From an uncultured Bacteroidales bacterium (GTDB lineage Bacteria > Bacteroidota > Bacteroidia > Bacteroidales > F082), in contig CAJOEP010000005.1 of assembly GCA_905233445.1 (NCBI GenBank), positions 1-64,000 on the forward strand: DNA of 64,000 bases. The letters are read 5' to 3'. Position 1 is the stretch's first letter; every line of letters starts with the position of its first letter. Positions 1 through 64,000 of the stretch are shown here, piece by piece. The translations under genes and the position numbers were made by a program. Under the pieces are notes generated by a model, which had not been told where the DNA came from, did no database searches, and was given only the letters and a program-made list of their open reading frames with translations.

Positions 1-168
1 GAAGCTCTCGAACTGATTCGTCTGAATCAGATAGAGATTTTTCTCATTATCTTCAATTGTGCCGTTCCCATTGGTGTCGGTTGTAGGGGTAATCTGTCCA
101 TGTACCATCAAGGGCATCATCAAAACAATAAAAGTGGCGCTGCGTAAAAATCTTAAAAAATTTTTCAT
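1..168 (-). CDS. Secreted/exported protein N-terminus (truncated by window edge), EF-hand/dockerin-like Ca-binding loop
   Basis: Reverse-strand reading MKNFLRFLRSATFIVLMMPLMVHGQITPTTDTNGNGTIEDNEKNLYLIQTNQFESF; signal peptide followed by DTNGNGTIEDNE, which fits an EF-hand loop pattern; open to the window edge. Confidence 0.65.
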   Translation of the reverse strand, partial: MKNFLRFLRSATFIVLMMPLMVHGQITPTTDTNGNGTIEDNEKNLYLIQTNQFESF

Positions 169-255
169 TGTCAATTATTAATAAATAAAACACTCATCGA
201 ACTTACAAAATACACAATAAGTGGATTGTAAGTCCATAACTTCCAACTCCAAACT

Positions 256-2169
256 TTATTCCAGATAAGTGTATCCGTAAAGTCCCGACCTGTAATTCGA
301 AAGGAATTCTTTTCCTTCCTCAACGGTGATTTTTCCTGCCTTCACGCAGCTCGTAACCCATGACTCGACAGTGCGGACGAGTTTCTTCGGGCTGTATTGG
401 ACGTATTCAAGAACTTCCGCAACTGTCTCACCATCAATGAGTTGGTCGATGTAATAGCCTTTTTCATCGACGGAGACGTGAACTGCATTGGTGTCACCGA
501 AGAGGTTGTGCATGTCACCCAAAATCTCCTGATAGGCACCCACAAGGAATACACCTATGTAATATGGCTCGTTCTTCGACAAGGTGTGAACGGGCAAATT
601 GTGCGACAAACTGTGGCCCGTGACATATGTCGTCATCTTGCCGTCAGAGTCACACGTGATGTCCTGCAATGTGGCTTGACGGTCAGGATATTCGTTCAAA
701 CGATGGATAGGCATCACAGGGAAAACCTGGTCGATAGCCCATGCGTCGGGTAACGACTGGAACATTGAGAAATTGCAGAAGTATTTGTCGGCCAACAACT
801 TAGGCAATGCAAGCAACTCGTCAGGCACACGTTTCTGCTGCGATGCCAATTGGTTGATTTCCATCGCGATAGACCAGAACAAACGCTCAATCTTAGCTCT
901 TGTGGTAAGGTCGAGCAATCCCATGTTGAAGCGGTCAAGAGCCTCCTCGCGGATTTCCTGCGCATCATGCCAGGTCTCAAGCATCGACGACTGTTTGCTG
1001 GTGAGGTTGTCCCACGTTTCGTAAAGGTCGTGGATGAGCTCGTGATCCTCCGGCTCAACTTTCTCTTCTTCGTCGTCCCATGTCGGAAGTGACGCAGTCT
1101 CAAGCACTTCCATAATCAAAACCGAGTGGTGTGCCGTCAGTGCGCGCCCCGATTCGTTGATGACGTTAGGATGCTGCAAACCATTCTTGTCGCAGGCATC
1201 CACAATCGAAAATATCGCGTCGTTGACGTATTCCTGAATCGTGTAGTTGACCGAACTGGCGCTGTTGGCCGAGTGTGTGCCGTCGTAATCGACACCCAAA
1301 CCGCCGCCAACGTCAACAAACTCAACGTTGAAGCCCATCTTGTGAAGCTGAACATAGAACTGCGCGGCTTCCTTCAAGGCGATTTTTATGCTTCTGATTT
1401 TTGTCACCTGACTTCCGATGTGATAATGCACCAGCTTGAGGCACTCCATCATGTTGTTTTTCTCAAGATATTCAAGTGCTTCCAACAATTCCGACGAAGA
1501 AAGTCCGAACTTCGAAGCGTCACCGCCCGAGTCTTCCCATTTACCGGCTCCTGAACTGGCCAGTTTGATGCGGATGCCGATTTTAGGAGTAACCTTCAAC
1601 TGCTTTGAAAGCTTCGCAATGAGACGTAACTCATTCATTTTCTCGACCACAATGATGATTGTGCGTCCCATCTTCTGGGCTAATAAAGCCAACTCGATGA
1701 AACTCTCATCCTTGTAACCATTGCAGATTATAAGTGATTCACTGTCAGTGTTCGATGCAATAATGGCATGCAACTCAGGCTTAGAACCGGCCTCCAAACC
1801 AATGTTGAACTTCTTTCCGTGGCTAACTATTTCTTCCACTACCGGACGCATCTGATTGACTTTGATAGGAAAAACGATGAAGTTCTTGCCTTTGTAATCG
1901 TATTCTTTCGCCGCCTCCTTGAAGCATGAATCGATTTTCTCAATGCGTGTATCAATGATATCTGGAAAACGAATCAGCATCGGAGCCGACACGTCGCGGA
2001 GCTGAAGCTCGTCCACAAGTTCACGTAGGTCAACGGAGGCACAACCTTCGCGAGGCGTCACCACCACATGACCTTTCTCATTGATAGAGAAATAGTTAAT
2101 TCCCCAGTTGTTGATGTTGTAGAGCTCAGCCGAGTCCTCAACACGCCATTTTCTCATACTTCTTCCCAT
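256..2169 (-). CDS. speA: Biosynthetic arginine decarboxylase
   Basis: 637 aa; PLP-barrel decarboxylase motifs (FPIKVNQ, VDVGGGLGVDYDG, NESGRALTAHHS) typical of SpeA. Confidence 0.95.
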   Translation of the reverse strand: MGRSMRKWRVEDSAELYNINNWGINYFSINEKGHVVVTPREGCASVDLRELVDELQLRDVSAPMLIRFPDIIDTRIEKIDSCFKEAAKEYDYKGKNFIVFPIKVNQMRPVVEEIVSHGKKFNIGLEAGSKPELHAIIASNTDSESLIICNGYKDESFIELALLAQKMGRTIIIVVEKMNELRLIAKLSKQLKVTPKIGIRIKLASSGAGKWEDSGGDASKFGLSSSELLEALEYLEKNNMMECLKLVHYHIGSQVTKIRSIKIALKEAAQFYVQLHKMGFNVEFVDVGGGLGVDYDGTHSANSASSVNYTIQEYVNDAIFSIVDACDKNGLQHPNVINESGRALTAHHSVLIMEVLETASLPTWDDEEEKVEPEDHELIHDLYETWDNLTSKQSSMLETWHDAQEIREEALDRFNMGLLDLTTRAKIERLFWSIAMEINQLASQQKRVPDELLALPKLLADKYFCNFSMFQSLPDAWAIDQVFPVMPIHRLNEYPDRQATLQDITCDSDGKMTTYVTGHSLSHNLPVHTLSKNEPYYIGVFLVGAYQEILGDMHNLFGDTNAVHVSVDEKGYYIDQLIDGETVAEVLEYVQYSPKKLVRTVESWVTSCVKAGKITVEEGKEFLSNYRSGLYGYTYLE

Positions 2170-2355
2170 AGTGATACTAATTGGCTACACTAATCTTAAG
2201 TTAAACAATATTTTGACATGCAAATATAGTAATTATATTAATAGGTGTAACATTTTTTCTTTTAGACAAAAAAACATTAAATCTTTGAATCTTTAAATTT
2301 TAAATTTTAAATCTTTGAATCTTTAAATCTCTTATTTTTGCAAAAAAAATAAACT

Positions 2356-3189
2356 ATGATTCTGATTTGCGACTGCGGCTCTACTAAAGCCGAATGGGTG
2401 TTGATGAATGGCGAGAATATCGCTAATAGATTCATTACCAATGGTTTTAACCCGAATTTTACTGATAATCTGACAATGAATAATATTGTCGATGAAGTAA
2501 ATAACACCATTGATAATCAAGAAGTTAGCGACATATATTTTTATGGCTCAGGATGCGGCAACGTTGCTAACCAATTGAAAATCAAGCTGGTATTGAACAG
2601 ATGTTTCCCTAAAGCTAAGGCAAATGTTTATCCTGACACACTTGCGGCCTGTCATGCTCTCTTTGGCAGAAACGCTGGCGTGGCCTGCATCTTGGGAACC
2701 GGCTCGAATGCCTGCGTTTACGATGGCGAAAAAATCACGCAAAGCATTGTGTCTCTTGGTTTTATGCTCGGTGACGAGGGGAGTGGCTGTCACATTGGAA
2801 AGCGCATCGTTCACGATTATTTCTACAAAATAATGCCCGATGATTTGCGCGCAAAATTTGACGCGAAATATCATCTAGATAGGGATACTTTGTTGAAAAA
2901 CGTATATCACGGTGAGGCCCCGTCACGCTATCTCGCCAAGTTTGCGCAATTTGCTAATGAAAATATTGATAATCAATATATTAAAGATTTGGTTAGTGAT
3001 TGTTTTGAAGAATTTGTTAACATGGAGACATGGCACACCGCATCCGTACAGGACTTTGCCTTTGTGGGTTCAGTAGCCTTCGCTTTTAAAGATATTCTCC
3101 TGCAAGTGCTTGACAATCACCATCTTAAATGCTCGAAAATCCTCAAAAACCCGATGGACGGGCTAGTTGAGTATTACAAGAACCTATAA
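2356..3189 (+). CDS. BadF/BadG/BcrA/BcrD-type ATPase, N-acetylglucosamine kinase-like
   Basis: N-terminal CDCGSTKAEWVL phosphate-binding motif and GTGSNACVYDG. Confidence 0.8.
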   Translation: MILICDCGSTKAEWVLMNGENIANRFITNGFNPNFTDNLTMNNIVDEVNNTIDNQEVSDIYFYGSGCGNVANQLKIKLVLNRCFPKAKANVYPDTLAACHALFGRNAGVACILGTGSNACVYDGEKITQSIVSLGFMLGDEGSGCHIGKRIVHDYFYKIMPDDLRAKFDAKYHLDRDTLLKNVYHGEAPSRYLAKFAQFANENIDNQYIKDLVSDCFEEFVNMETWHTASVQDFAFVGSVAFAFKDILLQVLDNHHLKCSKILKNPMDGLVEYYKNL

Positions 3190-5595
3190 AGCTAATGCAA
3201 GTTTTAGCTTGAAGACAAAGTTTTTGCTCACGTCGTCAAACGAGTTTGCCCCATAGCGGTAATAAGTGCCCAAACCAATCTTTGCAGTGCTGATTTTCAA
3301 TATGTTATCAATAACGATGCCGCTTTCATAAAAGCCGTCTCTCATGCTTTTTAGCTCGACACCTTCAAACGGCTTGATATCGCTGTTGTCGCCCCAGCCG
3401 ATGTTTGTTGCAAAGATAAACTCTGGATTAAAATACTTTGTTTTGAAAAACTTCCCAAAGTTGTGTGTGAAGAAAAGCAGTGCAAACCTATCGCACACAA
3501 ATTCATTGATTTGCATCGTGGCAAAGCTTTCAGGAGCATAAAGCGCAAAACTGCGATTGCTGGCGTAAATGTCGAAATTCTCAAAAATTGGGACATCACC
3601 GAATACATAGCCGGCTTGTATCACTATTGTTGTTTTCCCGATGTAACGCGTTAGCCATGAATAAGTTAGCTGTGCTTGGATTTTATCGTAATTATATGGG
3701 CAGTCAATGATGCCCTTAAGACTTTTTTGATAAGAAAGCCATATAATCGGCTTGCCTTGTTGTACGGTTACAAGGCCTTTGGGTGTGAGCATGTAACGCT
3801 CGCCGGGCGCAATTCGAAGTTTGAAATCGAGGGTGGTGAGTCTGAACCGTTCGTCGTGCCAGAATTTATCGTGTATACTGAAAGTCACAAAACCCTTGCA
3901 AACCTTGGCAAAACGAGTTGATAACTCAGCTGCCGCACTGGTGTTCAACGTGGTCCATTTGATGTAAAAATCTTTGAAATTGCTCTCATTGAGAGGGTTT
4001 TTAGCTCCATTAAGGAATCCGTAGTCACCGAAAGCGTTAAACCGATGATCGAAACTGACACGCAGCCCAAAGTCCTGCTTTCGATTGAATTTCAACTCGA
4101 TATCGCCACCGTAATTGGCATGTTTCGCACCGAACCAATATCCGAAATAACCGCCAAATCTTAAATGTTGCGAAAGTTTTTCATTGGTTGAGAGACCCAA
4201 TCCCAGATAAAACTTGTTGGCAAGGTTGTAATTCATCAAATCTGACAATCCGATGTTGAATTTTCCCCATGGAATAGAGCCGTCCTTGAGGATGCTGCTT
4301 GTGGCGTTCATCAAGTTGTCGAGGTCGATGCCAGCATCTTCCATAATGGTGTCAACCAATCTGTAAGTGTTTATTATTCTTTGATTTAGGCTGTCGTTAC
4401 GATAATATTTCCAATACACCTCGTCTTTCATTCCCGAGTCCTCGGCAAGGTCGATGTCGGTCGAGCCAAACTTTTTATTATCAATGGGTTCGGTGATATT
4501 TATGTTCGAGATATAGCTTTTCCCGATGCCGTTGAGAGATGTGTTTGTGTTGTCAGGTGTTCCCAATCCAATCTCCATCGCACCGTCATAAGCGAGCATC
4601 CTTAAAAATATGATGTCGGTATTCAATTGCATCGGAAACCACACGGAATCATTGATTTTGGCGTAAAGCTGCTGGATTTTTACATCAAGAGTGTTGGATT
4701 TGTCGGCTGCTTCGGCTTTCACGTTGACGATAGCCCATCCGTCGGAAGTGACAGTCATCACGCCTTTGAGAGCGTCGAAAGTGGCCCCGCGGCGAGGCTT
4801 GAACGAAATTATATATAAGGAGTCGCCTTCAGCGGTGGGCATCACGCTTTCAAGACCGAAGAAATAACGCGACTTGCTGCCTGGCGTGATGGGATTTACA
4901 TAGTTTTTCTCATAAACAGTGATGAATTCGTTATAAAAATGTGTGCTTTGCATGCCATCGAGGACATAAAAATACATCGGATTCTTCAGTCCCGACACGA
5001 TGTTCGCCTTGATTTCGCGCTTGTTTTTATTCGGTTTCTTGTGATAAATCTCCGAAACGGTCTCCATGACCATTAGGTCGTTGTCTCTAACAATCTTGCC
5101 GAAGTCATGGAAAACGGAATCGTTGACTTCCGTGGTATCGACGGTGAAAACCATGCGGTCGTAAATCGTATATGAATAATAATCAAGCATTTCGGGGTTG
5201 TTGCGCCTGCGGTTTCTCACCACACTGTCGATGATGCGATGCGCAGGGTTCTCGCCAGCGTAGAAGACGACCTCGTCAAGCTCATAACTAATCGGTGACA
5301 GGTAGAATTTGTTTTTTTTACTGCTAAAATCCTGGGATGAAGCGTGTTTTTGTTTGTATCCCACATACGAAAAGGTGAGATTTTCAATTTCATCTTTGCT
5401 TGTGATGCTGAAGTTCCCGTCAATGTCGGTGGTGGTGCCGTATGTGCCGTCGTCGTTCACGATGATGTTTACAAACGCCAGCTTCTGCTTCGTAACACTG
5501 TCCATTACCGTGCCGCTGACACTGAAAATCTGAGCGTTTGCAGCAATTTCAGCAATGATAAGTGTTACAAGAAATATATACTTCTTTAAAGTCAT
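3184..5595 (-). CDS. DUF5686 / carboxypeptidase-regulatory-like domain outer-membrane protein
   Basis: CarboxypepD_reg-like N-terminus (SGTVMDSVTKQKLAFVNIIVNDDGTYGTTTDIDGNFSI) plus long beta-rich body; start placed at internal Met MTLKKYIFLV. Confidence 0.75.
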   Translation of the reverse strand: MTLKKYIFLVTLIIAEIAANAQIFSVSGTVMDSVTKQKLAFVNIIVNDDGTYGTTTDIDGNFSITSKDEIENLTFSYVGYKQKHASSQDFSSKKNKFYLSPISYELDEVVFYAGENPAHRIIDSVVRNRRRNNPEMLDYYSYTIYDRMVFTVDTTEVNDSVFHDFGKIVRDNDLMVMETVSEIYHKKPNKNKREIKANIVSGLKNPMYFYVLDGMQSTHFYNEFITVYEKNYVNPITPGSKSRYFFGLESVMPTAEGDSLYIISFKPRRGATFDALKGVMTVTSDGWAIVNVKAEAADKSNTLDVKIQQLYAKINDSVWFPMQLNTDIIFLRMLAYDGAMEIGLGTPDNTNTSLNGIGKSYISNINITEPIDNKKFGSTDIDLAEDSGMKDEVYWKYYRNDSLNQRIINTYRLVDTIMEDAGIDLDNLMNATSSILKDGSIPWGKFNIGLSDLMNYNLANKFYLGLGLSTNEKLSQHLRFGGYFGYWFGAKHANYGGDIELKFNRKQDFGLRVSFDHRFNAFGDYGFLNGAKNPLNESNFKDFYIKWTTLNTSAAAELSTRFAKVCKGFVTFSIHDKFWHDERFRLTTLDFKLRIAPGERYMLTPKGLVTVQQGKPIIWLSYQKSLKGIIDCPYNYDKIQAQLTYSWLTRYIGKTTIVIQAGYVFGDVPIFENFDIYASNRSFALYAPESFATMQINEFVCDRFALLFFTHNFGKFFKTKYFNPEFIFATNIGWGDNSDIKPFEGVELKSMRDGFYESGIVIDNILKISTAKIGLGTYYRYGANSFDDVSKNFVFKLKLALAL

Positions 5596-5626
5596 ACGAT
5601 CAATTTGATTGCAAAAATACAAAAAA

Positions 5627-5655
5627 GCTATTAGCAATTAGCTGTTAGCCATTAG
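5627..5655. repeat. 'TTAGCCATTAGC' stutter repeat
   Basis: GCTATTAGCAATTAGCTGTTAGCCATTAG. Confidence 0.7.
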
Positions 5656-5685
5656 TTTTTTTTGTATTTTTGCCCTGTCATTAAA

Positions 5686-5725
5686 TGAGATTTCTCGACT
5701 TCACTTCGTTACGCTCGAAATGACG
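5686..5725 (-). repeat. 40-bp dispersed repeat (copy 1)
   Basis: Reverse complement CGTCATTTCGAGCGTAACGAAGTGAAGTCGAGAAATCTCA; 34/40 to the 47104-47143 copy by eye. Confidence 0.8.
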
Positions 5726-5773
5726 GGAAAGGAAATTCTGAATTCTATCTTCTGACTTCTAAATTCTAAAAAT

Positions 5774-6406
5774 ATGGCCGACGGATATTTGGAAAATAAA
5801 ATGGCTGAATTCGCTGCAGGAACAAGAAAATCAACGAGTAAGCATGTTCCTTTGGACACTTTGTTTGAGAAAAACCGCAGCTATCGCGGATATAATAAGG
5901 ATTTTGTGGTGACAACTGACATGCTGAAGCGCATCGTAAACGTGAATACGAAAATCGCTTCAGGAAAGAACCAGCAGGTGCTGCGTTTCAAGCTCGTGAC
6001 AAAGGGTGATGACGCTGATGCTGTTTTGAAGAATATAAAACTCGGCGGGATGTTGCCCGAACTGCATCTGCCTTACGAAGGTACTGAGCCTGAGGCGTTT
6101 ATCATCGTTTGCACCTCAGCTCCTGAGACGAAAATCATCGACATCGACCTCGGGATTTCACTCCAGAGCATGTCGCTGAAAGCCACCGAGATGGGTCTCA
6201 ACTGCGTGATGATTTGCGCTTTCAACAAGGTTAATATCATGGAGTATTTCGGTCTGAAACATGAGCCTCTGGCGATTCTTGCTGTAGGAAAAGGCGCAGA
6301 AAGCATCAAACTGAAGCCTATTTCCGTTGATGAAAGCCGCGCGTATTACCGCATCGATGGCGTGCATTACGTGCCAAAAGTAAAACTTGATGATATCCTG
6401 ATTTAG
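5774..6406 (+). CDS. Nitroreductase family protein
   Basis: Short nitroreductase-like fold signature (NRSYRGYNKDFVV, MSLKATEMGLNCVMICAFN). Confidence 0.75.
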   Translation: MADGYLENKMAEFAAGTRKSTSKHVPLDTLFEKNRSYRGYNKDFVVTTDMLKRIVNVNTKIASGKNQQVLRFKLVTKGDDADAVLKNIKLGGMLPELHLPYEGTEPEAFIIVCTSAPETKIIDIDLGISLQSMSLKATEMGLNCVMICAFNKVNIMEYFGLKHEPLAILAVGKGAESIKLKPISVDESRAYYRIDGVHYVPKVKLDDILI

Positions 6407-8964
6407 AATTTCACTTTCAAAGAGAAGAAAATACCCCATTTATCAACTTCCGGGTGGTCGAGGTAGTTGAATCGGCGTACATAATCTATCCTCAAGATAC
6501 TGAATATGTTAGCGATGCCGATGCCACCTTCGATATAAGGTTCTTTTTCCAGTGTGTATGTGCGCATCTGCCCGTCGGGACCAGTAGGGAACCTGAACAG
6601 ACGCTCGTTGCCGTTCGCTGGATCGCATTCATTTGATATTCCGCCCCATACCGCTTTGAGCGATAGAACTTCTTTTAGTTTTAGTTTTCCAATGAGAGGT
6701 ATTCTGTTGAGTATGAATCCGTTAAAGTTGTAGTCAAACATTCCTTGAACGTAATACTGGCTTACAAACTCATAGTAATTCATAAGGTTGAAGCCGCGCT
6801 GGTCGTAGTAGATGCCCTGATTGGCACGATGTGCGAACAGAAGAGGGTAGGGCGCTTCGCCAATGACCATGCCGCCGGTGATGTTCAAATCGGCAACGCC
6901 TAGGACACTCAAAAACCAGCGTTTGCTGAACATGGCCTGAATCTTGTGATATTCGTAGTCCGAACCCAGATATTTGCCGCCGTAACTATATCCGAATGTG
7001 AAAACAGGCGCAACAGAGCCTGCCAACGGCTTGCGATACTGATGGAATTGAAAGTATTTCTCATTATAAGCGAAACGTATTTCAAGGCCTATAGCATTGG
7101 TAGTAAATGGATTATATAGTTTGCCGCCATTGGTCTCGAATATTAGGTCGCCCAGAGGCCGTTGCTCCTCATACTCAGCAAAAAACTTAAGCCCGGTCTG
7201 ACTTTGCATCTCATAGTCATAGGAGATGCGCACTTTGTCTGTTAAAACCATCTTTCGGTTTCCCTGACGGCTGATTGAACGTCCCAAACGGTCGCTGTCT
7301 TCATTGAAATTATAGCCAAAAGTGCTCATTCGCGGCACATTGGTGTTGTGTTCGTACGACAGCGTCAGCAGGTTCATGGGAAACTCCCACTGGTTGTTGA
7401 TTTTGTCGTTGAACGAGTACATGATCTGTCCGCGGTACTTGAATTTCTCGTCCCTTGTGCCATAAGCCAAAAAACCTTCAAGGAAAATATGCTTGTGGAA
7501 ACGTGTATTAGTTTTAGCTCCAAAACGTAGCCGCCAGCCTTCTAACTCGTTGTAACTCAGCATATTAAATACCGGACCTATATCTATCGGACCACAATCT
7601 ATATAGTTGTAACCGATAGCCAACGCAGTGCCGCTTAGCAGTCGGAACCCCCAGACTTTCTTGAGTTTTTCGTTGTCTTCAGCGATACGTCTCTCATGTT
7701 TCGAGAGGCTGTCGGGGCGCCTTTCATTCCAATATTCTTCATCATCGCGGTGCTCGTAAAACGTTTTGCTGCGAGTTTTCGCCGGCTTGTTGGCGTAAAA
7801 CTCGTCAGGCAATGCCTTGTTTATTTCAATATTCGAAAAAACGCCCGAACGCTTGCCGTGCAATGCCACTCCAAGGTAGAAAATGTCTGCTGTGAGACTG
7901 TAATGCGTCGGTATCATAACAGAACCGCGTTTCTCGTATTCCTGCTCAAACATCATCGCTTCCACGAAATTGGTGCCGGAATGTTTGGGTATCTGAAGCT
8001 GTACCTTTTTTACCATGTATGACGAATCATTGGTAATCCAAAGGCTTCCGCAAAGTCCCATGTCCATCTGGTTAGCAGGAGTGAAGGCGAGAACAATGCA
8101 GTTGTCGTTAGCAACTTGCACAGTATCAACAATATAAAAATGATAAAACGTCACCGCAATAGGCGACATCGGGGAAGTGTACTCATTGTTGAACAAGCTT
8201 ACGTTGCGCTGATACACATCGACGAAACCTATCCAGTTGTCAATGACAGACTCCATGGATGTGAAATCCATGAACTTGCTGAACAAAACGTCTTTTGAAT
8301 CAGTGACCTCCGTGGTGATGCAGTGTGGCTCCTTGCGATAAAAAGTCTTCGAAAACGTCTCAACGAAATACATCGAGAGATAGTTTCTTCCAGTGAGTTC
8401 GGATGGACGGATGTTGTCGCACACAAAACTCATGTTTTTCATGAAACGCTTTGTCTCGAGGCTGTCGCTGAGGTTTGACGGACCGAGCTCAAGTTTGGAA
8501 TATTCATCGTATTGGTAGTAGTCAAAGCCCGTTAAACTGTTTTGCTCAGCCTGACTTTGTACTTTCTTGATGAGCTCTACTGCTGGATTCCCCTTGCGCT
8601 TGTAACGTTCCTTGATTTTTCGTTTCGCCCTGACTTCGGCCTTAGGCAACGTTATCGATATCGATTCCATCTTAGCGTTGACGGTCTGAGTCATGAATCG
8701 CTTGATTTTCACCTTGTAAGGCTTGTAACCAGCGTATTCGAAGGTTACATAATCGAAAATCTTGTCGGATTCGAGACGATAAAAGCCGTCAATGTCGCTG
8801 GCGGTCCCATATGTCTGACCGTCAACGACATACGATATGTTGGCAAAAGGAAGGGTTTCTCCTGTCTCTACATCAACAACTTTTCCTTTCACAACGGTTT
8901 GTTGTTGTGAAAATGCCACCACAGAGGCGAGCATTATCAATGCAAACAGGAGATATTTCTTCAT
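6403..8964 (-). CDS. DUF5686 / carboxypeptidase-regulatory-like domain outer-membrane protein
   Basis: Signal peptide; KGKVVDVETGETLPFANISYVVDGQTYGTASDIDGFYRL; same architecture as the 3184-5595 gene. Confidence 0.75.
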   Translation of the reverse strand: MKKYLLFALIMLASVVAFSQQQTVVKGKVVDVETGETLPFANISYVVDGQTYGTASDIDGFYRLESDKIFDYVTFEYAGYKPYKVKIKRFMTQTVNAKMESISITLPKAEVRAKRKIKERYKRKGNPAVELIKKVQSQAEQNSLTGFDYYQYDEYSKLELGPSNLSDSLETKRFMKNMSFVCDNIRPSELTGRNYLSMYFVETFSKTFYRKEPHCITTEVTDSKDVLFSKFMDFTSMESVIDNWIGFVDVYQRNVSLFNNEYTSPMSPIAVTFYHFYIVDTVQVANDNCIVLAFTPANQMDMGLCGSLWITNDSSYMVKKVQLQIPKHSGTNFVEAMMFEQEYEKRGSVMIPTHYSLTADIFYLGVALHGKRSGVFSNIEINKALPDEFYANKPAKTRSKTFYEHRDDEEYWNERRPDSLSKHERRIAEDNEKLKKVWGFRLLSGTALAIGYNYIDCGPIDIGPVFNMLSYNELEGWRLRFGAKTNTRFHKHIFLEGFLAYGTRDEKFKYRGQIMYSFNDKINNQWEFPMNLLTLSYEHNTNVPRMSTFGYNFNEDSDRLGRSISRQGNRKMVLTDKVRISYDYEMQSQTGLKFFAEYEEQRPLGDLIFETNGGKLYNPFTTNAIGLEIRFAYNEKYFQFHQYRKPLAGSVAPVFTFGYSYGGKYLGSDYEYHKIQAMFSKRWFLSVLGVADLNITGGMVIGEAPYPLLFAHRANQGIYYDQRGFNLMNYYEFVSQYYVQGMFDYNFNGFILNRIPLIGKLKLKEVLSLKAVWGGISNECDPANGNERLFRFPTGPDGQMRTYTLEKEPYIEGGIGIANIFSILRIDYVRRFNYLDHPEVDKWGIFFSLKVKF

Positions 8965-8966
8965 TC

Positions 8967-10814
8967 TTATTCAACCGTGACAGATTTTGCAAGATTTCTG
9001 GGCTGATCGACATTGCATCCGCGATAAACTGCGATGTAGTAGGCGAGGAGCTGTAACGGAATGGTCGCCAACAAAGGCGCGTAAGTGCATTCTGTATCAG
9101 GGATTTCGATGACGTAATCAGACATCTCTTTCACCAAGATATCACCCTCGGTCACCACGCTGATAATCTTCCCGTGACGAGCTTTCACCTCCTGTACGTT
9201 AGAAACGACTTTCTCGTAAGTAGATTTGTTTGTCGCAATGAAAATTACTGGCATGTCTTTGTCTATCAATGCGATAGGACCATGTTTCATCTCAGCTGCC
9301 GGATAACCTTCGGCGTGGATATATGAAATCTCCTTCAACTTGAGAGCGCCTTCAAGAGCTACAGGGAAGTTCTGCAAACGTCCGAGATAGATGGCGTTGT
9401 GGCAGTCTTTCATCTGCTCGGCAACCTCTTTCACAATGTCGTTGCTGCGCTCGAGTGTCGTCTGAATCTTTTCAGGAATCAAGTCAAGCTCATGAATCAA
9501 CTCCATGATTTTCGACTTCGGAAGATGTCCGTTTAACTCAGCCAAGTGGATAGCTAGCATTGTCAAAACCGCAACCTGGGCAGTGAAAGCTTTTGTCGAA
9601 GCTACACCGATTTCAGGGCCTGCATGGGTGTAAACGCCAGCGTCGGTGACACGCGAAATAGACGAGCCAATGACATTGCAGATGCCGAGAACAGTGGCGC
9701 CTTTCTTTTTCGCAATCTCAATGGCCGCCAGAGTATCAGCGGTTTCACCGGATTGTGAGATGGCTATTACGACATCATCAGGGAAGATGACAGGCTCGCG
9801 ATAACGGAACTCCGAAGCGTATTCCACCTTCACGCGGATGCCGGCATACACCTCGATGAGGTAACTCCCGACAAGTCCAGCGTGCCACGATGTGCCACAA
9901 GCCACGATGATGATGTTTCTGGCATTGAGAATCTTCTGCTCGTAATCGAAGATGCCGCCCAGTGTGACTGTGCCAAGGTCAGCATGCAGACGGCCACGCA
10001 TGGTGTCGCGTACCGTCGTCGGCTGCTCGTATATCTCCTTCAGCATGAAATGCTCAAAGCCACCTTTCTCAATAGATTCCAAATTGAGCTGCAACTCTTG
10101 TATATAAGGTGTCATCTCAACATCGTCGATGGTTTTTAATTTCAGATCTTCGCCAAGTTTTACCTTCACAACTTCTTCATTCTCAATGTAAACCACCTGC
10201 GATGTCATTCCAACAATAGGAGTAGCGTCGGAAGCAACGAAAAATTCGCCATCACCAATGCCAATCACCATCGGAGAACCTTTGCGTGCCGCTATCAACG
10301 TGTCAGGATGACCTTTTTCTATAAGGACTATAGCGTAAGCACCATTCACATGGTTCAATGCGATGCGCGTTGCCTCAAATAAATCGACATTCTGCGTAAT
10401 CTGCACATCTTCAATGAGATTCACCAATACCTCAGTGTCAGTACTCGACTTGAAAGTGTAGCCTCGATTCTCCAATTCCTTCTTAATTGTAAGGTAATTC
10501 TCTATGATTCCATTATGAATCAATGCGATGTTGCCCGAACGCGACAGGTGTGGATGTGCGTTTATGTCATTAGGCTCACCATGTGTGGCCCAACGTGTGT
10601 GTGCTATACCTAGGTGACCACTTATATCCTTGGCTATGGTGAACTGTTCCAAATCTGAAACTTTACCTTTAGTTTTGTAAACGTTGAGTTCATCGCTCTC
10701 ATTCAACAACGCAACTCCTGCGCTGTCATAGCCACGATATTCAAGGCGTTTCAATCCGTTAATCAAAATCGGATAAGCGTCTCTTTTGCCAATGTATGCT
10801 ACTATTCCGCACAT
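8967..10814 (-). CDS. glmS: Glutamine--fructose-6-phosphate aminotransferase (isomerizing)
   Basis: MCGIVAYIGKRDA N-terminal Cys amidotransferase, SIS domains, C-terminal DQPRNLAKSVTVE. Confidence 0.97.
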   Translation of the reverse strand: MCGIVAYIGKRDAYPILINGLKRLEYRGYDSAGVALLNESDELNVYKTKGKVSDLEQFTIAKDISGHLGIAHTRWATHGEPNDINAHPHLSRSGNIALIHNGIIENYLTIKKELENRGYTFKSSTDTEVLVNLIEDVQITQNVDLFEATRIALNHVNGAYAIVLIEKGHPDTLIAARKGSPMVIGIGDGEFFVASDATPIVGMTSQVVYIENEEVVKVKLGEDLKLKTIDDVEMTPYIQELQLNLESIEKGGFEHFMLKEIYEQPTTVRDTMRGRLHADLGTVTLGGIFDYEQKILNARNIIIVACGTSWHAGLVGSYLIEVYAGIRVKVEYASEFRYREPVIFPDDVVIAISQSGETADTLAAIEIAKKKGATVLGICNVIGSSISRVTDAGVYTHAGPEIGVASTKAFTAQVAVLTMLAIHLAELNGHLPKSKIMELIHELDLIPEKIQTTLERSNDIVKEVAEQMKDCHNAIYLGRLQNFPVALEGALKLKEISYIHAEGYPAAEMKHGPIALIDKDMPVIFIATNKSTYEKVVSNVQEVKARHGKIISVVTEGDILVKEMSDYVIEIPDTECTYAPLLATIPLQLLAYYIAVYRGCNVDQPRNLAKSVTVE

Positions 10815-11007
10815 TTTAATTTGATATTTAATGATTTACAATTCAAAGATTCAATAATACACAATTTTTCAAATTGCAAAAATAATTTTTTTCTTAGAAA
10901 TGATGCAAAAAATGGTAAAAAATTTTACTAATTTATTTTTGAATACATAATTTTACTATTTTTGCAATCTGTTAGTAAAACGATTTACTATATACTAATT
11001 TACTTTT

Positions 11008-11721
11008 ATGGAATATAGATTTAAAGGACATTTGGTTGAGGAGTTGTATAAGGATTACAGAATAAAAGAGGGGATGAAGGCATGCATGAATTGCGGCGTT
11101 TGCACTGCGGTTTGTCCGGCTGCGGAGTTTTATAAGTACAATCCGAAGAATATTGTCAACATAGTGGCGCGCAAAAACGAGGAGGATTTGGAGGAACTGC
11201 TGAAAAGCGACCAGATTTGGTATTGCGGCGAATGCATGTCGTGCGTGACACGTTGCCCGCGAGCCAACGCCCCTGGATTGGTGATTATGTCGTTGAGAAA
11301 ACTATCGATGAGAAGCGGTCTTTACATGCTTTCTGAAAAAGGCCGTCAGCAATATATTGTTGTTAAAGACTTGTGCAGCAATATCTTAAACTATGGTTAC
11401 TGCGTCTATCCTCGCACTTTCGATTATGAGACTCACAAGGAATTTGGTCCGGTCGGAAAATGGATTAACGATAATCTTGACGATTTGCACGCCCGCATGG
11501 GCTCCAACCTCGACGGCGACGGTCCCGGCGGACTGCGTAAGATTCCAAAAGAAAGCCTCGACCAACTGAAAAACATATTCGACGTGACAGGAGCCACCGA
11601 ACTGATGGAACAAGTGCTAGCCGACGCTCATAATGAAGCAGTGAAAGAAAACCTCACCGACGAGGAATATTTCATGAAAGTCTACACAGAAAACGATTGG
11701 GAAAAACACTTGAATCATTAA
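11008..11721 (+). CDS. HdrC-like 4Fe-4S protein
   Basis: CMNCGVCTAVCPAAEF and CGECMSCVTRCPRANAP motifs; first gene of a collinear Hdr-like cluster. Confidence 0.85.
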   Translation: MEYRFKGHLVEELYKDYRIKEGMKACMNCGVCTAVCPAAEFYKYNPKNIVNIVARKNEEDLEELLKSDQIWYCGECMSCVTRCPRANAPGLVIMSLRKLSMRSGLYMLSEKGRQQYIVVKDLCSNILNYGYCVYPRTFDYETHKEFGPVGKWINDNLDDLHARMGSNLDGDGPGGLRKIPKESLDQLKNIFDVTGATELMEQVLADAHNEAVKENLTDEEYFMKVYTENDWEKHLNH

Positions 11722-11750
11722 ATTTTGAATCTTAAATCTTTGAATATAAA

Positions 11751-12821
11751 ATGATAATTGAAGGAAAACAGAAGATTTGGGCAGATTATCAGAAAGATAT
11801 TCCCGATGATCATTATTTTTACGTGAGAAGCTGCATCCGTCAGGCTTTCTGGCCGGGTTCGGAGGTGACTTTCCTCGACATCACAAGGAATAAACTTGGA
11901 AAAGACTTCTACGAGAACCCATATCATACAACATGCGGCGGCATTGCATATCACAGCGACACCATCCCTCAGGAGACGGCCATGACAATCATTGCGCGTC
12001 AGTTTGCGCTTATGAAGGAGAGCGGCTACGAGAACTACGTCTGCTCATGTATTACCTCGTTTGGATGCTACACTGAGACACTCGAGACATGGCACGAATA
12101 TCCGGAACTGGAGGCGAAAATCCGACAATATCTTTGGGATTCCTGTAAGAAAGAGTTCGCAAAACCAAAATATCTCGCACACGCCAGCGACCTTATTTAT
12201 AAATTCAGGTTTGACATCGCGAAACAGATGAAGTTCCCGCTCGTGAATGTCAAGACTGGCAAGCCTTTGAAGTGTGTCGAGCACATCGGATGCCACTATT
12301 CGAAGATGTTTCCGTCGAAGGGCTTCGGCGGCGCTGAGTATCCACATGTCCTTGTCGGAATGATTGAGGCCTGGGGTGGGGAGGTCATCGATTATCCTGA
12401 GCGCCGTCATTGTTGCGGCTTCGGATTCCGTCAGTATTTTGTCCAAGCCAACAGAGGCTATTCCGAGTCGAATACCTATAAAAAATTCGAGTCAATGGAG
12501 CCATACGAACCGGATCTGATTATCACTAACTGCCCCGGATGCCCTTATTTCCTCGACAGATGGCAGTATGTAATCGCCGAACAGACAGGCAAGACTTATG
12601 GCAAGAACGGCTATGGAATTCCAGCATTGACATATGAGGAAGTGGCTGGCTTGGTGATGGGCTATGACCCATGGGACCTCGGCCTGCAGATGCATCAGGT
12701 TGCCATTGAGCCACTGCTCGAAAAAATGGGAATCCCTTACGACCCGAAGAAGAAATATCAAGGTGTAAACGGCAAAGACTTGGGTCAGCCGATGTGTCCT
12801 TCATGTATTAAATCAGTTTGA
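11751..12821 (+). CDS. HdrB-like cysteine-rich (CCG-domain) protein
   Basis: RRHCCGFGFRQYF...NCPGCPYFLDRW CCG-domain motif; position between HdrC- and HdrA-like genes. Confidence 0.8.
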   Translation: MIIEGKQKIWADYQKDIPDDHYFYVRSCIRQAFWPGSEVTFLDITRNKLGKDFYENPYHTTCGGIAYHSDTIPQETAMTIIARQFALMKESGYENYVCSCITSFGCYTETLETWHEYPELEAKIRQYLWDSCKKEFAKPKYLAHASDLIYKFRFDIAKQMKFPLVNVKTGKPLKCVEHIGCHYSKMFPSKGFGGAEYPHVLVGMIEAWGGEVIDYPERRHCCGFGFRQYFVQANRGYSESNTYKKFESMEPYEPDLIITNCPGCPYFLDRWQYVIAEQTGKTYGKNGYGIPALTYEEVAGLVMGYDPWDLGLQMHQVAIEPLLEKMGIPYDPKKKYQGVNGKDLGQPMCPSCIKSV

Positions 12822-12832
12822 AAATAAACATT

Positions 12833-13843
12833 ATGAAAGAAAATATATTGATTATTGGCGGTGGAGCCGCCGGAATGGAAGCCGCTACACAGCTGAAGAA
12901 GCTCGGGCTGACTCCTATTATTATTGAGAAAAGCGACGCCCTCGGTGGTCATATCGCACAGTGGGACAGACTGTTCCCGGCATTTCATCCTGCCAAAGAC
13001 GTCGTCGCCCCGATGCTTGAAAGTGTGAAGGGTATAGACGTGCTTCTGAATACTGAAGTTAATGATATTCAATGTGATGCAGATGGTTTTAAAGCAGTTT
13101 TGACTAATGGCAAGACAATCGACGCCAAGGCTGTGGTTTTGGCAACAGGTTTCGATCTTTTCAAGGCAGAGAGGAAACAGGAATACGGCTATGGGATTTA
13201 TAACAATGTGATTACCAGCCTCGAACTTGAGAAGTTTTTCAGAACCGGCAAAGACGAACGCATTAACAATCCTAAAAAAATCGGTTTCGTCCACTGCGTC
13301 GGTGCCCGTGACGTGAAAGTGGGCAACACTTATTGCTCCAAAGTGTGCTGTACCACGGCGTTGAAACAAGCTTGCGAAATGAAGGAAGTGTTTCCGAACG
13401 CTGAGGTTTACACGTTCTACATGGACTTGAGAATGTTTGGTCCCGGCTACGAGGATTTGTATCTCAAGACTCAGAGAGATTTCGACGTAAAATGCATCCG
13501 CGGTCGTGTCTGTGAGGTCTCGGAAAATATGGACGGCCGACTCGTCATCAAGGCTGAAGACACTCTCTTCGGAAAGCCGTTGAAGATGACTCTCGACTTG
13601 CTCGTTTTGATGTGCAGCATGGAGAAAAACAAGAGCATCGACAAGATTCAGCAACAGCTTGGAGTTGCCAACAACAGCGACGGTTTCATGCAAAACAGAG
13701 ATATGTATCTCGGTATGAATGGCACTGCAAAAGACGGTGTTTTTGTCGCCGGCACCTGCACCGCCCCGAAGTCACTGCCCGACACCATAGCCGAAGCACG
13801 CTCAGTGGCAGTGGAAGTGTTTAACTACATAAACAACAAGTAG
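12833..13843 (+). CDS. HdrA/QmoA-like FAD-dependent oxidoreductase
   Basis: ENILIIGGGAAGMEAATQLKKLG dinucleotide-binding motif and HCVGARDVKVGNTYCSKVCC, characteristic of HdrA/QmoA; short (about 340 aa). Confidence 0.85.
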   Translation: MKENILIIGGGAAGMEAATQLKKLGLTPIIIEKSDALGGHIAQWDRLFPAFHPAKDVVAPMLESVKGIDVLLNTEVNDIQCDADGFKAVLTNGKTIDAKAVVLATGFDLFKAERKQEYGYGIYNNVITSLELEKFFRTGKDERINNPKKIGFVHCVGARDVKVGNTYCSKVCCTTALKQACEMKEVFPNAEVYTFYMDLRMFGPGYEDLYLKTQRDFDVKCIRGRVCEVSENMDGRLVIKAEDTLFGKPLKMTLDLLVLMCSMEKNKSIDKIQQQLGVANNSDGFMQNRDMYLGMNGTAKDGVFVAGTCTAPKSLPDTIAEARSVAVEVFNYINNK

Positions 13844-13845
13844 TT

Positions 13846-14157
13846 ATGGATTTCGGTTTTTGTTTATCACCAAGCTCGCATGTGCAAATGGATAAAATCG
13901 ACCTTGCGACGTTTAACCGTCTGAAGGAGACGAATCCCGACATCAATACCTGTATCGCATGTGGCTCATGCACTGCGACTTGCACAGCCGGAAACTTCAC
14001 AGAGATGAGCTTCCGCCGCATACTTCTGATGCTTCAAAGAGGCAAAGAAGACGAGGCAAAGAAAATGATTCAACGTTGTATGCTCTGTGGCAAATGCACA
14101 CTCGTTTGCCCGCGCGGCATCAATATTCGTAAGATTTTGTTAGATATTACACGATGA
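13846..14157 (+). CDS. Small HdrC-like 2x[4Fe-4S] protein
   Basis: CIACGSCTATCTAGNF and CMLCGKCTLVCPRGI. Confidence 0.8.
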   Translation: MDFGFCLSPSSHVQMDKIDLATFNRLKETNPDINTCIACGSCTATCTAGNFTEMSFRRILLMLQRGKEDEAKKMIQRCMLCGKCTLVCPRGINIRKILLDITR

Positions 14158-15893
14158 AAATATTCGATCCTTTTGTGCTCCCGTTTGTGCTCGGCATGGC
14201 TTTCGTGCTGACATACTGCTTCGTGGGACTTATAAAAGTTATTTTGCAGTTGCCTAAAGACGACCGTAAGAAATTCTTGCGCTCGCTTGTAACACCAAAA
14301 ACAGCTTGGGCTAACATCCGTGACCTGTTCGGCGACTGCCTTTTCCATGTGAAAATATGGAAACGCAACCCGATTCTCGGTTATATGCACTCCGCCATCG
14401 CCTTCGGCTGGTTTATGATTATCGTCATCGGTCATGTGATGCTGTTTACACTAAAACCACTGCAAGGTGTTGAGATAGAGGGTTTTGCTCGAACATTCAC
14501 CAACTTCTATTACCCGATTTTCTTCAAATATTTTGCCGAAGAAGGCAAGATTTTCGGCTTCCTTATGGATTTCTTCCTCCTGATGATTATCAGCGGTATC
14601 CTGATCGCAGTGGTGAAGAAGATTCACTCGAAGATAGTGGGGGTTAAGCGTGTCACGAAGTTCGGTTTCGCCGACAATATGATTCGTTTTGCCTTATGGA
14701 CCATCTTCCCGTTCCGCTTGATTGCCGAAAAGACAAACATCTATGCATTTTGGTGGCTCTATTCCATCGATTTGCTGATATTTATGTGTATGTTGCCATT
14801 CACACGTTACATGCACATCCCGACGGAGGCACTGTTTATCCTGCTGAGACATGCCGGATTGAACGCTCGTGAACCCAGAAAAGGCTACGCTTTGGCGCAA
14901 ATCTACTCATGCCCGAGCTGCGGCCTCTGTATCGACGCATGCCCGATGAGTGTGAATGACAAAAACAGCGGAAACACCTCGGCTTATTTCATGAAAAAGC
15001 TAAGAAACGGCGACACTGAAGAAGCAAAACGCATAGCCGAGACATGCCTTATGTGCGGAAAATGCGTCAAGGTGTGCCCTGTAAGCATCGAGTCGTGCGA
15101 CATTAAATTCAGCCAGAGAGCCGAAACACCTTATTACGTCAATAGCGACCACTCGTATTTAGACGTCATTTTGACCGAAGCGCAGCGAAGTGGAGAAATC
15201 TCATCCAACAATAACAAAGTCCTTTATTTCGCCGGCTGCATGACCCAATTGACACCAAAAATCATGCGTGCCATGAAAAAAATCATGGAGTCAGCAGGTG
15301 AGGAGTTCCAGTTTTTGGATGAGAACGGCGGCATATGCTGCGGTCGCCCAATGATATTAAGCGGAAAAACAGCGGAAGCACAAGCCATGATTGCCAAAAA
15401 TACCGAGTTGATTAAGAAATCTGGAGCAAAGAAATTGGTGCTTTCATGCCCAATTTGCTATAAGGTTTTCAAGGATGAATATCATCTTGAAGGTGTTGAG
15501 ATTCTGCATCATACGCAGTATATCAATGAGTTGATTAAAACTGGCAAACTCAAAGTCAACAAAGGCGACGTGAACTATGTTTATCACGACCCATGCGAAC
15601 TGGGAAGAGCTTTCGAAATCTATGATGAACCACGTGAAGTTCTTGAAAAAGCTGGCAATCTGCGTAAAGCAAAGTCTGAAAAAGAATTGAGTATCTGCTG
15701 TGGCGGTAGCCTGGGCAGTTTCAACCTAACCCAAAAAGAGCGCGACGAAATTACATGTAATTCCGTCGCTGACCTTATGTTCAACAATCCTGATGAGATT
15801 GTTACCGCTTGTCCTTTGTGTCTTAAGACTTTTGCCAGAAAGGCTCCAGTCGCTGTGAAAGATATCGCTGAAGTGGTTAGCAGTCAGTTGTAA
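14154..15893 (+). CDS. HdrDE-like fusion: membrane cytochrome b-like domain + 4Fe-4S + two CCG domains
   Basis: N-terminal TM segments; CPSCGLCIDACP, CLMCGKCVKVCP; FAGCMTQLTP...GICCGRP...SCPIC and DPCELGRAF...ICCGGS...CPLC. Confidence 0.85.
   Translation: MKIFDPFVLPFVLGMAFVLTYCFVGLIKVILQLPKDDRKKFLRSLVTPKTAWANIRDLFGDCLFHVKIWKRNPILGYMHSAIAFGWFMIIVIGHVMLFTLKPLQGVEIEGFARTFTNFYYPIFFKYFAEEGKIFGFLMDFFLLMIISGILIAVVKKIHSKIVGVKRVTKFGFADNMIRFALWTIFPFRLIAEKTNIYAFWWLYSIDLLIFMCMLPFTRYMHIPTEALFILLRHAGLNAREPRKGYALAQIYSCPSCGLCIDACPMSVNDKNSGNTSAYFMKKLRNGDTEEAKRIAETCLMCGKCVKVCPVSIESCDIKFSQRAETPYYVNSDHSYLDVILTEAQRSGEISSNNNKVLYFAGCMTQLTPKIMRAMKKIMESAGEEFQFLDENGGICCGRPMILSGKTAEAQAMIAKNTELIKKSGAKKLVLSCPICYKVFKDEYHLEGVEILHHTQYINELIKTGKLKVNKGDVNYVYHDPCELGRAFEIYDEPREVLEKAGNLRKAKSEKELSICCGGSLGSFNLTQKERDEITCNSVADLMFNNPDEIVTACPLCLKTFARKAPVAVKDIAEVVSSQL
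15164..15203 (+). repeat. 40-bp dispersed repeat (copy 2) located inside a CDS
   Basis: CGTCATTTTGACCGAAGCGCAGCGAAGTGGAGAAATCTCA within the HdrDE-like gene, in-frame. Confidence 0.85.
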
Positions 15894-15904
15894 ACCAACG
15901 ATTG

Positions 15905-17146
15905 CTACCATTCCACGGCCTGCCTCCTGAGCGGCATCGTCATGCATCTTGCTCCGCCGCCGCCACGAGACAATTCGTTGCCTTCAAACGCCACCACACA
16001 GCGTTTGAAGTCGTCAACAGAGACTTTGCCTGAAGCTACGTCAGCAGCTTTAAGCACTTCAAAACCATTTTGGTTCAAAGCCTCTATTGTATGATAGTTT
16101 CTTGCATATCCCAAGACCTTTCCTGGTGCGAATGAGAAGAAGTTGGCACCGCTGTGCCACTGCTCACGCGGTCCGTAATAATCGTCACCGCCTCCACAGA
16201 ATATCGGCTCAAGATGCATGCCAAGTTTATCCAAAGCCTCGATAAGGTTATCCTCATCGCGAACTTTAGTGTAGTTGTATCCGTTAACTTCATAATGCGT
16301 GGTCTTGAAACGGCTGTTCATAATCACAGGCTTATATGCCATGCAACGGTCTTTGTCCAAGAATGTGAACACCATGTCAAGATGGATGAACGAGTCTGGC
16401 TCCAATGGCAATTCCTGAGTAATAAGGTGACGTGTGCCTCCCAGACTGCGCAGATGGTCAAGTATGGCCTTGACGCCTTCTTGGCTTGTCCTGGCTCCGC
16501 AACCACTTAAAATAATATCGTGACGCGCAATCTCAACATCGCCGCCTTCAACAGATCCCATGCCGTTTCTTGCATAACGGTCAACAGGATTAATCGCCTC
16601 AACATCAATGATATGTGAATATTTGAAAATTGTGTTCCACAACATAGTCTCGCGGTCGCGCACATCAGTGGCCATCTTGCTTACCATCACATTGTTGTAC
16701 ATGGTGAATGCCGCGTCTCTCATAAAAAACAAATTCGGAACCGGAGGAAGTATATAACGCTCCTTAAGCCCCGCATTATCATAGCCTTCGATAAGTACCG
16801 TCGCCAAATCTTCGACACTTAAACCATTCAAAACCTCCTTTAGATAAGGACGTTCCTCTCTTTCACAGACACTTGAAACCAATGTCTGCCTGACTTCTTC
16901 ATCACCAATGGCATCAATGAGCAATTCTTTGAAAGTCAACACATTGGTAACCTTTCTGAGACTTCCTTCAAAGTCCTTGTAGTTACTCATTGCCTCACGA
17001 TAGTTCAATATGTCACTGAAGAGAAATTTGTGGGCGTTTTCAGGTGTCATATGCTCGATTTCCTTGCCCGGAGCATGCAATATTACGTATTCTAACTTAC
17101 CAATCTCTGATTCAACACACGGTTTTACGCATCGAAAATAATCCAT
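15905..17146 (-). CDS. arcA: Arginine deiminase
   Basis: FFMRDAAFTMYNNVMVSKMA, EGGDVEIA, GANFFSFAPGKVLGYARN, C-terminal GGGGARCMTMPLRR. Confidence 0.95.
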   Translation of the reverse strand: MDYFRCVKPCVESEIGKLEYVILHAPGKEIEHMTPENAHKFLFSDILNYREAMSNYKDFEGSLRKVTNVLTFKELLIDAIGDEEVRQTLVSSVCEREERPYLKEVLNGLSVEDLATVLIEGYDNAGLKERYILPPVPNLFFMRDAAFTMYNNVMVSKMATDVRDRETMLWNTIFKYSHIIDVEAINPVDRYARNGMGSVEGGDVEIARHDIILSGCGARTSQEGVKAILDHLRSLGGTRHLITQELPLEPDSFIHLDMVFTFLDKDRCMAYKPVIMNSRFKTTHYEVNGYNYTKVRDEDNLIEALDKLGMHLEPIFCGGGDDYYGPREQWHSGANFFSFAPGKVLGYARNYHTIEALNQNGFEVLKAADVASGKVSVDDFKRCVVAFEGNELSRGGGGARCMTMPLRRQAVEW

Positions 17147-17235
17147 AAAGTATTCTTTTTATTTTGACTGCAAAATTACAACTTTTTTTTTAAAACAAAG
17201 AAAAAAACTTCTAACTGGTAACTGCCAACTGTCAA

Positions 17236-17745
17236 CTAATAGAGTTCAATGAACTCATACCCGTTTCCCATGGCATCCAAAAACTTCACCAGATCAGTGG
17301 TCTTGATAACACAAGTGCCAGTGTTGTCGTTCGGATGGAAACTGATGTACTCGCGGTCAAGCAGATTCTTGTCAAGATACAGATACACATGGTGTTCCAT
17401 GTCGTTGATGATGCCGAAAGGGGATACGCTGCCCGGCTTCAGTCCGAGGTATTTGTCCATCCTCGCTTCTGAAGCAAAACTTAATTTTCCCTGTTTTAGA
17501 CGATGTTCCAGATCATGAATGGCAAGCTGCTGCATGCAATCAAAAATCACCAGATAATGTCGGTTTCCCTTGTGATTCCTGAAAAAGAGGTTCTTGCAAT
17601 GAGTCCACTCAAACTTGCCCCAATACTGTAAAGCATCTTCAATGGTCGGCAATGCCGGATGAAATATCAACTTGAAAGGAATCCCCAGCTCATTCAGCTT
17701 GTCAACGACCTTTTTCTGCCGCTCAGATAAAACTTGTTCTGTCAT
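17236..17745 (-). CDS. Prolyl-tRNA deacylase / YbaK-ProX family protein
   Basis: CKNLFFRNHKGNRHYLVIFD, GLKPGSVSPFGIINDMEHHVYLYLDKNL. Confidence 0.85.
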   Translation of the reverse strand: MTEQVLSERQKKVVDKLNELGIPFKLIFHPALPTIEDALQYWGKFEWTHCKNLFFRNHKGNRHYLVIFDCMQQLAIHDLEHRLKQGKLSFASEARMDKYLGLKPGSVSPFGIINDMEHHVYLYLDKNLLDREYISFHPNDNTGTCVIKTTDLVKFLDAMGNGYEFIELY

Positions 17746-18713
17746 TATTTAAACATCTCCTTAATTCCACCGATACTTCCCAGCATGTTAGTAGCTTCGT
17801 ACGGGATGTAAACGGTCTTGTTATCCTTGCCGCTGGTCATTTCCTTCAACGTCTCAATGTATTTTGTCGCCAAGAGATACGTGGCAGGGTCTGTTTTTGT
17901 CGCCTTGATAGCGTCAGCAACAAGCTGGATGGCCTTAGCTTCAGCTTCAGCCTGCATGATTTTTGCTTTCGCAACACCTTCAGCCTCAAGCAATGTCGAT
18001 TGTTTCACAGCTTCAGCCTTGTTGATTGCCGATGTCTTTTCACCTTCGGAATTCAAAATCGCTGACGCTTTCTCTCCTTCAGCCTTCAAAATCTCGGCAC
18101 GGCGGTTACGTTCGGCCTGCATCTGCTTCTCCATCGCCTGACGCACTGTCTCTGGAGGCGTAATGTCTTGAAGCTCAACGCGGTTTACCTTAACACCCCA
18201 TTTGTTCGTGGCATCGTCAAGCACAGCACGCAACTTGGCGTTGATGGTGTCGCGAGAGGTCAGAGTCTCGTCAAGTTCCAGTTCGCCAATGACATTACGC
18301 AGCGTTGTCTGAGTGAGCTTTTCAATAGCATTCGGGAGATTGTCAATCTCATAAACCGACTTTATCGGGTCAACAATCTGGAAATACAGCAATGCGTTGA
18401 TTTCTGTCGTTACATTATCTTTTGTGATAACATTCTGCTTAGGGAAGTCGTAAACCTGTTCACGCAGGTCTATTTTCGCGGTCTCGCTCATCCTCACCAC
18501 CTGACGTCCCTGATAACCCTCAACGACTTTTCTTGTCACGATGATTTTCGGACGGTCGATGATAGGCCAAATAATGTTCAAACCCGCCGGAAGTACCTTG
18601 TGGAACTTTCCGAGACGCTCGATAACTCTTGTCTCTGACTGCGGAACCACTTTCAAGCCCGCCAAAGCGAAGATTATAACAATCGCCGCTATTACAATAA
18701 CTACTGCTAACAT
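17745..18713 (-). CDS. SPFH/Band 7 (stomatin-like) protein
   Basis: N-terminal TM, VVPQSETRVIERLGKFHKVLPAGLNIIWPIID, coiled-coil AEA repeats. Confidence 0.9.
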   Translation of the reverse strand: MLAVVIVIAAIVIIFALAGLKVVPQSETRVIERLGKFHKVLPAGLNIIWPIIDRPKIIVTRKVVEGYQGRQVVRMSETAKIDLREQVYDFPKQNVITKDNVTTEINALLYFQIVDPIKSVYEIDNLPNAIEKLTQTTLRNVIGELELDETLTSRDTINAKLRAVLDDATNKWGVKVNRVELQDITPPETVRQAMEKQMQAERNRRAEILKAEGEKASAILNSEGEKTSAINKAEAVKQSTLLEAEGVAKAKIMQAEAEAKAIQLVADAIKATKTDPATYLLATKYIETLKEMTSGKDNKTVYIPYEATNMLGSIGGIKEMFK

Positions 18714-18715
18714 GA

Positions 18716-19153
18716 CTATAGTTTTTTAACTGTTAATATTATACTTTCATAAGAATCAATCTGAACTTTTTCTCCGACATCAGCTGCCGAGCCGTCAATA
18801 GTCTGCGCCTTCCAGTCGTCACCGTTGATTTTAACACGGCCATAGCCGCCTTCTTCGATGCGCTCGGTCACCACGGCTGTTTTTCCGATGATGTTGTCCA
18901 TGTTGGTCTTCACGTGATTGTCGTTTGTTTTTTTGTCAAGGTATCTCATCACCACCGGACGAATCAGCACGAAGGCCAGGAACGTGCCTATCGCGAATGC
19001 AACAACTTGCCATGTCAACGACAAATCGCAGGCCGCGAGTATTGAGCCGAACACGCAACCAACTGAGAAACAAGCCACGGCGAATCCGCTGGTGAAAATT
19101 TCAATGACGACGAAAACCGCCGCAATCAATAGCCAAATCTGATAAATGTCCAT
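18716..19153 (-). CDS. NfeD family membrane protein
   Basis: TM helices plus C-terminal OB fold (GKTAVVTERIEEGGYGRVKINGDDWKA); adjacent to the SPFH gene. Confidence 0.85.
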   Translation of the reverse strand: MDIYQIWLLIAAVFVVIEIFTSGFAVACFSVGCVFGSILAACDLSLTWQVVAFAIGTFLAFVLIRPVVMRYLDKKTNDNHVKTNMDNIIGKTAVVTERIEEGGYGRVKINGDDWKAQTIDGSAADVGEKVQIDSYESIILTVKKL

Positions 19154-19241
19154 AATTTAAGATTTAAAGATTAAATATTCAAAGAATTAATTTCTGCAAA
19201 AATACAAAAATATTTTTAATTATCAAATTATTTTTTCCTCT

Positions 19242-19297
19242 ATGTGTCGAAGACACATCACTCTAGTTACCCCTCACAAGCGAAGCGCAGTGTGGGG
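19242..19297. repeat. Two adjacent hairpins in the nfeD-rluA gap
   Basis: ATGTGTC-GAA-GACACAT (19242-19258) and CCCCtCACA-AGCGAAGCGCAG-TGTGGGG (19270-19297). Confidence 0.7.
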
Positions 19298-19298
19298 T

Positions 19299-20174
19299 TT
19301 ACAAAGAAAAAGGTATCGCCGTCTCAAACTGCAAGTCCTTTCCTGTAACCGGATGCTTGAAGCACAATTTGAAGGCATGCAACCCCAAACGCCCTATTTT
19401 GTCGTCGCCGTCGCCGTATTTCGGGTCTCCGACAACCGGAAAACCGATATCCACAAGATGAACACGAATCTGGTTCTTGCGACCGGTGTCAAGTTTCAAC
19501 TCCACAAGCGAATAGCCGTCCGACACCTTTATTAATTTATAGTGCGTAACCGCGAACTTGCCGCCGTTGTCATATTTGCTTGAATATGTCACAAACTGGG
19601 CGTTGTCTTTCAGCCATGAGCTGATAGTGCCCTCTTGCTTTCGCATCTCGCCATGAACCAGCGCCACATAACGCCTGTCATACACCGTTTCCTTCCATTT
19701 TTCCTCAAATTTCAAAGCTATTTTTTTGTCTTTAGCGAAAAGCATCAATCCTGAAGTGTCTCTGTCCAAACGATGTATCGTATGCGCATGGCAACGCTGA
19801 TGATTTTTCTCAAGATATTGATTCAGAATGCTTTGCACTGTCTCGTCAGCCGGATTCGGCGAGTGGCAGATTATTCCGGCTTTCTTCTCGACGACAAACA
19901 GGAATTGATCTTCATAAACAATCTTAACCCATTGATTGTCAACTGAATTAATCTTGTGATTTTTGCCAATTCTCACTTCCATTCCTGGAACGAGTTTGTA
20001 ATTGTGCAATGTCACAGTTTTCCCATTGACAGCCACCGAGCCGCCTGTCAGAATGTTCTTCGCCTTAGTCCTGCTGATGCCATCCATTTTCCTCATTATG
20101 AACGGCAAAAGCTCGTCATTGTCCAACACTTTGAAAACCAATTCTTTATGATTATCTTCTTTTTTATTCTGCAT
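19299..20174 (-). CDS. RluA-family pseudouridine synthase
   Basis: S4-like domain and HTIHRLDRDTSGLMLFAKDK catalytic motif; start at MQNKKEDN. Confidence 0.9.
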   Translation of the reverse strand: MQNKKEDNHKELVFKVLDNDELLPFIMRKMDGISRTKAKNILTGGSVAVNGKTVTLHNYKLVPGMEVRIGKNHKINSVDNQWVKIVYEDQFLFVVEKKAGIICHSPNPADETVQSILNQYLEKNHQRCHAHTIHRLDRDTSGLMLFAKDKKIALKFEEKWKETVYDRRYVALVHGEMRKQEGTISSWLKDNAQFVTYSSKYDNGGKFAVTHYKLIKVSDGYSLVELKLDTGRKNQIRVHLVDIGFPVVGDPKYGDGDDKIGRLGLHAFKLCFKHPVTGKDLQFETAIPFSL

Positions 20175-20278
20175 AGGAAAATTAATTTTCACAAAAATAA
20201 TAAAAATTTTTGATAATACAAATAAATTTATATAAATTTGCAAAAGAAAACGAATTAACTGTATTACTTGATAACATT

Positions 20279-21121
20279 ATGACTATCAACGAATTAAAAG
20301 ATGTCGCGTCGCAGGTTAGACGTGATATCATCCGAATGGTTCATGGTTGTCAGTCGGGACATCCGGGCGGCTCGCTCGGCGCCACCGATATCGTGACAGC
20401 ATTGTATTTTGACCAGATGCACATCGACCCGAAGCATTTCACCATGGATGGGGCAGGAGAGGACATTTTCTTCCTTTCGAATGGTCACATCAGCCCGATG
20501 CTGTATAGCATCCTCGCTCGCCGTGGTTATTTCCCGGTATCAGAACTCGCCACCTTCCGTCGCTTGGGAACGCGTCTTCAAGGGCATCCGACTCCTGTCG
20601 AGGGACTTCCTGGCATCCGTGTAGCCAGCGGCTCACTCGGTCAGGGACTTTCGGTGGCTTGTGGAGTGGCTCAAGCCAAGAAACTCAACGGCGACAACAG
20701 CCTCGTGTTCTGCCTCATGGGCGACGGCGAGCAGGAAGAAGGCCAGATTTGGGAATCTGCGATGTACGCTCCGGCAAAGAACGTCGATAACCTCGTGGCT
20801 GTCATCGATTACAACAAGAAACAGATCGACGGCCCTACCGACGACGTGATGAACCTCGGCGACCTCAAGGCGAAATACGAGTCATTTGGATGGAAAGTGT
20901 ATAAATGTAACGGCAATGATATGCAACAAGTCGTTGATACTCTGAATATTACACGTCAGAATGCCCATAAAGGACAATCTCAGATTATCCTCGCTCACAC
21001 CGAAATGGGCTTCGGCGTTGACTTCATGATGGGAACCCACAAATGGCACGGCACTCCGCCAAACGACGAGCAAGCCGCGAATGCTCTTTCACAACTTAAA
21101 GAAACACTTGGAGATTATTAA
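20279..21121 (+). CDS. Transketolase, N-terminal subunit
   Basis: HGCQSGHPGGSLGATDI; GDGEQEEGQIWESAM TPP motif; start at MTINELKD. Confidence 0.92.
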   Translation: MTINELKDVASQVRRDIIRMVHGCQSGHPGGSLGATDIVTALYFDQMHIDPKHFTMDGAGEDIFFLSNGHISPMLYSILARRGYFPVSELATFRRLGTRLQGHPTPVEGLPGIRVASGSLGQGLSVACGVAQAKKLNGDNSLVFCLMGDGEQEEGQIWESAMYAPAKNVDNLVAVIDYNKKQIDGPTDDVMNLGDLKAKYESFGWKVYKCNGNDMQQVVDTLNITRQNAHKGQSQIILAHTEMGFGVDFMMGTHKWHGTPPNDEQAANALSQLKETLGDY

Positions 21122-21122
21122 T

Positions 21123-22079
21123 ATGAAATTAGAAGTTCAAAACTACAAAGATACAAGAAGCGGTTTCGGCGACGGTCTGCTCGAAGCCGGCAAGCGAAAC
21201 CCTAAAGTTGTCGGTCTCACCGCCGACCTTACCGGCTCCCTTAAGATGGGCGACTTTGCAAAAGCATTTCCTGAGAGATTTTTCCAAGTCGGCATCGCTG
21301 AAGCCAACATGGTCGGAATCGCAGCTGGATTGGCAATCGGCGGATACATCCCGTTCACAGGCACATTCGCCAACTTCTCATCGGCAAGAATATATGACCA
21401 GATCCGCATGGTTGTGGCATACTCCAACAAAAACGTTAAAATCGCCGCATCACACGCCGGTGTCACTCTTGGCGAGGACGGCGCGACACACCAGACTCTC
21501 GAAGATGTCGGCATGATGAAGATGTTGCCGAACATGACGGTTCTCGTTCCTTGCGACTACAACCAGACAAAGGCAGCAACAATAGCCGCTGCCGAACACA
21601 ACGGTCCAGTCTATCTGCGCTTCGGTCGCCCGAAAGTGGCTAACTTCACTCCAGCCGACGAGCCATTCGTCATCGGAAAAGCACAGATGATTCAGGAAGG
21701 CACCGATGTTTCTATCTTCGCTTGCGGTCACCTAGTGTGGAAAGCCATCGAGGCACTCCCGATTTTGAAGGAGATGGGTATCAATGCTGAACTCATTAAC
21801 ATCCACACTATCAAGCCGTTGGATGTCGAGGCAGTGTTGAAGTCAGTGGCAAAGACTGGTTGCGTCGTCACAGCAGAGGAGCACATGCGCAACGGCGGTC
21901 TCGGCGACAGCATCGCACAGGTTCTCGCCCTGAACAACCCTAAACCTCTCGAGATGGTCGCTGTCAATGACGTCTTCGGTCAAAGCGGCACCCCGGATGA
22001 ATTGCTGAAGCACTATCATTTGGATACTCCAGATATAGTGGAAGCAGTGAAGAAAGCAGTATCGAGAAAGAGAATCTAA
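21123..22079 (+). CDS. Transketolase, C-terminal subunit
   Basis: Pyrimidine-binding and C-terminal TK domains (GIAEANMVGIAAGLAIGG, TAEEHMRNGGLGDSIAQ); start at MKLEVQNY, immediately after the N-terminal subunit. Confidence 0.92.
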   Translation: MKLEVQNYKDTRSGFGDGLLEAGKRNPKVVGLTADLTGSLKMGDFAKAFPERFFQVGIAEANMVGIAAGLAIGGYIPFTGTFANFSSARIYDQIRMVVAYSNKNVKIAASHAGVTLGEDGATHQTLEDVGMMKMLPNMTVLVPCDYNQTKAATIAAAEHNGPVYLRFGRPKVANFTPADEPFVIGKAQMIQEGTDVSIFACGHLVWKAIEALPILKEMGINAELINIHTIKPLDVEAVLKSVAKTGCVVTAEEHMRNGGLGDSIAQVLALNNPKPLEMVAVNDVFGQSGTPDELLKHYHLDTPDIVEAVKKAVSRKRI

Positions 22080-22090
22080 CTAAAGCAACA

Positions 22091-22126
22091 AAAAAATCAG
22101 CGGGTTTTAACTCGCTGATTTTCATT
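22091..22126. terminator. Bidirectional hairpin terminator between transketolase and the tRNA
   Basis: AAAAAATCAGCGgGTTTTAACtCGCTGATTTT inverted repeat with A/T tracts on both sides. Confidence 0.75.
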
Positions 22127-22138
22127 TATTTATCGATG

Positions 22139-22212
22139 TAGCGGGGATGAGAATTGAACTCATGACCTCCGGGTTATGAATCCGACGCTCTAACCAACTG
22201 AGCTACCCCGCC
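22139..22212 (-). tRNA. tRNA with CAT anticodon (probably tRNA-Met)
   Basis: GGCGGGGTAGCTCAGTTGGTTAGAGCGTCGGATTCATAACCCGGAGGTCATGAGTTCAATTCTCATCCCCGCTA; cloverleaf arms pair, CCA not encoded. Confidence 0.93.
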
Positions 22213-22350
22213 GTTTTCAGGGTGCAAAAGTACACATATTTTCAATACCCCCAACATTTTTTTTCGTTTTTTTAAAAAAATTATTTTTATGCATACATAT
22301 AAGAAAAATATGTATCTTTGTAGGTTGAATTAATTGCAAAATTTTCAGAT

Positions 22351-22815
22351 ATGAAAAAACTGTTTGTTTTATTAAGCGCATTGTTTATCATGTGTTCAGT
22401 GGCCTTCGCCCAATCAGAAGTCCCAGCCGAAAATCAAAACGGTCCCGAAATCACATTCAAAGAGACTAACCACGATTTTGGTAATATCCCTTTCAAAGGT
22501 AATGGATCCTATGAGTTCGTGTTCGTCAATACAGGCAACGAACCTCTTATCCTTACACAGCCAAAATCATCATGCGGCTGCACCGTCCCTGAATGGCCAA
22601 AACAACCGATTCTCCCTGGCGAGTCAAACGTCATAAAAGTGACATACAAAAACACCGACCGTCCGGGAAACTTCAATAAATATGTCACGGTTTTCTCAAA
22701 CGCATTGGTGAACAAGGAAATAAAACTCCATATCAAAGGCACTATAGAGCCTGAACCTATAGACGCCACCCCGCTTAAGATGGATGGTGCCATGTCACCC
22801 GTGAATAACAAATAA
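22351..22815 (+). CDS. DUF1573 domain protein
   Basis: Signal peptide and HDFGNIPFKGNGSYEFVFVNTGNEPLILTQPKSSCGCTVPEWP motif. Confidence 0.88.
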   Translation: MKKLFVLLSALFIMCSVAFAQSEVPAENQNGPEITFKETNHDFGNIPFKGNGSYEFVFVNTGNEPLILTQPKSSCGCTVPEWPKQPILPGESNVIKVTYKNTDRPGNFNKYVTVFSNALVNKEIKLHIKGTIEPEPIDATPLKMDGAMSPVNNK

Positions 22816-22838
22816 TAATCTAATACCTAATTAATATT

Positions 22839-24041
22839 ATGCCTAAAATATCTAAAAAAGGCGCATTCATGCCGGCTTCGCCAATCAGAAAGCTCGTCCC
22901 TTTCGCCGACGAAGCAAAATCAAGAGGTATTCATGTGTATCACCTGAATATCGGACAACCGGATATCGCGACAACTCCGTATGCACTCGAAGCTGTCAAG
23001 AATTATGACGAGAAAGTCATAAAATACACCCATTCCGCCGGTACTCTTTCATATAGAAAGAAACTCTGCGAATATTATGACAGACTGAACATTAAAGTCA
23101 CTCCGGATGACATCATCGTCACAAACGGCGCATCGGAAGCATTGTCAATAGCTTTCCAGACAATCATGGACCCGGATGACGAAATCATCATCCCGGAACC
23201 TTTCTACGCCAACTACAACGGCTTCGCACAGACAGCTGGAGTGCGTGTCCGCCCTATCTATTCAGAGATCAGCAACGGCTTCGCACTGCCTCCAATCGAG
23301 GACTTCGAGAAGGCTATCACAGAGCACACAAAGGCTATCCTTATCTGCAACCCTAACAACCCGACAGGATACCTTTATTCTGAACAGGAAATGGAGAACT
23401 TGCGCCAGATTATCTTGAAATATGACCTTTATCTCATTTCAGACGAGGTTTATCGTGAGTTCTGCTACGACGGCTCAGTCCATCATTCAGCAATGAGCCT
23501 CAAAGGTGTTGACGACAATGTCATCTTAATCGACTCAGTATCAAAGCGTTTCAGCGCATGCGGTATCCGCGTCGGTCGTATGGTGACACGTAACCGCGAG
23601 GTCATCAACACAGCAATGAAGTTCGCCCAGGCACGTCTGTCGCCTCCGACATACGGTCAGGTGGCCGGCGAGGCAGCTCTCGACACCCCATTGTCATACT
23701 TCGACGCCATCGTCGCAGAATACGTGAAACGCCGTGACGTGTGCGTGGAAGGCATCAACAAGATCCCGGGAGCATTCTGCCCGACACCAAAAGGCGCATT
23801 TTACATCGTAGCACATCTCCCAATCGACGACTCCGACAAGTTCTGCAAGTGGATGCTCACCGACTTCAACTACAACGGAAAGACTGTGATGCTCGCTCCT
23901 GCAAGCGGTTTCTACTCAACAATCGGTCTCGGCCGTCAGGAAGTGCGCTTGAGCTACTGCCTCAACTGCGACGACTTGAAAGACGCTATGATGATTCTTG
24001 GAAAAGCCCTGGAAGTGTATCCAGGTAAGAGAATGTACTAG
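22839..24041 (+). CDS. Pyridoxal phosphate-dependent aminotransferase (aspartate type)
   Basis: CNPNNPTGYLY, SDEVYREFCYDG, DSVSKRFSACGIRVG. Confidence 0.9.
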   Translation: MPKISKKGAFMPASPIRKLVPFADEAKSRGIHVYHLNIGQPDIATTPYALEAVKNYDEKVIKYTHSAGTLSYRKKLCEYYDRLNIKVTPDDIIVTNGASEALSIAFQTIMDPDDEIIIPEPFYANYNGFAQTAGVRVRPIYSEISNGFALPPIEDFEKAITEHTKAILICNPNNPTGYLYSEQEMENLRQIILKYDLYLISDEVYREFCYDGSVHHSAMSLKGVDDNVILIDSVSKRFSACGIRVGRMVTRNREVINTAMKFAQARLSPPTYGQVAGEAALDTPLSYFDAIVAEYVKRRDVCVEGINKIPGAFCPTPKGAFYIVAHLPIDDSDKFCKWMLTDFNYNGKTVMLAPASGFYSTIGLGRQEVRLSYCLNCDDLKDAMMILGKALEVYPGKRMY

Positions 24042-25153
24042 TAAATCAGATATTTCTCTCTGATTTTCAGATACTTATCGATTCCGTCCTGCCACGATGA
24101 ACGTATTTCATCTTCGTCAAGGACGGAATCGATTTTTTGTTGTAAATCACTGACTCCAACCAATTTTATGAAATAGTTGTTGAAAAACTTATCGTCATCT
24201 TTCAGCCGTTGTCGGGCATTTAAAATCCATGAAATGTTCAGCTTTTTCTCGTTGTTGCGATAACGATGCGCATATTCGACAAGATTCACGGTGTCGTTTA
24301 TTTGGGGCAGAGTGTAAATCTGAAACGGATACTTTGTCCCGCGTCCGACACCTACATCTGTACCTTCAAAAAGGCATAAAGAAGGGTAGAGGTAAACAGA
24401 CTCCCAATTCGGCAGGTTGGGCGAAGGTCTCACAGGTAGCTTGTAAATGGCGTCTCTATCGTAATTTCCCAACGGAATAACCGTCAAATCGCACTGAATG
24501 CTGTCGCTGAGCCATTTCTCCCCATTAACCATTAAGGCATATTCTCCGATAGTTAAGCCGTAAACTATTGGCACACAATGCATTCCTACAAATGACTTAT
24601 TCTCTGGCTCAAGCACAGGGCCGTCAACATAAAAGCCGTTGGGATTTGGACGGTCAAGGACGATTACAGGTATGTCGTTTTCTGCACAAGCCTCCATAAC
24701 ATAAGTCATAGTTGAGATATAAGTGTAAAAACGACAGCCCACATCCTGAAGGTCAAACACAAGAATATCAATGTCTTTAAACTGTTCGGCAGTAGGTTTT
24801 TTGTTCTTTCCATAAAGCGAAACTATCTGGATGCCAGTTTTTTCATCTACACCAGAAGCAACGTGCACACCATTTTGGGCATTACCGCGAAAACCATGTT
24901 CCGGTGTAAAAATGCATTGAATATCAATGTTATAACCTAATAGTGTGTCAATCAAATGTGTTCCGTTATCCATTATGCTGCTTTGGTTTGCGACAACTCC
25001 AACTCGTTTGTTTTCAAGCAGAGAAACATACTTTTCAGTACGTGTAGCACCACAAATAGCATCCTTTGCATCAAGAAGTTTTAATCCTTGTGCATTGGTA
25101 ATCAATGATATATGAATAAATATGACTATTAAGACCAAAAATCTTGTCTTCAT
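24038..25153 (-). CDS. DUF1343 (NamZ-like exo-N-acetylmuramidase) family protein
   Basis: VGVVANQSSIMDNGTHLIDTL, FTPEHGFRG, DLQDVGCRFYTYISTM; start at MKTRFLVL. Confidence 0.85.
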   Translation of the reverse strand: MKTRFLVLIVIFIHISLITNAQGLKLLDAKDAICGATRTEKYVSLLENKRVGVVANQSSIMDNGTHLIDTLLGYNIDIQCIFTPEHGFRGNAQNGVHVASGVDEKTGIQIVSLYGKNKKPTAEQFKDIDILVFDLQDVGCRFYTYISTMTYVMEACAENDIPVIVLDRPNPNGFYVDGPVLEPENKSFVGMHCVPIVYGLTIGEYALMVNGEKWLSDSIQCDLTVIPLGNYDRDAIYKLPVRPSPNLPNWESVYLYPSLCLFEGTDVGVGRGTKYPFQIYTLPQINDTVNLVEYAHRYRNNEKKLNISWILNARQRLKDDDKFFNNYFIKLVGVSDLQQKIDSVLDEDEIRSSWQDGIDKYLKIREKYLIY

Positions 25154-25191
25154 ATCTAATATTTTTTTATTTTTGCAATGATAAGAAAAAA

Positions 25192-26412
25192 ATGAACACG
25201 GCGACATTCATATCAAAAAGAATTTTTTCTCTTTCGAAGGAAAACTTGTCTTCGACTGTAATGCGTATTGCCGTCGCCAGCGTGGCTTTGGGCGTAGCTA
25301 TCATGTTGATTTCCATAGCGGTAGTCGTTGGATTCAAAAATCAAATAAAAGACAAGGTGATTGGTTTTGTCGCCCCTATTCATATTCAAGTGCTGAACCA
25401 GAACGAATCAATTGAAGAGTCGCCTTTTGTCCTCGACAGTGTCCTCATTGCGCGTCTCGACAAGCCTTTCATTACCGAAATGCATAAAACTGCAAGCAAA
25501 GCTGGCATTATCAAGACCGATGACGAAATTCAGGCTGTCGTTTTAAAAGGCGTTGATTTTGATTACAACTGGAGCTACATCGAAACATATATTATCGACG
25601 GAAAGACTCCTCAATATATTGAGAATGAACGCTCTAACGATGTCGTTATCTCAAATATCATAGCTCATAAGATGCAACTTAATGTGGGTGACGCGGTGAG
25701 AATCTGGTTTGTTGACCAAGATATGAAGGCTAGAGGTCGCAAATTCAACGTGATAGGTATTTATGAAACTGGGCTGCAAGAATGCGACGAGCGATATGTT
25801 TATTGCGACTTGAATCAGATAAGACGACTCAACGGCTGGAACAACAACGAAATCGGGCATCTGGAAATTTGGGTTGATAATCAAGAGTTTATAAGCGATT
25901 ATAATCAACAGATTTATTATAGTATCCCCACTGAGCTCGTTTCGTATTCAGCCATGGAGACGTATCCTCACATCTTCGACTGGCTTGAACTTCAGGATAT
26001 GAACGTGGTAATAATCATTGTACTGATGCTGCTCGTCGCTGGCATCACAATAATAAGTATGTTATTGATAATCATTCTTGAACGTACATCAACAATTGGA
26101 TTGCTCAAAGCGATGGGAGCTAACAATGGACTAATCAGACGGATATTCTTGCGTCGCTCGTGCCTAATATTATTAATAGGTATGCTTATTGGCAATGTGG
26201 TCGGTATAGGACTCTGCCTCTTGCAAAGCCATTTCAATTTGATTACACTTTCGCCAGAATCTTACTATCTTTCAGCCGTGCCAATAGAACTTAATCCGTG
26301 GCATATCATTACACTGAACCTTGGCACAATGATTCTTTGGGTGCTGATGCTGTTATTGCCAACGATGCTTATTAACAATGTAAGACCTTCAAAATCAATA
26401 AGATTCGAATAA
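25192..26412 (+). CDS. FtsX/LolE-like ABC transporter permease
   Basis: N-terminal FISKRIFS, large periplasmic domain, C-terminal FtsX TM segments (TSTIGLLKAMGANNGLIRRIFL). Confidence 0.85.
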   Translation: MNTATFISKRIFSLSKENLSSTVMRIAVASVALGVAIMLISIAVVVGFKNQIKDKVIGFVAPIHIQVLNQNESIEESPFVLDSVLIARLDKPFITEMHKTASKAGIIKTDDEIQAVVLKGVDFDYNWSYIETYIIDGKTPQYIENERSNDVVISNIIAHKMQLNVGDAVRIWFVDQDMKARGRKFNVIGIYETGLQECDERYVYCDLNQIRRLNGWNNNEIGHLEIWVDNQEFISDYNQQIYYSIPTELVSYSAMETYPHIFDWLELQDMNVVIIIVLMLLVAGITIISMLLIIILERTSTIGLLKAMGANNGLIRRIFLRRSCLILLIGMLIGNVVGIGLCLLQSHFNLITLSPESYYLSAVPIELNPWHIITLNLGTMILWVLMLLLPTMLINNVRPSKSIRFE

Positions 26413-26429
26413 ATTAAACTATAAACATC

Positions 26430-26861
26430 ATGATGGAAAATTTCAAAATTGAACCTTTAAAAGGATATGGTGACCTGCTTTTCGGGATGCCTATCGACGA
26501 TGTTGTCGAAATCCTCGGCCAGCCTACCAACCAAGAGGAAATAGAATCGGCCTACGAAGACGACAACCATGTGGTCGTGCTCGATTATGAAGATAACGAT
26601 TTTTCGGCCTATTTCGAGGGAAATGCCACTATGAAACTGACCAATTTCTACACATTCAATGAAAAAACCGAGCTTTTCGGAGCTAAAATCTTCGATTTAA
26701 ACAAGGAGCAACTCATTGAACTGATGAAAGAAAACGGTTTTGAGGATTACATTGAAGATAAGGAAGACGGCGACTGCATCTCATATGACGAACTCAACCT
26801 CGACTTATATTTCGATAATAATCAATTGGTTGAGGTCTTTTGGGAGTGCCAGCGCGGATGA
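26430..26861 (+). CDS. Hypothetical acidic protein
   Basis: Intact 143 aa ORF directly downstream of the permease; no family recognised. Confidence 0.6.
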   Translation: MMENFKIEPLKGYGDLLFGMPIDDVVEILGQPTNQEEIESAYEDDNHVVVLDYEDNDFSAYFEGNATMKLTNFYTFNEKTELFGAKIFDLNKEQLIELMKENGFEDYIEDKEDGDCISYDELNLDLYFDNNQLVEVFWECQRG

Positions 26862-27748
26862 TATAATGTTATCACATCGCGCAGATATTCATCAGAGACG
26901 TGAGTGTAAATTTCGGTAGTTGAGATGCTTGAATGTCCCAGCATTTGCTGGACAGCGCGCAAATCAGCACCGCCTTCGAGAAGATGTGTCGCGAATGAAT
27001 GCCGCAACGTGTGCGGACTTATGGTCTTTTTAATACCTGCTTTCTCCGCAAGACTTTTCACCAACAGAAAAACACTTTGGCGGGTCAGGCTTGTGCCGCG
27101 AGCGCTGATAAACACCTTGTCAGTGAATTTTGGTTTGATTTCCTGATGAAGACGCTCGCCACGAGTGTAGTAAGAGAGTTCTTTCAGCGCCTTTTTGCCA
27201 ATTGGAACAAGTCTTTCCTTGTCGCCTTTACCGAAAACCCTGATAAACTCGTCTTTGATATATATATCGCTGATGTTCAATGAGATGACTTCCGATACTC
27301 GCAGTCCGCAGCCATACATTATTTCAATTATTGCCTTGTTGCGATGCCCAAACTGCTGGCTCAAATCGATGCTTTCAAGCATTGTTACGATTTCTTCATA
27401 ACTCAAAACCTCAGGAATATGTCGTCCGATTGACGGAAAACTGACAAGCAGGGTGGGGTCTTCCTCGCAAATCTTCTCCTGAATCAGATATCTGTAAAAA
27501 CTTTTGATTCCCGACAACATCCTTGCCTGCGAAGATGCCACTATGCCCAAATCATAAAGCTTGGCAAAAAAATCTTCAATGTCATGATGTGAGATGTCTG
27601 TTACCGAAAGAGCATGTCCGCTGTCTTCAAGATGCTCTCTAAACAATTCAATATCATGGCAATACGCATTGACGGTATTGTCAGACAGCGATTGCTCTAG
27701 AGTGAGATAATCGCGAAAATGCTTGATTAAATTTTTATCCAGTAACAT
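26822..27748 (-). CDS. xerD: XerC/XerD-type tyrosine recombinase
   Basis: GCGLRVSEVISL, HTLRHSFATHLLEGGADLRAVQQMLGHSSISTTEIYTH; XerD-like size and N-terminus. Confidence 0.9.
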   Translation of the reverse strand: MLLDKNLIKHFRDYLTLEQSLSDNTVNAYCHDIELFREHLEDSGHALSVTDISHHDIEDFFAKLYDLGIVASSQARMLSGIKSFYRYLIQEKICEEDPTLLVSFPSIGRHIPEVLSYEEIVTMLESIDLSQQFGHRNKAIIEIMYGCGLRVSEVISLNISDIYIKDEFIRVFGKGDKERLVPIGKKALKELSYYTRGERLHQEIKPKFTDKVFISARGTSLTRQSVFLLVKSLAEKAGIKKTISPHTLRHSFATHLLEGGADLRAVQQMLGHSSISTTEIYTHVSDEYLRDVITLYHPRWHSQKTSTN

Positions 27749-27788
27749 TTTAATATTTTATGCAAAAATACATTTTTTTTTAAAGCCC

Positions 27789-27855
27789 TTAGACATTAGA
27801 CCTTAGACTTTAGCAAATAACTGAAAAAAACTAAGGTCTAAGGTCTAATGTCTAA
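27789..27855. repeat. 20-bp perfect inverted repeat in the divergent xerD/mpl promoter region
   Basis: TTAGACATTAGACCTTAGAC (27789-27808) and its reverse complement (27836-27855). Confidence 0.85.
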
Positions 27856-27896
27856 AGTCTTTTTTGTAACTTTGCAGTGAAAAATATTGAAAATAT

Positions 27897-29258
27897 ATGA
27901 AAAAGGTCCATTTTATTGCAGTAGGCGGCAGCGCGATGCACAATCTCGCAATTGCTTTACACAGAAAAGGTTACGAAGTCACTGGTTCCGATGACGAGAT
28001 TTTTGAGCCTTCAAGAACACGTTTGGAAAAAGAAGGCATTTTACCAAAAGAATTTGGATGGCATCCGGAACTCTTGGATGATACATATGAGGCGGTGATT
28101 TTGGGAATGCATGCCCGCATCGACAACCCTGAACTCGTTCGTGCTCAGGAACTTGGACTGAAGATTTATTCATATCCGGAATATCTTTACGAACAAAGCA
28201 AAGACAAAATCCGTATCGTGATTGGCGGCAGTCACGGTAAGACCACGATAACGTCGATGATTCTGCATGTGATGAAGCAGGCCGGCATCGAGACCGATTT
28301 CATGGTGGGTGCACAACTTGAAGGCTTCGATGTGATGGTTCGCCTCAGCGAAACCGCAAAATATATGGTGATTGAGGGCGACGAATACCTCACTTCGCCA
28401 ATCGACAGAGTGCCGAAATTTCACAAATATCATCCGCATATCGCAGTGATTTCTGGCATTGGCTGGGATCATGTCAACGTTTTCCCGACTTTTGACTGCT
28501 ATCTTGAGCAGTTCAGAATCTTTGTTAATACCATTGAGAAAGGCGGCTGCCTGATATACGACGGAAACGATGTGGAAGCTAAGAAAATAGCAGAAAATGC
28601 TAGTGTTCCTACATATGGCTACGAGATTCATCCTTACAAAACCGATGGAGACGATACCATCTTGATTTTGCCAAATGGAAAAGAGGAGAAGGTGCAGATC
28701 TTCGGCGAGCATAACATGAAGAATATCAACGCCGCACGTTATGTGGCAAAGCAAGTCGGCATCAGCGACAAGCAGTTTTACGAGGCAATCAAGACGTTCA
28801 AAGGCGCTGCACGCAGACTTGAGCTGTTGTTTGAAAACAAGGCAAAAGGCAACCTCGTGTTCCGTGATTTCGCTCATGCGCCGTCGAAGGTCTTGGCAAC
28901 AGTGAAAGCTTTGAGAGAGCAATACGCCAACAAGAACTTATTGGTAGTCTTTGAGTTGCATACTTACAGCAGCCTCAGCGAGGTGTTTATCGACCATTAC
29001 GCTCACTGCCTCGACAACTGCGACAAAGCCGTTGTGTTCTACGATCCGCATGCAGTAGCCATCAAGAAACTCGAAATGATGACCGACGAGCGCATTATCA
29101 AAGGCTTCCAACGCCCAGATTTGCAGGTCGTTCACTCGAAAGATGAACTTGTAAAACTATTAAATGGTCTCAAACGCGAAAACATGGTCGGAGGCTTCAT
29201 GAGCTCTGGTGATTTTAACGGGTTGACGACTGATGACTTAAAAAAGTTGTTCAGTTAG
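27897..29258 (+). CDS. mpl: UDP-N-acetylmuramate:peptide ligase (Mpl-type Mur ligase)
   Basis: HFIAVGGSAMHNLAIAL, GSHGKTTITSMILHVM, FRDFAHAPSKVLATVKALR. Confidence 0.88.
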   Translation: MKKVHFIAVGGSAMHNLAIALHRKGYEVTGSDDEIFEPSRTRLEKEGILPKEFGWHPELLDDTYEAVILGMHARIDNPELVRAQELGLKIYSYPEYLYEQSKDKIRIVIGGSHGKTTITSMILHVMKQAGIETDFMVGAQLEGFDVMVRLSETAKYMVIEGDEYLTSPIDRVPKFHKYHPHIAVISGIGWDHVNVFPTFDCYLEQFRIFVNTIEKGGCLIYDGNDVEAKKIAENASVPTYGYEIHPYKTDGDDTILILPNGKEEKVQIFGEHNMKNINAARYVAKQVGISDKQFYEAIKTFKGAARRLELLFENKAKGNLVFRDFAHAPSKVLATVKALREQYANKNLLVVFELHTYSSLSEVFIDHYAHCLDNCDKAVVFYDPHAVAIKKLEMMTDERIIKGFQRPDLQVVHSKDELVKLLNGLKRENMVGGFMSSGDFNGLTTDDLKKLFS

Positions 29259-29280
29259 TCAGTTAGTCAGTTGATCAGTT
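29251..29280. repeat. Short tandem 'AGTTAGTC/AGTTGATC' repeat
   Basis: TCAGTTAGTCAGTTAGTCAGTTGATCAGTT around the mpl stop codon. Confidence 0.7.
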
Positions 29281-29281
29281 A

Positions 29282-29313
29282 ATAGGACGTGCCATGGTGC
29301 GTCCTATTTTTTT
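29282..29313 (+). terminator. Rho-independent terminator after mpl
   Basis: ATAGGACG-TGCCATGGTG-CGTCCTAT followed by a T tract. Confidence 0.85.
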
Positions 29314-29373
29314 CAAAATCATTTCATTTTTACCGAAAAAATGTTATCTTTGCCACTTTAAAGTGACATTGAT

Positions 29374-32300
29374 ATGTTATTCCAGAAAAATATCGTAAAG
29401 AAGTATATCGCGACGCTGAACGACGACGTTGAGGCGGCTTGGAACCAATATAAAAGCTATTTTATGAATGCGGCGATTCAGGCGAACATTAGGCAGAGCA
29501 AGGAGGAACAGTTTCAGGAAGGTTTTCTGAGAGAACTTTTTGTGAAAGTGCTGGGCTATACGCTGAACCCTTCGCCCAACTTTAATCTCATCACCGAGCA
29601 GAAAAACGAGACCAACTCGCAGAAAGCTGATGGTGCTATACTTCTCGACGGTAACGTGATTGGCGTGATCGAGCTTAAAGACCACAAAACCACCGACTTA
29701 AGCAAGATCGAGAAACAGGCATTCGGCTATAAAAGCCAGCACCGAGACGCCCGTTATGTGATAATCTCCAACTTCGAGAAACTGCGTCTTTATATTGACA
29801 ATGCTGTCGATTTCCGCGAATGGAGCCTCTTTACGATGACATTCGACGAATTCCGTGAGATGTATCTCTGCATCGCATGGAACCAGATGAAAAACGGCGT
29901 CGCCCTGAAGATTAAGAGTGAGTCGGTGTCGTCGGAAGATCAAATAACTAACGCTTTGTATAAGGATTACTCGCAGTTTAAGAGATTGCTGTTTGCCGAT
30001 ATTCTGAAAAACAATCCCGCACCAGAAGATAAAAACGAAAGCGACTGGCAACTGCTTCTTTTCAAGAAGACACAGAAACTGCTCGACCGCTTGCTTTTCA
30101 TTTTCTTTGCCGAAGACTGCGGACTGCTTCCGCCAAATTCGATGGTTGAAATCATCAAACAATGGCGGCAGCTCAAGGAACTCGATGAATATAAGCCGCT
30201 TTACGACAGGATTAAGAAATATTTCGGATATCTCGACACCGGCCATCAAGGCAAGCATTACGAGATTTTTGCATACAACGGCGGACTTTTCAAGCCTGAC
30301 GAGGTTTTGGACAACTTGAAAATCTCTGATGAAGTGCTCGAAGAGCCGACAATTAAGCTCGCATCTTACGATTTCGAGAGTGATGTCGATGTCAATATTT
30401 TAGGTCATATTTTCGAGAACTCGTTGTCCGAAATTGAAGAGATTACTCAACAAATCACTAACGGCGAAATTCCTAAAACTTCGAAGCGCAAGCAGGACGG
30501 CGTTTTCTACACGCCTCAATATATCACGAAATACATTGTGGAGAACACGGTAGGGAAGCTTTGCGCCGAGAAGAAAGCGGAGCTTGGTATCGTTGAAGAG
30601 GATTATTTCTCCGACCAGAAACGCCAGAAGCAGACCAAGATAAAGCTCATCGAGCAGTTGAGCCAATATCGCGAATGGCTGTTGCAGATTACCATTTGTG
30701 ACCCAGCGTGCGGAAGCGGCGCTTTCCTCAATGCTGCCTTGCAGTTCCTCATTGCCGAGCATAAGCTCATCGACGAGATGGAAGCTAAGGTTGCGGGCGA
30801 ATCGCTAGTGTTTCCGAATGTAGAGAACAGCATTTTGGAGAACAACCTCTTTGGTGTCGATATCAACGAGGAGAGCGTGGAGATTGCCCAGCTGGCGTTG
30901 TGGTTGCGCACTGCCAAGCCTCACCGCAAGCTCAACACCTTGAGCCAGAATATCAAATGCGGCAACTCTCTCATCAGCGACCCTGCTGTTGCCGGCGACA
31001 AGGCCTTCGACTGGCAAAAAGAGTTCCCAAAAGTCTTTGAAAAAGGCGGTTTTGACGTGGTGATAGGGAATCCGCCGTATTTCAATATTCAAACATTAGG
31101 TGCAAAGTCCAAACAAGTTGAATTTATTCAACAAGAGTACTCGGATATTTGGCAAGATAAGAGCGATATATTGTTTTACTTTATTAACAAAGCGATGAAG
31201 ATTTCAAAAGGTGAAATCGGATTTATCGTTTCGAATGCATTTTTATTCTCTGATAAAGCTCAAAAATTGAGAAATAAGATTATTGATGATGGACGTTTGA
31301 GTAAAATTGTTAATTTTGAACAATATATGGTGTTTGCAGATGCTTCAATCACTTCATGTGTCACAATTTTTAATAAAAATCACGAGAATCTTAAAGCTAT
31401 TGTTTTAAAAGACAAACAATACAGCATAAATGAGGTTGTGAATTATATGTCTGATGATAACAATGCTTTTGTTGTAAATTTTGAGAAAGACAATGTTTTT
31501 GCATTAGTTGACAATAGAATAGCATTGATTAATAAGAAGATTGACGGCTCTCATAAATGTCTTCGTGATTTGGTAAAAATTGGAAAAGGGATGGAAACTG
31601 CTGCAAACGGTGTTTTTTGTTTTTCTGATTATCCTTCACAATTCCCCAAAGAATATATCAAACGGAGAATGTGTGGCGAGATTATAAATCGTTATATTTT
31701 GGGCAAAAAAGACGAGTATATACTTTATTTTGAAAATGTTGACAATTATGAGGATTTGCCAGAATCTATTAGACTTCATTTAGAAAATAACAGAGCGATA
31801 TTGGAAGACAGAGCTACTTGTAAAAATGAAGGAAGAATATGGTGGCGGTATTCACGACCGATGCACAAAGAGTTTTATCATTTGAATAAAATATGGTGCT
31901 CTTATCGTTCGAAATCCAATGAGTTTGTTTTGGATGAATCGACAGATTATATTGGTTTGACTAATACCACGGTTATTTTTGATACAAACCCGAATATTAA
32001 TCTTAAATATTTATTGGCTTTATTGAATTCGAAGGCTTTAGATTTTAGATATAAATCAATTGGGAAGCAAACCGGTAGTGGGGTTTATGAATACTTTGAA
32101 AATGGTGTTGGCAAATTGCCTATTCCGGAAATACCTTTGACAAACCAGCAGCTATTTGCCAATCTTGCTGATGCAATGATGTTCTTTACTTCAAAGTTGC
32201 ATTTCAGCAAAGAGCGTTTCCTTCGCCGTTTGCAGGACAATTTCGAGGGCGTGAAGATAACCGGCGCTTTGGAATCGTTCGACATGATGGAGTTTGCGGA

Positions 32301-32532
32301 GTTCCTGAAAGAGCTGAAGAAGCAGAAAATCACCCTCACATTGAGCCAGCAGGACGAATGGGAAGATTACTTTAATCAGTATAAAACCGATTGCAACAAT
32401 CTCTCAGCCGAAATCGCTGCCACAGATGATGCTATTGACAATATGGTTTACAAGCTTTACGAATTAACTTATGACGAGGTGCTGGTGGTGGATAAGGATA
32501 CGAAGATAACGAAGGAAGAGTATGAGAAATAA
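29374..32532 (+). CDS. Type IIG-like restriction-modification protein (PD-(D/E)XK-like N-terminus + Eco57I-type N6-adenine methylase)
   Basis: N-terminal DGAILLDGNVIGVIELKDH nuclease-like motif; DPACGSGAFLNAAL (motif I) and VVIGNPPYFN (motif IV); 1052 aa single chain. Confidence 0.9.
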   Translation: MLFQKNIVKKYIATLNDDVEAAWNQYKSYFMNAAIQANIRQSKEEQFQEGFLRELFVKVLGYTLNPSPNFNLITEQKNETNSQKADGAILLDGNVIGVIELKDHKTTDLSKIEKQAFGYKSQHRDARYVIISNFEKLRLYIDNAVDFREWSLFTMTFDEFREMYLCIAWNQMKNGVALKIKSESVSSEDQITNALYKDYSQFKRLLFADILKNNPAPEDKNESDWQLLLFKKTQKLLDRLLFIFFAEDCGLLPPNSMVEIIKQWRQLKELDEYKPLYDRIKKYFGYLDTGHQGKHYEIFAYNGGLFKPDEVLDNLKISDEVLEEPTIKLASYDFESDVDVNILGHIFENSLSEIEEITQQITNGEIPKTSKRKQDGVFYTPQYITKYIVENTVGKLCAEKKAELGIVEEDYFSDQKRQKQTKIKLIEQLSQYREWLLQITICDPACGSGAFLNAALQFLIAEHKLIDEMEAKVAGESLVFPNVENSILENNLFGVDINEESVEIAQLALWLRTAKPHRKLNTLSQNIKCGNSLISDPAVAGDKAFDWQKEFPKVFEKGGFDVVIGNPPYFNIQTLGAKSKQVEFIQQEYSDIWQDKSDILFYFINKAMKISKGEIGFIVSNAFLFSDKAQKLRNKIIDDGRLSKIVNFEQYMVFADASITSCVTIFNKNHENLKAIVLKDKQYSINEVVNYMSDDNNAFVVNFEKDNVFALVDNRIALINKKIDGSHKCLRDLVKIGKGMETAANGVFCFSDYPSQFPKEYIKRRMCGEIINRYILGKKDEYILYFENVDNYEDLPESIRLHLENNRAILEDRATCKNEGRIWWRYSRPMHKEFYHLNKIWCSYRSKSNEFVLDESTDYIGLTNTTVIFDTNPNINLKYLLALLNSKALDFRYKSIGKQTGSGVYEYFENGVGKLPIPEIPLTNQQLFANLADAMMFFTSKLHFSKERFLRRLQDNFEGVKITGALESFDMMEFAEFLKELKKQKITLTLSQQDEWEDYFNQYKTDCNNLSAEIAATDDAIDNMVYKLYELTYDEVLVVDKDTKITKEEYEK

Positions 32533-32695
32533 TAACGACTAAGACTTCTATCCTGGCGCTTCCGAAGACTTCTTCGGAGAAAAACCAGATGGCACACCAG
32601 TTTCCGATTCCGACAAAGAAAATTCGCGCAGAATCGGTTGTATGGCGGTTGTTGTTATAATAATAGTTGGAGTGTTAGCATTTGCGTTATTGTGA
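32522..32695 (+). pseudogene. Small C-terminal-TM protein interrupted by one in-frame TAA
   Basis: ATG at 32522 overlaps the RM stop region; reads MRNNND-(TAA)-DFYPGASEDFFGEKPDGTPVSDSDKENSRRIGCMAVVVIIIVGVLAFALL-TGA. Confidence 0.5.
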
Positions 32696-32727
32696 TTTAT
32701 AACATAATCTCATAACAATTCATGTAT

Positions 32728-32826
32728 GATAAAATTCAAGAGCCTTGCATTTTGTACAAGGCTCAGGCCGGTGCGTCCCCCATTCTAAGATGAGTTGTCA
32801 TGCTCCTATCCCATAAATGGAACTGC
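32728..32826 (-). ncRNA. Candidate small RNA (minus strand)
   Basis: Minus-strand TATCTTTG box (complement of 32829-32836), about 90 nt without an obvious ORF, then hairpin GAGCCTTG...CAAGGCTC (32740-32764) and a T-rich tail; no clear -33 box. Confidence 0.35.
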
Positions 32827-32909
32827 TGCAAAGATACAACTTTTTAATTTTGGTAATTTGTTTTATTGTGTTATAAATTTTTATTATCTTTGCAACAAAA
32901 AAAAACTAT

Positions 32910-32915
32910 AGGAGG
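32910..32915 (+). promoter_or_regulatory. Strong Shine-Dalgarno AGGAGG
   Basis: AGGAGG 8 nt upstream of ATG 32924. Confidence 0.6.
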
Positions 32916-32923
32916 GAAAAATC

Positions 32924-33106
32924 ATGTCTAAAGACAAGGAAAAGGAACTGGACGCTATGAGGAAGGAAGCTCAGAGCATTATTATAAAACGCTCCGGAAT
33001 ATCCATAAAAAGGCTTTATGAAAATGCAGTCAATGAATTTGTGGCCAGTAATATTGACCTGCTCACACCGGTAGAGAGAAAGAAATACAGCGCGGTTATT
33101 TTATGA
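32924..33106 (+). CDS. Small hypothetical protein (60 aa)
   Basis: Preceded by TTATCTTTG-like -7 box and AGGAGG SD; no known family recognised. Confidence 0.6.
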   Translation: MSKDKEKELDAMRKEAQSIIIKRSGISIKRLYENAVNEFVASNIDLLTPVERKKYSAVIL

Positions 33107-33225
33107 ACAAAAACCACGAACGGAAGACCAAAGGCTTCTATTTTGAGACAAATAACACCAAAGACTATAGATTTATCAATATTTCAGCCTTGAAACCTTT
33201 GGAGGTTAGAACCATAAAGCGTTAA
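33103..33225 (+). CDS. Small basic hypothetical protein (40 aa), translationally coupled
   Basis: ATGA overlap with the preceding ORF; MNKNHERKTKGFYFETNNTKDYRFINISALKPLEVRTIKR. Confidence 0.5.
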   Translation: MNKNHERKTKGFYFETNNTKDYRFINISALKPLEVRTIKR

Positions 33226-33242
33226 AGTTATCTCATAAAAAC

Positions 33243-34841
33243 TTAGTACACCATCTCCCCGTTGATAAAGGTATTAACCACCTTTACTTCGGGGATTTTT
33301 TCATCTTCAACAGTCATTATATCCTCTGAAAGGATAACAAAATCTGCCTCTTTACCAATTTCGATGCTTCCTTTGCGGGATTCGGCGAAGTAACCTTTCG
33401 CTGCCCAAATCGTCATCGATTTTAATGCTTCTTCACGAGTTAATCGGTTGTCAGTCAGATGTTTACGGGCAACAGAGGAATAGAACGTCCTAAGAGGGGA
33501 GACGTGCTCGATAGGGAAGTCGGTGCCGTTGATGAGCCAGCCGTTTTGAGCAAGCAAGGTTTTGTAAGCGTAAGCGCCCTTAACTCGTTCACTGCCAAGA
33601 CGATCCTCAGCCCAAGGCATATCGGAAGTGCAATGCGTCGCCTGAATCGATGGAATGATGCTATATTTCTTGTAAAGCGCAAAGTCTTCAGGATGAACAA
33701 CTTGCGAGTGCTCAATACGCCATCTTAAGTCGTTTTTGCCTTTCAAAAACTTCGCATATTCGTTGAGAATCATCCTCACGCCGCCGTCACCGATGGCATG
33801 ACAACACACCTGATAGCCAGCGTTATAAGCTTTTTCACAGACGTGATCGTAGAATTCTTCGCTTTCAACAATCAATCCTGATGTTTCAGGAGCATCGGAA
33901 TAAGGCTCAAGCAACCGTGCACCACGCGAACCGAGAGCGCCGTCAGCGTAAATCTTCACTGAGCGTACCGTAAGTCGTTCTTTTTCAATGACTCCGAACT
34001 TCATAAAGTAATCCATAGTCTCATCGTCAGGATTTATCATCGCGTTGATTTTCATCTTCAAAACGCCTTCCTGCTGCAACGAATCAATCAATGCAATGCT
34101 GCAAATGTCGAGTCCGGCATCGGTGACACCAGTCAAACCAAGCGAGAAACAATCTCTTTGTGCAATTTTTAAAGCTTTGATTCTCTGAGCGTTATCCAAT
34201 GGAGGAATAATTGCCTTAGCCATGTCTGCTGCGTTGTCGAGAAGGATGCCCGACGGCTTGCCTTTTTTGTTTAATAAAACTTCACCGCCATCGACTTTGC
34301 TGTTCTTGTCTAATCCTATGATATTCAATATGTTATCACTAGCAAGTACAGCATGACCATCAACGCGGGTGATTAAAACTTTTTTATTGGGGAAACGCCT
34401 GTTAAGCTCTGTGTTTTCTGGAAATGCCTTAACTTCCCAAAGGTTTTGGTCCCAGCCGCGGCCTAAAAGCCATTCAGAATCGTTACCTTCATCATGTTTT
34501 GCAAGTCTTTCCAATACTTCTTCATAAGATTTGCTGCCGTTCAAGTCGGCGTAGCGTACTTTCAATTCGCCATATCCTACAAAGTGGCAGTGACCATCGA
34601 TGAAGCCCGGGTATATGCTTTGTTTCTGAGCATCCAAAGTATAAGCAGCCTCATAATGCCTTAAAATCTCTTTGTCAGTGCCAATGGCAACGAATTTTCC
34701 ATCTTTAATTGCGAAAGCATTAGCCTTATTAAATTGATTGTCAACGGTATAAACATTTGCGTTATGTACAATCAAATCAACATCAGTCTTGCTGCACGAA
34801 AACATCGATAACACCATTATTATTAATAATACTCTCTTCAT
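33243..34841 (-). CDS. Amidohydrolase, YtcJ-like (lipoprotein signal)
   Basis: Lipobox-like MFSCS; IYPGFIDGHCHFVGYG, GRGWDQNLW, WRIEHSQVVHPED. Confidence 0.88.
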   Translation of the reverse strand: MKRVLLIIMVLSMFSCSKTDVDLIVHNANVYTVDNQFNKANAFAIKDGKFVAIGTDKEILRHYEAAYTLDAQKQSIYPGFIDGHCHFVGYGELKVRYADLNGSKSYEEVLERLAKHDEGNDSEWLLGRGWDQNLWEVKAFPENTELNRRFPNKKVLITRVDGHAVLASDNILNIIGLDKNSKVDGGEVLLNKKGKPSGILLDNAADMAKAIIPPLDNAQRIKALKIAQRDCFSLGLTGVTDAGLDICSIALIDSLQQEGVLKMKINAMINPDDETMDYFMKFGVIEKERLTVRSVKIYADGALGSRGARLLEPYSDAPETSGLIVESEEFYDHVCEKAYNAGYQVCCHAIGDGGVRMILNEYAKFLKGKNDLRWRIEHSQVVHPEDFALYKKYSIIPSIQATHCTSDMPWAEDRLGSERVKGAYAYKTLLAQNGWLINGTDFPIEHVSPLRTFYSSVARKHLTDNRLTREEALKSMTIWAAKGYFAESRKGSIEIGKEADFVILSEDIMTVEDEKIPEVKVVNTFINGEMVY

Positions 34842-34849
34842 GATACTAT

Positions 34850-34877
34850 AAAGGCTGACATTTTTATGCCAGCCTTT
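34850..34877 (-). terminator. Hairpin terminator
   Basis: AAAGGCTG-acatttttatgc-CAGCCTTT immediately past the stop of the T9SS-cargo gene. Confidence 0.65.
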
Positions 34878-34886
34878 GATTATAAG

Positions 34887-36533
34887 TTATTGTAATACAA
34901 TGATCTGACGGCTTTCATTACCTTCGTTGTCTTTGACAACTAATAGATATGAGCCTTTTTCATAGCCTGCAATATTCAGGACGGTTGTGCCTTCAATCTT
35001 TTGGGTTAGAACCATCTGACCTGCAAGATTGTAAATATCGACATATCCTTGTTTTTCAGTGTCAATTGTAAGGATTCCGTTTGTCGGATTAGGATAAATG
35101 TTAGTAGTTTTTATCATGTTTTCCTCAACATCCTCTATTGCCAATGAGAATTCATCCATGTCTTTGTCATAAAAATCCTTTCCGGAAATGATTGTTGAAC
35201 TACCTGCTTTTAAAGCATATGCGCCATTCCCGTTACCAAGTCCGTTTCCTCCGGCATCATATACAGTCAACAAGTAGCATCCGCCGGTTTCAATGGTGAA
35301 ATTAGTTGTATATAACTTATTGGCCTCTTCATATGGCCCGCCGCTTATTACCACTTCGCCGGTGGTGGTGTTTACAACATCCCAGGTGATTGACTGAGGA
35401 TCGTCATCAGTTCTAAGCTGTAACTTAAACGACGTGTTCGTCACAATAGTTGCTTCGTTGTAAGCAAAACTTAATTCACTTGGCGCATAATCGTCAGGAG
35501 CGCCATTGATAGCAACTATCTCAGCTAAAATCTCATTGTTTTCCGAAATGTCAACGTCCAAGTCTCCCAAATTGACTCTGACCTCACCAAATGTCGGAAT
35601 ATTGCCCTCCCAATTTATTTGTGAATAATCATTTCCGTCAACTTTAACATTGATTGTCAATGAGTTAATGGCTTCTGAACCATAGTTGGTAATCAAGATA
35701 TCCGGATTTACATTGCCCGAGCATATATGTCTCTTGGTGTGGTCAAATGCATTAATCTTAGCTTGTTTTTCATAGAATGGCTGGAAATCTTCCGATGATT
35801 TGCAACCTTGGAATATCGCTTTTGAATCTTGATCCTGAAGCCATGCGACAGCTGTCAATTCGTTGATATTCATCACGTTTGCTAATGCCCATGAATATTT
35901 GAATGCGAAATACTCGCCAGCCTGCATCGATGGAACGCTTGAACCTGTGGCATTAGGAAGCATCTTTTTCATCACATTGTGGAAAATCCTCTCCTCATTT
36001 GTGCCAGGTGCGCTTGCATATTCCATTGTTTCTTCAAGGACAGCTATACGCAGTTTCATGTTATTCGACGCAACTGCATTTGTCGCACGACCCATCACGA
36101 TGACTGTGATAGTATCTTGAGTATTATTGAGATAGTGTGTCATGCGCATCTCAAGAGGAGATTCCACGGCAGCCCATTGGTTGACCAAACTCTGGCTTAC
36201 ATTGCTGGAATTACCTGACCACACATTGCCATCAGCTACGGAATGCGGAACGCTGTTGACGCCATAATAAGACACTCTTGATGAGACTTCACTTGGATTG
36301 TGAAGGTTCATCGGATCGCCACCAGCTACCGGCCAGTTGACATGATATTTAATAGCGATAAGCTTGTCGGCATTATTATTAACAAGGTTGTCAAGCGCCG
36401 GATTATACTGAGCGCAAGGACCGCATGTCGCACTTGTAAAGCATTCAAGCACAACGATTCTAGGATTTTGCGCATTTAAAGCAAATACGCCAAGTAAAAG
36501 GCTTAAAGTCAATAATGATAGAAGTTTTTTCAT
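34887..36533 (-). CDS. Omp28-like thioredoxin-fold secreted protein with T9SS type A C-terminal sorting domain
   Basis: LECFTSATCGPCAQYNPAL; C-terminal IYPNPTNGILTIDTEKQGYVDIYNLAGQMVLTQKI...GSYLLVVKDNEGNESRQIIVLQ. Confidence 0.88.
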   Translation of the reverse strand: MKKLLSLLTLSLLLGVFALNAQNPRIVVLECFTSATCGPCAQYNPALDNLVNNNADKLIAIKYHVNWPVAGGDPMNLHNPSEVSSRVSYYGVNSVPHSVADGNVWSGNSSNVSQSLVNQWAAVESPLEMRMTHYLNNTQDTITVIVMGRATNAVASNNMKLRIAVLEETMEYASAPGTNEERIFHNVMKKMLPNATGSSVPSMQAGEYFAFKYSWALANVMNINELTAVAWLQDQDSKAIFQGCKSSEDFQPFYEKQAKINAFDHTKRHICSGNVNPDILITNYGSEAINSLTINVKVDGNDYSQINWEGNIPTFGEVRVNLGDLDVDISENNEILAEIVAINGAPDDYAPSELSFAYNEATIVTNTSFKLQLRTDDDPQSITWDVVNTTTGEVVISGGPYEEANKLYTTNFTIETGGCYLLTVYDAGGNGLGNGNGAYALKAGSSTIISGKDFYDKDMDEFSLAIEDVEENMIKTTNIYPNPTNGILTIDTEKQGYVDIYNLAGQMVLTQKIEGTTVLNIAGYEKGSYLLVVKDNEGNESRQIIVLQ

Positions 36534-36559
36534 GGTAGATAATTTTTTGATTTGCAAAT

Positions 36560-37321
36560 TTATAAATTTTCTTTTAAAAGATAGTCGTTGTCGGTATCAT
36601 TTAATCCAAAATAATTTTTAATGATGCCATTCTTCAGTAAATCCTTGCTGTTTCCAGCGGCAAATGGCTGATTTTTAGCAATAATCCAGAGGTTGTCGGT
36701 GTAACGGAGCAGCAGTTCTAGATCATGAGAGCTGAAAAGAATGGCTTTTTTCTGTTCTTTGGCAAGCTTTTTCAATAACGAAAACAACTCGATTTTACTC
36801 GGATAATCAAGAAATGCTGTCGGCTCGTCAAGCATGATGATAGGGGTGTTTTGAGCTATCGCCTTGGCTATCATCACCTTTTGTTTTTCACCATCTGACA
36901 ATGTGTTGAAAACTCTGTCAATCAAATGATTAACACCAACTAGTTCAAGTGATACTTTAATTTCTTTATCATCGTTTTCGTTGAGCTTTCCGAACATCCC
37001 GGTGTAAGGATAGCGACCTGCCGCAACCACATCGAATACCTTTAGAAACATGTCATCAGGACGCTCGGTGAGTACGATGCCGAGAAGTTTTGCACGCTCT
37101 TTGGAAGAATACGACATCAAATCCTTTCCGAACAGTTCAATCTTGCCGCCAACAGGCTTAATATGCGTGGAAAACGTCTTAAAAAGCGTCGATTTTCCGG
37201 CACCGTTTGGCCCGACCAAAGCTATGATGTCGCCTTCATTTAATGTCACATTGATATCCGAAACAACAGTCTTGCTATCGTAACCTATTGATAATGATGA
37301 TGTTTTTAGTATATTTTTCAT
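36560..37321 (-). CDS. FecE/BtuD-type ABC transporter ATP-binding protein
   Basis: Walker A GPNGAGKST, LSDGEKQKVMIAKAIAQNTPIIMLDEPTAFLD. Confidence 0.92.
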   Translation of the reverse strand: MKNILKTSSLSIGYDSKTVVSDINVTLNEGDIIALVGPNGAGKSTLFKTFSTHIKPVGGKIELFGKDLMSYSSKERAKLLGIVLTERPDDMFLKVFDVVAAGRYPYTGMFGKLNENDDKEIKVSLELVGVNHLIDRVFNTLSDGEKQKVMIAKAIAQNTPIIMLDEPTAFLDYPSKIELFSLLKKLAKEQKKAILFSSHDLELLLRYTDNLWIIAKNQPFAAGNSKDLLKNGIIKNYFGLNDTDNDYLLKENL

Positions 37322-38343
37322 TATTTTCTGCTTTTCAAAATTACTGAAATGACAACAGGCGCGCCGATGAAAGCCGTTACGGCATTGACAGGCAGGTTAC
37401 CGTCGAAACCAGGCATTCTGGCTATCAGATTGCAAACGAGAGCCATGTCCACGCCTATCAACATGGTGGCTGGGATGAGTAGGCGATGGTCACTGCTTTT
37501 AAATAGGAATCGCGCGATATGAGGCATCGCGAGACCGACAAAAGCGATAGGGCCGCAGTAAGCCGTCACAATGGCGGTGAGATAACCTGAAACCAAGATT
37601 ATTATGACGCTGTTTTTGCGGATATTCAAGCCTAAATTCGCGGCGTACATTTCACCTAAGAGTAAGATATTCAAGTTTTTAGATAAGAAAAACGTAGCAA
37701 TCAATCCGATGATGATGCTGATGGCGAAAATAGGCATTTTAGAGACCCCGACACCTGAAAAGCTACCCATTCCCCATATCACAAAAGCGTGAATATCCTC
37801 TTTCAAGCTGAAAAACTTCATGATATCGGTAATAGAACCCGCCAGATATGCAATCATCAAGCCGATAATTATCAGCGTTGTCATGTTTTTCATTCGTGAA
37901 CTGAACGCCAGCATGACGAAAAGCACAAGCACCGCACCGATGAAGGCAGCCAGACTGACGCCCACCGTTGACCACCAGCCAAACGATGATACAGCGGCAC
38001 CCGATATCGCGCCGGTGAGAAGTATTACCATTCCCACGCCGAGACTAGCGCCGCTTGATATGCCTAGCATCGATGGGTCGGCGAGGGGGTTGCGGAACAA
38101 GGTCTGCATCAAAAGACCGGCAACAGCCAAGGCGGCACCAGCGAGAAGCGCTGTCAAAGCCTGTGGAAGTCTATAGTTGAAAATAATGACACTCAATGTT
38201 TTATCTGTGTTATCATGAAGTAACACTTTAAGTATATCATCGAACGGAACCATCACCGAACCAACGAAAAGATTCAGCATAAAAAGCACGATTCCGAGGA
38301 CGATTATGCCTAAAATTCCAAATGTTATCCTTCTATTTTTCAT
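37321..38343 (-). CDS. FecCD-family ABC transporter permease
   Basis: LLMQTLFRNPLADPSMLGISSGASLG, GPIAFVGLAMPHIARFL. Confidence 0.93.
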   Translation of the reverse strand: MKNRRITFGILGIIVLGIVLFMLNLFVGSVMVPFDDILKVLLHDNTDKTLSVIIFNYRLPQALTALLAGAALAVAGLLMQTLFRNPLADPSMLGISSGASLGVGMVILLTGAISGAAVSSFGWWSTVGVSLAAFIGAVLVLFVMLAFSSRMKNMTTLIIIGLMIAYLAGSITDIMKFFSLKEDIHAFVIWGMGSFSGVGVSKMPIFAISIIIGLIATFFLSKNLNILLLGEMYAANLGLNIRKNSVIIILVSGYLTAIVTAYCGPIAFVGLAMPHIARFLFKSSDHRLLIPATMLIGVDMALVCNLIARMPGFDGNLPVNAVTAFIGAPVVISVILKSRK

Positions 38344-39472
38344 CTTTCAATCTGTAAAAATAATGAGGTTTATAATCGTCTTCAACCAACTCCGGGTGGA
38401 AGGCATATACGAAATCTTTCAACAACAAATCCGGCTCGTATTCCGACTTCTCGAAATAGCCGCTTTCGCGTATGTCGCACACGATGACATTGCGGTTTTT
38501 ATATGCTTTGAAATACGTATATAATTCATTCTCAACAGCTAAGCTCTCGTATGTAAACTTGTGGTTTGTCGAGTTCATCACGCGCCAGAAGTCGGCGTCA
38601 CGTGCTTTGGAAAGCACTGTCTCAGCATCGACAGGCAGACTAGCAGTGGAGTTGTTGTCGCTCCAGATGTAATCGGCTCCCGCATCATGAAAAATCTGCG
38701 CTATGTAACTCGCTCCACCAGGAAGATACCACTGACCCTCAAATGGTAAATCAGAGAAAACTGTTGGACGGTTTTCAACATTTTGACATGTGTTTTTCAA
38801 TGAATCATAACGGTTTACGATCTCGTCGAACCATTTCTCGGTGTCTTTTTCACGGCATGTGAGAAAACCAATCACTTTCAGCCATTCGGCGCGTCCGAGC
38901 GGATGGTTTTCAAGATAATCGGCAAACGGGAACATCACAGCACCGGTCAAATCACCGATTTCAGTCTTAGGAACAGTGGAATATGGTGTGTAAAGAATCA
39001 CGTCAGGGTGGAGGTTTATCACGATTTCGGTCTTCAGACTCGTCTCAATGCCCACATCCTCAATCTTTTTTTCTGCCAAAAGTCGCTTGATCTCAATATT
39101 ATCGGTGTAGTTGCTTTCAAGTATTCCTTTCACTCTCGAAATCTCGCCAAGTTCAAGAAACACTGACCATTGCGTCGATGAATAGGCTATCACATTTTGC
39201 ACCGGAGTGCGAATCACAGCTTTGTTTGCAAGCTCATTTGGAAGCTCCAAAGAATCTGGATAGAGGTAAAACTCTCCCAAAGAATTTTCATTCCATGGAT
39301 TTGAAATGTTTACGTAATATCCTGATTTATAATTGATTACATCAATGTAACTTGTATATTTCATCAAATTATCATTATCCACATTGGATTCCTTTTTCGT
39401 GTCATTGACATTGTCTGAACACGAAAATAGTATGCAAGCCATTGATAGACAGATAAATAACAATTTTCTCAT
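38333..39472 (-). CDS. ABC transporter substrate-binding lipoprotein (iron-siderophore/cobalamin class)
   Basis: Lipobox LFSCS; periplasmic binding protein features; operon with FecCD/FecE. Confidence 0.85.
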   Translation of the reverse strand: MRKLLFICLSMACILFSCSDNVNDTKKESNVDNDNLMKYTSYIDVINYKSGYYVNISNPWNENSLGEFYLYPDSLELPNELANKAVIRTPVQNVIAYSSTQWSVFLELGEISRVKGILESNYTDNIEIKRLLAEKKIEDVGIETSLKTEIVINLHPDVILYTPYSTVPKTEIGDLTGAVMFPFADYLENHPLGRAEWLKVIGFLTCREKDTEKWFDEIVNRYDSLKNTCQNVENRPTVFSDLPFEGQWYLPGGASYIAQIFHDAGADYIWSDNNSTASLPVDAETVLSKARDADFWRVMNSTNHKFTYESLAVENELYTYFKAYKNRNVIVCDIRESGYFEKSEYEPDLLLKDFVYAFHPELVEDDYKPHYFYRLKDEK

Positions 39473-39604
39473 CGCCGTTTAGTATTAATGAGTCTAATTT
39501 GCAAAAATAATAAATAAAATGTTTCGTTTTGTTAATAATTATTTATAAAAATCAGCTTTGATTTCGAAAATAATGTTTATCTTTGCAGATTAAAATTATG
39601 AATT

Positions 39605-39931
39605 ATGGGAATATTCATGTTTCACAGGCGGGAGTTGCCTAAATTTAACTATATTCCGAGGTATTACAATCCGGAGAAAGAAGAGTTGGAGAAAAGAAAA
39701 GCCGCGATGGGCTTGGACTCCAATCTCACTGACAGTGAGAGACTTAGAGTCAAAATGAGGCAGAGATGGGGGAGAATTGGTGATGACGGTAAGGAAAAGA
39801 AAAAGTCATCGGTCGGCTCCATGCGCTACATCATTATCTTTGGATTTGCCGCAATTGCGATATATTTCATATTTTTCACCCCGTTGGTGGAGAATTTCAT
39901 AACAATGTTCCTGCATCTAGGAGGTAAGTAG
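39605..39931 (+). CDS. Small membrane protein upstream of mutL
   Basis: Intact 108 aa ORF with one C-terminal TM. Confidence 0.65.
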   Translation: MGIFMFHRRELPKFNYIPRYYNPEKEELEKRKAAMGLDSNLTDSERLRVKMRQRWGRIGDDGKEKKKSSVGSMRYIIIFGFAAIAIYFIFFTPLVENFITMFLHLGGK

Positions 39932-39933
39932 CT

Positions 39934-41736
39934 ATGTCGTTGGATATCATCAAGTTGCTTCCCGATTCCGTAGCTAATCAGATAGCGGCGGGTGAGGTCA
40001 TACAAAGACCTGCATCTGTCGTTAAGGAGCTGATAGAGAACGCGATAGATGCCGGCGCCACACAAATAGACTTGATTGTGAAAGATGCTGGACGCTCTCT
40101 AATCACCGTCATCGACAACGGCTGCGGAATGTCTGAAACCGACGCGCGACTCTGCTTCGAACGCCATGCTACCTCGAAAATAAAATGCGCCGATGACCTT
40201 TTCGCCATAAAAACCATGGGTTTCCGCGGAGAAGCACTCGCATCAATAGCAGCGGTGGCACAGGTAGAACTCACCACAAGACGCAAAGAAGACGAAGTGG
40301 GTACAAAAATCCGCATCGAGGGTTCTAAGGTTGTCGAGCAACTGCCAAAACCAATGTCGGTAGGCACGAATTTTACAGTTAAAAACCTGTTTTTCAACGT
40401 TCCGGCACGACGTAACTTCTTGAAATCCAATGAGGCAGAGCTCCGCCACATCAACGAGGAGTTTTTCCGAATCACAATAATGAATCCAGAAATAGGATTC
40501 ACTTTTATAAGCAACGACAAGGAACAGTTTCATCTTTATCCGGGTACTTTAAAACAACGAATTGTCGGATTATTTGGGAAAGATTATGATGGTAAGTTGT
40601 TGCCAGTCAATCAGATAACAGAGTCAGTGACAATTGACGGTTTCATCGTGAAACCTGAGTTTTCAAAGAAAACAAGAGGTGAGCAGTATTTCTTCGTGAA
40701 CCGCCGATTCATCAAGCACGCATATCTGCATCATGCGGTGGAGAACGCCTATAAGGAGCTCATTCCGCAGGACTGTTTTCCGGGATATTTCCTTGATATT
40801 CAAATAGATCCGAAAGAAATCGACATCAATATCCATCCGACAAAGACTGAAGTCAACTTCATCGACGTGAAACTGATTTACGCCATAATGCATTCTGCTG
40901 TGCGTAAAGCCATCGGGCAGAACAACTTAGCCCCGACTTTAGACTTCGAAATCAACCCGAACATGGGTATCGATTTCGGCGAGGCGAGTCGCATGGACAG
41001 ACCGGTCATAACACCCAAAGTTGACTTCGACCCGACATTCAACCCCTTCAAAATCAATCCTATAAAGCACCAACAACAAAATTGGAGAATAGCGTACGAT
41101 AACAGCGAAGATGTCGTGGCAAATCCTAATTTTGACAACAAAATCATTGAAAACGAGGTCGTTGAAGAAGAAACCAAGAGCTTGTTCATACAGCTTCAGA
41201 ATTCATTCATCGTGACGACGGTGAAGTCGGGAATCCTCGTTGTCGATCAGCATCTGGCGCACGAAAGGATACTTTACGAGAAATATCTGAAAGAGATGGA
41301 AACGGAAGTAAAGGCATCGCAGCAGGAACTGTTTCCGCAACATATCTCATTGAATATCAATGATGCTTCGATTTTGAAAGAGCTTAAACCCGAGCTTGAG
41401 AAAATCGGTTTCCGCATCGAGGCGATGAACAACACCACATTTGTCATCAACGGAACGCCGGTCGATTGCAAGGGCAGCGATGCCGTCCCTATTATTGAGA
41501 AAATTTTAGAGGATTACAAGACGAATAGTTCTGGTAATCAATCAGATAGAAAGTTAAATTTAGCGCGTTCGCTGGCATCGCAGATGGCAGTGAAGGCGGG
41601 TCAGACACTGAATCCAGTGGAGATGCAGGACATCATCGACAGGCTTTTCGGCTGCGCGGTGTCAGAAGTCGCTCCGAATGGGAAAAAAATCTTCACGATA
41701 ATCAGTGCTGACGATATAAAAACACGTTTAAACTAA
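39934..41736 (+). CDS. mutL: DNA mismatch repair protein MutL
   Basis: LLPDSVANQIAAGEVIQRPASVVKELIENAIDAGAT, GFRGEALASIAAVA; full-length. Confidence 0.97.
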   Translation: MSLDIIKLLPDSVANQIAAGEVIQRPASVVKELIENAIDAGATQIDLIVKDAGRSLITVIDNGCGMSETDARLCFERHATSKIKCADDLFAIKTMGFRGEALASIAAVAQVELTTRRKEDEVGTKIRIEGSKVVEQLPKPMSVGTNFTVKNLFFNVPARRNFLKSNEAELRHINEEFFRITIMNPEIGFTFISNDKEQFHLYPGTLKQRIVGLFGKDYDGKLLPVNQITESVTIDGFIVKPEFSKKTRGEQYFFVNRRFIKHAYLHHAVENAYKELIPQDCFPGYFLDIQIDPKEIDINIHPTKTEVNFIDVKLIYAIMHSAVRKAIGQNNLAPTLDFEINPNMGIDFGEASRMDRPVITPKVDFDPTFNPFKINPIKHQQQNWRIAYDNSEDVVANPNFDNKIIENEVVEEETKSLFIQLQNSFIVTTVKSGILVVDQHLAHERILYEKYLKEMETEVKASQQELFPQHISLNINDASILKELKPELEKIGFRIEAMNNTTFVINGTPVDCKGSDAVPIIEKILEDYKTNSSGNQSDRKLNLARSLASQMAVKAGQTLNPVEMQDIIDRLFGCAVSEVAPNGKKIFTIISADDIKTRLN

Positions 41737-42620
41737 TGGACAATCAATTTAGGCCACAAGGATTTTCAATTTTACCGTTGGTAGTAAAAAACCTGTTGAT
41801 AATCAACGGAATATTTTTCCTTGCCACCATAGCAATGGAATATGTCTGGCGTATCGACTTGTCGGATTATCTTGGATTGCACTACATCGGAGCATCAGAT
41901 TTCAGGCCGTACCAGTTTGTGACATATATGTTCATGCACGGCAGCTTCGCGCATATTTTCTTCAATATGTTTGCCCTATGGATGTTCGGCAACAGCATTG
42001 AAAACGCATGGGGGCCTAAGCGTTTCCTGATATTTTACTTCGTATGCGGCATCGGAGCCGGTCTTACTCAGGAGCTTGTGCAGTACATCCAGCTGCATGA
42101 TATCATTGCAAATTATCAGTATGTAAAAATTGGGGCCAGAAATATTCCTGTCGATGAGTATCTCAATATGCTGACCACCGTCGGCGCTTCCGGAGCTGTC
42201 TATGGCATCCTTCTCGCGTTCGGCATGATGTGGCCTAACTCGCGCATTTACATATACTTCGCCATTCCCGTAAAAGCCAAATGGTTTGTGATTATCTACG
42301 GACTCATCGAGCTGTTCTCGGGCTTCTCGTCGGCCGACAACGTGGCTCATTTCGCTCACGTTGGCGGCATGGTGTTTGGACTCGCGTTGATATTGTATTG
42401 GAGATATAAGGAGGGCTTATGGCATCCTAATCTAAACATAAAATTCAACAAAGACAAGGTGTTTGGCGGCCGGCCGAAGACGGACTGGGACTACAACAAA
42501 GAACGCCGCGATGACGAAAAAAGGACGGATGAAATCCTTGAAAAAATCAGCAAAGGCGGCTATAACAGCCTGACTGAAGAAGAAAAGGAGTTTTTGTTTA
42601 AACAAAGCAAGAAAAACTGA
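41736..42620 (+). CDS. Rhomboid family intramembrane serine protease
   Basis: GASGAVYGI catalytic Ser and AHFAHVGGMVFG catalytic His. Confidence 0.92.
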   Translation: MDNQFRPQGFSILPLVVKNLLIINGIFFLATIAMEYVWRIDLSDYLGLHYIGASDFRPYQFVTYMFMHGSFAHIFFNMFALWMFGNSIENAWGPKRFLIFYFVCGIGAGLTQELVQYIQLHDIIANYQYVKIGARNIPVDEYLNMLTTVGASGAVYGILLAFGMMWPNSRIYIYFAIPVKAKWFVIIYGLIELFSGFSSADNVAHFAHVGGMVFGLALILYWRYKEGLWHPNLNIKFNKDKVFGGRPKTDWDYNKERRDDEKRTDEILEKISKGGYNSLTEEEKEFLFKQSKKN

Positions 42621-44638
42621 TGAATTTCAAGCTTTCATCGGAGTTTAAGCCCACTGGCGACCAGCCTCAGGCCATCGAACAGCTGAAAAACGGCATCATG
42701 GCAGGGGAGAGGTACCAGACTCTGATGGGCGTGACAGGTTCCGGAAAGACGTTCACAATAGCCAATATGCTCGCGGAACTGAACCGTCCCGCACTGATAT
42801 TGAGCCATAACAAGACTTTGGCAGCACAGCTTTACAGCGAATTCAAGCAGTTTTTTCCCGAAAACAAGGTCGAATATTTCGTTTCTTACTACGATTATTA
42901 CCAACCAGAAGCTTTTATACCGCAGACAAATACATATATCGAAAAGGATTTGTCTATCAACGACGAGATTGACAGGTTGCGTTTGAGCACTACTTCGGCA
43001 TTGCTTTCAGGCAGGCGAGATGTGATTGTTGTATCTTCAGTATCATGTATTTACGGTATAGGAAATCCTGAAGATTTTAGCAAGAATGTAATCAACATCG
43101 AAATAGGACAGAAAATCCGGCGCGACGACCTTCTATTTCAGTTGACCAACGCGTTATATAACAGGAATGACATAGAGTTTACCCGAGGCCGTTTTCGAGT
43201 GAAAGGTGACACTGTTGACGTTTTCCCAGCTTATTCGGATACTCCTTTCCGAATTATTTTTTGGGATGACGAGATTGAAGAACTGGAGTCGTTCGACCAT
43301 ATAAACGGCACAAGACTTGAGAGTTTGCAGAGTGTGACCCTGTTTCCGGCAAATATTTTCGTCACTTCTAAAGAGAAGATAAAACAGGCGACAGAAGAGA
43401 TACTGCTCGACATGTTCAAACAGGCTGAATATTTTCGCGAAATCGGAAAATTTGTCGATGCGAAACGTCTGGAAGACCGTGTAAACCATGATGTTGAGAT
43501 GATTCGCGAACTCGGTTATTGCTCTGGAATAGAGAACTATTCGCGCTATTTCGACGGTCGTGCCGCCGGCACGCGCCCGTTCTGCCTTCTGGACTTCTTC
43601 CCCGACGATTTTATCACTATAATCGACGAAAGCCATGTTACAGTGTCGCAGATTCGTGGAATGTACGGAGGCGACCGCTCGCGAAAACAAACATTGGTGG
43701 AATACGGCTTCAGATTGCCATCGGCACTCGATAACCGCCCATTGAAATTCGATGAGTTTGAAGCACTTACGGGACAGACGATATATGTCAGCGCTACGCC
43801 TGGCGACTACGAGATGCAACAGACTCAAGGCGTTTACGTCGAACAGCTCATCCGCCCGACTGGCTTGCTTGACCCGGTAATCGAAGTGCGTCCTTGCACC
43901 AACCAAGTTGACGACCTCGTTGATGAGATAATCCGCGTGATCGCCCGCAAACAACGCATCCTGGTCACCACCCTGACAAAACGAATGGCCGAGGAGTTGA
44001 CAAACTATCTTAATAACCTGAATATCAGTACTAGATACGTGCATTCCGATGTTGACACCTTGGACCGCGTGGAAATCATGATGGGTCTGAGAAGGGGAGA
44101 CTTCGACGTTTTGGTTGGCGTCAACTTGCTCCGTGAAGGTTTGGATTTACCAGAGGTTCAATTAGTTGCGATTTTGGATGCCGACAAGGAAGGCTTCCTT
44201 CGTTCAGAGCGCTCATTGACCCAAACGGCAGGCCGTGCCGCCCGCAACGCTAACAGCAAAGTAATAATGTACGCCGACAAAATCACTGACTCGATGCGCA
44301 AAACAATCGACGAGACACAAAGACGGCGCGAGAAACAGATGGCATACAACATTGAACATGACATAGTACCAAAGACCATCATCAAGCCGCTCGACACAGC
44401 ATGGACCGACACCATCAGCTCGCACAAACCTGTTGATTATGAAAGGACTGAAGAACATGTGCGAGCCGTTGCAGAAGAAAAAACCGCCGTATATCGTTCT
44501 CCAAAAGACATAAAAAAAGCTATTCAGGATGCCAAGAAAGATATGGAGAAATCCGTTAAAGAACTTGACTTCATGAACGCTGCCAAATATCGCGACATAA
44601 TCGTCGCATTAGAAGAAAAATTGAATAAATTCAAATGA
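42620..44638 (+). CDS. uvrB: Excinuclease ABC subunit B
   Basis: GDQPQAIEQLKNGI, GVTGSGKTFTIAN, YVSATPGDYE, C-terminal UVR motif. Confidence 0.98.
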   Translation: MNFKLSSEFKPTGDQPQAIEQLKNGIMAGERYQTLMGVTGSGKTFTIANMLAELNRPALILSHNKTLAAQLYSEFKQFFPENKVEYFVSYYDYYQPEAFIPQTNTYIEKDLSINDEIDRLRLSTTSALLSGRRDVIVVSSVSCIYGIGNPEDFSKNVINIEIGQKIRRDDLLFQLTNALYNRNDIEFTRGRFRVKGDTVDVFPAYSDTPFRIIFWDDEIEELESFDHINGTRLESLQSVTLFPANIFVTSKEKIKQATEEILLDMFKQAEYFREIGKFVDAKRLEDRVNHDVEMIRELGYCSGIENYSRYFDGRAAGTRPFCLLDFFPDDFITIIDESHVTVSQIRGMYGGDRSRKQTLVEYGFRLPSALDNRPLKFDEFEALTGQTIYVSATPGDYEMQQTQGVYVEQLIRPTGLLDPVIEVRPCTNQVDDLVDEIIRVIARKQRILVTTLTKRMAEELTNYLNNLNISTRYVHSDVDTLDRVEIMMGLRRGDFDVLVGVNLLREGLDLPEVQLVAILDADKEGFLRSERSLTQTAGRAARNANSKVIMYADKITDSMRKTIDETQRRREKQMAYNIEHDIVPKTIIKPLDTAWTDTISSHKPVDYERTEEHVRAVAEEKTAVYRSPKDIKKAIQDAKKDMEKSVKELDFMNAAKYRDIIVALEEKLNKFK

Positions 44639-46053
44639 TTATGAATACATTAGCAGTACCATTTTTCGCAACTGACGCAGTGTGGGGCGTCATGATACAA
44701 TTGGGTATCATAGCAGTTGGACTTTTAGCCGGAAACATTGTGCGAACCAAAGTGTCATTTATGCAGAAAAGTTTAATCCCGTCTGCATTGATTGGAGGTG
44801 CTTTGATATTGATTTTCAAGGCGATATACACAGATTTGTTTGGTTGGCAAGACCTGATAAACAAGACCTTCATGGAAATCATAACATATCATGCCTTAGG
44901 TCTTGGTTTTGTGGCATTGGCATTGAAAAACAACAAAGTCGAGTCGAAATCAAGCACAATGAAGGTGATTGAGACAGGAACTTTGACAGCAAGCACTTAC
45001 ATCATTCAAGGCATTGTGGGTCTGTTAGTTACGATACCAATGTTCTATTTCGGAAAGAAGATTTTCTACGCCGCAGGCTTGCTTCTCCCGATGGGTTACG
45101 GCCAGGGGCCGGGACAGGCTCTGAATTTCGGCACGATTTATATGGATAGAGCCGCTGAGCAGGATATCATTTTCCCGGGAAAAGACTTCGGATTGTCAAT
45201 AGCTGCCATGGGTTTCATCATCGGCTGTGTGGTCGGTGTGGTTTATCTTAATATTTTGAAAAAGAAAGGTAAAATCAAGATTTCTGAGATCCGCGAGAAG
45301 CAGATGAACAAACTCAGCGACTACGAAGGTGACAACGAAATCCCTGATACAGAATCAGTTGACAAGCTCTCAATACAGATTGGTCTTGTACTTTTCACAT
45401 ATCTTTTGGTCTATCTTTTCAACCATTTTCTGCAGACCTTAGACTTGGGAAACTTCGGTGAAAAGACCCTGATGCCATTGATGTGGGGCTTCAACTTCCT
45501 GCTTGGCACACTGTTTGGCATCATGATTAAAGGCATTATTAAAGTCTTGAGAAAGAGACAAATCATGAAACGCGAGTACATCAACAACTACCTTTTGAAC
45601 CGTATCAGCGGCTTCTTCTTCGACATCATGATTGTGGCAGGCACAGCTGCTATAAACTTCAGTGAATTCAAGGGTTTTGCAATACCATACATCCTCGTTT
45701 GCGGTCTCGGTGCAATTGCAACGTTCTGGTTTGTGCTGAAAGTGAGCAAACACCTCTATCCGAACTACACCTACGAAGGCTTTTTCAGCATGTTCGGCAT
45801 GCTCACCGGCACCGCTTCCAACGGTATGATTCTCCTTCGTGAAATCGACCCGAAGTTTGAGACTCCTGCGGCAAACAACCTTGTTTTACAGTCACTTCCG
45901 GCTGTCGCACTCGGCTTCCCAGTGCTGCTTTTGGTTAGCTACGCACCGCAAGGCTTCAATCAGGCAGTCATCACTTTGGGAATTTTGATTGTCGTTTTTA
46001 TCATCTTCAATCTGTTCATGTTCAGAAAGAAAATATTTCGAAAGAATAAATAA
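44635..46053 (+). CDS. GltS-like sodium/glutamate symporter family protein
   Basis: Multi-TM; GYGQGPGQALNFG and GMLTGTASNGMILLREIDP motifs. Confidence 0.75.
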   Translation: MIMNTLAVPFFATDAVWGVMIQLGIIAVGLLAGNIVRTKVSFMQKSLIPSALIGGALILIFKAIYTDLFGWQDLINKTFMEIITYHALGLGFVALALKNNKVESKSSTMKVIETGTLTASTYIIQGIVGLLVTIPMFYFGKKIFYAAGLLLPMGYGQGPGQALNFGTIYMDRAAEQDIIFPGKDFGLSIAAMGFIIGCVVGVVYLNILKKKGKIKISEIREKQMNKLSDYEGDNEIPDTESVDKLSIQIGLVLFTYLLVYLFNHFLQTLDLGNFGEKTLMPLMWGFNFLLGTLFGIMIKGIIKVLRKRQIMKREYINNYLLNRISGFFFDIMIVAGTAAINFSEFKGFAIPYILVCGLGAIATFWFVLKVSKHLYPNYTYEGFFSMFGMLTGTASNGMILLREIDPKFETPAANNLVLQSLPAVALGFPVLLLVSYAPQGFNQAVITLGILIVVFIIFNLFMFRKKIFRKNK

Positions 46054-46075
46054 AAGATTATTGGTGCCATTTGCA

Positions 46076-46154
46076 GAAATTATAAGTACCTCTCGCAGAA
46101 TTACGACTTACCACAGGGTACTGAGAGTAATTCGAGAGAGGTACTTATAATTTC
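46076..46154. repeat. 79-bp imperfect palindrome/hairpin
   Basis: GAAATTATAAGTACCTCTC (46076-46094) pairs with 46136-46154; inner GAATTAC/GTAATTC (98-104/127-133); central TACC/GGTA. Confidence 0.85.
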
Positions 46155-46285
46155 CATTAAATTTTCATTATTTTTTTGTTTTTTATTTAAAAAAATATAT
46201 TATATTTGCTGACTTGATAAAGGTGAATCCGCCTTTGTCTAGTATTGTTATTTAACTCGTTGATAAAGAATAATTTATATTATAT

Positions 46286-47074
46286 ATGAGCGAAGGATTA
46301 TATTCAATGGAAGCTAAGGATTTTGACAAAACCTTAGACTTGACGAAAATTAAGCCGTATGGCGACACGATGAACGATGGCAAGACCCAGCTGAGTTTCA
46401 CATTACCGGTGCCATGCGGCGCAGAAGCTGTTGAGGCAGCGAAACAACTCCTCAAAACTATGGGTTTTGAAAATCCTATCGTAGTGTATTACAAAGAGTT
46501 GACACCTGGATTCACCTTCTTTAACTGCTACGGAAGCTGCACACATACCGTCAACTACAGTACGATTTACGTTCCGAAGGTCGAGTCGAACACCATGGAT
46601 ATGTACGAGACCGACCAGTATATCAAGGAAAACATCGGACGTAAGATCGTCATCGTTGGCGCTTCAACAGGCACCGACGCTCACACCGTGGGCATCGACG
46701 CTATCATGAACATGAAAGGCTACGCGGGCCACTACGGACTTGAGCGATACGAGATGATAGAGGCTTACAACCTCGGTTCGCAGGTGCCAAATGAGGAATT
46801 CATTGCTAAAGGCGTTGAGCTGCATGCCGATGCATTACTAGTCTCGCAGACTGTTACCCAGAAAGACGTTCACATCCACAATATGACTAACTTCATCGAG
46901 TTGATGGAGGCTGAAGGCTTACGTGACAAGATGATCTGCTGCTGCGGTGGCGCCCGTATCACGCACGAATTGGCCAAGGAACTCGGTTTCGACGCTGGTT
47001 TCGGAATGAACACCTACGCTGATGACGTCGCTTCCTTTGTGGTTCAAGAAATGGTAAAACGTGGAATGAAATAG
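46286..47074 (+). CDS. kamE: Lysine 5,6-aminomutase beta (cobalamin-binding) subunit
   Basis: GLYSMEAKDFDKTLDLTKIKPYGDTMNDGKTQLSFTLP; GTDAHTVGIDAIMNMKGYAGHYGLERYEMIEAYNLGSQ (DxHxxG B12 motif). Confidence 0.92.
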   Translation: MSEGLYSMEAKDFDKTLDLTKIKPYGDTMNDGKTQLSFTLPVPCGAEAVEAAKQLLKTMGFENPIVVYYKELTPGFTFFNCYGSCTHTVNYSTIYVPKVESNTMDMYETDQYIKENIGRKIVIVGASTGTDAHTVGIDAIMNMKGYAGHYGLERYEMIEAYNLGSQVPNEEFIAKGVELHADALLVSQTVTQKDVHIHNMTNFIELMEAEGLRDKMICCCGGARITHELAKELGFDAGFGMNTYADDVASFVVQEMVKRGMK

Positions 47075-47102
47075 CCATTAGCTATTAGCCGTTAGCCATT
47101 AG
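47073..47102. repeat. 'TTAGCCATTAGC' stutter repeat
   Basis: AGCCATTAGCTATTAGCCGTTAGCCATTAG; related to 5627-5655. Confidence 0.7.
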
Positions 47103-47103
47103 T

Positions 47104-47143
47104 CGTCATTTCGACCGAAGCGAAGCGGAGTGGAGAAATCTCA
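47104..47143 (+). repeat. 40-bp dispersed repeat (copy 3)
   Basis: CGTCATTTCGACCGAAGCGAAGCGGAGTGGAGAAATCTCA; 37/40 identical to 15164-15203. Confidence 0.85.
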
Positions 47144-47185
47144 AATAAAAAAAAGAAACAAATTAACAATTAAATATTTCAGAAT

Positions 47186-47845
47186 ATGGATAAAAATGAA
47201 ATGAGAGAAGTTATCGCCAAAAGAGCAGCAAAAGAGCTGCATGACGGCGATGTAGTGAACCTTGGTATCGGTATCCCAACTTTGATTCCTAACTACCTTC
47301 CAAAGGGCGTGTCAGTGACACTGCAGACTGAGAACGGCGCTATGGGCATGGGACCAACTCCTGAAGAGGGCAAGGAAGACAAGAACCTCATCAACGCCGG
47401 CGGCGGTTTCATCACCTTGACACCAGGCGCTTGCACTTTCGATTCAGCAACATCATTCGCAATCATCCGCGGCGGTCACGTCAACGTGTCGTTCCTCGGC
47501 GCATTGCAGGTCGATGAGAAGGGCAACCTCGCCAACTGGATCATCCCGGGCAAGATGGCCCCAGGCATGGGTGGCGCTATGGACCTCGTGGTCGGTGCAA
47601 AACGCGTTATCCTCACCATGGAACACACACAGAAAGGTGCTCCGAAGATCTTGAAGGAATGCACACTGCCTCTCACAGCAGCAGGTCAGGTTAACATGAT
47701 CATCACTGAGATGGGTGTGATGGAAATCACAAAAGAGGGCATCGTCCTCACAGAGATCCATCCTGAATTCACAGTCGAACAGGTGCAGGAAGCAACAGAG
47801 GCTAAGCTCATCATCAGCCCGAACCTCAAATCAATGATTGATTAG
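47186..47845 (+). CDS. atoA: 3-oxoacid/butyrate-acetoacetate CoA-transferase subunit B
   Basis: RAAKELHDGDVVNLGIGIPTLIPNYLP, QTENGAMGMGP, GGAMDLVVGAKRVILTMEHTQKG. Confidence 0.9.
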   Translation: MDKNEMREVIAKRAAKELHDGDVVNLGIGIPTLIPNYLPKGVSVTLQTENGAMGMGPTPEEGKEDKNLINAGGGFITLTPGACTFDSATSFAIIRGGHVNVSFLGALQVDEKGNLANWIIPGKMAPGMGGAMDLVVGAKRVILTMEHTQKGAPKILKECTLPLTAAGQVNMIITEMGVMEITKEGIVLTEIHPEFTVEQVQEATEAKLIISPNLKSMID

Positions 47846-47914
47846 TTACCAGTTACCAGTTGACAGTTACCAGTTAACAAGAACTGCAAACTGCCAACTG
47901 GCAACTTCAAACTG
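47843..47914. repeat. 'AGTTACCAGTTGACAGTT' stutter/inverted repeat
   Basis: Shares CCAGTTACCAGTTGACAGTT (20 bp) with 54822-54841. Confidence 0.75.
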
Positions 47915-47920
47915 AATAAA

Positions 47921-48703
47921 ATGGAATACAAATTCTTAATAAGCGAAAACAGGGAAGACGGTATCTGCATCATGACGGTGTCGGCTCCTAAATCGTTGAA
48001 TGCTCTGAATTCGACGGTTTTGAAGGAAATCGACAACTTTGTGAGCAACCTCGACACGAAGAAGACTCGCGTTCTCATCATCACTGGTGACGGCGAGAAA
48101 TCGTTCGTGGCTGGCGCAGATATCTCCGAGATGGTGCATCTCTACGAGAAAGAAGGCTACGAGTTCAGTAAACTCGGCGCCATCGCTTTCCGTAAGATTG
48201 AGCTGCTCCCGATACCGGTCATCGCTGCTGTCAACGGATTCTGCCTCGGCGGTGGTTGCGAGCTCGCAATGGCTTGTGACTTCCGTTACGCCTCAAGCAA
48301 CGCCAAGTTCGGTCAGCCTGAGGTGGGACTGGGCATCACACCTGGTTTCAGCGGCACATACCGTCTGGCGAAACTCATCGGACAAGGCTATGCCAAGGAG
48401 ATGATATACACCGGCAAGGCTATCCGTGCAGACGAAGCATTGCGTATCGGCTTGGTGAACGCCGTTTACGAGCCGGAAGTTCTGATGGAAAAAGTCATCG
48501 AGACAGCCCAGAAGATCGTGGCTAACGCTCCTTTGGCTATCAAATATGCTAAGGAATGCATCAACGAGAGCTACGACATGGTTGCTGCCGACGCCATCGA
48601 ACTGGAAAACCGCAACTTCGGAAAATGCTTTGCAACAGAAGATCAGAAAGAAGGCATGACAGCGTTTCTTAATAAAGGAAAACCGAGCTTTCAGGGTCGC
48701 TAA
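47921..48703 (+). CDS. crt: Enoyl-CoA hydratase/crotonase
   Basis: AGADISEM, NGFCLGGGCELAMACDFRYAS, FGQPEVGLGITPGFSGT. Confidence 0.93.
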   Translation: MEYKFLISENREDGICIMTVSAPKSLNALNSTVLKEIDNFVSNLDTKKTRVLIITGDGEKSFVAGADISEMVHLYEKEGYEFSKLGAIAFRKIELLPIPVIAAVNGFCLGGGCELAMACDFRYASSNAKFGQPEVGLGITPGFSGTYRLAKLIGQGYAKEMIYTGKAIRADEALRIGLVNAVYEPEVLMEKVIETAQKIVANAPLAIKYAKECINESYDMVAADAIELENRNFGKCFATEDQKEGMTAFLNKGKPSFQGR

Positions 48704-48816
48704 CGGCGCACTACGCGCGCCTGTATTTAGCGCCCTGTGGGCGGAAATTTAACAAATTTGATTCAAATTAAACTATAAAAAGATTTGAAAAATTCGAATA
48801 AAATTTGAAAAATTTC

Positions 48817-48829
48817 TCGCCGAAGGCGA
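48817..48829. repeat. Mini-hairpin with GAA triloop
   Basis: TCGCC-GAA-GGCGA. Confidence 0.55.
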
Positions 48830-48870
48830 CAAAAAGAAAAAAGGAATAACAAATTATAAATAAAAGTAAC

Positions 48871-49707
48871 ATGAAAGTATTCGTTATCGGAACAGGAACC
48901 ATGGCAAAAGGCATCGTGAAGGCTTTCGCAGCTAAGATGCCAGTCGTCATGAAGAGCAGAACTCAGGCCAGCATTGACAAGGCTATGGGTTCAATCGCGA
49001 AAGGTTATGCCAAACTCGTTGAGAAAGGCAAGATGACTCAAGAGGGCGTTGACGCTCTTTTGAAGAACATCACAACCACCACCGACTACGCCACATTCAA
49101 AGACGCCGACCTCGTCATCGAGGCTGCATCAGAAGATATGGCTCTTAAGAAAGAGGTGTTCACTGAACTCGACAAGATCTGCAAGCCGGAAGCAATCTTC
49201 GCAACAAACTCATCATCATTGTCAATCACCGAAATTGCTGCCTGCACAACACGTCCTGCACAGTTCATCGGCATGCACTTCTTCAACCCGGCCGACAGAA
49301 TGGCATTGGTGGAAGTCATCAAGGGACAGCTCACAAGCGACGAAGTGACAAAATGCATTGTTGACCTCTCGACATCAATCGGCAAACAGCCGGTCGAGGT
49401 GAAAGAAGCCCCAGGTTTCGTCGTCAACCGCATCCTCATCCCAATGATCAACGAGGCTGTCGGTATCTTGGCCGACGGTATCGCATCAGCAGAGGACATC
49501 GACAAGTGCATGATGCTTGGCGCCAACCATCCAATGGGACCTCTCGCATTGGCCGACCTCATCGGAAACGATGTCAACCTCGCCATCATGGAGGTGCTTT
49601 ACAACGAATTCGGTGATCCTAAGTACCGTCCACATCCACTTTTGAGAAAGATGGTGCGCGCCGGATTGCTCGGTAGAAAAACTGGAGAAGGATTTTATAA
49701 GTATTAA
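48871..49707 (+). CDS. hbd: 3-hydroxybutyryl-CoA dehydrogenase
   Basis: [59 protein letters not shown]. Confidence 0.93.
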
Positions 49708-49712
49708 ATAAC

Positions 49713-49737
49713 AGAAGTAAGAAGCAAGAAGTAAGAA
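49713..49737. repeat. Left 25-bp inverted repeat flanking the four-helix-bundle ORF
   Basis: AGAAGTAAGAAGCAAGAAGTAAGAA; 24/25 match to the reverse complement of 50144-50168. Confidence 0.85.
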
Positions 49738-49764
49738 GTAAGAAGAGAATTTTAGAAGATTAGA

Positions 49765-50130
49765 ATGGCGACTAAATCATATAAGGAGTTAATTGTCTGG
49801 CAGAAGGCACATTCTTTTGTCTTGACAGTTTATTCATTATCTGAAAAGTTTCCAAAAAGCGAGTTATACGGACTGACATCTCAATTCAGAAGAGCTGCTG
49901 TTTCGATAGCTGCTAATATCGCTGAAGGTTATGTTAAAAAATCACCATCAGATAAAATAAGATTCTTTAATATCTCTCAAGGATCATTGGAAGAATGTAG
50001 TTATTATATAGTTTTATCGAAAGATTTGAACTATATAACAGAGGAACAATCCGTGACTCTTGATAAATTATTAGGAGAAACAGAAAGAATTCTGAATACC
50101 TATATTACAGAAATCCAATCATCAATTTAA
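49765..50130 (+). CDS. Four-helix-bundle protein (23S rRNA intervening-sequence/S23 family)
   Basis: KSYKELIVWQKAHSFVLTVYSLSEKFPKSELYGLTSQFRRAAVSIAANIAEGYVKKS..FFNISQGSLEECSYYI. Confidence 0.92.
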   Translation: MATKSYKELIVWQKAHSFVLTVYSLSEKFPKSELYGLTSQFRRAAVSIAANIAEGYVKKSPSDKIRFFNISQGSLEECSYYIVLSKDLNYITEEQSVTLDKLLGETERILNTYITEIQSSI

Positions 50131-50143
50131 TCGTTAACAAATA

Positions 50144-50168
50144 TTCTTACTTCTTGCTTCTAACTTCT
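50144..50168. repeat. Right 25-bp inverted repeat flanking the four-helix-bundle ORF
   Basis: TTCTTACTTCTTGCTTCTAACTTCT; reverse complement of 49713-49737 with one mismatch. Confidence 0.85.
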
Positions 50169-50187
50169 AAATTCTAAATTAATTGAA

Positions 50188-51327
50188 ATGGATTTTAGCT
50201 ATTCAAAGACAGAAGAATTGTTCCTGCAGATGATCAGATCGTTTGCAGAGAACGAGGTCAAGCCTTTGGCAGCCGAAGTTGACGAGACAGAACGTTTCCC
50301 TATGGAGACCGTCAAGAAGATGGCGAAATTAGGTTTGATGGGCATCCCGGTACCAAGACAGTACGGCGGAGCCGGCGGATCAGTGCAGATGTACATCATG
50401 GCTGTTGAGGAGCTCTCAAGAGTGTGCGCCACTACAGGCGTTATCCTTTCAGCCCACACATCATTGTGCATGGCACCTATCCTCGAAAACGGAACAGAGG
50501 AACAGAAGATGAAATATTTGCCGAAGCTCGCATCAGGCGAATGGATCGGCGCTTTCGGTCTTACCGAGCCTAACGCCGGTACCGACGCTGCCATGCAGCA
50601 GACAATGGCTGTGGACGCTGGCGACAAATACATCCTCAACGGTTCGAAGATTTTCATCACCAACGCAGCATACGCCGACGTATTCATCGTCATGGCAATG
50701 ACCGACAAGAGCAAAGGCACCAAGGGCATCTCGGCATTCATAGTTGAGAAAGGCTTCAAGGGCTTCAGCATCGGTAAGAAAGAGTTGAAGATGGGTATCC
50801 GCGGCAGCGCGACCTGCGAGTTGATTTTCGAAAACTGCGAAGTGCCGAAGGAAAACCTCCTCGGACCTCTCGGAAAAGGCTTCAACATCGCTATGAAGAC
50901 CCTCGACGGTGGCCGTATCGGTATTGCTTCACAGGCTCTCGGCATCGCTCAAGGCGCTATGGATGAGACAGTGAAATACACCAAGGAACGTAAGCAGTTC
51001 GGCAAGGCTATCGCCCAGTTCCAGAACACCCAGTTCCAGATGGCCGACCTCAAGACAAAGGTCGAGGCAGCCCGTTTGCTCGTCAGAAGTGCGGCATGGA
51101 AGAAAGACAAAGGTCTCCCATACTCGGCAGATGCAGCAATGGCAAAACTCTTCGCAGCTGAGACAGCAATGGAAGTGACTACAAAGGCAGTCCAGTTCCA
51201 CGGCGGCTACGGCTACACACGTGAATATCCGGTCGAACGCATGATGCGCGACGCCAAGATTACCGAGATCTACGAAGGTACATCAGAGGTTCAGAGAATG
51301 GTTATCGCTGGTCATTTATTTAAATAG
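50188..51327 (+). CDS. bcd: Acyl-CoA (butyryl-CoA) dehydrogenase
   Basis: FGLTEPNAGTDAAMQQT, RKQFGKAIAQFQNTQFQMADL, GGYGYTREYPVERMMRDAKITEIYEGTSEVQRMVI. Confidence 0.94.
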   Translation: MDFSYSKTEELFLQMIRSFAENEVKPLAAEVDETERFPMETVKKMAKLGLMGIPVPRQYGGAGGSVQMYIMAVEELSRVCATTGVILSAHTSLCMAPILENGTEEQKMKYLPKLASGEWIGAFGLTEPNAGTDAAMQQTMAVDAGDKYILNGSKIFITNAAYADVFIVMAMTDKSKGTKGISAFIVEKGFKGFSIGKKELKMGIRGSATCELIFENCEVPKENLLGPLGKGFNIAMKTLDGGRIGIASQALGIAQGAMDETVKYTKERKQFGKAIAQFQNTQFQMADLKTKVEAARLLVRSAAWKKDKGLPYSADAAMAKLFAAETAMEVTTKAVQFHGGYGYTREYPVERMMRDAKITEIYEGTSEVQRMVIAGHLFK

Positions 51328-51339
51328 GAGGGAAGGATT

Positions 51340-52122
51340 ATGAATATTATAGTTTGTATTAAGCAAGTACCTGATACTACCGAAATCAAAATCGATCCGG
51401 TAAAGAACACCCTTATCCGTGAAGGCGTTCCGAGCATCATGAACCCGGACGACAAGGGCGGTCTCGAACTCGCACTCCAGATGAAAGACAAATACGGCGC
51501 TAACGTCACCGTTATCACAATGGGACCTCCACAAGCCGACCTCATCCTGAGAGAAGCTTTCGCTATGGGCGTTGACAGAGCTATCTTATTGAGCGACAGA
51601 AAGTTCGCTGGTGCAGATACTCTTGCAACATCATACGCATTAGCAGGCGCCATCAAGACTTTGGACTATGACCTCATCATCGCCGGCCGTCAGGCTATCG
51701 ACGGTGACACTGCACAGGTCGGTCCTGAGATGGCTGAACACCTCGGATTACCACAGGTTTCATACGTCATCGACGCTGAACGCAAGGAAAACGGCAACTT
51801 CATCGTGAAGAAAGAAAACGAAGACAGCGTGCAGACTCTCGAAGTCGAAGGCAAGTGCGTCCTCACAGTGTTGGCATCAGCATTCGAGGCTCGTTACATG
51901 ACAGTAGCCGGCATCGTTGACGCTTACAATAAAGAAGTTGAAGTTTGGGGCGCCGACAAACTCGATGTCGACGAGAACAAACTTGGTCTGAAAGGCTCAC
52001 CAACAAAGGTGTGGCAGTCATTCCCAAAACAGCTCAAGGCTCCGGGCGAAGTGTTCGAAGTCAGCGAAGAAGAAGCTGTGGAAATCATCGTTAAGAAACT
52101 TAAAGAAAAACATTTAATCTAA
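51340..52122 (+). CDS. etfB: Electron transfer flavoprotein beta subunit
   Basis: NIIVCIKQVPDTTEIKIDPVKNTLIREGVPSIMNPDD, AGRQAIDGDTAQVGPEMAEHL. Confidence 0.95.
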   Translation: MNIIVCIKQVPDTTEIKIDPVKNTLIREGVPSIMNPDDKGGLELALQMKDKYGANVTVITMGPPQADLILREAFAMGVDRAILLSDRKFAGADTLATSYALAGAIKTLDYDLIIAGRQAIDGDTAQVGPEMAEHLGLPQVSYVIDAERKENGNFIVKKENEDSVQTLEVEGKCVLTVLASAFEARYMTVAGIVDAYNKEVEVWGADKLDVDENKLGLKGSPTKVWQSFPKQLKAPGEVFEVSEEEAVEIIVKKLKEKHLI

Positions 52123-52132
52123 AAGTAAAGCC

Positions 52133-53152
52133 ATGGATATCAAAGATTACAAAAACGTTTATGTGTTCGCAGAACAGCGCGGAGGTATGATTCAATCCGT
52201 AGCTTACGAACTTTTAGGTAAGGCTCGCGACTTGGCCGACGCTCTCGGCGAGAAAGTCGTGGCAATGTTACTCGGTCATAATGTCAAAGACCAGGCTCAA
52301 AGCCTCATCGAGATGGGTGCTGACGAAGTGCTCGTCGCCGACTGCCCTGAGCTCAAGGATTACTTGACAGAGCAGTACTCACAGGTTGTGTATCAGATGA
52401 TTACAGCCGGCTGCCCAAGCATCGTGCTTTACGGCGCAACAACCATCGGCCGTGACCTCGCACCACGTATCGCTTCACGTTTGAAGACCGGTCTGACAGC
52501 AGACTGCACCAAGCTTGAAATCGGTATCGTCGAGGAGACTGGCGAGAAACAGTTCCGCTCGACACGTCCAGCTTTCGGCGGCAACCTGATGGCTACCATT
52601 CTTTGCCCTAACACACGTCCTCAGATGTCGACAGTGCGTCCTGGCGTGATGCAGAAACGCGTCCGTGAGGCTGGCAGAAAAGGCACTATCACAATGTTTG
52701 CTCCTAAATTCGACACAAGCAAGTTCAAAGTGAAAGTCATCGAGACCAAGATGAACTGCAAGTGCGCTGACGACATCGCCGATGCCAAGATTTTGGTGTC
52801 AGGAGGCCGTGGCGTCCACGACAAGGAAGGCTTCAACAAGCTTCAGGCTTTGGCCGACGTTCTTGGCGGCATGGTGTCGTCATCACGCGCCATGGTTGAC
52901 GCAGGCATCATGGATCACTGCTTCCAGGTGGGTCAGACAGGTAAGACCGTCCGCCCGAACCTTTACATGGCATGCGGTATCTCAGGCGCCATCCAGCACC
53001 TCGCAGGTATGGAGGAGTCAGACTTCATCATCGCCATCAACAAGGACAAATATGCTCCTATTTTCAGCGCAGCTGACCTCGGCATCGTCGGCGACCTGCA
53101 CAAGATTGTCCCGATGTTGACAGAGAGACTGAAGAAAGATGTGGAAAAATAA
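52133..53152 (+). CDS. etfA: Electron transfer flavoprotein alpha subunit
   Basis: [57 protein letters not shown]. Confidence 0.95.
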
Positions 53153-53159
53153 TCCCTTA

Positions 53160-53181
53160 GAGACGTTTCCTGAAACGTCTC
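53160..53181. repeat. 22-bp perfect palindrome
   Basis: GAGACGTTTC-CT-GAAACGTCTC immediately downstream of etfA. Confidence 0.85.
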
Positions 53182-53211
53182 AAACCTGAAACATTATTGT
53201 TTCGCTCATAA

Positions 53212-53249
53212 AATTCCCGGTGGAAGTGATTCTGCCGGGAATTTTTTTA
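53212..53249 (+). terminator. Rho-independent terminator of the etf operon
   Basis: AATTCCCGG-tggaagtgattctg-CCGGGAATT followed by TTTTTT. Confidence 0.88.
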
Positions 53250-53307
53250 TTTAAATAATTTTTTCTTAAATCATTTGCACAATCCAAAAAATTCGTATCT
53301 TTGCAGC

Positions 53308-53403
53308 GGGTAAGTCTTATACGACCAGCTCCTGTCGAACTCCCCCAGGGCCGGAAGGCAGCAAGGGTAGATGGTAGAGCGGTGCGATATAAGTAGCTTA
53401 CCC
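53308..53403 (+). ncRNA. ffs: Bacterial small SRP RNA (4.5S)
   Basis: GGGTAAG...CTTACCC terminal stem; conserved CCAGGGCCGGAAGGCAGCAAGGG apical domain; TATCTTTG box upstream and T tract downstream. Confidence 0.93.
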
Positions 53404-53416
53404 TTTTTTGTCTGAA

Positions 53417-53884
53417 ATGATACTCGAACCGACATACACAGGCAAACAGTTTTGGCTTACAACAGTCATATCGGGATTGTTGTTAAGTGTCTTTATGTCA
53501 ATAGTTTACATCGTATTCTACGAGCGCCTGTATGTCGAGTCATCATACCTTTTCTCAATAATTTATCTTATTCCGTTCGTTTGGCTCAGCATCACTCTGG
53601 CCATCTTTAAAAACAAATTCGTTTGGAAAGAATTCCCCTTCGGTAAAGCATTCCTGATGAGTTTTTTAAGCGGAATAATCGGTTCAATACTGTTCAGCGG
53701 CGTAATTTATGTGTTTTACGCATACTTTGGAATGGAAAGCAGAATCAGCCTTTACGAAAACGGTCGCCTGATGCGTGAGCTTTTCTCACCCATAGCAACA
53801 GCTGTGTCAATGCTGATAATAAATGTGATACTCATTCTTATTTATTCGTTAATTATTGCTATCTTTGCACGAAAAAAAGTTTGA
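53417..53884 (+). CDS. DUF4199-like membrane protein
   Basis: 156 aa multi-TM ORF directly upstream of a GT2 gene, a common Bacteroidota arrangement. Confidence 0.65.
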   Translation: MILEPTYTGKQFWLTTVISGLLLSVFMSIVYIVFYERLYVESSYLFSIIYLIPFVWLSITLAIFKNKFVWKEFPFGKAFLMSFLSGIIGSILFSGVIYVFYAYFGMESRISLYENGRLMRELFSPIATAVSMLIINVILILIYSLIIAIFARKKV

Positions 53885-53885
53885 A

Positions 53886-54821
53886 ATGGATATATCTGTC
53901 ATCATACCTTTATTAAATGAAGAGGAGTCTTTGCCTGAACTCGAGGCTTGGATTCGCCGAGTCATGAATGAGAACAATTACTCATACGAGATTGTTTTTG
54001 TCGACGACGGCAGCACCGACGGCTCTTGGCACTGCATCCAAAAGCTGAAGGAAAACAACCCTAATATCCATGCAATCCGCTTCCGCAGAAACTATGGCAA
54101 GTCGGCGGCACTCAACGAAGGATTCAAGATTGCTCAAGGCAATGTAGTCATCACTATGGATGCCGACCTTCAGGATAGCCCTGATGAGATACCGGAACTC
54201 TTCAACATGATTGAGAAAGACGGTTACGACCTCGTAAGTGGCTGGAAGAAAGTGCGTTACGACTCAAAAGTGGCAAAAAACATCCCCTCTAAGTTCTACA
54301 ACTGGTCGACTCGCCGCATGACTGGCATCAAACTTCATGACTTCAACTGCGGACTCAAGGCTTACCGCAACGAAGTGGTGAAAAGCATCGAGATTTACGG
54401 CGAGATGCATCGTTACATCCCTGTCATAGCAAAAGCTGCCGGATTTACTCACATAGGGGAGAAGGTGGTGCATCATCAGAAACGTAAATTCGGAGCCTCG
54501 AAATTTGGCATGAGCCGATTCTTAAGAGGTTACCTCGATTTGCTAACCATAACATTCATCTCAAAGTTCGGGAAACGCCCTATGCACCTCTTCGGAGGCT
54601 TAGGCTCACTGATGTTCCTTGCAGGTTTCATAATCGGTATCATATTGGTTGTCAAGAAGTTCGCTTATCATGCGTACGGCATGACCAACCGCCCGCTGTT
54701 CTACCTAGCACTTGTCTGCATCATCGTCGGCGTACAACTTTTCCTTACTGGATTCCTCGCGGAACTCATCCAGTCGTCATCGTCGAAACAAAAGGTTTAC
54801 GGAATCGCAGAAAAAATATAA
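53886..54821 (+). CDS. Glycosyltransferase family 2 (dolichol-phosphate-mannose/GtrB-like) with C-terminal TM
   Basis: SVIIPLLNEEESLPEL, FVDDGSTDGSW, MDADLQDSPDEIPEL. Confidence 0.92.
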   Translation: MDISVIIPLLNEEESLPELEAWIRRVMNENNYSYEIVFVDDGSTDGSWHCIQKLKENNPNIHAIRFRRNYGKSAALNEGFKIAQGNVVITMDADLQDSPDEIPELFNMIEKDGYDLVSGWKKVRYDSKVAKNIPSKFYNWSTRRMTGIKLHDFNCGLKAYRNEVVKSIEIYGEMHRYIPVIAKAAGFTHIGEKVVHHQKRKFGASKFGMSRFLRGYLDLLTITFISKFGKRPMHLFGGLGSLMFLAGFIIGIILVVKKFAYHAYGMTNRPLFYLALVCIIVGVQLFLTGFLAELIQSSSSKQKVYGIAEKI

Positions 54822-54905
54822 CCAGTTACCAGTTGACAGTTGGCAGTTTTTAGTAGTTTAACTGGAAACTGGTAACTGCTAACTGCAAATTGCCAACTGC
54901 AAACT
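54821..54905. repeat. 'CCAGTTACCAGTTGACAGTT' stutter/inverted repeat between convergent genes
   Basis: ACCAGTTACCAGTTGACAGTTGGCAGTT ... AACTGGAAACTGGTAACTGCTAACTGC; shares 20 bp with 47849-47868. Confidence 0.8.
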
Positions 54906-54906
54906 T

Positions 54907-55317
54907 TTAATATCTGTCATACGGGTCATCATACGGCTCGTCGAAGCTTTCATCTTCGTAAAATTCTTCCTCATCCTCGCCAAAGATGTCTTCCTCGTCC
55001 TCAGCAAACATGTTTTCGCCTTCTTCCCAGTCGAAGTCCTCTTCAAGCTTGCTCTCGTCAAACTCGTCAATGTCGTTCATCTCATTCATGAAGTCGCGCA
55101 ACTCCTCGTCACTCATCTCATCGAGGTTGGCTGTCAATAACTTGTTGTCGCGTGACGATGCCCTTAATTCCTTCAAAACCTCTGGTGAAATATAAAAATC
55201 ATCAATGTTATCCTGACAATATTTTATATATTTAGGGTCTTTTTCAAATACCTCAGCCAAAGTTTCACCCTCATATTTACCAAAAGTGAAAATAGAGTCA
55301 ATGTCGTAAAATTTCAT
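54907..55317 (-). CDS. Acidic-tail protein with ExoX C-terminal-like 'FGKYEGETLAEV' motif
   Basis: N-terminus FTFGKYEGETLAEVFEKDPKYIKYC; about 60-residue D/E-rich C-terminal tail. Confidence 0.65.
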   Translation of the reverse strand: MKFYDIDSIFTFGKYEGETLAEVFEKDPKYIKYCQDNIDDFYISPEVLKELRASSRDNKLLTANLDEMSDEELRDFMNEMNDIDEFDESKLEEDFDWEEGENMFAEDEEDIFGEDEEEFYEDESFDEPYDDPYDRY

Positions 55318-55403
55318 ATCTTTTAAATTTTGAATCTTTAAATCTTAAATCATAAATGCCAATTGCAAATATAACACTTTTTTCTGAAATGTCAACAGTT
55401 TCT

Positions 55404-55772
55404 TTATTTTTTGAAACAAAAATAAACCGCCAGCACCATAAAGCCAAATCCAATCACATGATTCCAGCTGAAAGTGCCCATTTTGAACACTTTAATAGTG
55501 ATAATCATGAACACAATAAGACTGATAACTTCCTGAATCACTTTGAGTTGCACAAGACTAAAAGGTCCGCCGTTGACCTCTGAGCCGATGCGGTTGGCCG
55601 GTACCATAAAAGAATATTCCAAAAGAGCAACACCCCAACTTGCTAAAATGATGAGTATCAATGGCCAATCCTTAAGAATACCCATATCCGTCAATTTCAG
55701 ATTGCCATACCATGCAAAAGTCATGAAAATGTTCGAGATGACTAAAAACAAAATAGTATAAAGTGTTTTCAT
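55404..55772 (-). CDS. DMT/DUF486-family membrane protein
   Basis: FAWYGNLKLTDMGILKDWPLILIILASWGVALLEYSFMVPANRIGSEVNGGPFSLVQLKVIQE. Confidence 0.88.
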   Translation of the reverse strand: MKTLYTILFLVISNIFMTFAWYGNLKLTDMGILKDWPLILIILASWGVALLEYSFMVPANRIGSEVNGGPFSLVQLKVIQEVISLIVFMIITIKVFKMGTFSWNHVIGFGFMVLAVYFCFKK

Positions 55773-55875
55773 TATTAATAAAATTGGGTTGCAAAATTAA
55801 GAAAATCCTGTTAATCTTGTTAATAATGTTAAAAAAATAACAAAAAATCACTATCTTTGCAAAAAATATCGCGAT

Positions 55876-56451
55876 ATGATTTCAATTGAAAATATAATTC
55901 GGTCTTCAATCGATGTCAAGCAATTGATTCTCAATGATAAAGCTCTCATAAAAGGAATCAACGACGCTGCTATGATGTGTGTCGAGTCGCTGAAAAACGG
56001 GGGAAAGATTCATTTCTGCGGCAATGGAGGCAGTGCTTCCGATGCCCAGCATCTAGCAGCCGAGCTTAGTGGACGTTTTTATTACGACCGTCCGCCGCTT
56101 AATTCAGAGGCGCTGCATGTCAACACGAGCTATCTCACTGCCGTCGCAAATGACTATTCCTATGACATGATATATGCCCGCATGCTTCAAGCTTCAGCAA
56201 AAAAAGGAGATGTCATGGTTGGTATAAGCACTTCAGGTAATTCAGCTAACATATTGAAAGCCATCGAGGTAGCCAAAGAAATCGGTGTCAAGACGATTGG
56301 CATGACAGGAGAGAAGGGCGGCAAAATGGCCTGCTGCTGCGACATTTTACTGAATGTTCCAAGCAACTGCACACCTCGCATCCAAGAGTCTCATATCATG
56401 ATTGGCCATATCATCTGTGAAATCATCGAAGCAACAATGTTCCCGAGGTAA
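55876..56451 (+). CDS. gmhA: SIS-domain D-sedoheptulose-7-phosphate isomerase
   Basis: KIHFCGNGGSASDAQHLAAELSGRFYYDRPPL; GISTSGNSANILKA. Confidence 0.88.
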   Translation: MISIENIIRSSIDVKQLILNDKALIKGINDAAMMCVESLKNGGKIHFCGNGGSASDAQHLAAELSGRFYYDRPPLNSEALHVNTSYLTAVANDYSYDMIYARMLQASAKKGDVMVGISTSGNSANILKAIEVAKEIGVKTIGMTGEKGGKMACCCDILLNVPSNCTPRIQESHIMIGHIICEIIEATMFPR

Positions 56452-56453
56452 TC

Positions 56454-56993
56454 ATGGACTGGAAACGCTTAATCGACAAATCATGGACACTGTTCCTCGA
56501 CCGTGACGGCGTTATCAACGTTCGCCTAATCGATGATTATGTCAAGAATATCAATGAGTTTGAGTTCATACCTGGTGTTTTGGACGCTTTTAAGATATTT
56601 TCCGGGAAATTTGGAAGAATCATCATAGTTACCAATCAACAAGGAGTAGGGAAAGGTCTAATGACACTCGATGATGTCAATAAAGTGCATGATTATATGC
56701 TGAAAGAGATCGAAAATCAAAAGGGTAGGGTTGACAAGATATATGTCTGTCCGCAACTGAAATCCGACCCCGACAATTTCCGCAAGCCAAGTCCACGAAT
56801 GGCATTTATGGCACAACATGATTTTCCGGAAATCGACTTTGAAAAATCCATCATGATCGGAGACTCAAATTCAGATATGGAATTCGGACGAAATGCCGGA
56901 ATGTTTACAATATTAATAGGTGATGAACCTGTTAAATGCAAGCCGAATAGCAAATTTGAATCACTTTTTAGTTTTGCAAAAATATTAAAGTAA
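56454..56993 (+). CDS. gmhB: HAD-IIIA hydrolase (D,D-heptose bisphosphate phosphatase-like)
   Basis: TLFLDRDGVINVRL, TNQQGVGKGLMTLDDV, RKPSPRMAFMAQHDFPEIDFEKSIMIGDSNSDMEFG; adjacent to gmhA. Confidence 0.8.
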   Translation: MDWKRLIDKSWTLFLDRDGVINVRLIDDYVKNINEFEFIPGVLDAFKIFSGKFGRIIIVTNQQGVGKGLMTLDDVNKVHDYMLKEIENQKGRVDKIYVCPQLKSDPDNFRKPSPRMAFMAQHDFPEIDFEKSIMIGDSNSDMEFGRNAGMFTILIGDEPVKCKPNSKFESLFSFAKILK

Positions 56994-57036
56994 TACTTTA
57001 ATTTATATATATTAAAATATTTATAATCAATATTAT

Positions 57037-58521
57037 ATGTCCACATTGATATTGTCTGTTTTTGTTATATACACCATCCTGATTCTGGTGATAGCCCATC
57101 TTACTTCGCGAAAATCGACGAATGAGACGTTCTTTACCGGAAATCGCAAATCACCTTGGTTTGTGGTGGCTTATGGCATGATTGGTGCATCACTGTCAGG
57201 GGTAACTTTCATGTCGGTGCCAGGCAATGTCTATACCAGCCAATTCACTTATTTCGGCATAGTGCTCGGCTATATCATTGGTTACGCCGTGATTGCGCTC
57301 GTTTTGCTGCCTCTATATTACAAACTCAATCTGACCTCGATTTATACGTATCTCGAGATGCGCTTCGGAAAACACTCCGAAAAGACAGGAGCAGCGTTTT
57401 TCATTATTTCACGTTTGCTGGGGTCAGCATTGCGTATGTATCTGGTAGTCTTCGTGTTATATGAGTTTGTATTCAAATCATGGGGCATACCGTTCTGGGT
57501 GCCGGCAGTCATATTTATAGCATTGATTCTGGTTTATACATTTAAAGGTGGAATAAAAACCGTTGTTTGGACCGACACCCTGCAGACTACATTCCTGCTA
57601 CTTGCTGCGATAATTACTGTGGTTTGCATACTTAAAGAACTGAATATCTCAATACCCGACCTGCTGAAAGCATCATCAGATCAAGGTTATACGAAACTTT
57701 TTGAAACAGATCCCAATCATAGCCGTTTCTGGCTGAAACAGATTCTCAGTGGTGCATTCATCACCATTGTGATGACCGGACTCGACCAGGATATGATGCA
57801 GAAAAACATGACATGCAAGAGTCTTCGCGACGCCCAGAAAAACGTGATGACTTCAAGCATCCTGTTCATCTTTGTGAACATCATTTTCCTCTGTCTTGGC
57901 GCATCTCTTATTTATTATGCTCAACAGACTGGTTTCCAATTGCCTACAAACGAAAGTGGAGTAGTGGTCAACGATAAGATTTTCCCTGCTATCGCATTCA
58001 GTTTCAGCAAGTTCACAAGCATCGTATTCGTCATCGGACTTGTCGCGGCAGGCTATTCATCGGCCGACGGCACACTGACGGCACTTACCACAACTTTTTG
58101 CTATAATTTCCTTGATTTCGGAAACAGAAACGACATCACAGAAGCCGACAAACTCAAAAAGAGAAAGTTGATACATGTCTTATTTGCAATAGTTTACTTG
58201 TTGATAATCATTGCATTCAGGCCTTTCCACAACCAGTCGCTTATCGATAAGGTGTTTGAAATAGCTGGTTACACCTATGGACCGTTGCTTGGACTGTATT
58301 CGTTCGGTTTGTTTATAAAAAACCGCAAGCCTGTCGATAAATTTGTGCCATATATCGCAATAGCGTCGCCAATTTTGAGTTATATACTTAATTTGTATTC
58401 GACACAATTGCTCAACGGATATAAATTTGGTTTTGAAATATTGATTATCAATGGGTTAATCACATTTACAGCGTTGCTTATGTCATCAAAAAAAACGAAA
58501 ATAAAAACAGAAATCATATGA
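57037..58521 (+). CDS. Sodium:solute symporter (SSS family)
   Basis: RKSPWFVVAYGMIGASLSGVTFMSVPG; SSADGTLTALTTTF; about 13 TM. Confidence 0.9.
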   Translation: MSTLILSVFVIYTILILVIAHLTSRKSTNETFFTGNRKSPWFVVAYGMIGASLSGVTFMSVPGNVYTSQFTYFGIVLGYIIGYAVIALVLLPLYYKLNLTSIYTYLEMRFGKHSEKTGAAFFIISRLLGSALRMYLVVFVLYEFVFKSWGIPFWVPAVIFIALILVYTFKGGIKTVVWTDTLQTTFLLLAAIITVVCILKELNISIPDLLKASSDQGYTKLFETDPNHSRFWLKQILSGAFITIVMTGLDQDMMQKNMTCKSLRDAQKNVMTSSILFIFVNIIFLCLGASLIYYAQQTGFQLPTNESGVVVNDKIFPAIAFSFSKFTSIVFVIGLVAAGYSSADGTLTALTTTFCYNFLDFGNRNDITEADKLKKRKLIHVLFAIVYLLIIIAFRPFHNQSLIDKVFEIAGYTYGPLLGLYSFGLFIKNRKPVDKFVPYIAIASPILSYILNLYSTQLLNGYKFGFEILIINGLITFTALLMSSKKTKIKTEII

Positions 58522-59636
58522 AAAAATTATTCTTATTCTTGTCATTGTTAGCATCTTTAAGCCTTGAAGCTCAATTTGTTACAACTTTTGCAAAAAATGC
58601 CAGCGAGTCACAGTCCGAAGGCATGATGTATTATCTGCCAAGAAATGTCATAAGATTGGAATTCACCATAGAAGAGACGGATTCATTCATCGGACCTTAC
58701 GCCGAATTTGCCTCACAGTTGCTTGGCACAAATGACTATATCAAAGAGAGTAAATCTGAATATGTTGTAAAAAACATTGATATTCAAACATTTACAGAAA
58801 CAGACCCAAGTGCTGTCTATTATATTTTTCAAGATGAAAAAAGCAAGGAGCCTATGCCAAATATCATAGTCAGCGACAATGGAGTGATTCTTGCAGTGGG
58901 ATACGACAGTTTTCCTCAAAAATATCACGTCTGTAATAACACATTGATTAAGAATAACTTAGAAACAATTGAAAGGGTAGAGGTTTCGTTTATTGAAATC
59001 CCAGACAGTGAAGTTGAGATTGATGATGAAGAAGATGATGATGAGGGCGGAGGCAATAAAAAACCACGACCAATTACTAAAGAAGACAAGGCAAAGGTAG
59101 CATTGGATAAGATTACCAATATCAGAAACGCTTATTTTGATTTGATTTCCGGCAATCAAGAGATTGCTTCAGGTGAAATCATAAAATGTATGGTTGAACA
59201 AATGAAAAACCTTGAAAATGAATACGTTAGCTTGTTTAAAGGTAAGACACAACGATACACTTATAAAAAAGTGGTTTATGTAACTCCTGAAAGCAATCAA
59301 ACAAATGCATCATTATCAATAGCTAAATTCTCAAAAAATGAAGGTTTCGGAGATGCATCAGGTAAAGGTGAAACTGTTAAAATACAGTTTGAAAGACAGA
59401 ATTCATTGGAAAATATCGACCGTATGAGCGAAGAAGCTATGAATACAGCACAAGTCAGCAAGCTTTTCTACAGAGTCCCGGCAAGCTCACAAGTAAAAGT
59501 CCTCATAGGCAGCAACGTCATAGCCGAAAGCACTCTGCTTGTCAATCAGTTTGGTTATATAAAAGTCATTTCTGCAAAAAACAACAAGATATTATTTAAC
59601 CCTAAAACAGGTCAAATAATATCAATGTTGAAGTGA
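58518..59636 (+). CDS. DUF4831 family protein
   Basis: Signal peptide; GMMYYLPRNVIRLEFTIE...GPYAEFASQLLG pattern. Confidence 0.75.
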   Translation: MKKLFLFLSLLASLSLEAQFVTTFAKNASESQSEGMMYYLPRNVIRLEFTIEETDSFIGPYAEFASQLLGTNDYIKESKSEYVVKNIDIQTFTETDPSAVYYIFQDEKSKEPMPNIIVSDNGVILAVGYDSFPQKYHVCNNTLIKNNLETIERVEVSFIEIPDSEVEIDDEEDDDEGGGNKKPRPITKEDKAKVALDKITNIRNAYFDLISGNQEIASGEIIKCMVEQMKNLENEYVSLFKGKTQRYTYKKVVYVTPESNQTNASLSIAKFSKNEGFGDASGKGETVKIQFERQNSLENIDRMSEEAMNTAQVSKLFYRVPASSQVKVLIGSNVIAESTLLVNQFGYIKVISAKNNKILFNPKTGQIISMLK

Positions 59637-59996
59637 TTAGAAAGGAAGGTCATCGCCATTATCCGATGCAAAATAATCATCGTTCATTGGTGGTAACGGC
59701 TGCTGAGATACCGGTTGTTGCATCTCTGGCTGGTCAAGGTCAAATCTGAATGCTCTAACATCTGTGTACCATTTACCATTGAATTCACGCGACTCGATGC
59801 TGATTTGCGCTTTAATAGTCTGACCGACAAAGAAACCATTTGCTTCGTTGACACGTTCGTTCCAGCAAATCAAACATATCTTTTTAGGATACTGCTCAAT
59901 AGTTTCAATTATCAATTCCTGTTTCTTCCAAGGCCCACGCGGGGAACTTCCTTCAATTAATGTACCTAATTGTACGACTTTACCAACTAATTCCAT
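59637..59996 (-). CDS. DUF3127 family OB-fold protein with SSB-like C-terminal tip
   Basis: MELVGKVVQLGTLIEGSSPRGPWKKQELIIET...; C-terminus SDNGDDLPF. Confidence 0.8.
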   Translation of the reverse strand: MELVGKVVQLGTLIEGSSPRGPWKKQELIIETIEQYPKKICLICWNERVNEANGFFVGQTIKAQISIESREFNGKWYTDVRAFRFDLDQPEMQQPVSQQPLPPMNDDYFASDNGDDLPF

Positions 59997-60214
59997 ATAT
60001 TTAATTTTAATAATTTTCTCACTGCAAATTTATTAAAAATTTATTTACGGAATTCACTTTTCATAAATTTTAACTCAACTTTCAAAATAGTGTAATTTCT
60101 GTAAAAACTTCATTAATTTTTCATAAATCATAAAAATCTTTATGAAAAATAATATACATTATGTTAAATAATGTGTATAAAAAAAGTGGAGACTAAGCCT
60201 CCACCATAATTTCT

Positions 60215-61456
60215 TTATTCAAGTTCTTTCGCCTTGTCCATCATCTTCAAACGAGCGTAAAGCGTTCTTAATGCCTGCTTTACAACTGCATCTTCAGGAA
60301 GTAACTCATAAGCCTTTACCATGTAAGGTAATGCTCTTTCATTATAAACTCTTGCATCAGCGGCTAATTTGTCTGTTGCATTAAGGTATTCATTGAAATT
60401 TGAGAAGTCTTTAGGATCTTTCTCTTCAGCTTCCTGGGAAATCTCAGCAGCCTTATTCATGAGAACAACGCCGGCATCATAATACACATCGCCGTATTGC
60501 GGATTGATTTCAAGAGCTTTTCCGTAATATTCCAGAGCTCTCTCAAGGTCAAAGATGTCTGATTCCATCTTACCGTAGATATTACCAAGAATGTAGTAAT
60601 AACCTGGTTGGTCTGGATATTTCTGTGCCATCGCCTCAATGTCGCCAATGATTTCGTTTTCTCTGTTAAGAGCACGGTATGTGTTAATCATTTCATTGAT
60701 AACGTTTGGATTATCTGGATATTTTGCTCTTGCTGCAGCTACTGTCTCGACGGCTTTTTCGCCATTTCCAAGCTCTCTATAGGCGGTAATGAGGCCTAAA
60801 TAGATAGCCACATCGTCGAAATTCTTGTTCAGAAGTGTTTCATAGTTGCTAACCACTACATCATATTGTCCGAGTTTCAATGCACACTGGCCAAGAGCTA
60901 TAAGTGCCGCATCGTCAACAGCGCCAATTGTATTTGCAGCCTCATTGGCTTTTTGGAAATAGCCCATTGCCTCTTCCAAATTACCGTTGTTATAGCTTTC
61001 AACACCATTCTGATAGTAGTTGATGTCGATGTTGCTCACATATGAAGCAAGTTCCTGGCCCATCTGGCGGAAATAACTCTGGTCAAGTTCTTTGATTTTC
61101 TCTATGGCACCCAAAACCTTTGTGAATGCGTCCGGGTCAAGGTCTTTGAACTCCTGATATGCACCTATTTTATAATAGATGACTGCGTAATAGTGCCATG
61201 TCTTAGCCTGATTCATTGTGGCTTCATGAACAGAAGCAGCATCGATTGATGCTTTTGCCTTCTGCATCAATATCTTAGCGTTGTTCATCTGCTTTGCAGC
61301 CTTGTCCATCTTGTTAACGGCTTTGTAATCGTCAGCGGCATCGATGAGCTGCTGTGCCTGTCTCTGATAGTTGTTAGCGTCCTGGCGTTTCATGTCCTGG
61401 GCTATAGCAAACTGGCCGAAAATTGCCAATGCTAATAATAACAATACTTTCTTCAT
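60215..61456 (-). CDS. TPR repeat protein with signal peptide
   Basis: Multiple TPR-like units (YYILGNIYGKMESDIFDLERALEYYGKALEINPQYGDVYYDAGVVLMNKA). Confidence 0.85.
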   Translation of the reverse strand: MKKVLLLLALAIFGQFAIAQDMKRQDANNYQRQAQQLIDAADDYKAVNKMDKAAKQMNNAKILMQKAKASIDAASVHEATMNQAKTWHYYAVIYYKIGAYQEFKDLDPDAFTKVLGAIEKIKELDQSYFRQMGQELASYVSNIDINYYQNGVESYNNGNLEEAMGYFQKANEAANTIGAVDDAALIALGQCALKLGQYDVVVSNYETLLNKNFDDVAIYLGLITAYRELGNGEKAVETVAAARAKYPDNPNVINEMINTYRALNRENEIIGDIEAMAQKYPDQPGYYYILGNIYGKMESDIFDLERALEYYGKALEINPQYGDVYYDAGVVLMNKAAEISQEAEEKDPKDFSNFNEYLNATDKLAADARVYNERALPYMVKAYELLPEDAVVKQALRTLYARLKMMDKAKELE

Positions 61457-61474
61457 TTTATTAGATTTTTAATG

Positions 61475-64000
61475 TTAAACTTCTTGTTGGTTGTTTTCTG
61501 TATTAACGTTGTCTATAGTCTCGTTATTGTCTTGATTTTCAACGTTTTCGGCATTTTCATCGAATGATTCGTCCTCTTCAATGTCCTCAGCCTTAACTTT
61601 TGTCACGGCAGCGATTTCGTCGTTGTCGCGGAGGTTGATGAGACGCACACCCTGTGTTGCACGCCCCATAACTCTCAGAGTATCAACGGCAATTCGGATA
61701 AGGATACCTGATTTGTTGATAATCATGAGGTCATCGCCATCGACCACGTCCTTGATGGCAACCAGATTGCCGGTCTTGTCAGTGATGTTCATTGTCTTGA
61801 CACCCTTGCCGCCGCGGTTGGTGATGCGGTATTCCTCAAGGTCGGAACGCTTTCCGTAGCCCTTTTCAGAAACCACAAGCACATTGGTCGCCGGGTCGTC
61901 GATGCAAATCATGCCGACAACTTCGTCGTTTTCATCGTCAACGGTGATGGCGCGGACTCCAGAAGCTGTTCTACCCATCGGACGTACAGTCTTTTCTGGG
62001 AATCTGATGGCCCTACCCGACTTCAACGCTATCAAAATCTCGCTGTTGCCGCTGGTCATCTTGGCTTCAAGCAGCTCGTCGCCTTCGCGGATACCCAAAG
62101 CGATGATACCTGTTGCACGCGGACGTGAATAAGCCTCGAGCGTGGTCTTCTTGATGATACCCTTCTTCGTGATGAGTGTAAGATAATGATTCTCACAGAA
62201 TTCAGGACTCATATTGGTCAAGTTGATATACGCTTTTACGTTGTCATCCGGGTCGAGGTGGATGAGGTTTTGGATAGCCCTGCCCTTGCTCGACTTGGTG
62301 CCTTCCGGAATCTCAAATACGCGGAGCCAGTAACACTTGCCTTTCTCGGTGAAGAACAGCATGTAGTTGTGGTTCGTCGCCACGAAAATCTGTTCGATGA
62401 AGTCCTCGTCGCGGGCATCTGAGCCTTTCGAGCCCTTGCCTCCCCTACTCTGACGGCGATATTCCGTCAGGTTGGTGCGCTTAATATAATTAAGGTGTGA
62501 AATCGTCACGACCACTGCGTCGTCAGCGATGATATCTTCCATCTTGAAGTCTTCGGCTGTACGCTCAATAGTGCTCTTGCGTTCGTCGCCATATTTTTCC
62601 TTAACATAACGAAGTTCATTCTTGATGATGTCGAACTGCAACTTCGGATCTGCGAGGATTTCTTTGAGATGAGCGATGAGTCTGTGGAGATCTTCAAGTT
62701 CATCCATGATTTTCTTGATTTCGAGACCAGCCAACTGACCAAGACGATATGCCACGATTGCTGCAGCCTGCGGGTCATCGAATCCATACTGATCCATCAA
62801 AGCCTGTTTCGCTTCAGCTGAGCCGCCTTTACAAGCCCTGATTGTAGCGATAATCTGATCTACGATGTCAATTGCGCGTGCCAGACCTTCCAAGATATGT
62901 GCGCGTTTCTCCGCTTCTCGTAAGTCGTGCTGTGTGCGGCGGACAACGCACTGATGGCGATGCTCTACATAATATTGAATCAACTGTTTAAGATTCAATG
63001 TGTGTGGACGGCCGTTCACCAAGCAGACATTGTTCACGCTGAACGAGCTCTGGAGACCTGTCATCTGGAACAATTTGTTCAGCACCACACTTGACACGGC
63101 GTCGCGTTTCAGTTCGTAAACAATGCGGAGACCGTTACGGTCGCTTTCGTCACGGATGTCGGCGATGCCGTCGAGTTTCTTCTCAGAGATAAGGTCGGCA
63201 GTGCGTTTGATCATGTCGGCCTTGTTGGTCTGATAAGGCACCGACGTTGCGATGATTCTCTCGTGGCCGTTATGCTCTTCAATAGTGGTGTTTGCACGTA
63301 ATACGATACGTCCACGACCAGTCTCGAAAGCGTCTCTCACGCCCTCGTAGCCATATATGATACCGCCTGTCGGGAAGTCTGGAGCCTTGATGTACTCCAT
63401 TAACTCGCTGACAGTGATGTCGTTATTGTCAATATAGGCTATGATTCCGTCGACTACCTCGCTGAGGTTGTGAGGCGGCATGTTGGTTGCCATACCCACA
63501 GCGATACCGCTGGCTCCGTTCACCAAAAGGTTCGGGATGAGTGCCGGTAAAACGGTGGGTTCCTGCTCGGAATCATCGTAGTTATTCATAAAATCGACAG
63601 TGTCTTTGTCGAGATCGGCAAGCATCTCTTCTGCTATTTTCCTTAAACGCGCCTCTGTGTAACGCATTGCCGCCGGCGGGTCGGCGTCCATCGAGCCGAA
63701 GTTACCCTGACCGTCGATGAGAGGATAACGCATGCTCCAATCCTGGGCCAGACGCACCATGGCGTCATACACCGACGAGTCACCATGCGGGTGATACTTT
63801 CCTAAAACTTCGCCCACCACCTTCGCTGACTTCTTGTAAGGGCGGTTAGACAAAACGCCCATATCCATCATTCCATAGAGGATACGGCGATGCACAGGTT
63901 TCAAGCCGTCTCTGACATCTGGCAAAGCACGAGCCACGATTACCGACATCGAATAGTCGATATAACTCGTCTTCATATGGTCCTCAATGCCAATCGGAAC
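61475..64000 (-). CDS. gyrA: DNA gyrase subunit A (5' end outside the window)
   Basis: [40 protein letters not shown]; GyrA-box [10 protein letters not shown]; frame open to position 64000 (VPIGIEDH). Confidence 0.96.

Follow-up and report, generated by a model that had tools for sequence, protein, structure and literature searches.

In a REPtron, REP repeats flank a RAYT (TnpAREP) gene and are also scattered over the genome, frequently in inverted pairs, while transposition of the gene as a unit seems not to occur (PMC6006769). The intervening sequence (IVS) of Coxiella ends in inverted repeats of 28 bp that RNase III cuts (PMC4990558). Bacteria commonly contain heptanucleotide repeats, and arrays of the heptamer TAACTGA occur in Beggiatoaceae, Cyanobacteria, and some Bacteroidetes (PMC4679880). 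Here we compare these systems with a locus in a 64,000-nt window (the whole stretch of DNA that was analysed) from an uncultured Bacteroidales bacterium. Like a REPtron, the locus consists of a small gene with flanking repeats that recur elsewhere in the genome, in many cases as inverted pairs, and the gene seems not to move as a unit. Unlike a REPtron, it encodes a four-helix S23 protein (PF05635) instead of a Y1 HUH nuclease, and its repeats are tandem arrays of 7-bp units whose sequence varies freely. With the 23S rRNA IVS of Coxiella, the locus shares the S23 protein family and a pair of terminal inverted repeats, but it lies between the protein genes hbd and bcd rather than inside a 23S rRNA gene, and its arms are tandem heptads that lack the wobble signature of RNA pairing. 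The TAACTGA arrays are likewise intergenic and tandem with a 7-bp period, whereas they have one fixed sequence, are nearly always direct, and are described in a main text that does not mention S23.

The S23 gene (49765-50130, + strand, 121 aa) is located in a butyrate operon between hbd (48871-49707, +) and bcd (50188-51327, +), which form the left and right flanks of a variable slot. An earlier note on this DNA had placed the ORF between these two genes in the same orientation, bounded by 25-bp inverted repeats and more AT-rich than its neighbours. The ORF coordinates bear out the co-directional order, the arms at 49713-49737 and 50144-50168 are 96% complementary (84% when extended to 32 nt), and the GC content is 31% in a 500-bp interval over the ORF compared with approximately 50% in hbd and bcd. 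The 25-bp inverted repeat belongs to two longer tandem 7-bp arrays, of which it is the conspicuous portion. The 5′ array (49713-49745, +) contains 4.7 copies of AGAAGTA and begins 6 bp past the hbd stop codon, and the 3′ array (50144-50180, − strand) has the same unit in inverted orientation, with 4.9 copies over 50144-50177, and stops 7 bp short of the bcd start. The AGAAGTA-type motif has nine matches in the window, where 0.21 would be expected.

The predicted protein is a member of PF05635 (23S_rRNA_IVP), with an E-value of 4.8e-38 and a score of 130.1 bits against a curated cut-off of 33.8, and it also matches TIGR02436. It has a fold related to that of Avd, the accessory protein of diversity-generating retroelements (DGRs), with weak matches to bAvd (28.9 bits, below the cut-off of 40) and DivGenRetAVD (32.7 bits, below the cut-off of 80); these profile matches agree with the family link to 23S IVS proteins and Avd that had been suggested for the ORF. 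The nearest relatives of known structure, 2gsc and 2rld, both have five chains per entry, which fits the pentameric assembly of the Avd family. Comparison with orthologues revealed strong purifying selection (omega 0.01-0.19). To our knowledge, the S23 family was first encountered decades ago in rRNA insertions and still has no agreed function, and we know of no nuclease or transposase activity for it. In contrast to a DGR, no reverse transcriptase (RT) was found among the ORFs neighbouring the S23 gene in the window, and neither an RT nor a Y1 transposase was detected in several near-complete S23-bearing relatives, such as G052 and G012. Because these genomes carry S23 without either enzyme being detected, neither appears to be required, and an RT or Y1 transposase as obligatory mover is ruled out. 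A 245-aa protein at L164:8011-8748, which combines a partial S23-like region with a Cys-rich C-terminal part, is probably a four-helix-bundle-suffix protein of a different family.

The sample of S23 genes comprised the same genus and named genomes from Bacteroidota, Patescibacteria, Acidobacteria, and others. Framing was scored by comparing the 130 bp upstream of each gene with the reverse complement of the 130 bp downstream, and the controls were 241 non-S23 genes with intergenic DNA to either side. Inverted arrays frame 84% of the 43 S23 genes of the genus and 4.6% of the controls; a separate phylum sample gave 33% and 0.7%, respectively. When arms were swapped between loci, the match rate dropped from 61% to 3.6% in the genus and from 40% to 1.6% among the named loci, and each arm matches its own partner only, not the arms of other loci. 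The arms are inverted in 107 cases and direct in 19, with a median length of 33-34 nt. In most periodic arms the unit length is 7 (8, 14), in the genus as in the phylum; 7 dominates, 8 occurs in some lineages, and 10 occurs in a few Bacteroides/Phocaeicola loci. The Phocaeicola S23 genes L093 and L095, for instance, have 10-bp units of the AAGGAGTTAG type. The unit sequence varies freely among species and genes while its length (7, sometimes 8) remains constant. The expectation that the same inverted repeats recur at other S23 genes and are rarer at unrelated genes therefore holds for the framing but not for the unit sequence, which differs from locus to locus. S23-specific framing by inverted 7-bp arrays thus extends across Bacteroidota and beyond. 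We found no prior report of this pairing in the open-access literature, and the partnership is apparently undescribed.

The same kind of array also occurs without a gene. A scan covering 468 kb of the source genome (88% complete) yielded 35 period-7 arrays, 9 period-9 arrays, and 0-4 arrays for each other period from 5 to 13; the count at period 14 was largely the period-7 arrays again. Many of these arrays are short-loop hairpins starting at the upstream gene's stop codon; where strong inverted pairs enclose a loop of gene size (405 and 423 nt), that loop contains S23. In the window, solo inverted 7-bp hairpins are found at 27782-27862 (TTAGACC family, with a gene-free loop), 47844-47914 (AGTTACC/AACTGCA), and 54826-54910 (AGTTGGC/AACTGCC). 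A solo TAGCCAT array at 47070-47104 (+) has the motif of the arms of another S23 gene of this genome, on contig C36. Half (50%) of the distinct S23 arm motifs are matched exactly among the solo arrays, compared with 6% for shuffled motifs. For the solo families AACTGGT and AAGGTCT, no S23 gene with the cognate motif was found among the matches in the 88% complete source genome. Across 80 Bacteroidota genomes, the number of 7-bp TAG/GAT arrays rises with the number of S23 genes (rho 0.62; 0.71 for family means; partial correlation 0.50 with genome size and GxxExxY genes controlled), a correlational result in which phylogeny is only partly controlled. Among the genomes lacking S23, 18 of 19 have four or fewer pattern matches. 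Among the array places and S23 genes listed for five other genomes, a single array was noted next to an S23 gene, which is an indication at most.

Few other small genes are framed in this way, and most of them encode GxxExxY nucleases (PF13366), with one GIY-YIG protein besides. In the genus, 21 of 28 GxxExxY loci are framed by inverted units that are mostly 9 bp long (CACRGATTT type), against 15% in the swap null, and 46% of the loci in the phylum are framed compared with 1.9% of controls. Examples are L171:14187-14570, L172:13316-13765, L196:15928-16299, and L276-L305. GxxExxY genes with units of about 9 bp are a parallel to S23 genes with 7-bp units. The small GIY-YIG gene (L174:17277-17591) lies between GTCATTTCGAC and GGAGAAATCTC repeats. 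Y1 transposase genes in the sample have palindromic repeats at 7 of 11 loci, resembling the known REPtron layout (PMC6006769).

The arrangement, its specificity for S23, its spread, the repeat families common to gene-flanking and solo arrays, and the co-occurrence at the genome level are direct observations. As an explanation, we give an about even chance to the locus being one copy of a widespread module that pairs S23, as trans-acting partner, with the 7-bp arrays, in the manner of a REPtron. Such a module would consist of an S23 gene bracketed by inverted 7-bp arrays, with the same repeat families dispersed gene-free in the same genome. The S23 protein would bind the arrays in trans and may promote or maintain them, possibly including their copying, by analogy with the relation of REP-associated transposases to REP elements. 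The gene-bearing copy would mostly be inherited in place and be gained or lost at intergenic slots such as hbd-bcd. As the protein is conserved among orthologues but the motif is not, recognition by S23 would need to rely on spacing or a loose core. The lack of a known nuclease or transposase activity in S23 and the solo families without a cognate S23 gene weigh against the partner model.

Alternatively, a process independent of S23 could spread the 7-bp arrays, with S23 merely persisting best between them. Gene-free inverted hairpins of many motifs, mostly with 7- or 8-bp units, fill the same hbd-bcd gap in relatives, and the source genome has arrays whose motifs lack a cognate S23; both are what this passive role would predict. 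Against it stand the different unit lengths at S23 genes (7/8 bp) and GxxExxY genes (mostly about 9 bp), the lack of any link between the counts of GxxExxY genes and of 7-bp arrays after control for S23 (partial correlation 0.01), and the scarcity of matches in 18 of the 19 genomes without S23. We consider a passive role for S23 unlikely.

It had also been suggested that the locus is a stem-closed RNA insert, with arms that pair in the transcript and an insert removed by RNase III as in the 23S rRNA IVS. The common protein family and the RNase III-cut 28-bp inverted repeats of the Coxiella IVS (PMC4990558) are in line with this suggestion, and the transcript of the locus does fold with a closing stem (z -6.8). 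Selection for pairing of the sense RNA would leave more mismatches that give G-U pairs than A-C mismatches. No such bias was observed in the S23 arms (113 wobble-type and 123 non-wobble transitions at 95 loci) or in the solo hairpins (21 and 27), and the same test was negative for the GxxExxY repeats. If the arms were mirror copies, shuffling their units would lower the match between them; at 29 loci the match was 20.9 for the actual order and 20.8 after shuffling, so no mirrored unit order was detected. This unit-shuffle test speaks against mirror copies of one stem, contrary to the appearance of the arms in the window. As read from the arms, the constraint is that both sides carry one 7-bp family, in opposite orientations, which looks strand-symmetric and DNA-like. 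The stem therefore stands as a predicted fold while its selection is unsupported, and with the locus outside rRNA, we regard an IVS-like cassette as improbable. Since the transcript can fold the closing stem, RNase III cleavage may occur as a by-product rather than a selected function.

The same note had proposed a small mobile element of about 456 bp, in which S23 and both arrays would transpose together as an autonomous unit. This proposal is weakly supported, and we think it rather improbable. Its first part, variable presence among relatives, was observed: besides the gene-free hairpins, the hbd-bcd gap can be empty (5-39 bp), including gaps of 10-39 bp in relatives of the same genus, or hold S23 with AGAAGTA, AGACAGA, or AGAAGTTA arms. 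G019, with S23 in the gap, is sister to G079, in which it is empty. Similarly, of the other relatives examined, G081 alone has S23 at the site of the gene on contig C2. At a third slot, that of L198 (L364-L383), G038 carries S23 and G020 a GxxExxY gene, G091 has a short gap, and further hairpin families occur elsewhere. S23 pairs of 87-89% identity are found at non-homologous sites, 73 of 143 pairs of 70-80% identity have no common flank, and a short direct repeat, ATTAA, lies on both sides of several hbd-bcd inserts. Against transposition as a unit, a transposase domain is absent, no duplication is apparent at a second slot, and all 42 S23 pairs of at least 90% identity share both flanks (37) or one (5), with none lacking a homologous flank. 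The gene is therefore inherited in place over the short term and relocates rarely. Between the source genome (G000) and G019, the dS of S23 is 0.75, close to the values for genes outside the operon (0.9-2.0; butyrate genes, 0.19-0.54), and for this reason vertical presence with losses fits as well, and the divergence is not proof of a recent independent gain. Finally, chance slippage microsatellites near a gene, conceivable given how common bacterial heptanucleotide repeats are (PMC4679880), are very unlikely, since the framing frequencies and swap nulls exclude chance.

If S23 is indeed the partner of the 7-bp arrays, the family gains a testable ligand and role, part of the heptanucleotide arrays in bacterial intergenic DNA would be explained, and the REPtron idea would extend to proteins without a transposase domain. 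A more specific version, which we find quite doubtful, is that S23 rings read about five consecutive 7-base units with spacing instead of sequence as the code and drive array copying, and that GxxExxY-type families act in parallel, together making up a broad class of genes that propagate repeats without being known transposases.

The butyrate-operon genes (46286-53152 in the window) are themselves less diverged between G000 and G019 than the neighbouring genes, in the dS ranges given above, which suggests that the operon was transferred or is subject to codon bias. Downstream of etfA, a Bacteroidales small SRP RNA (RF04183) is located at 53301-53407.
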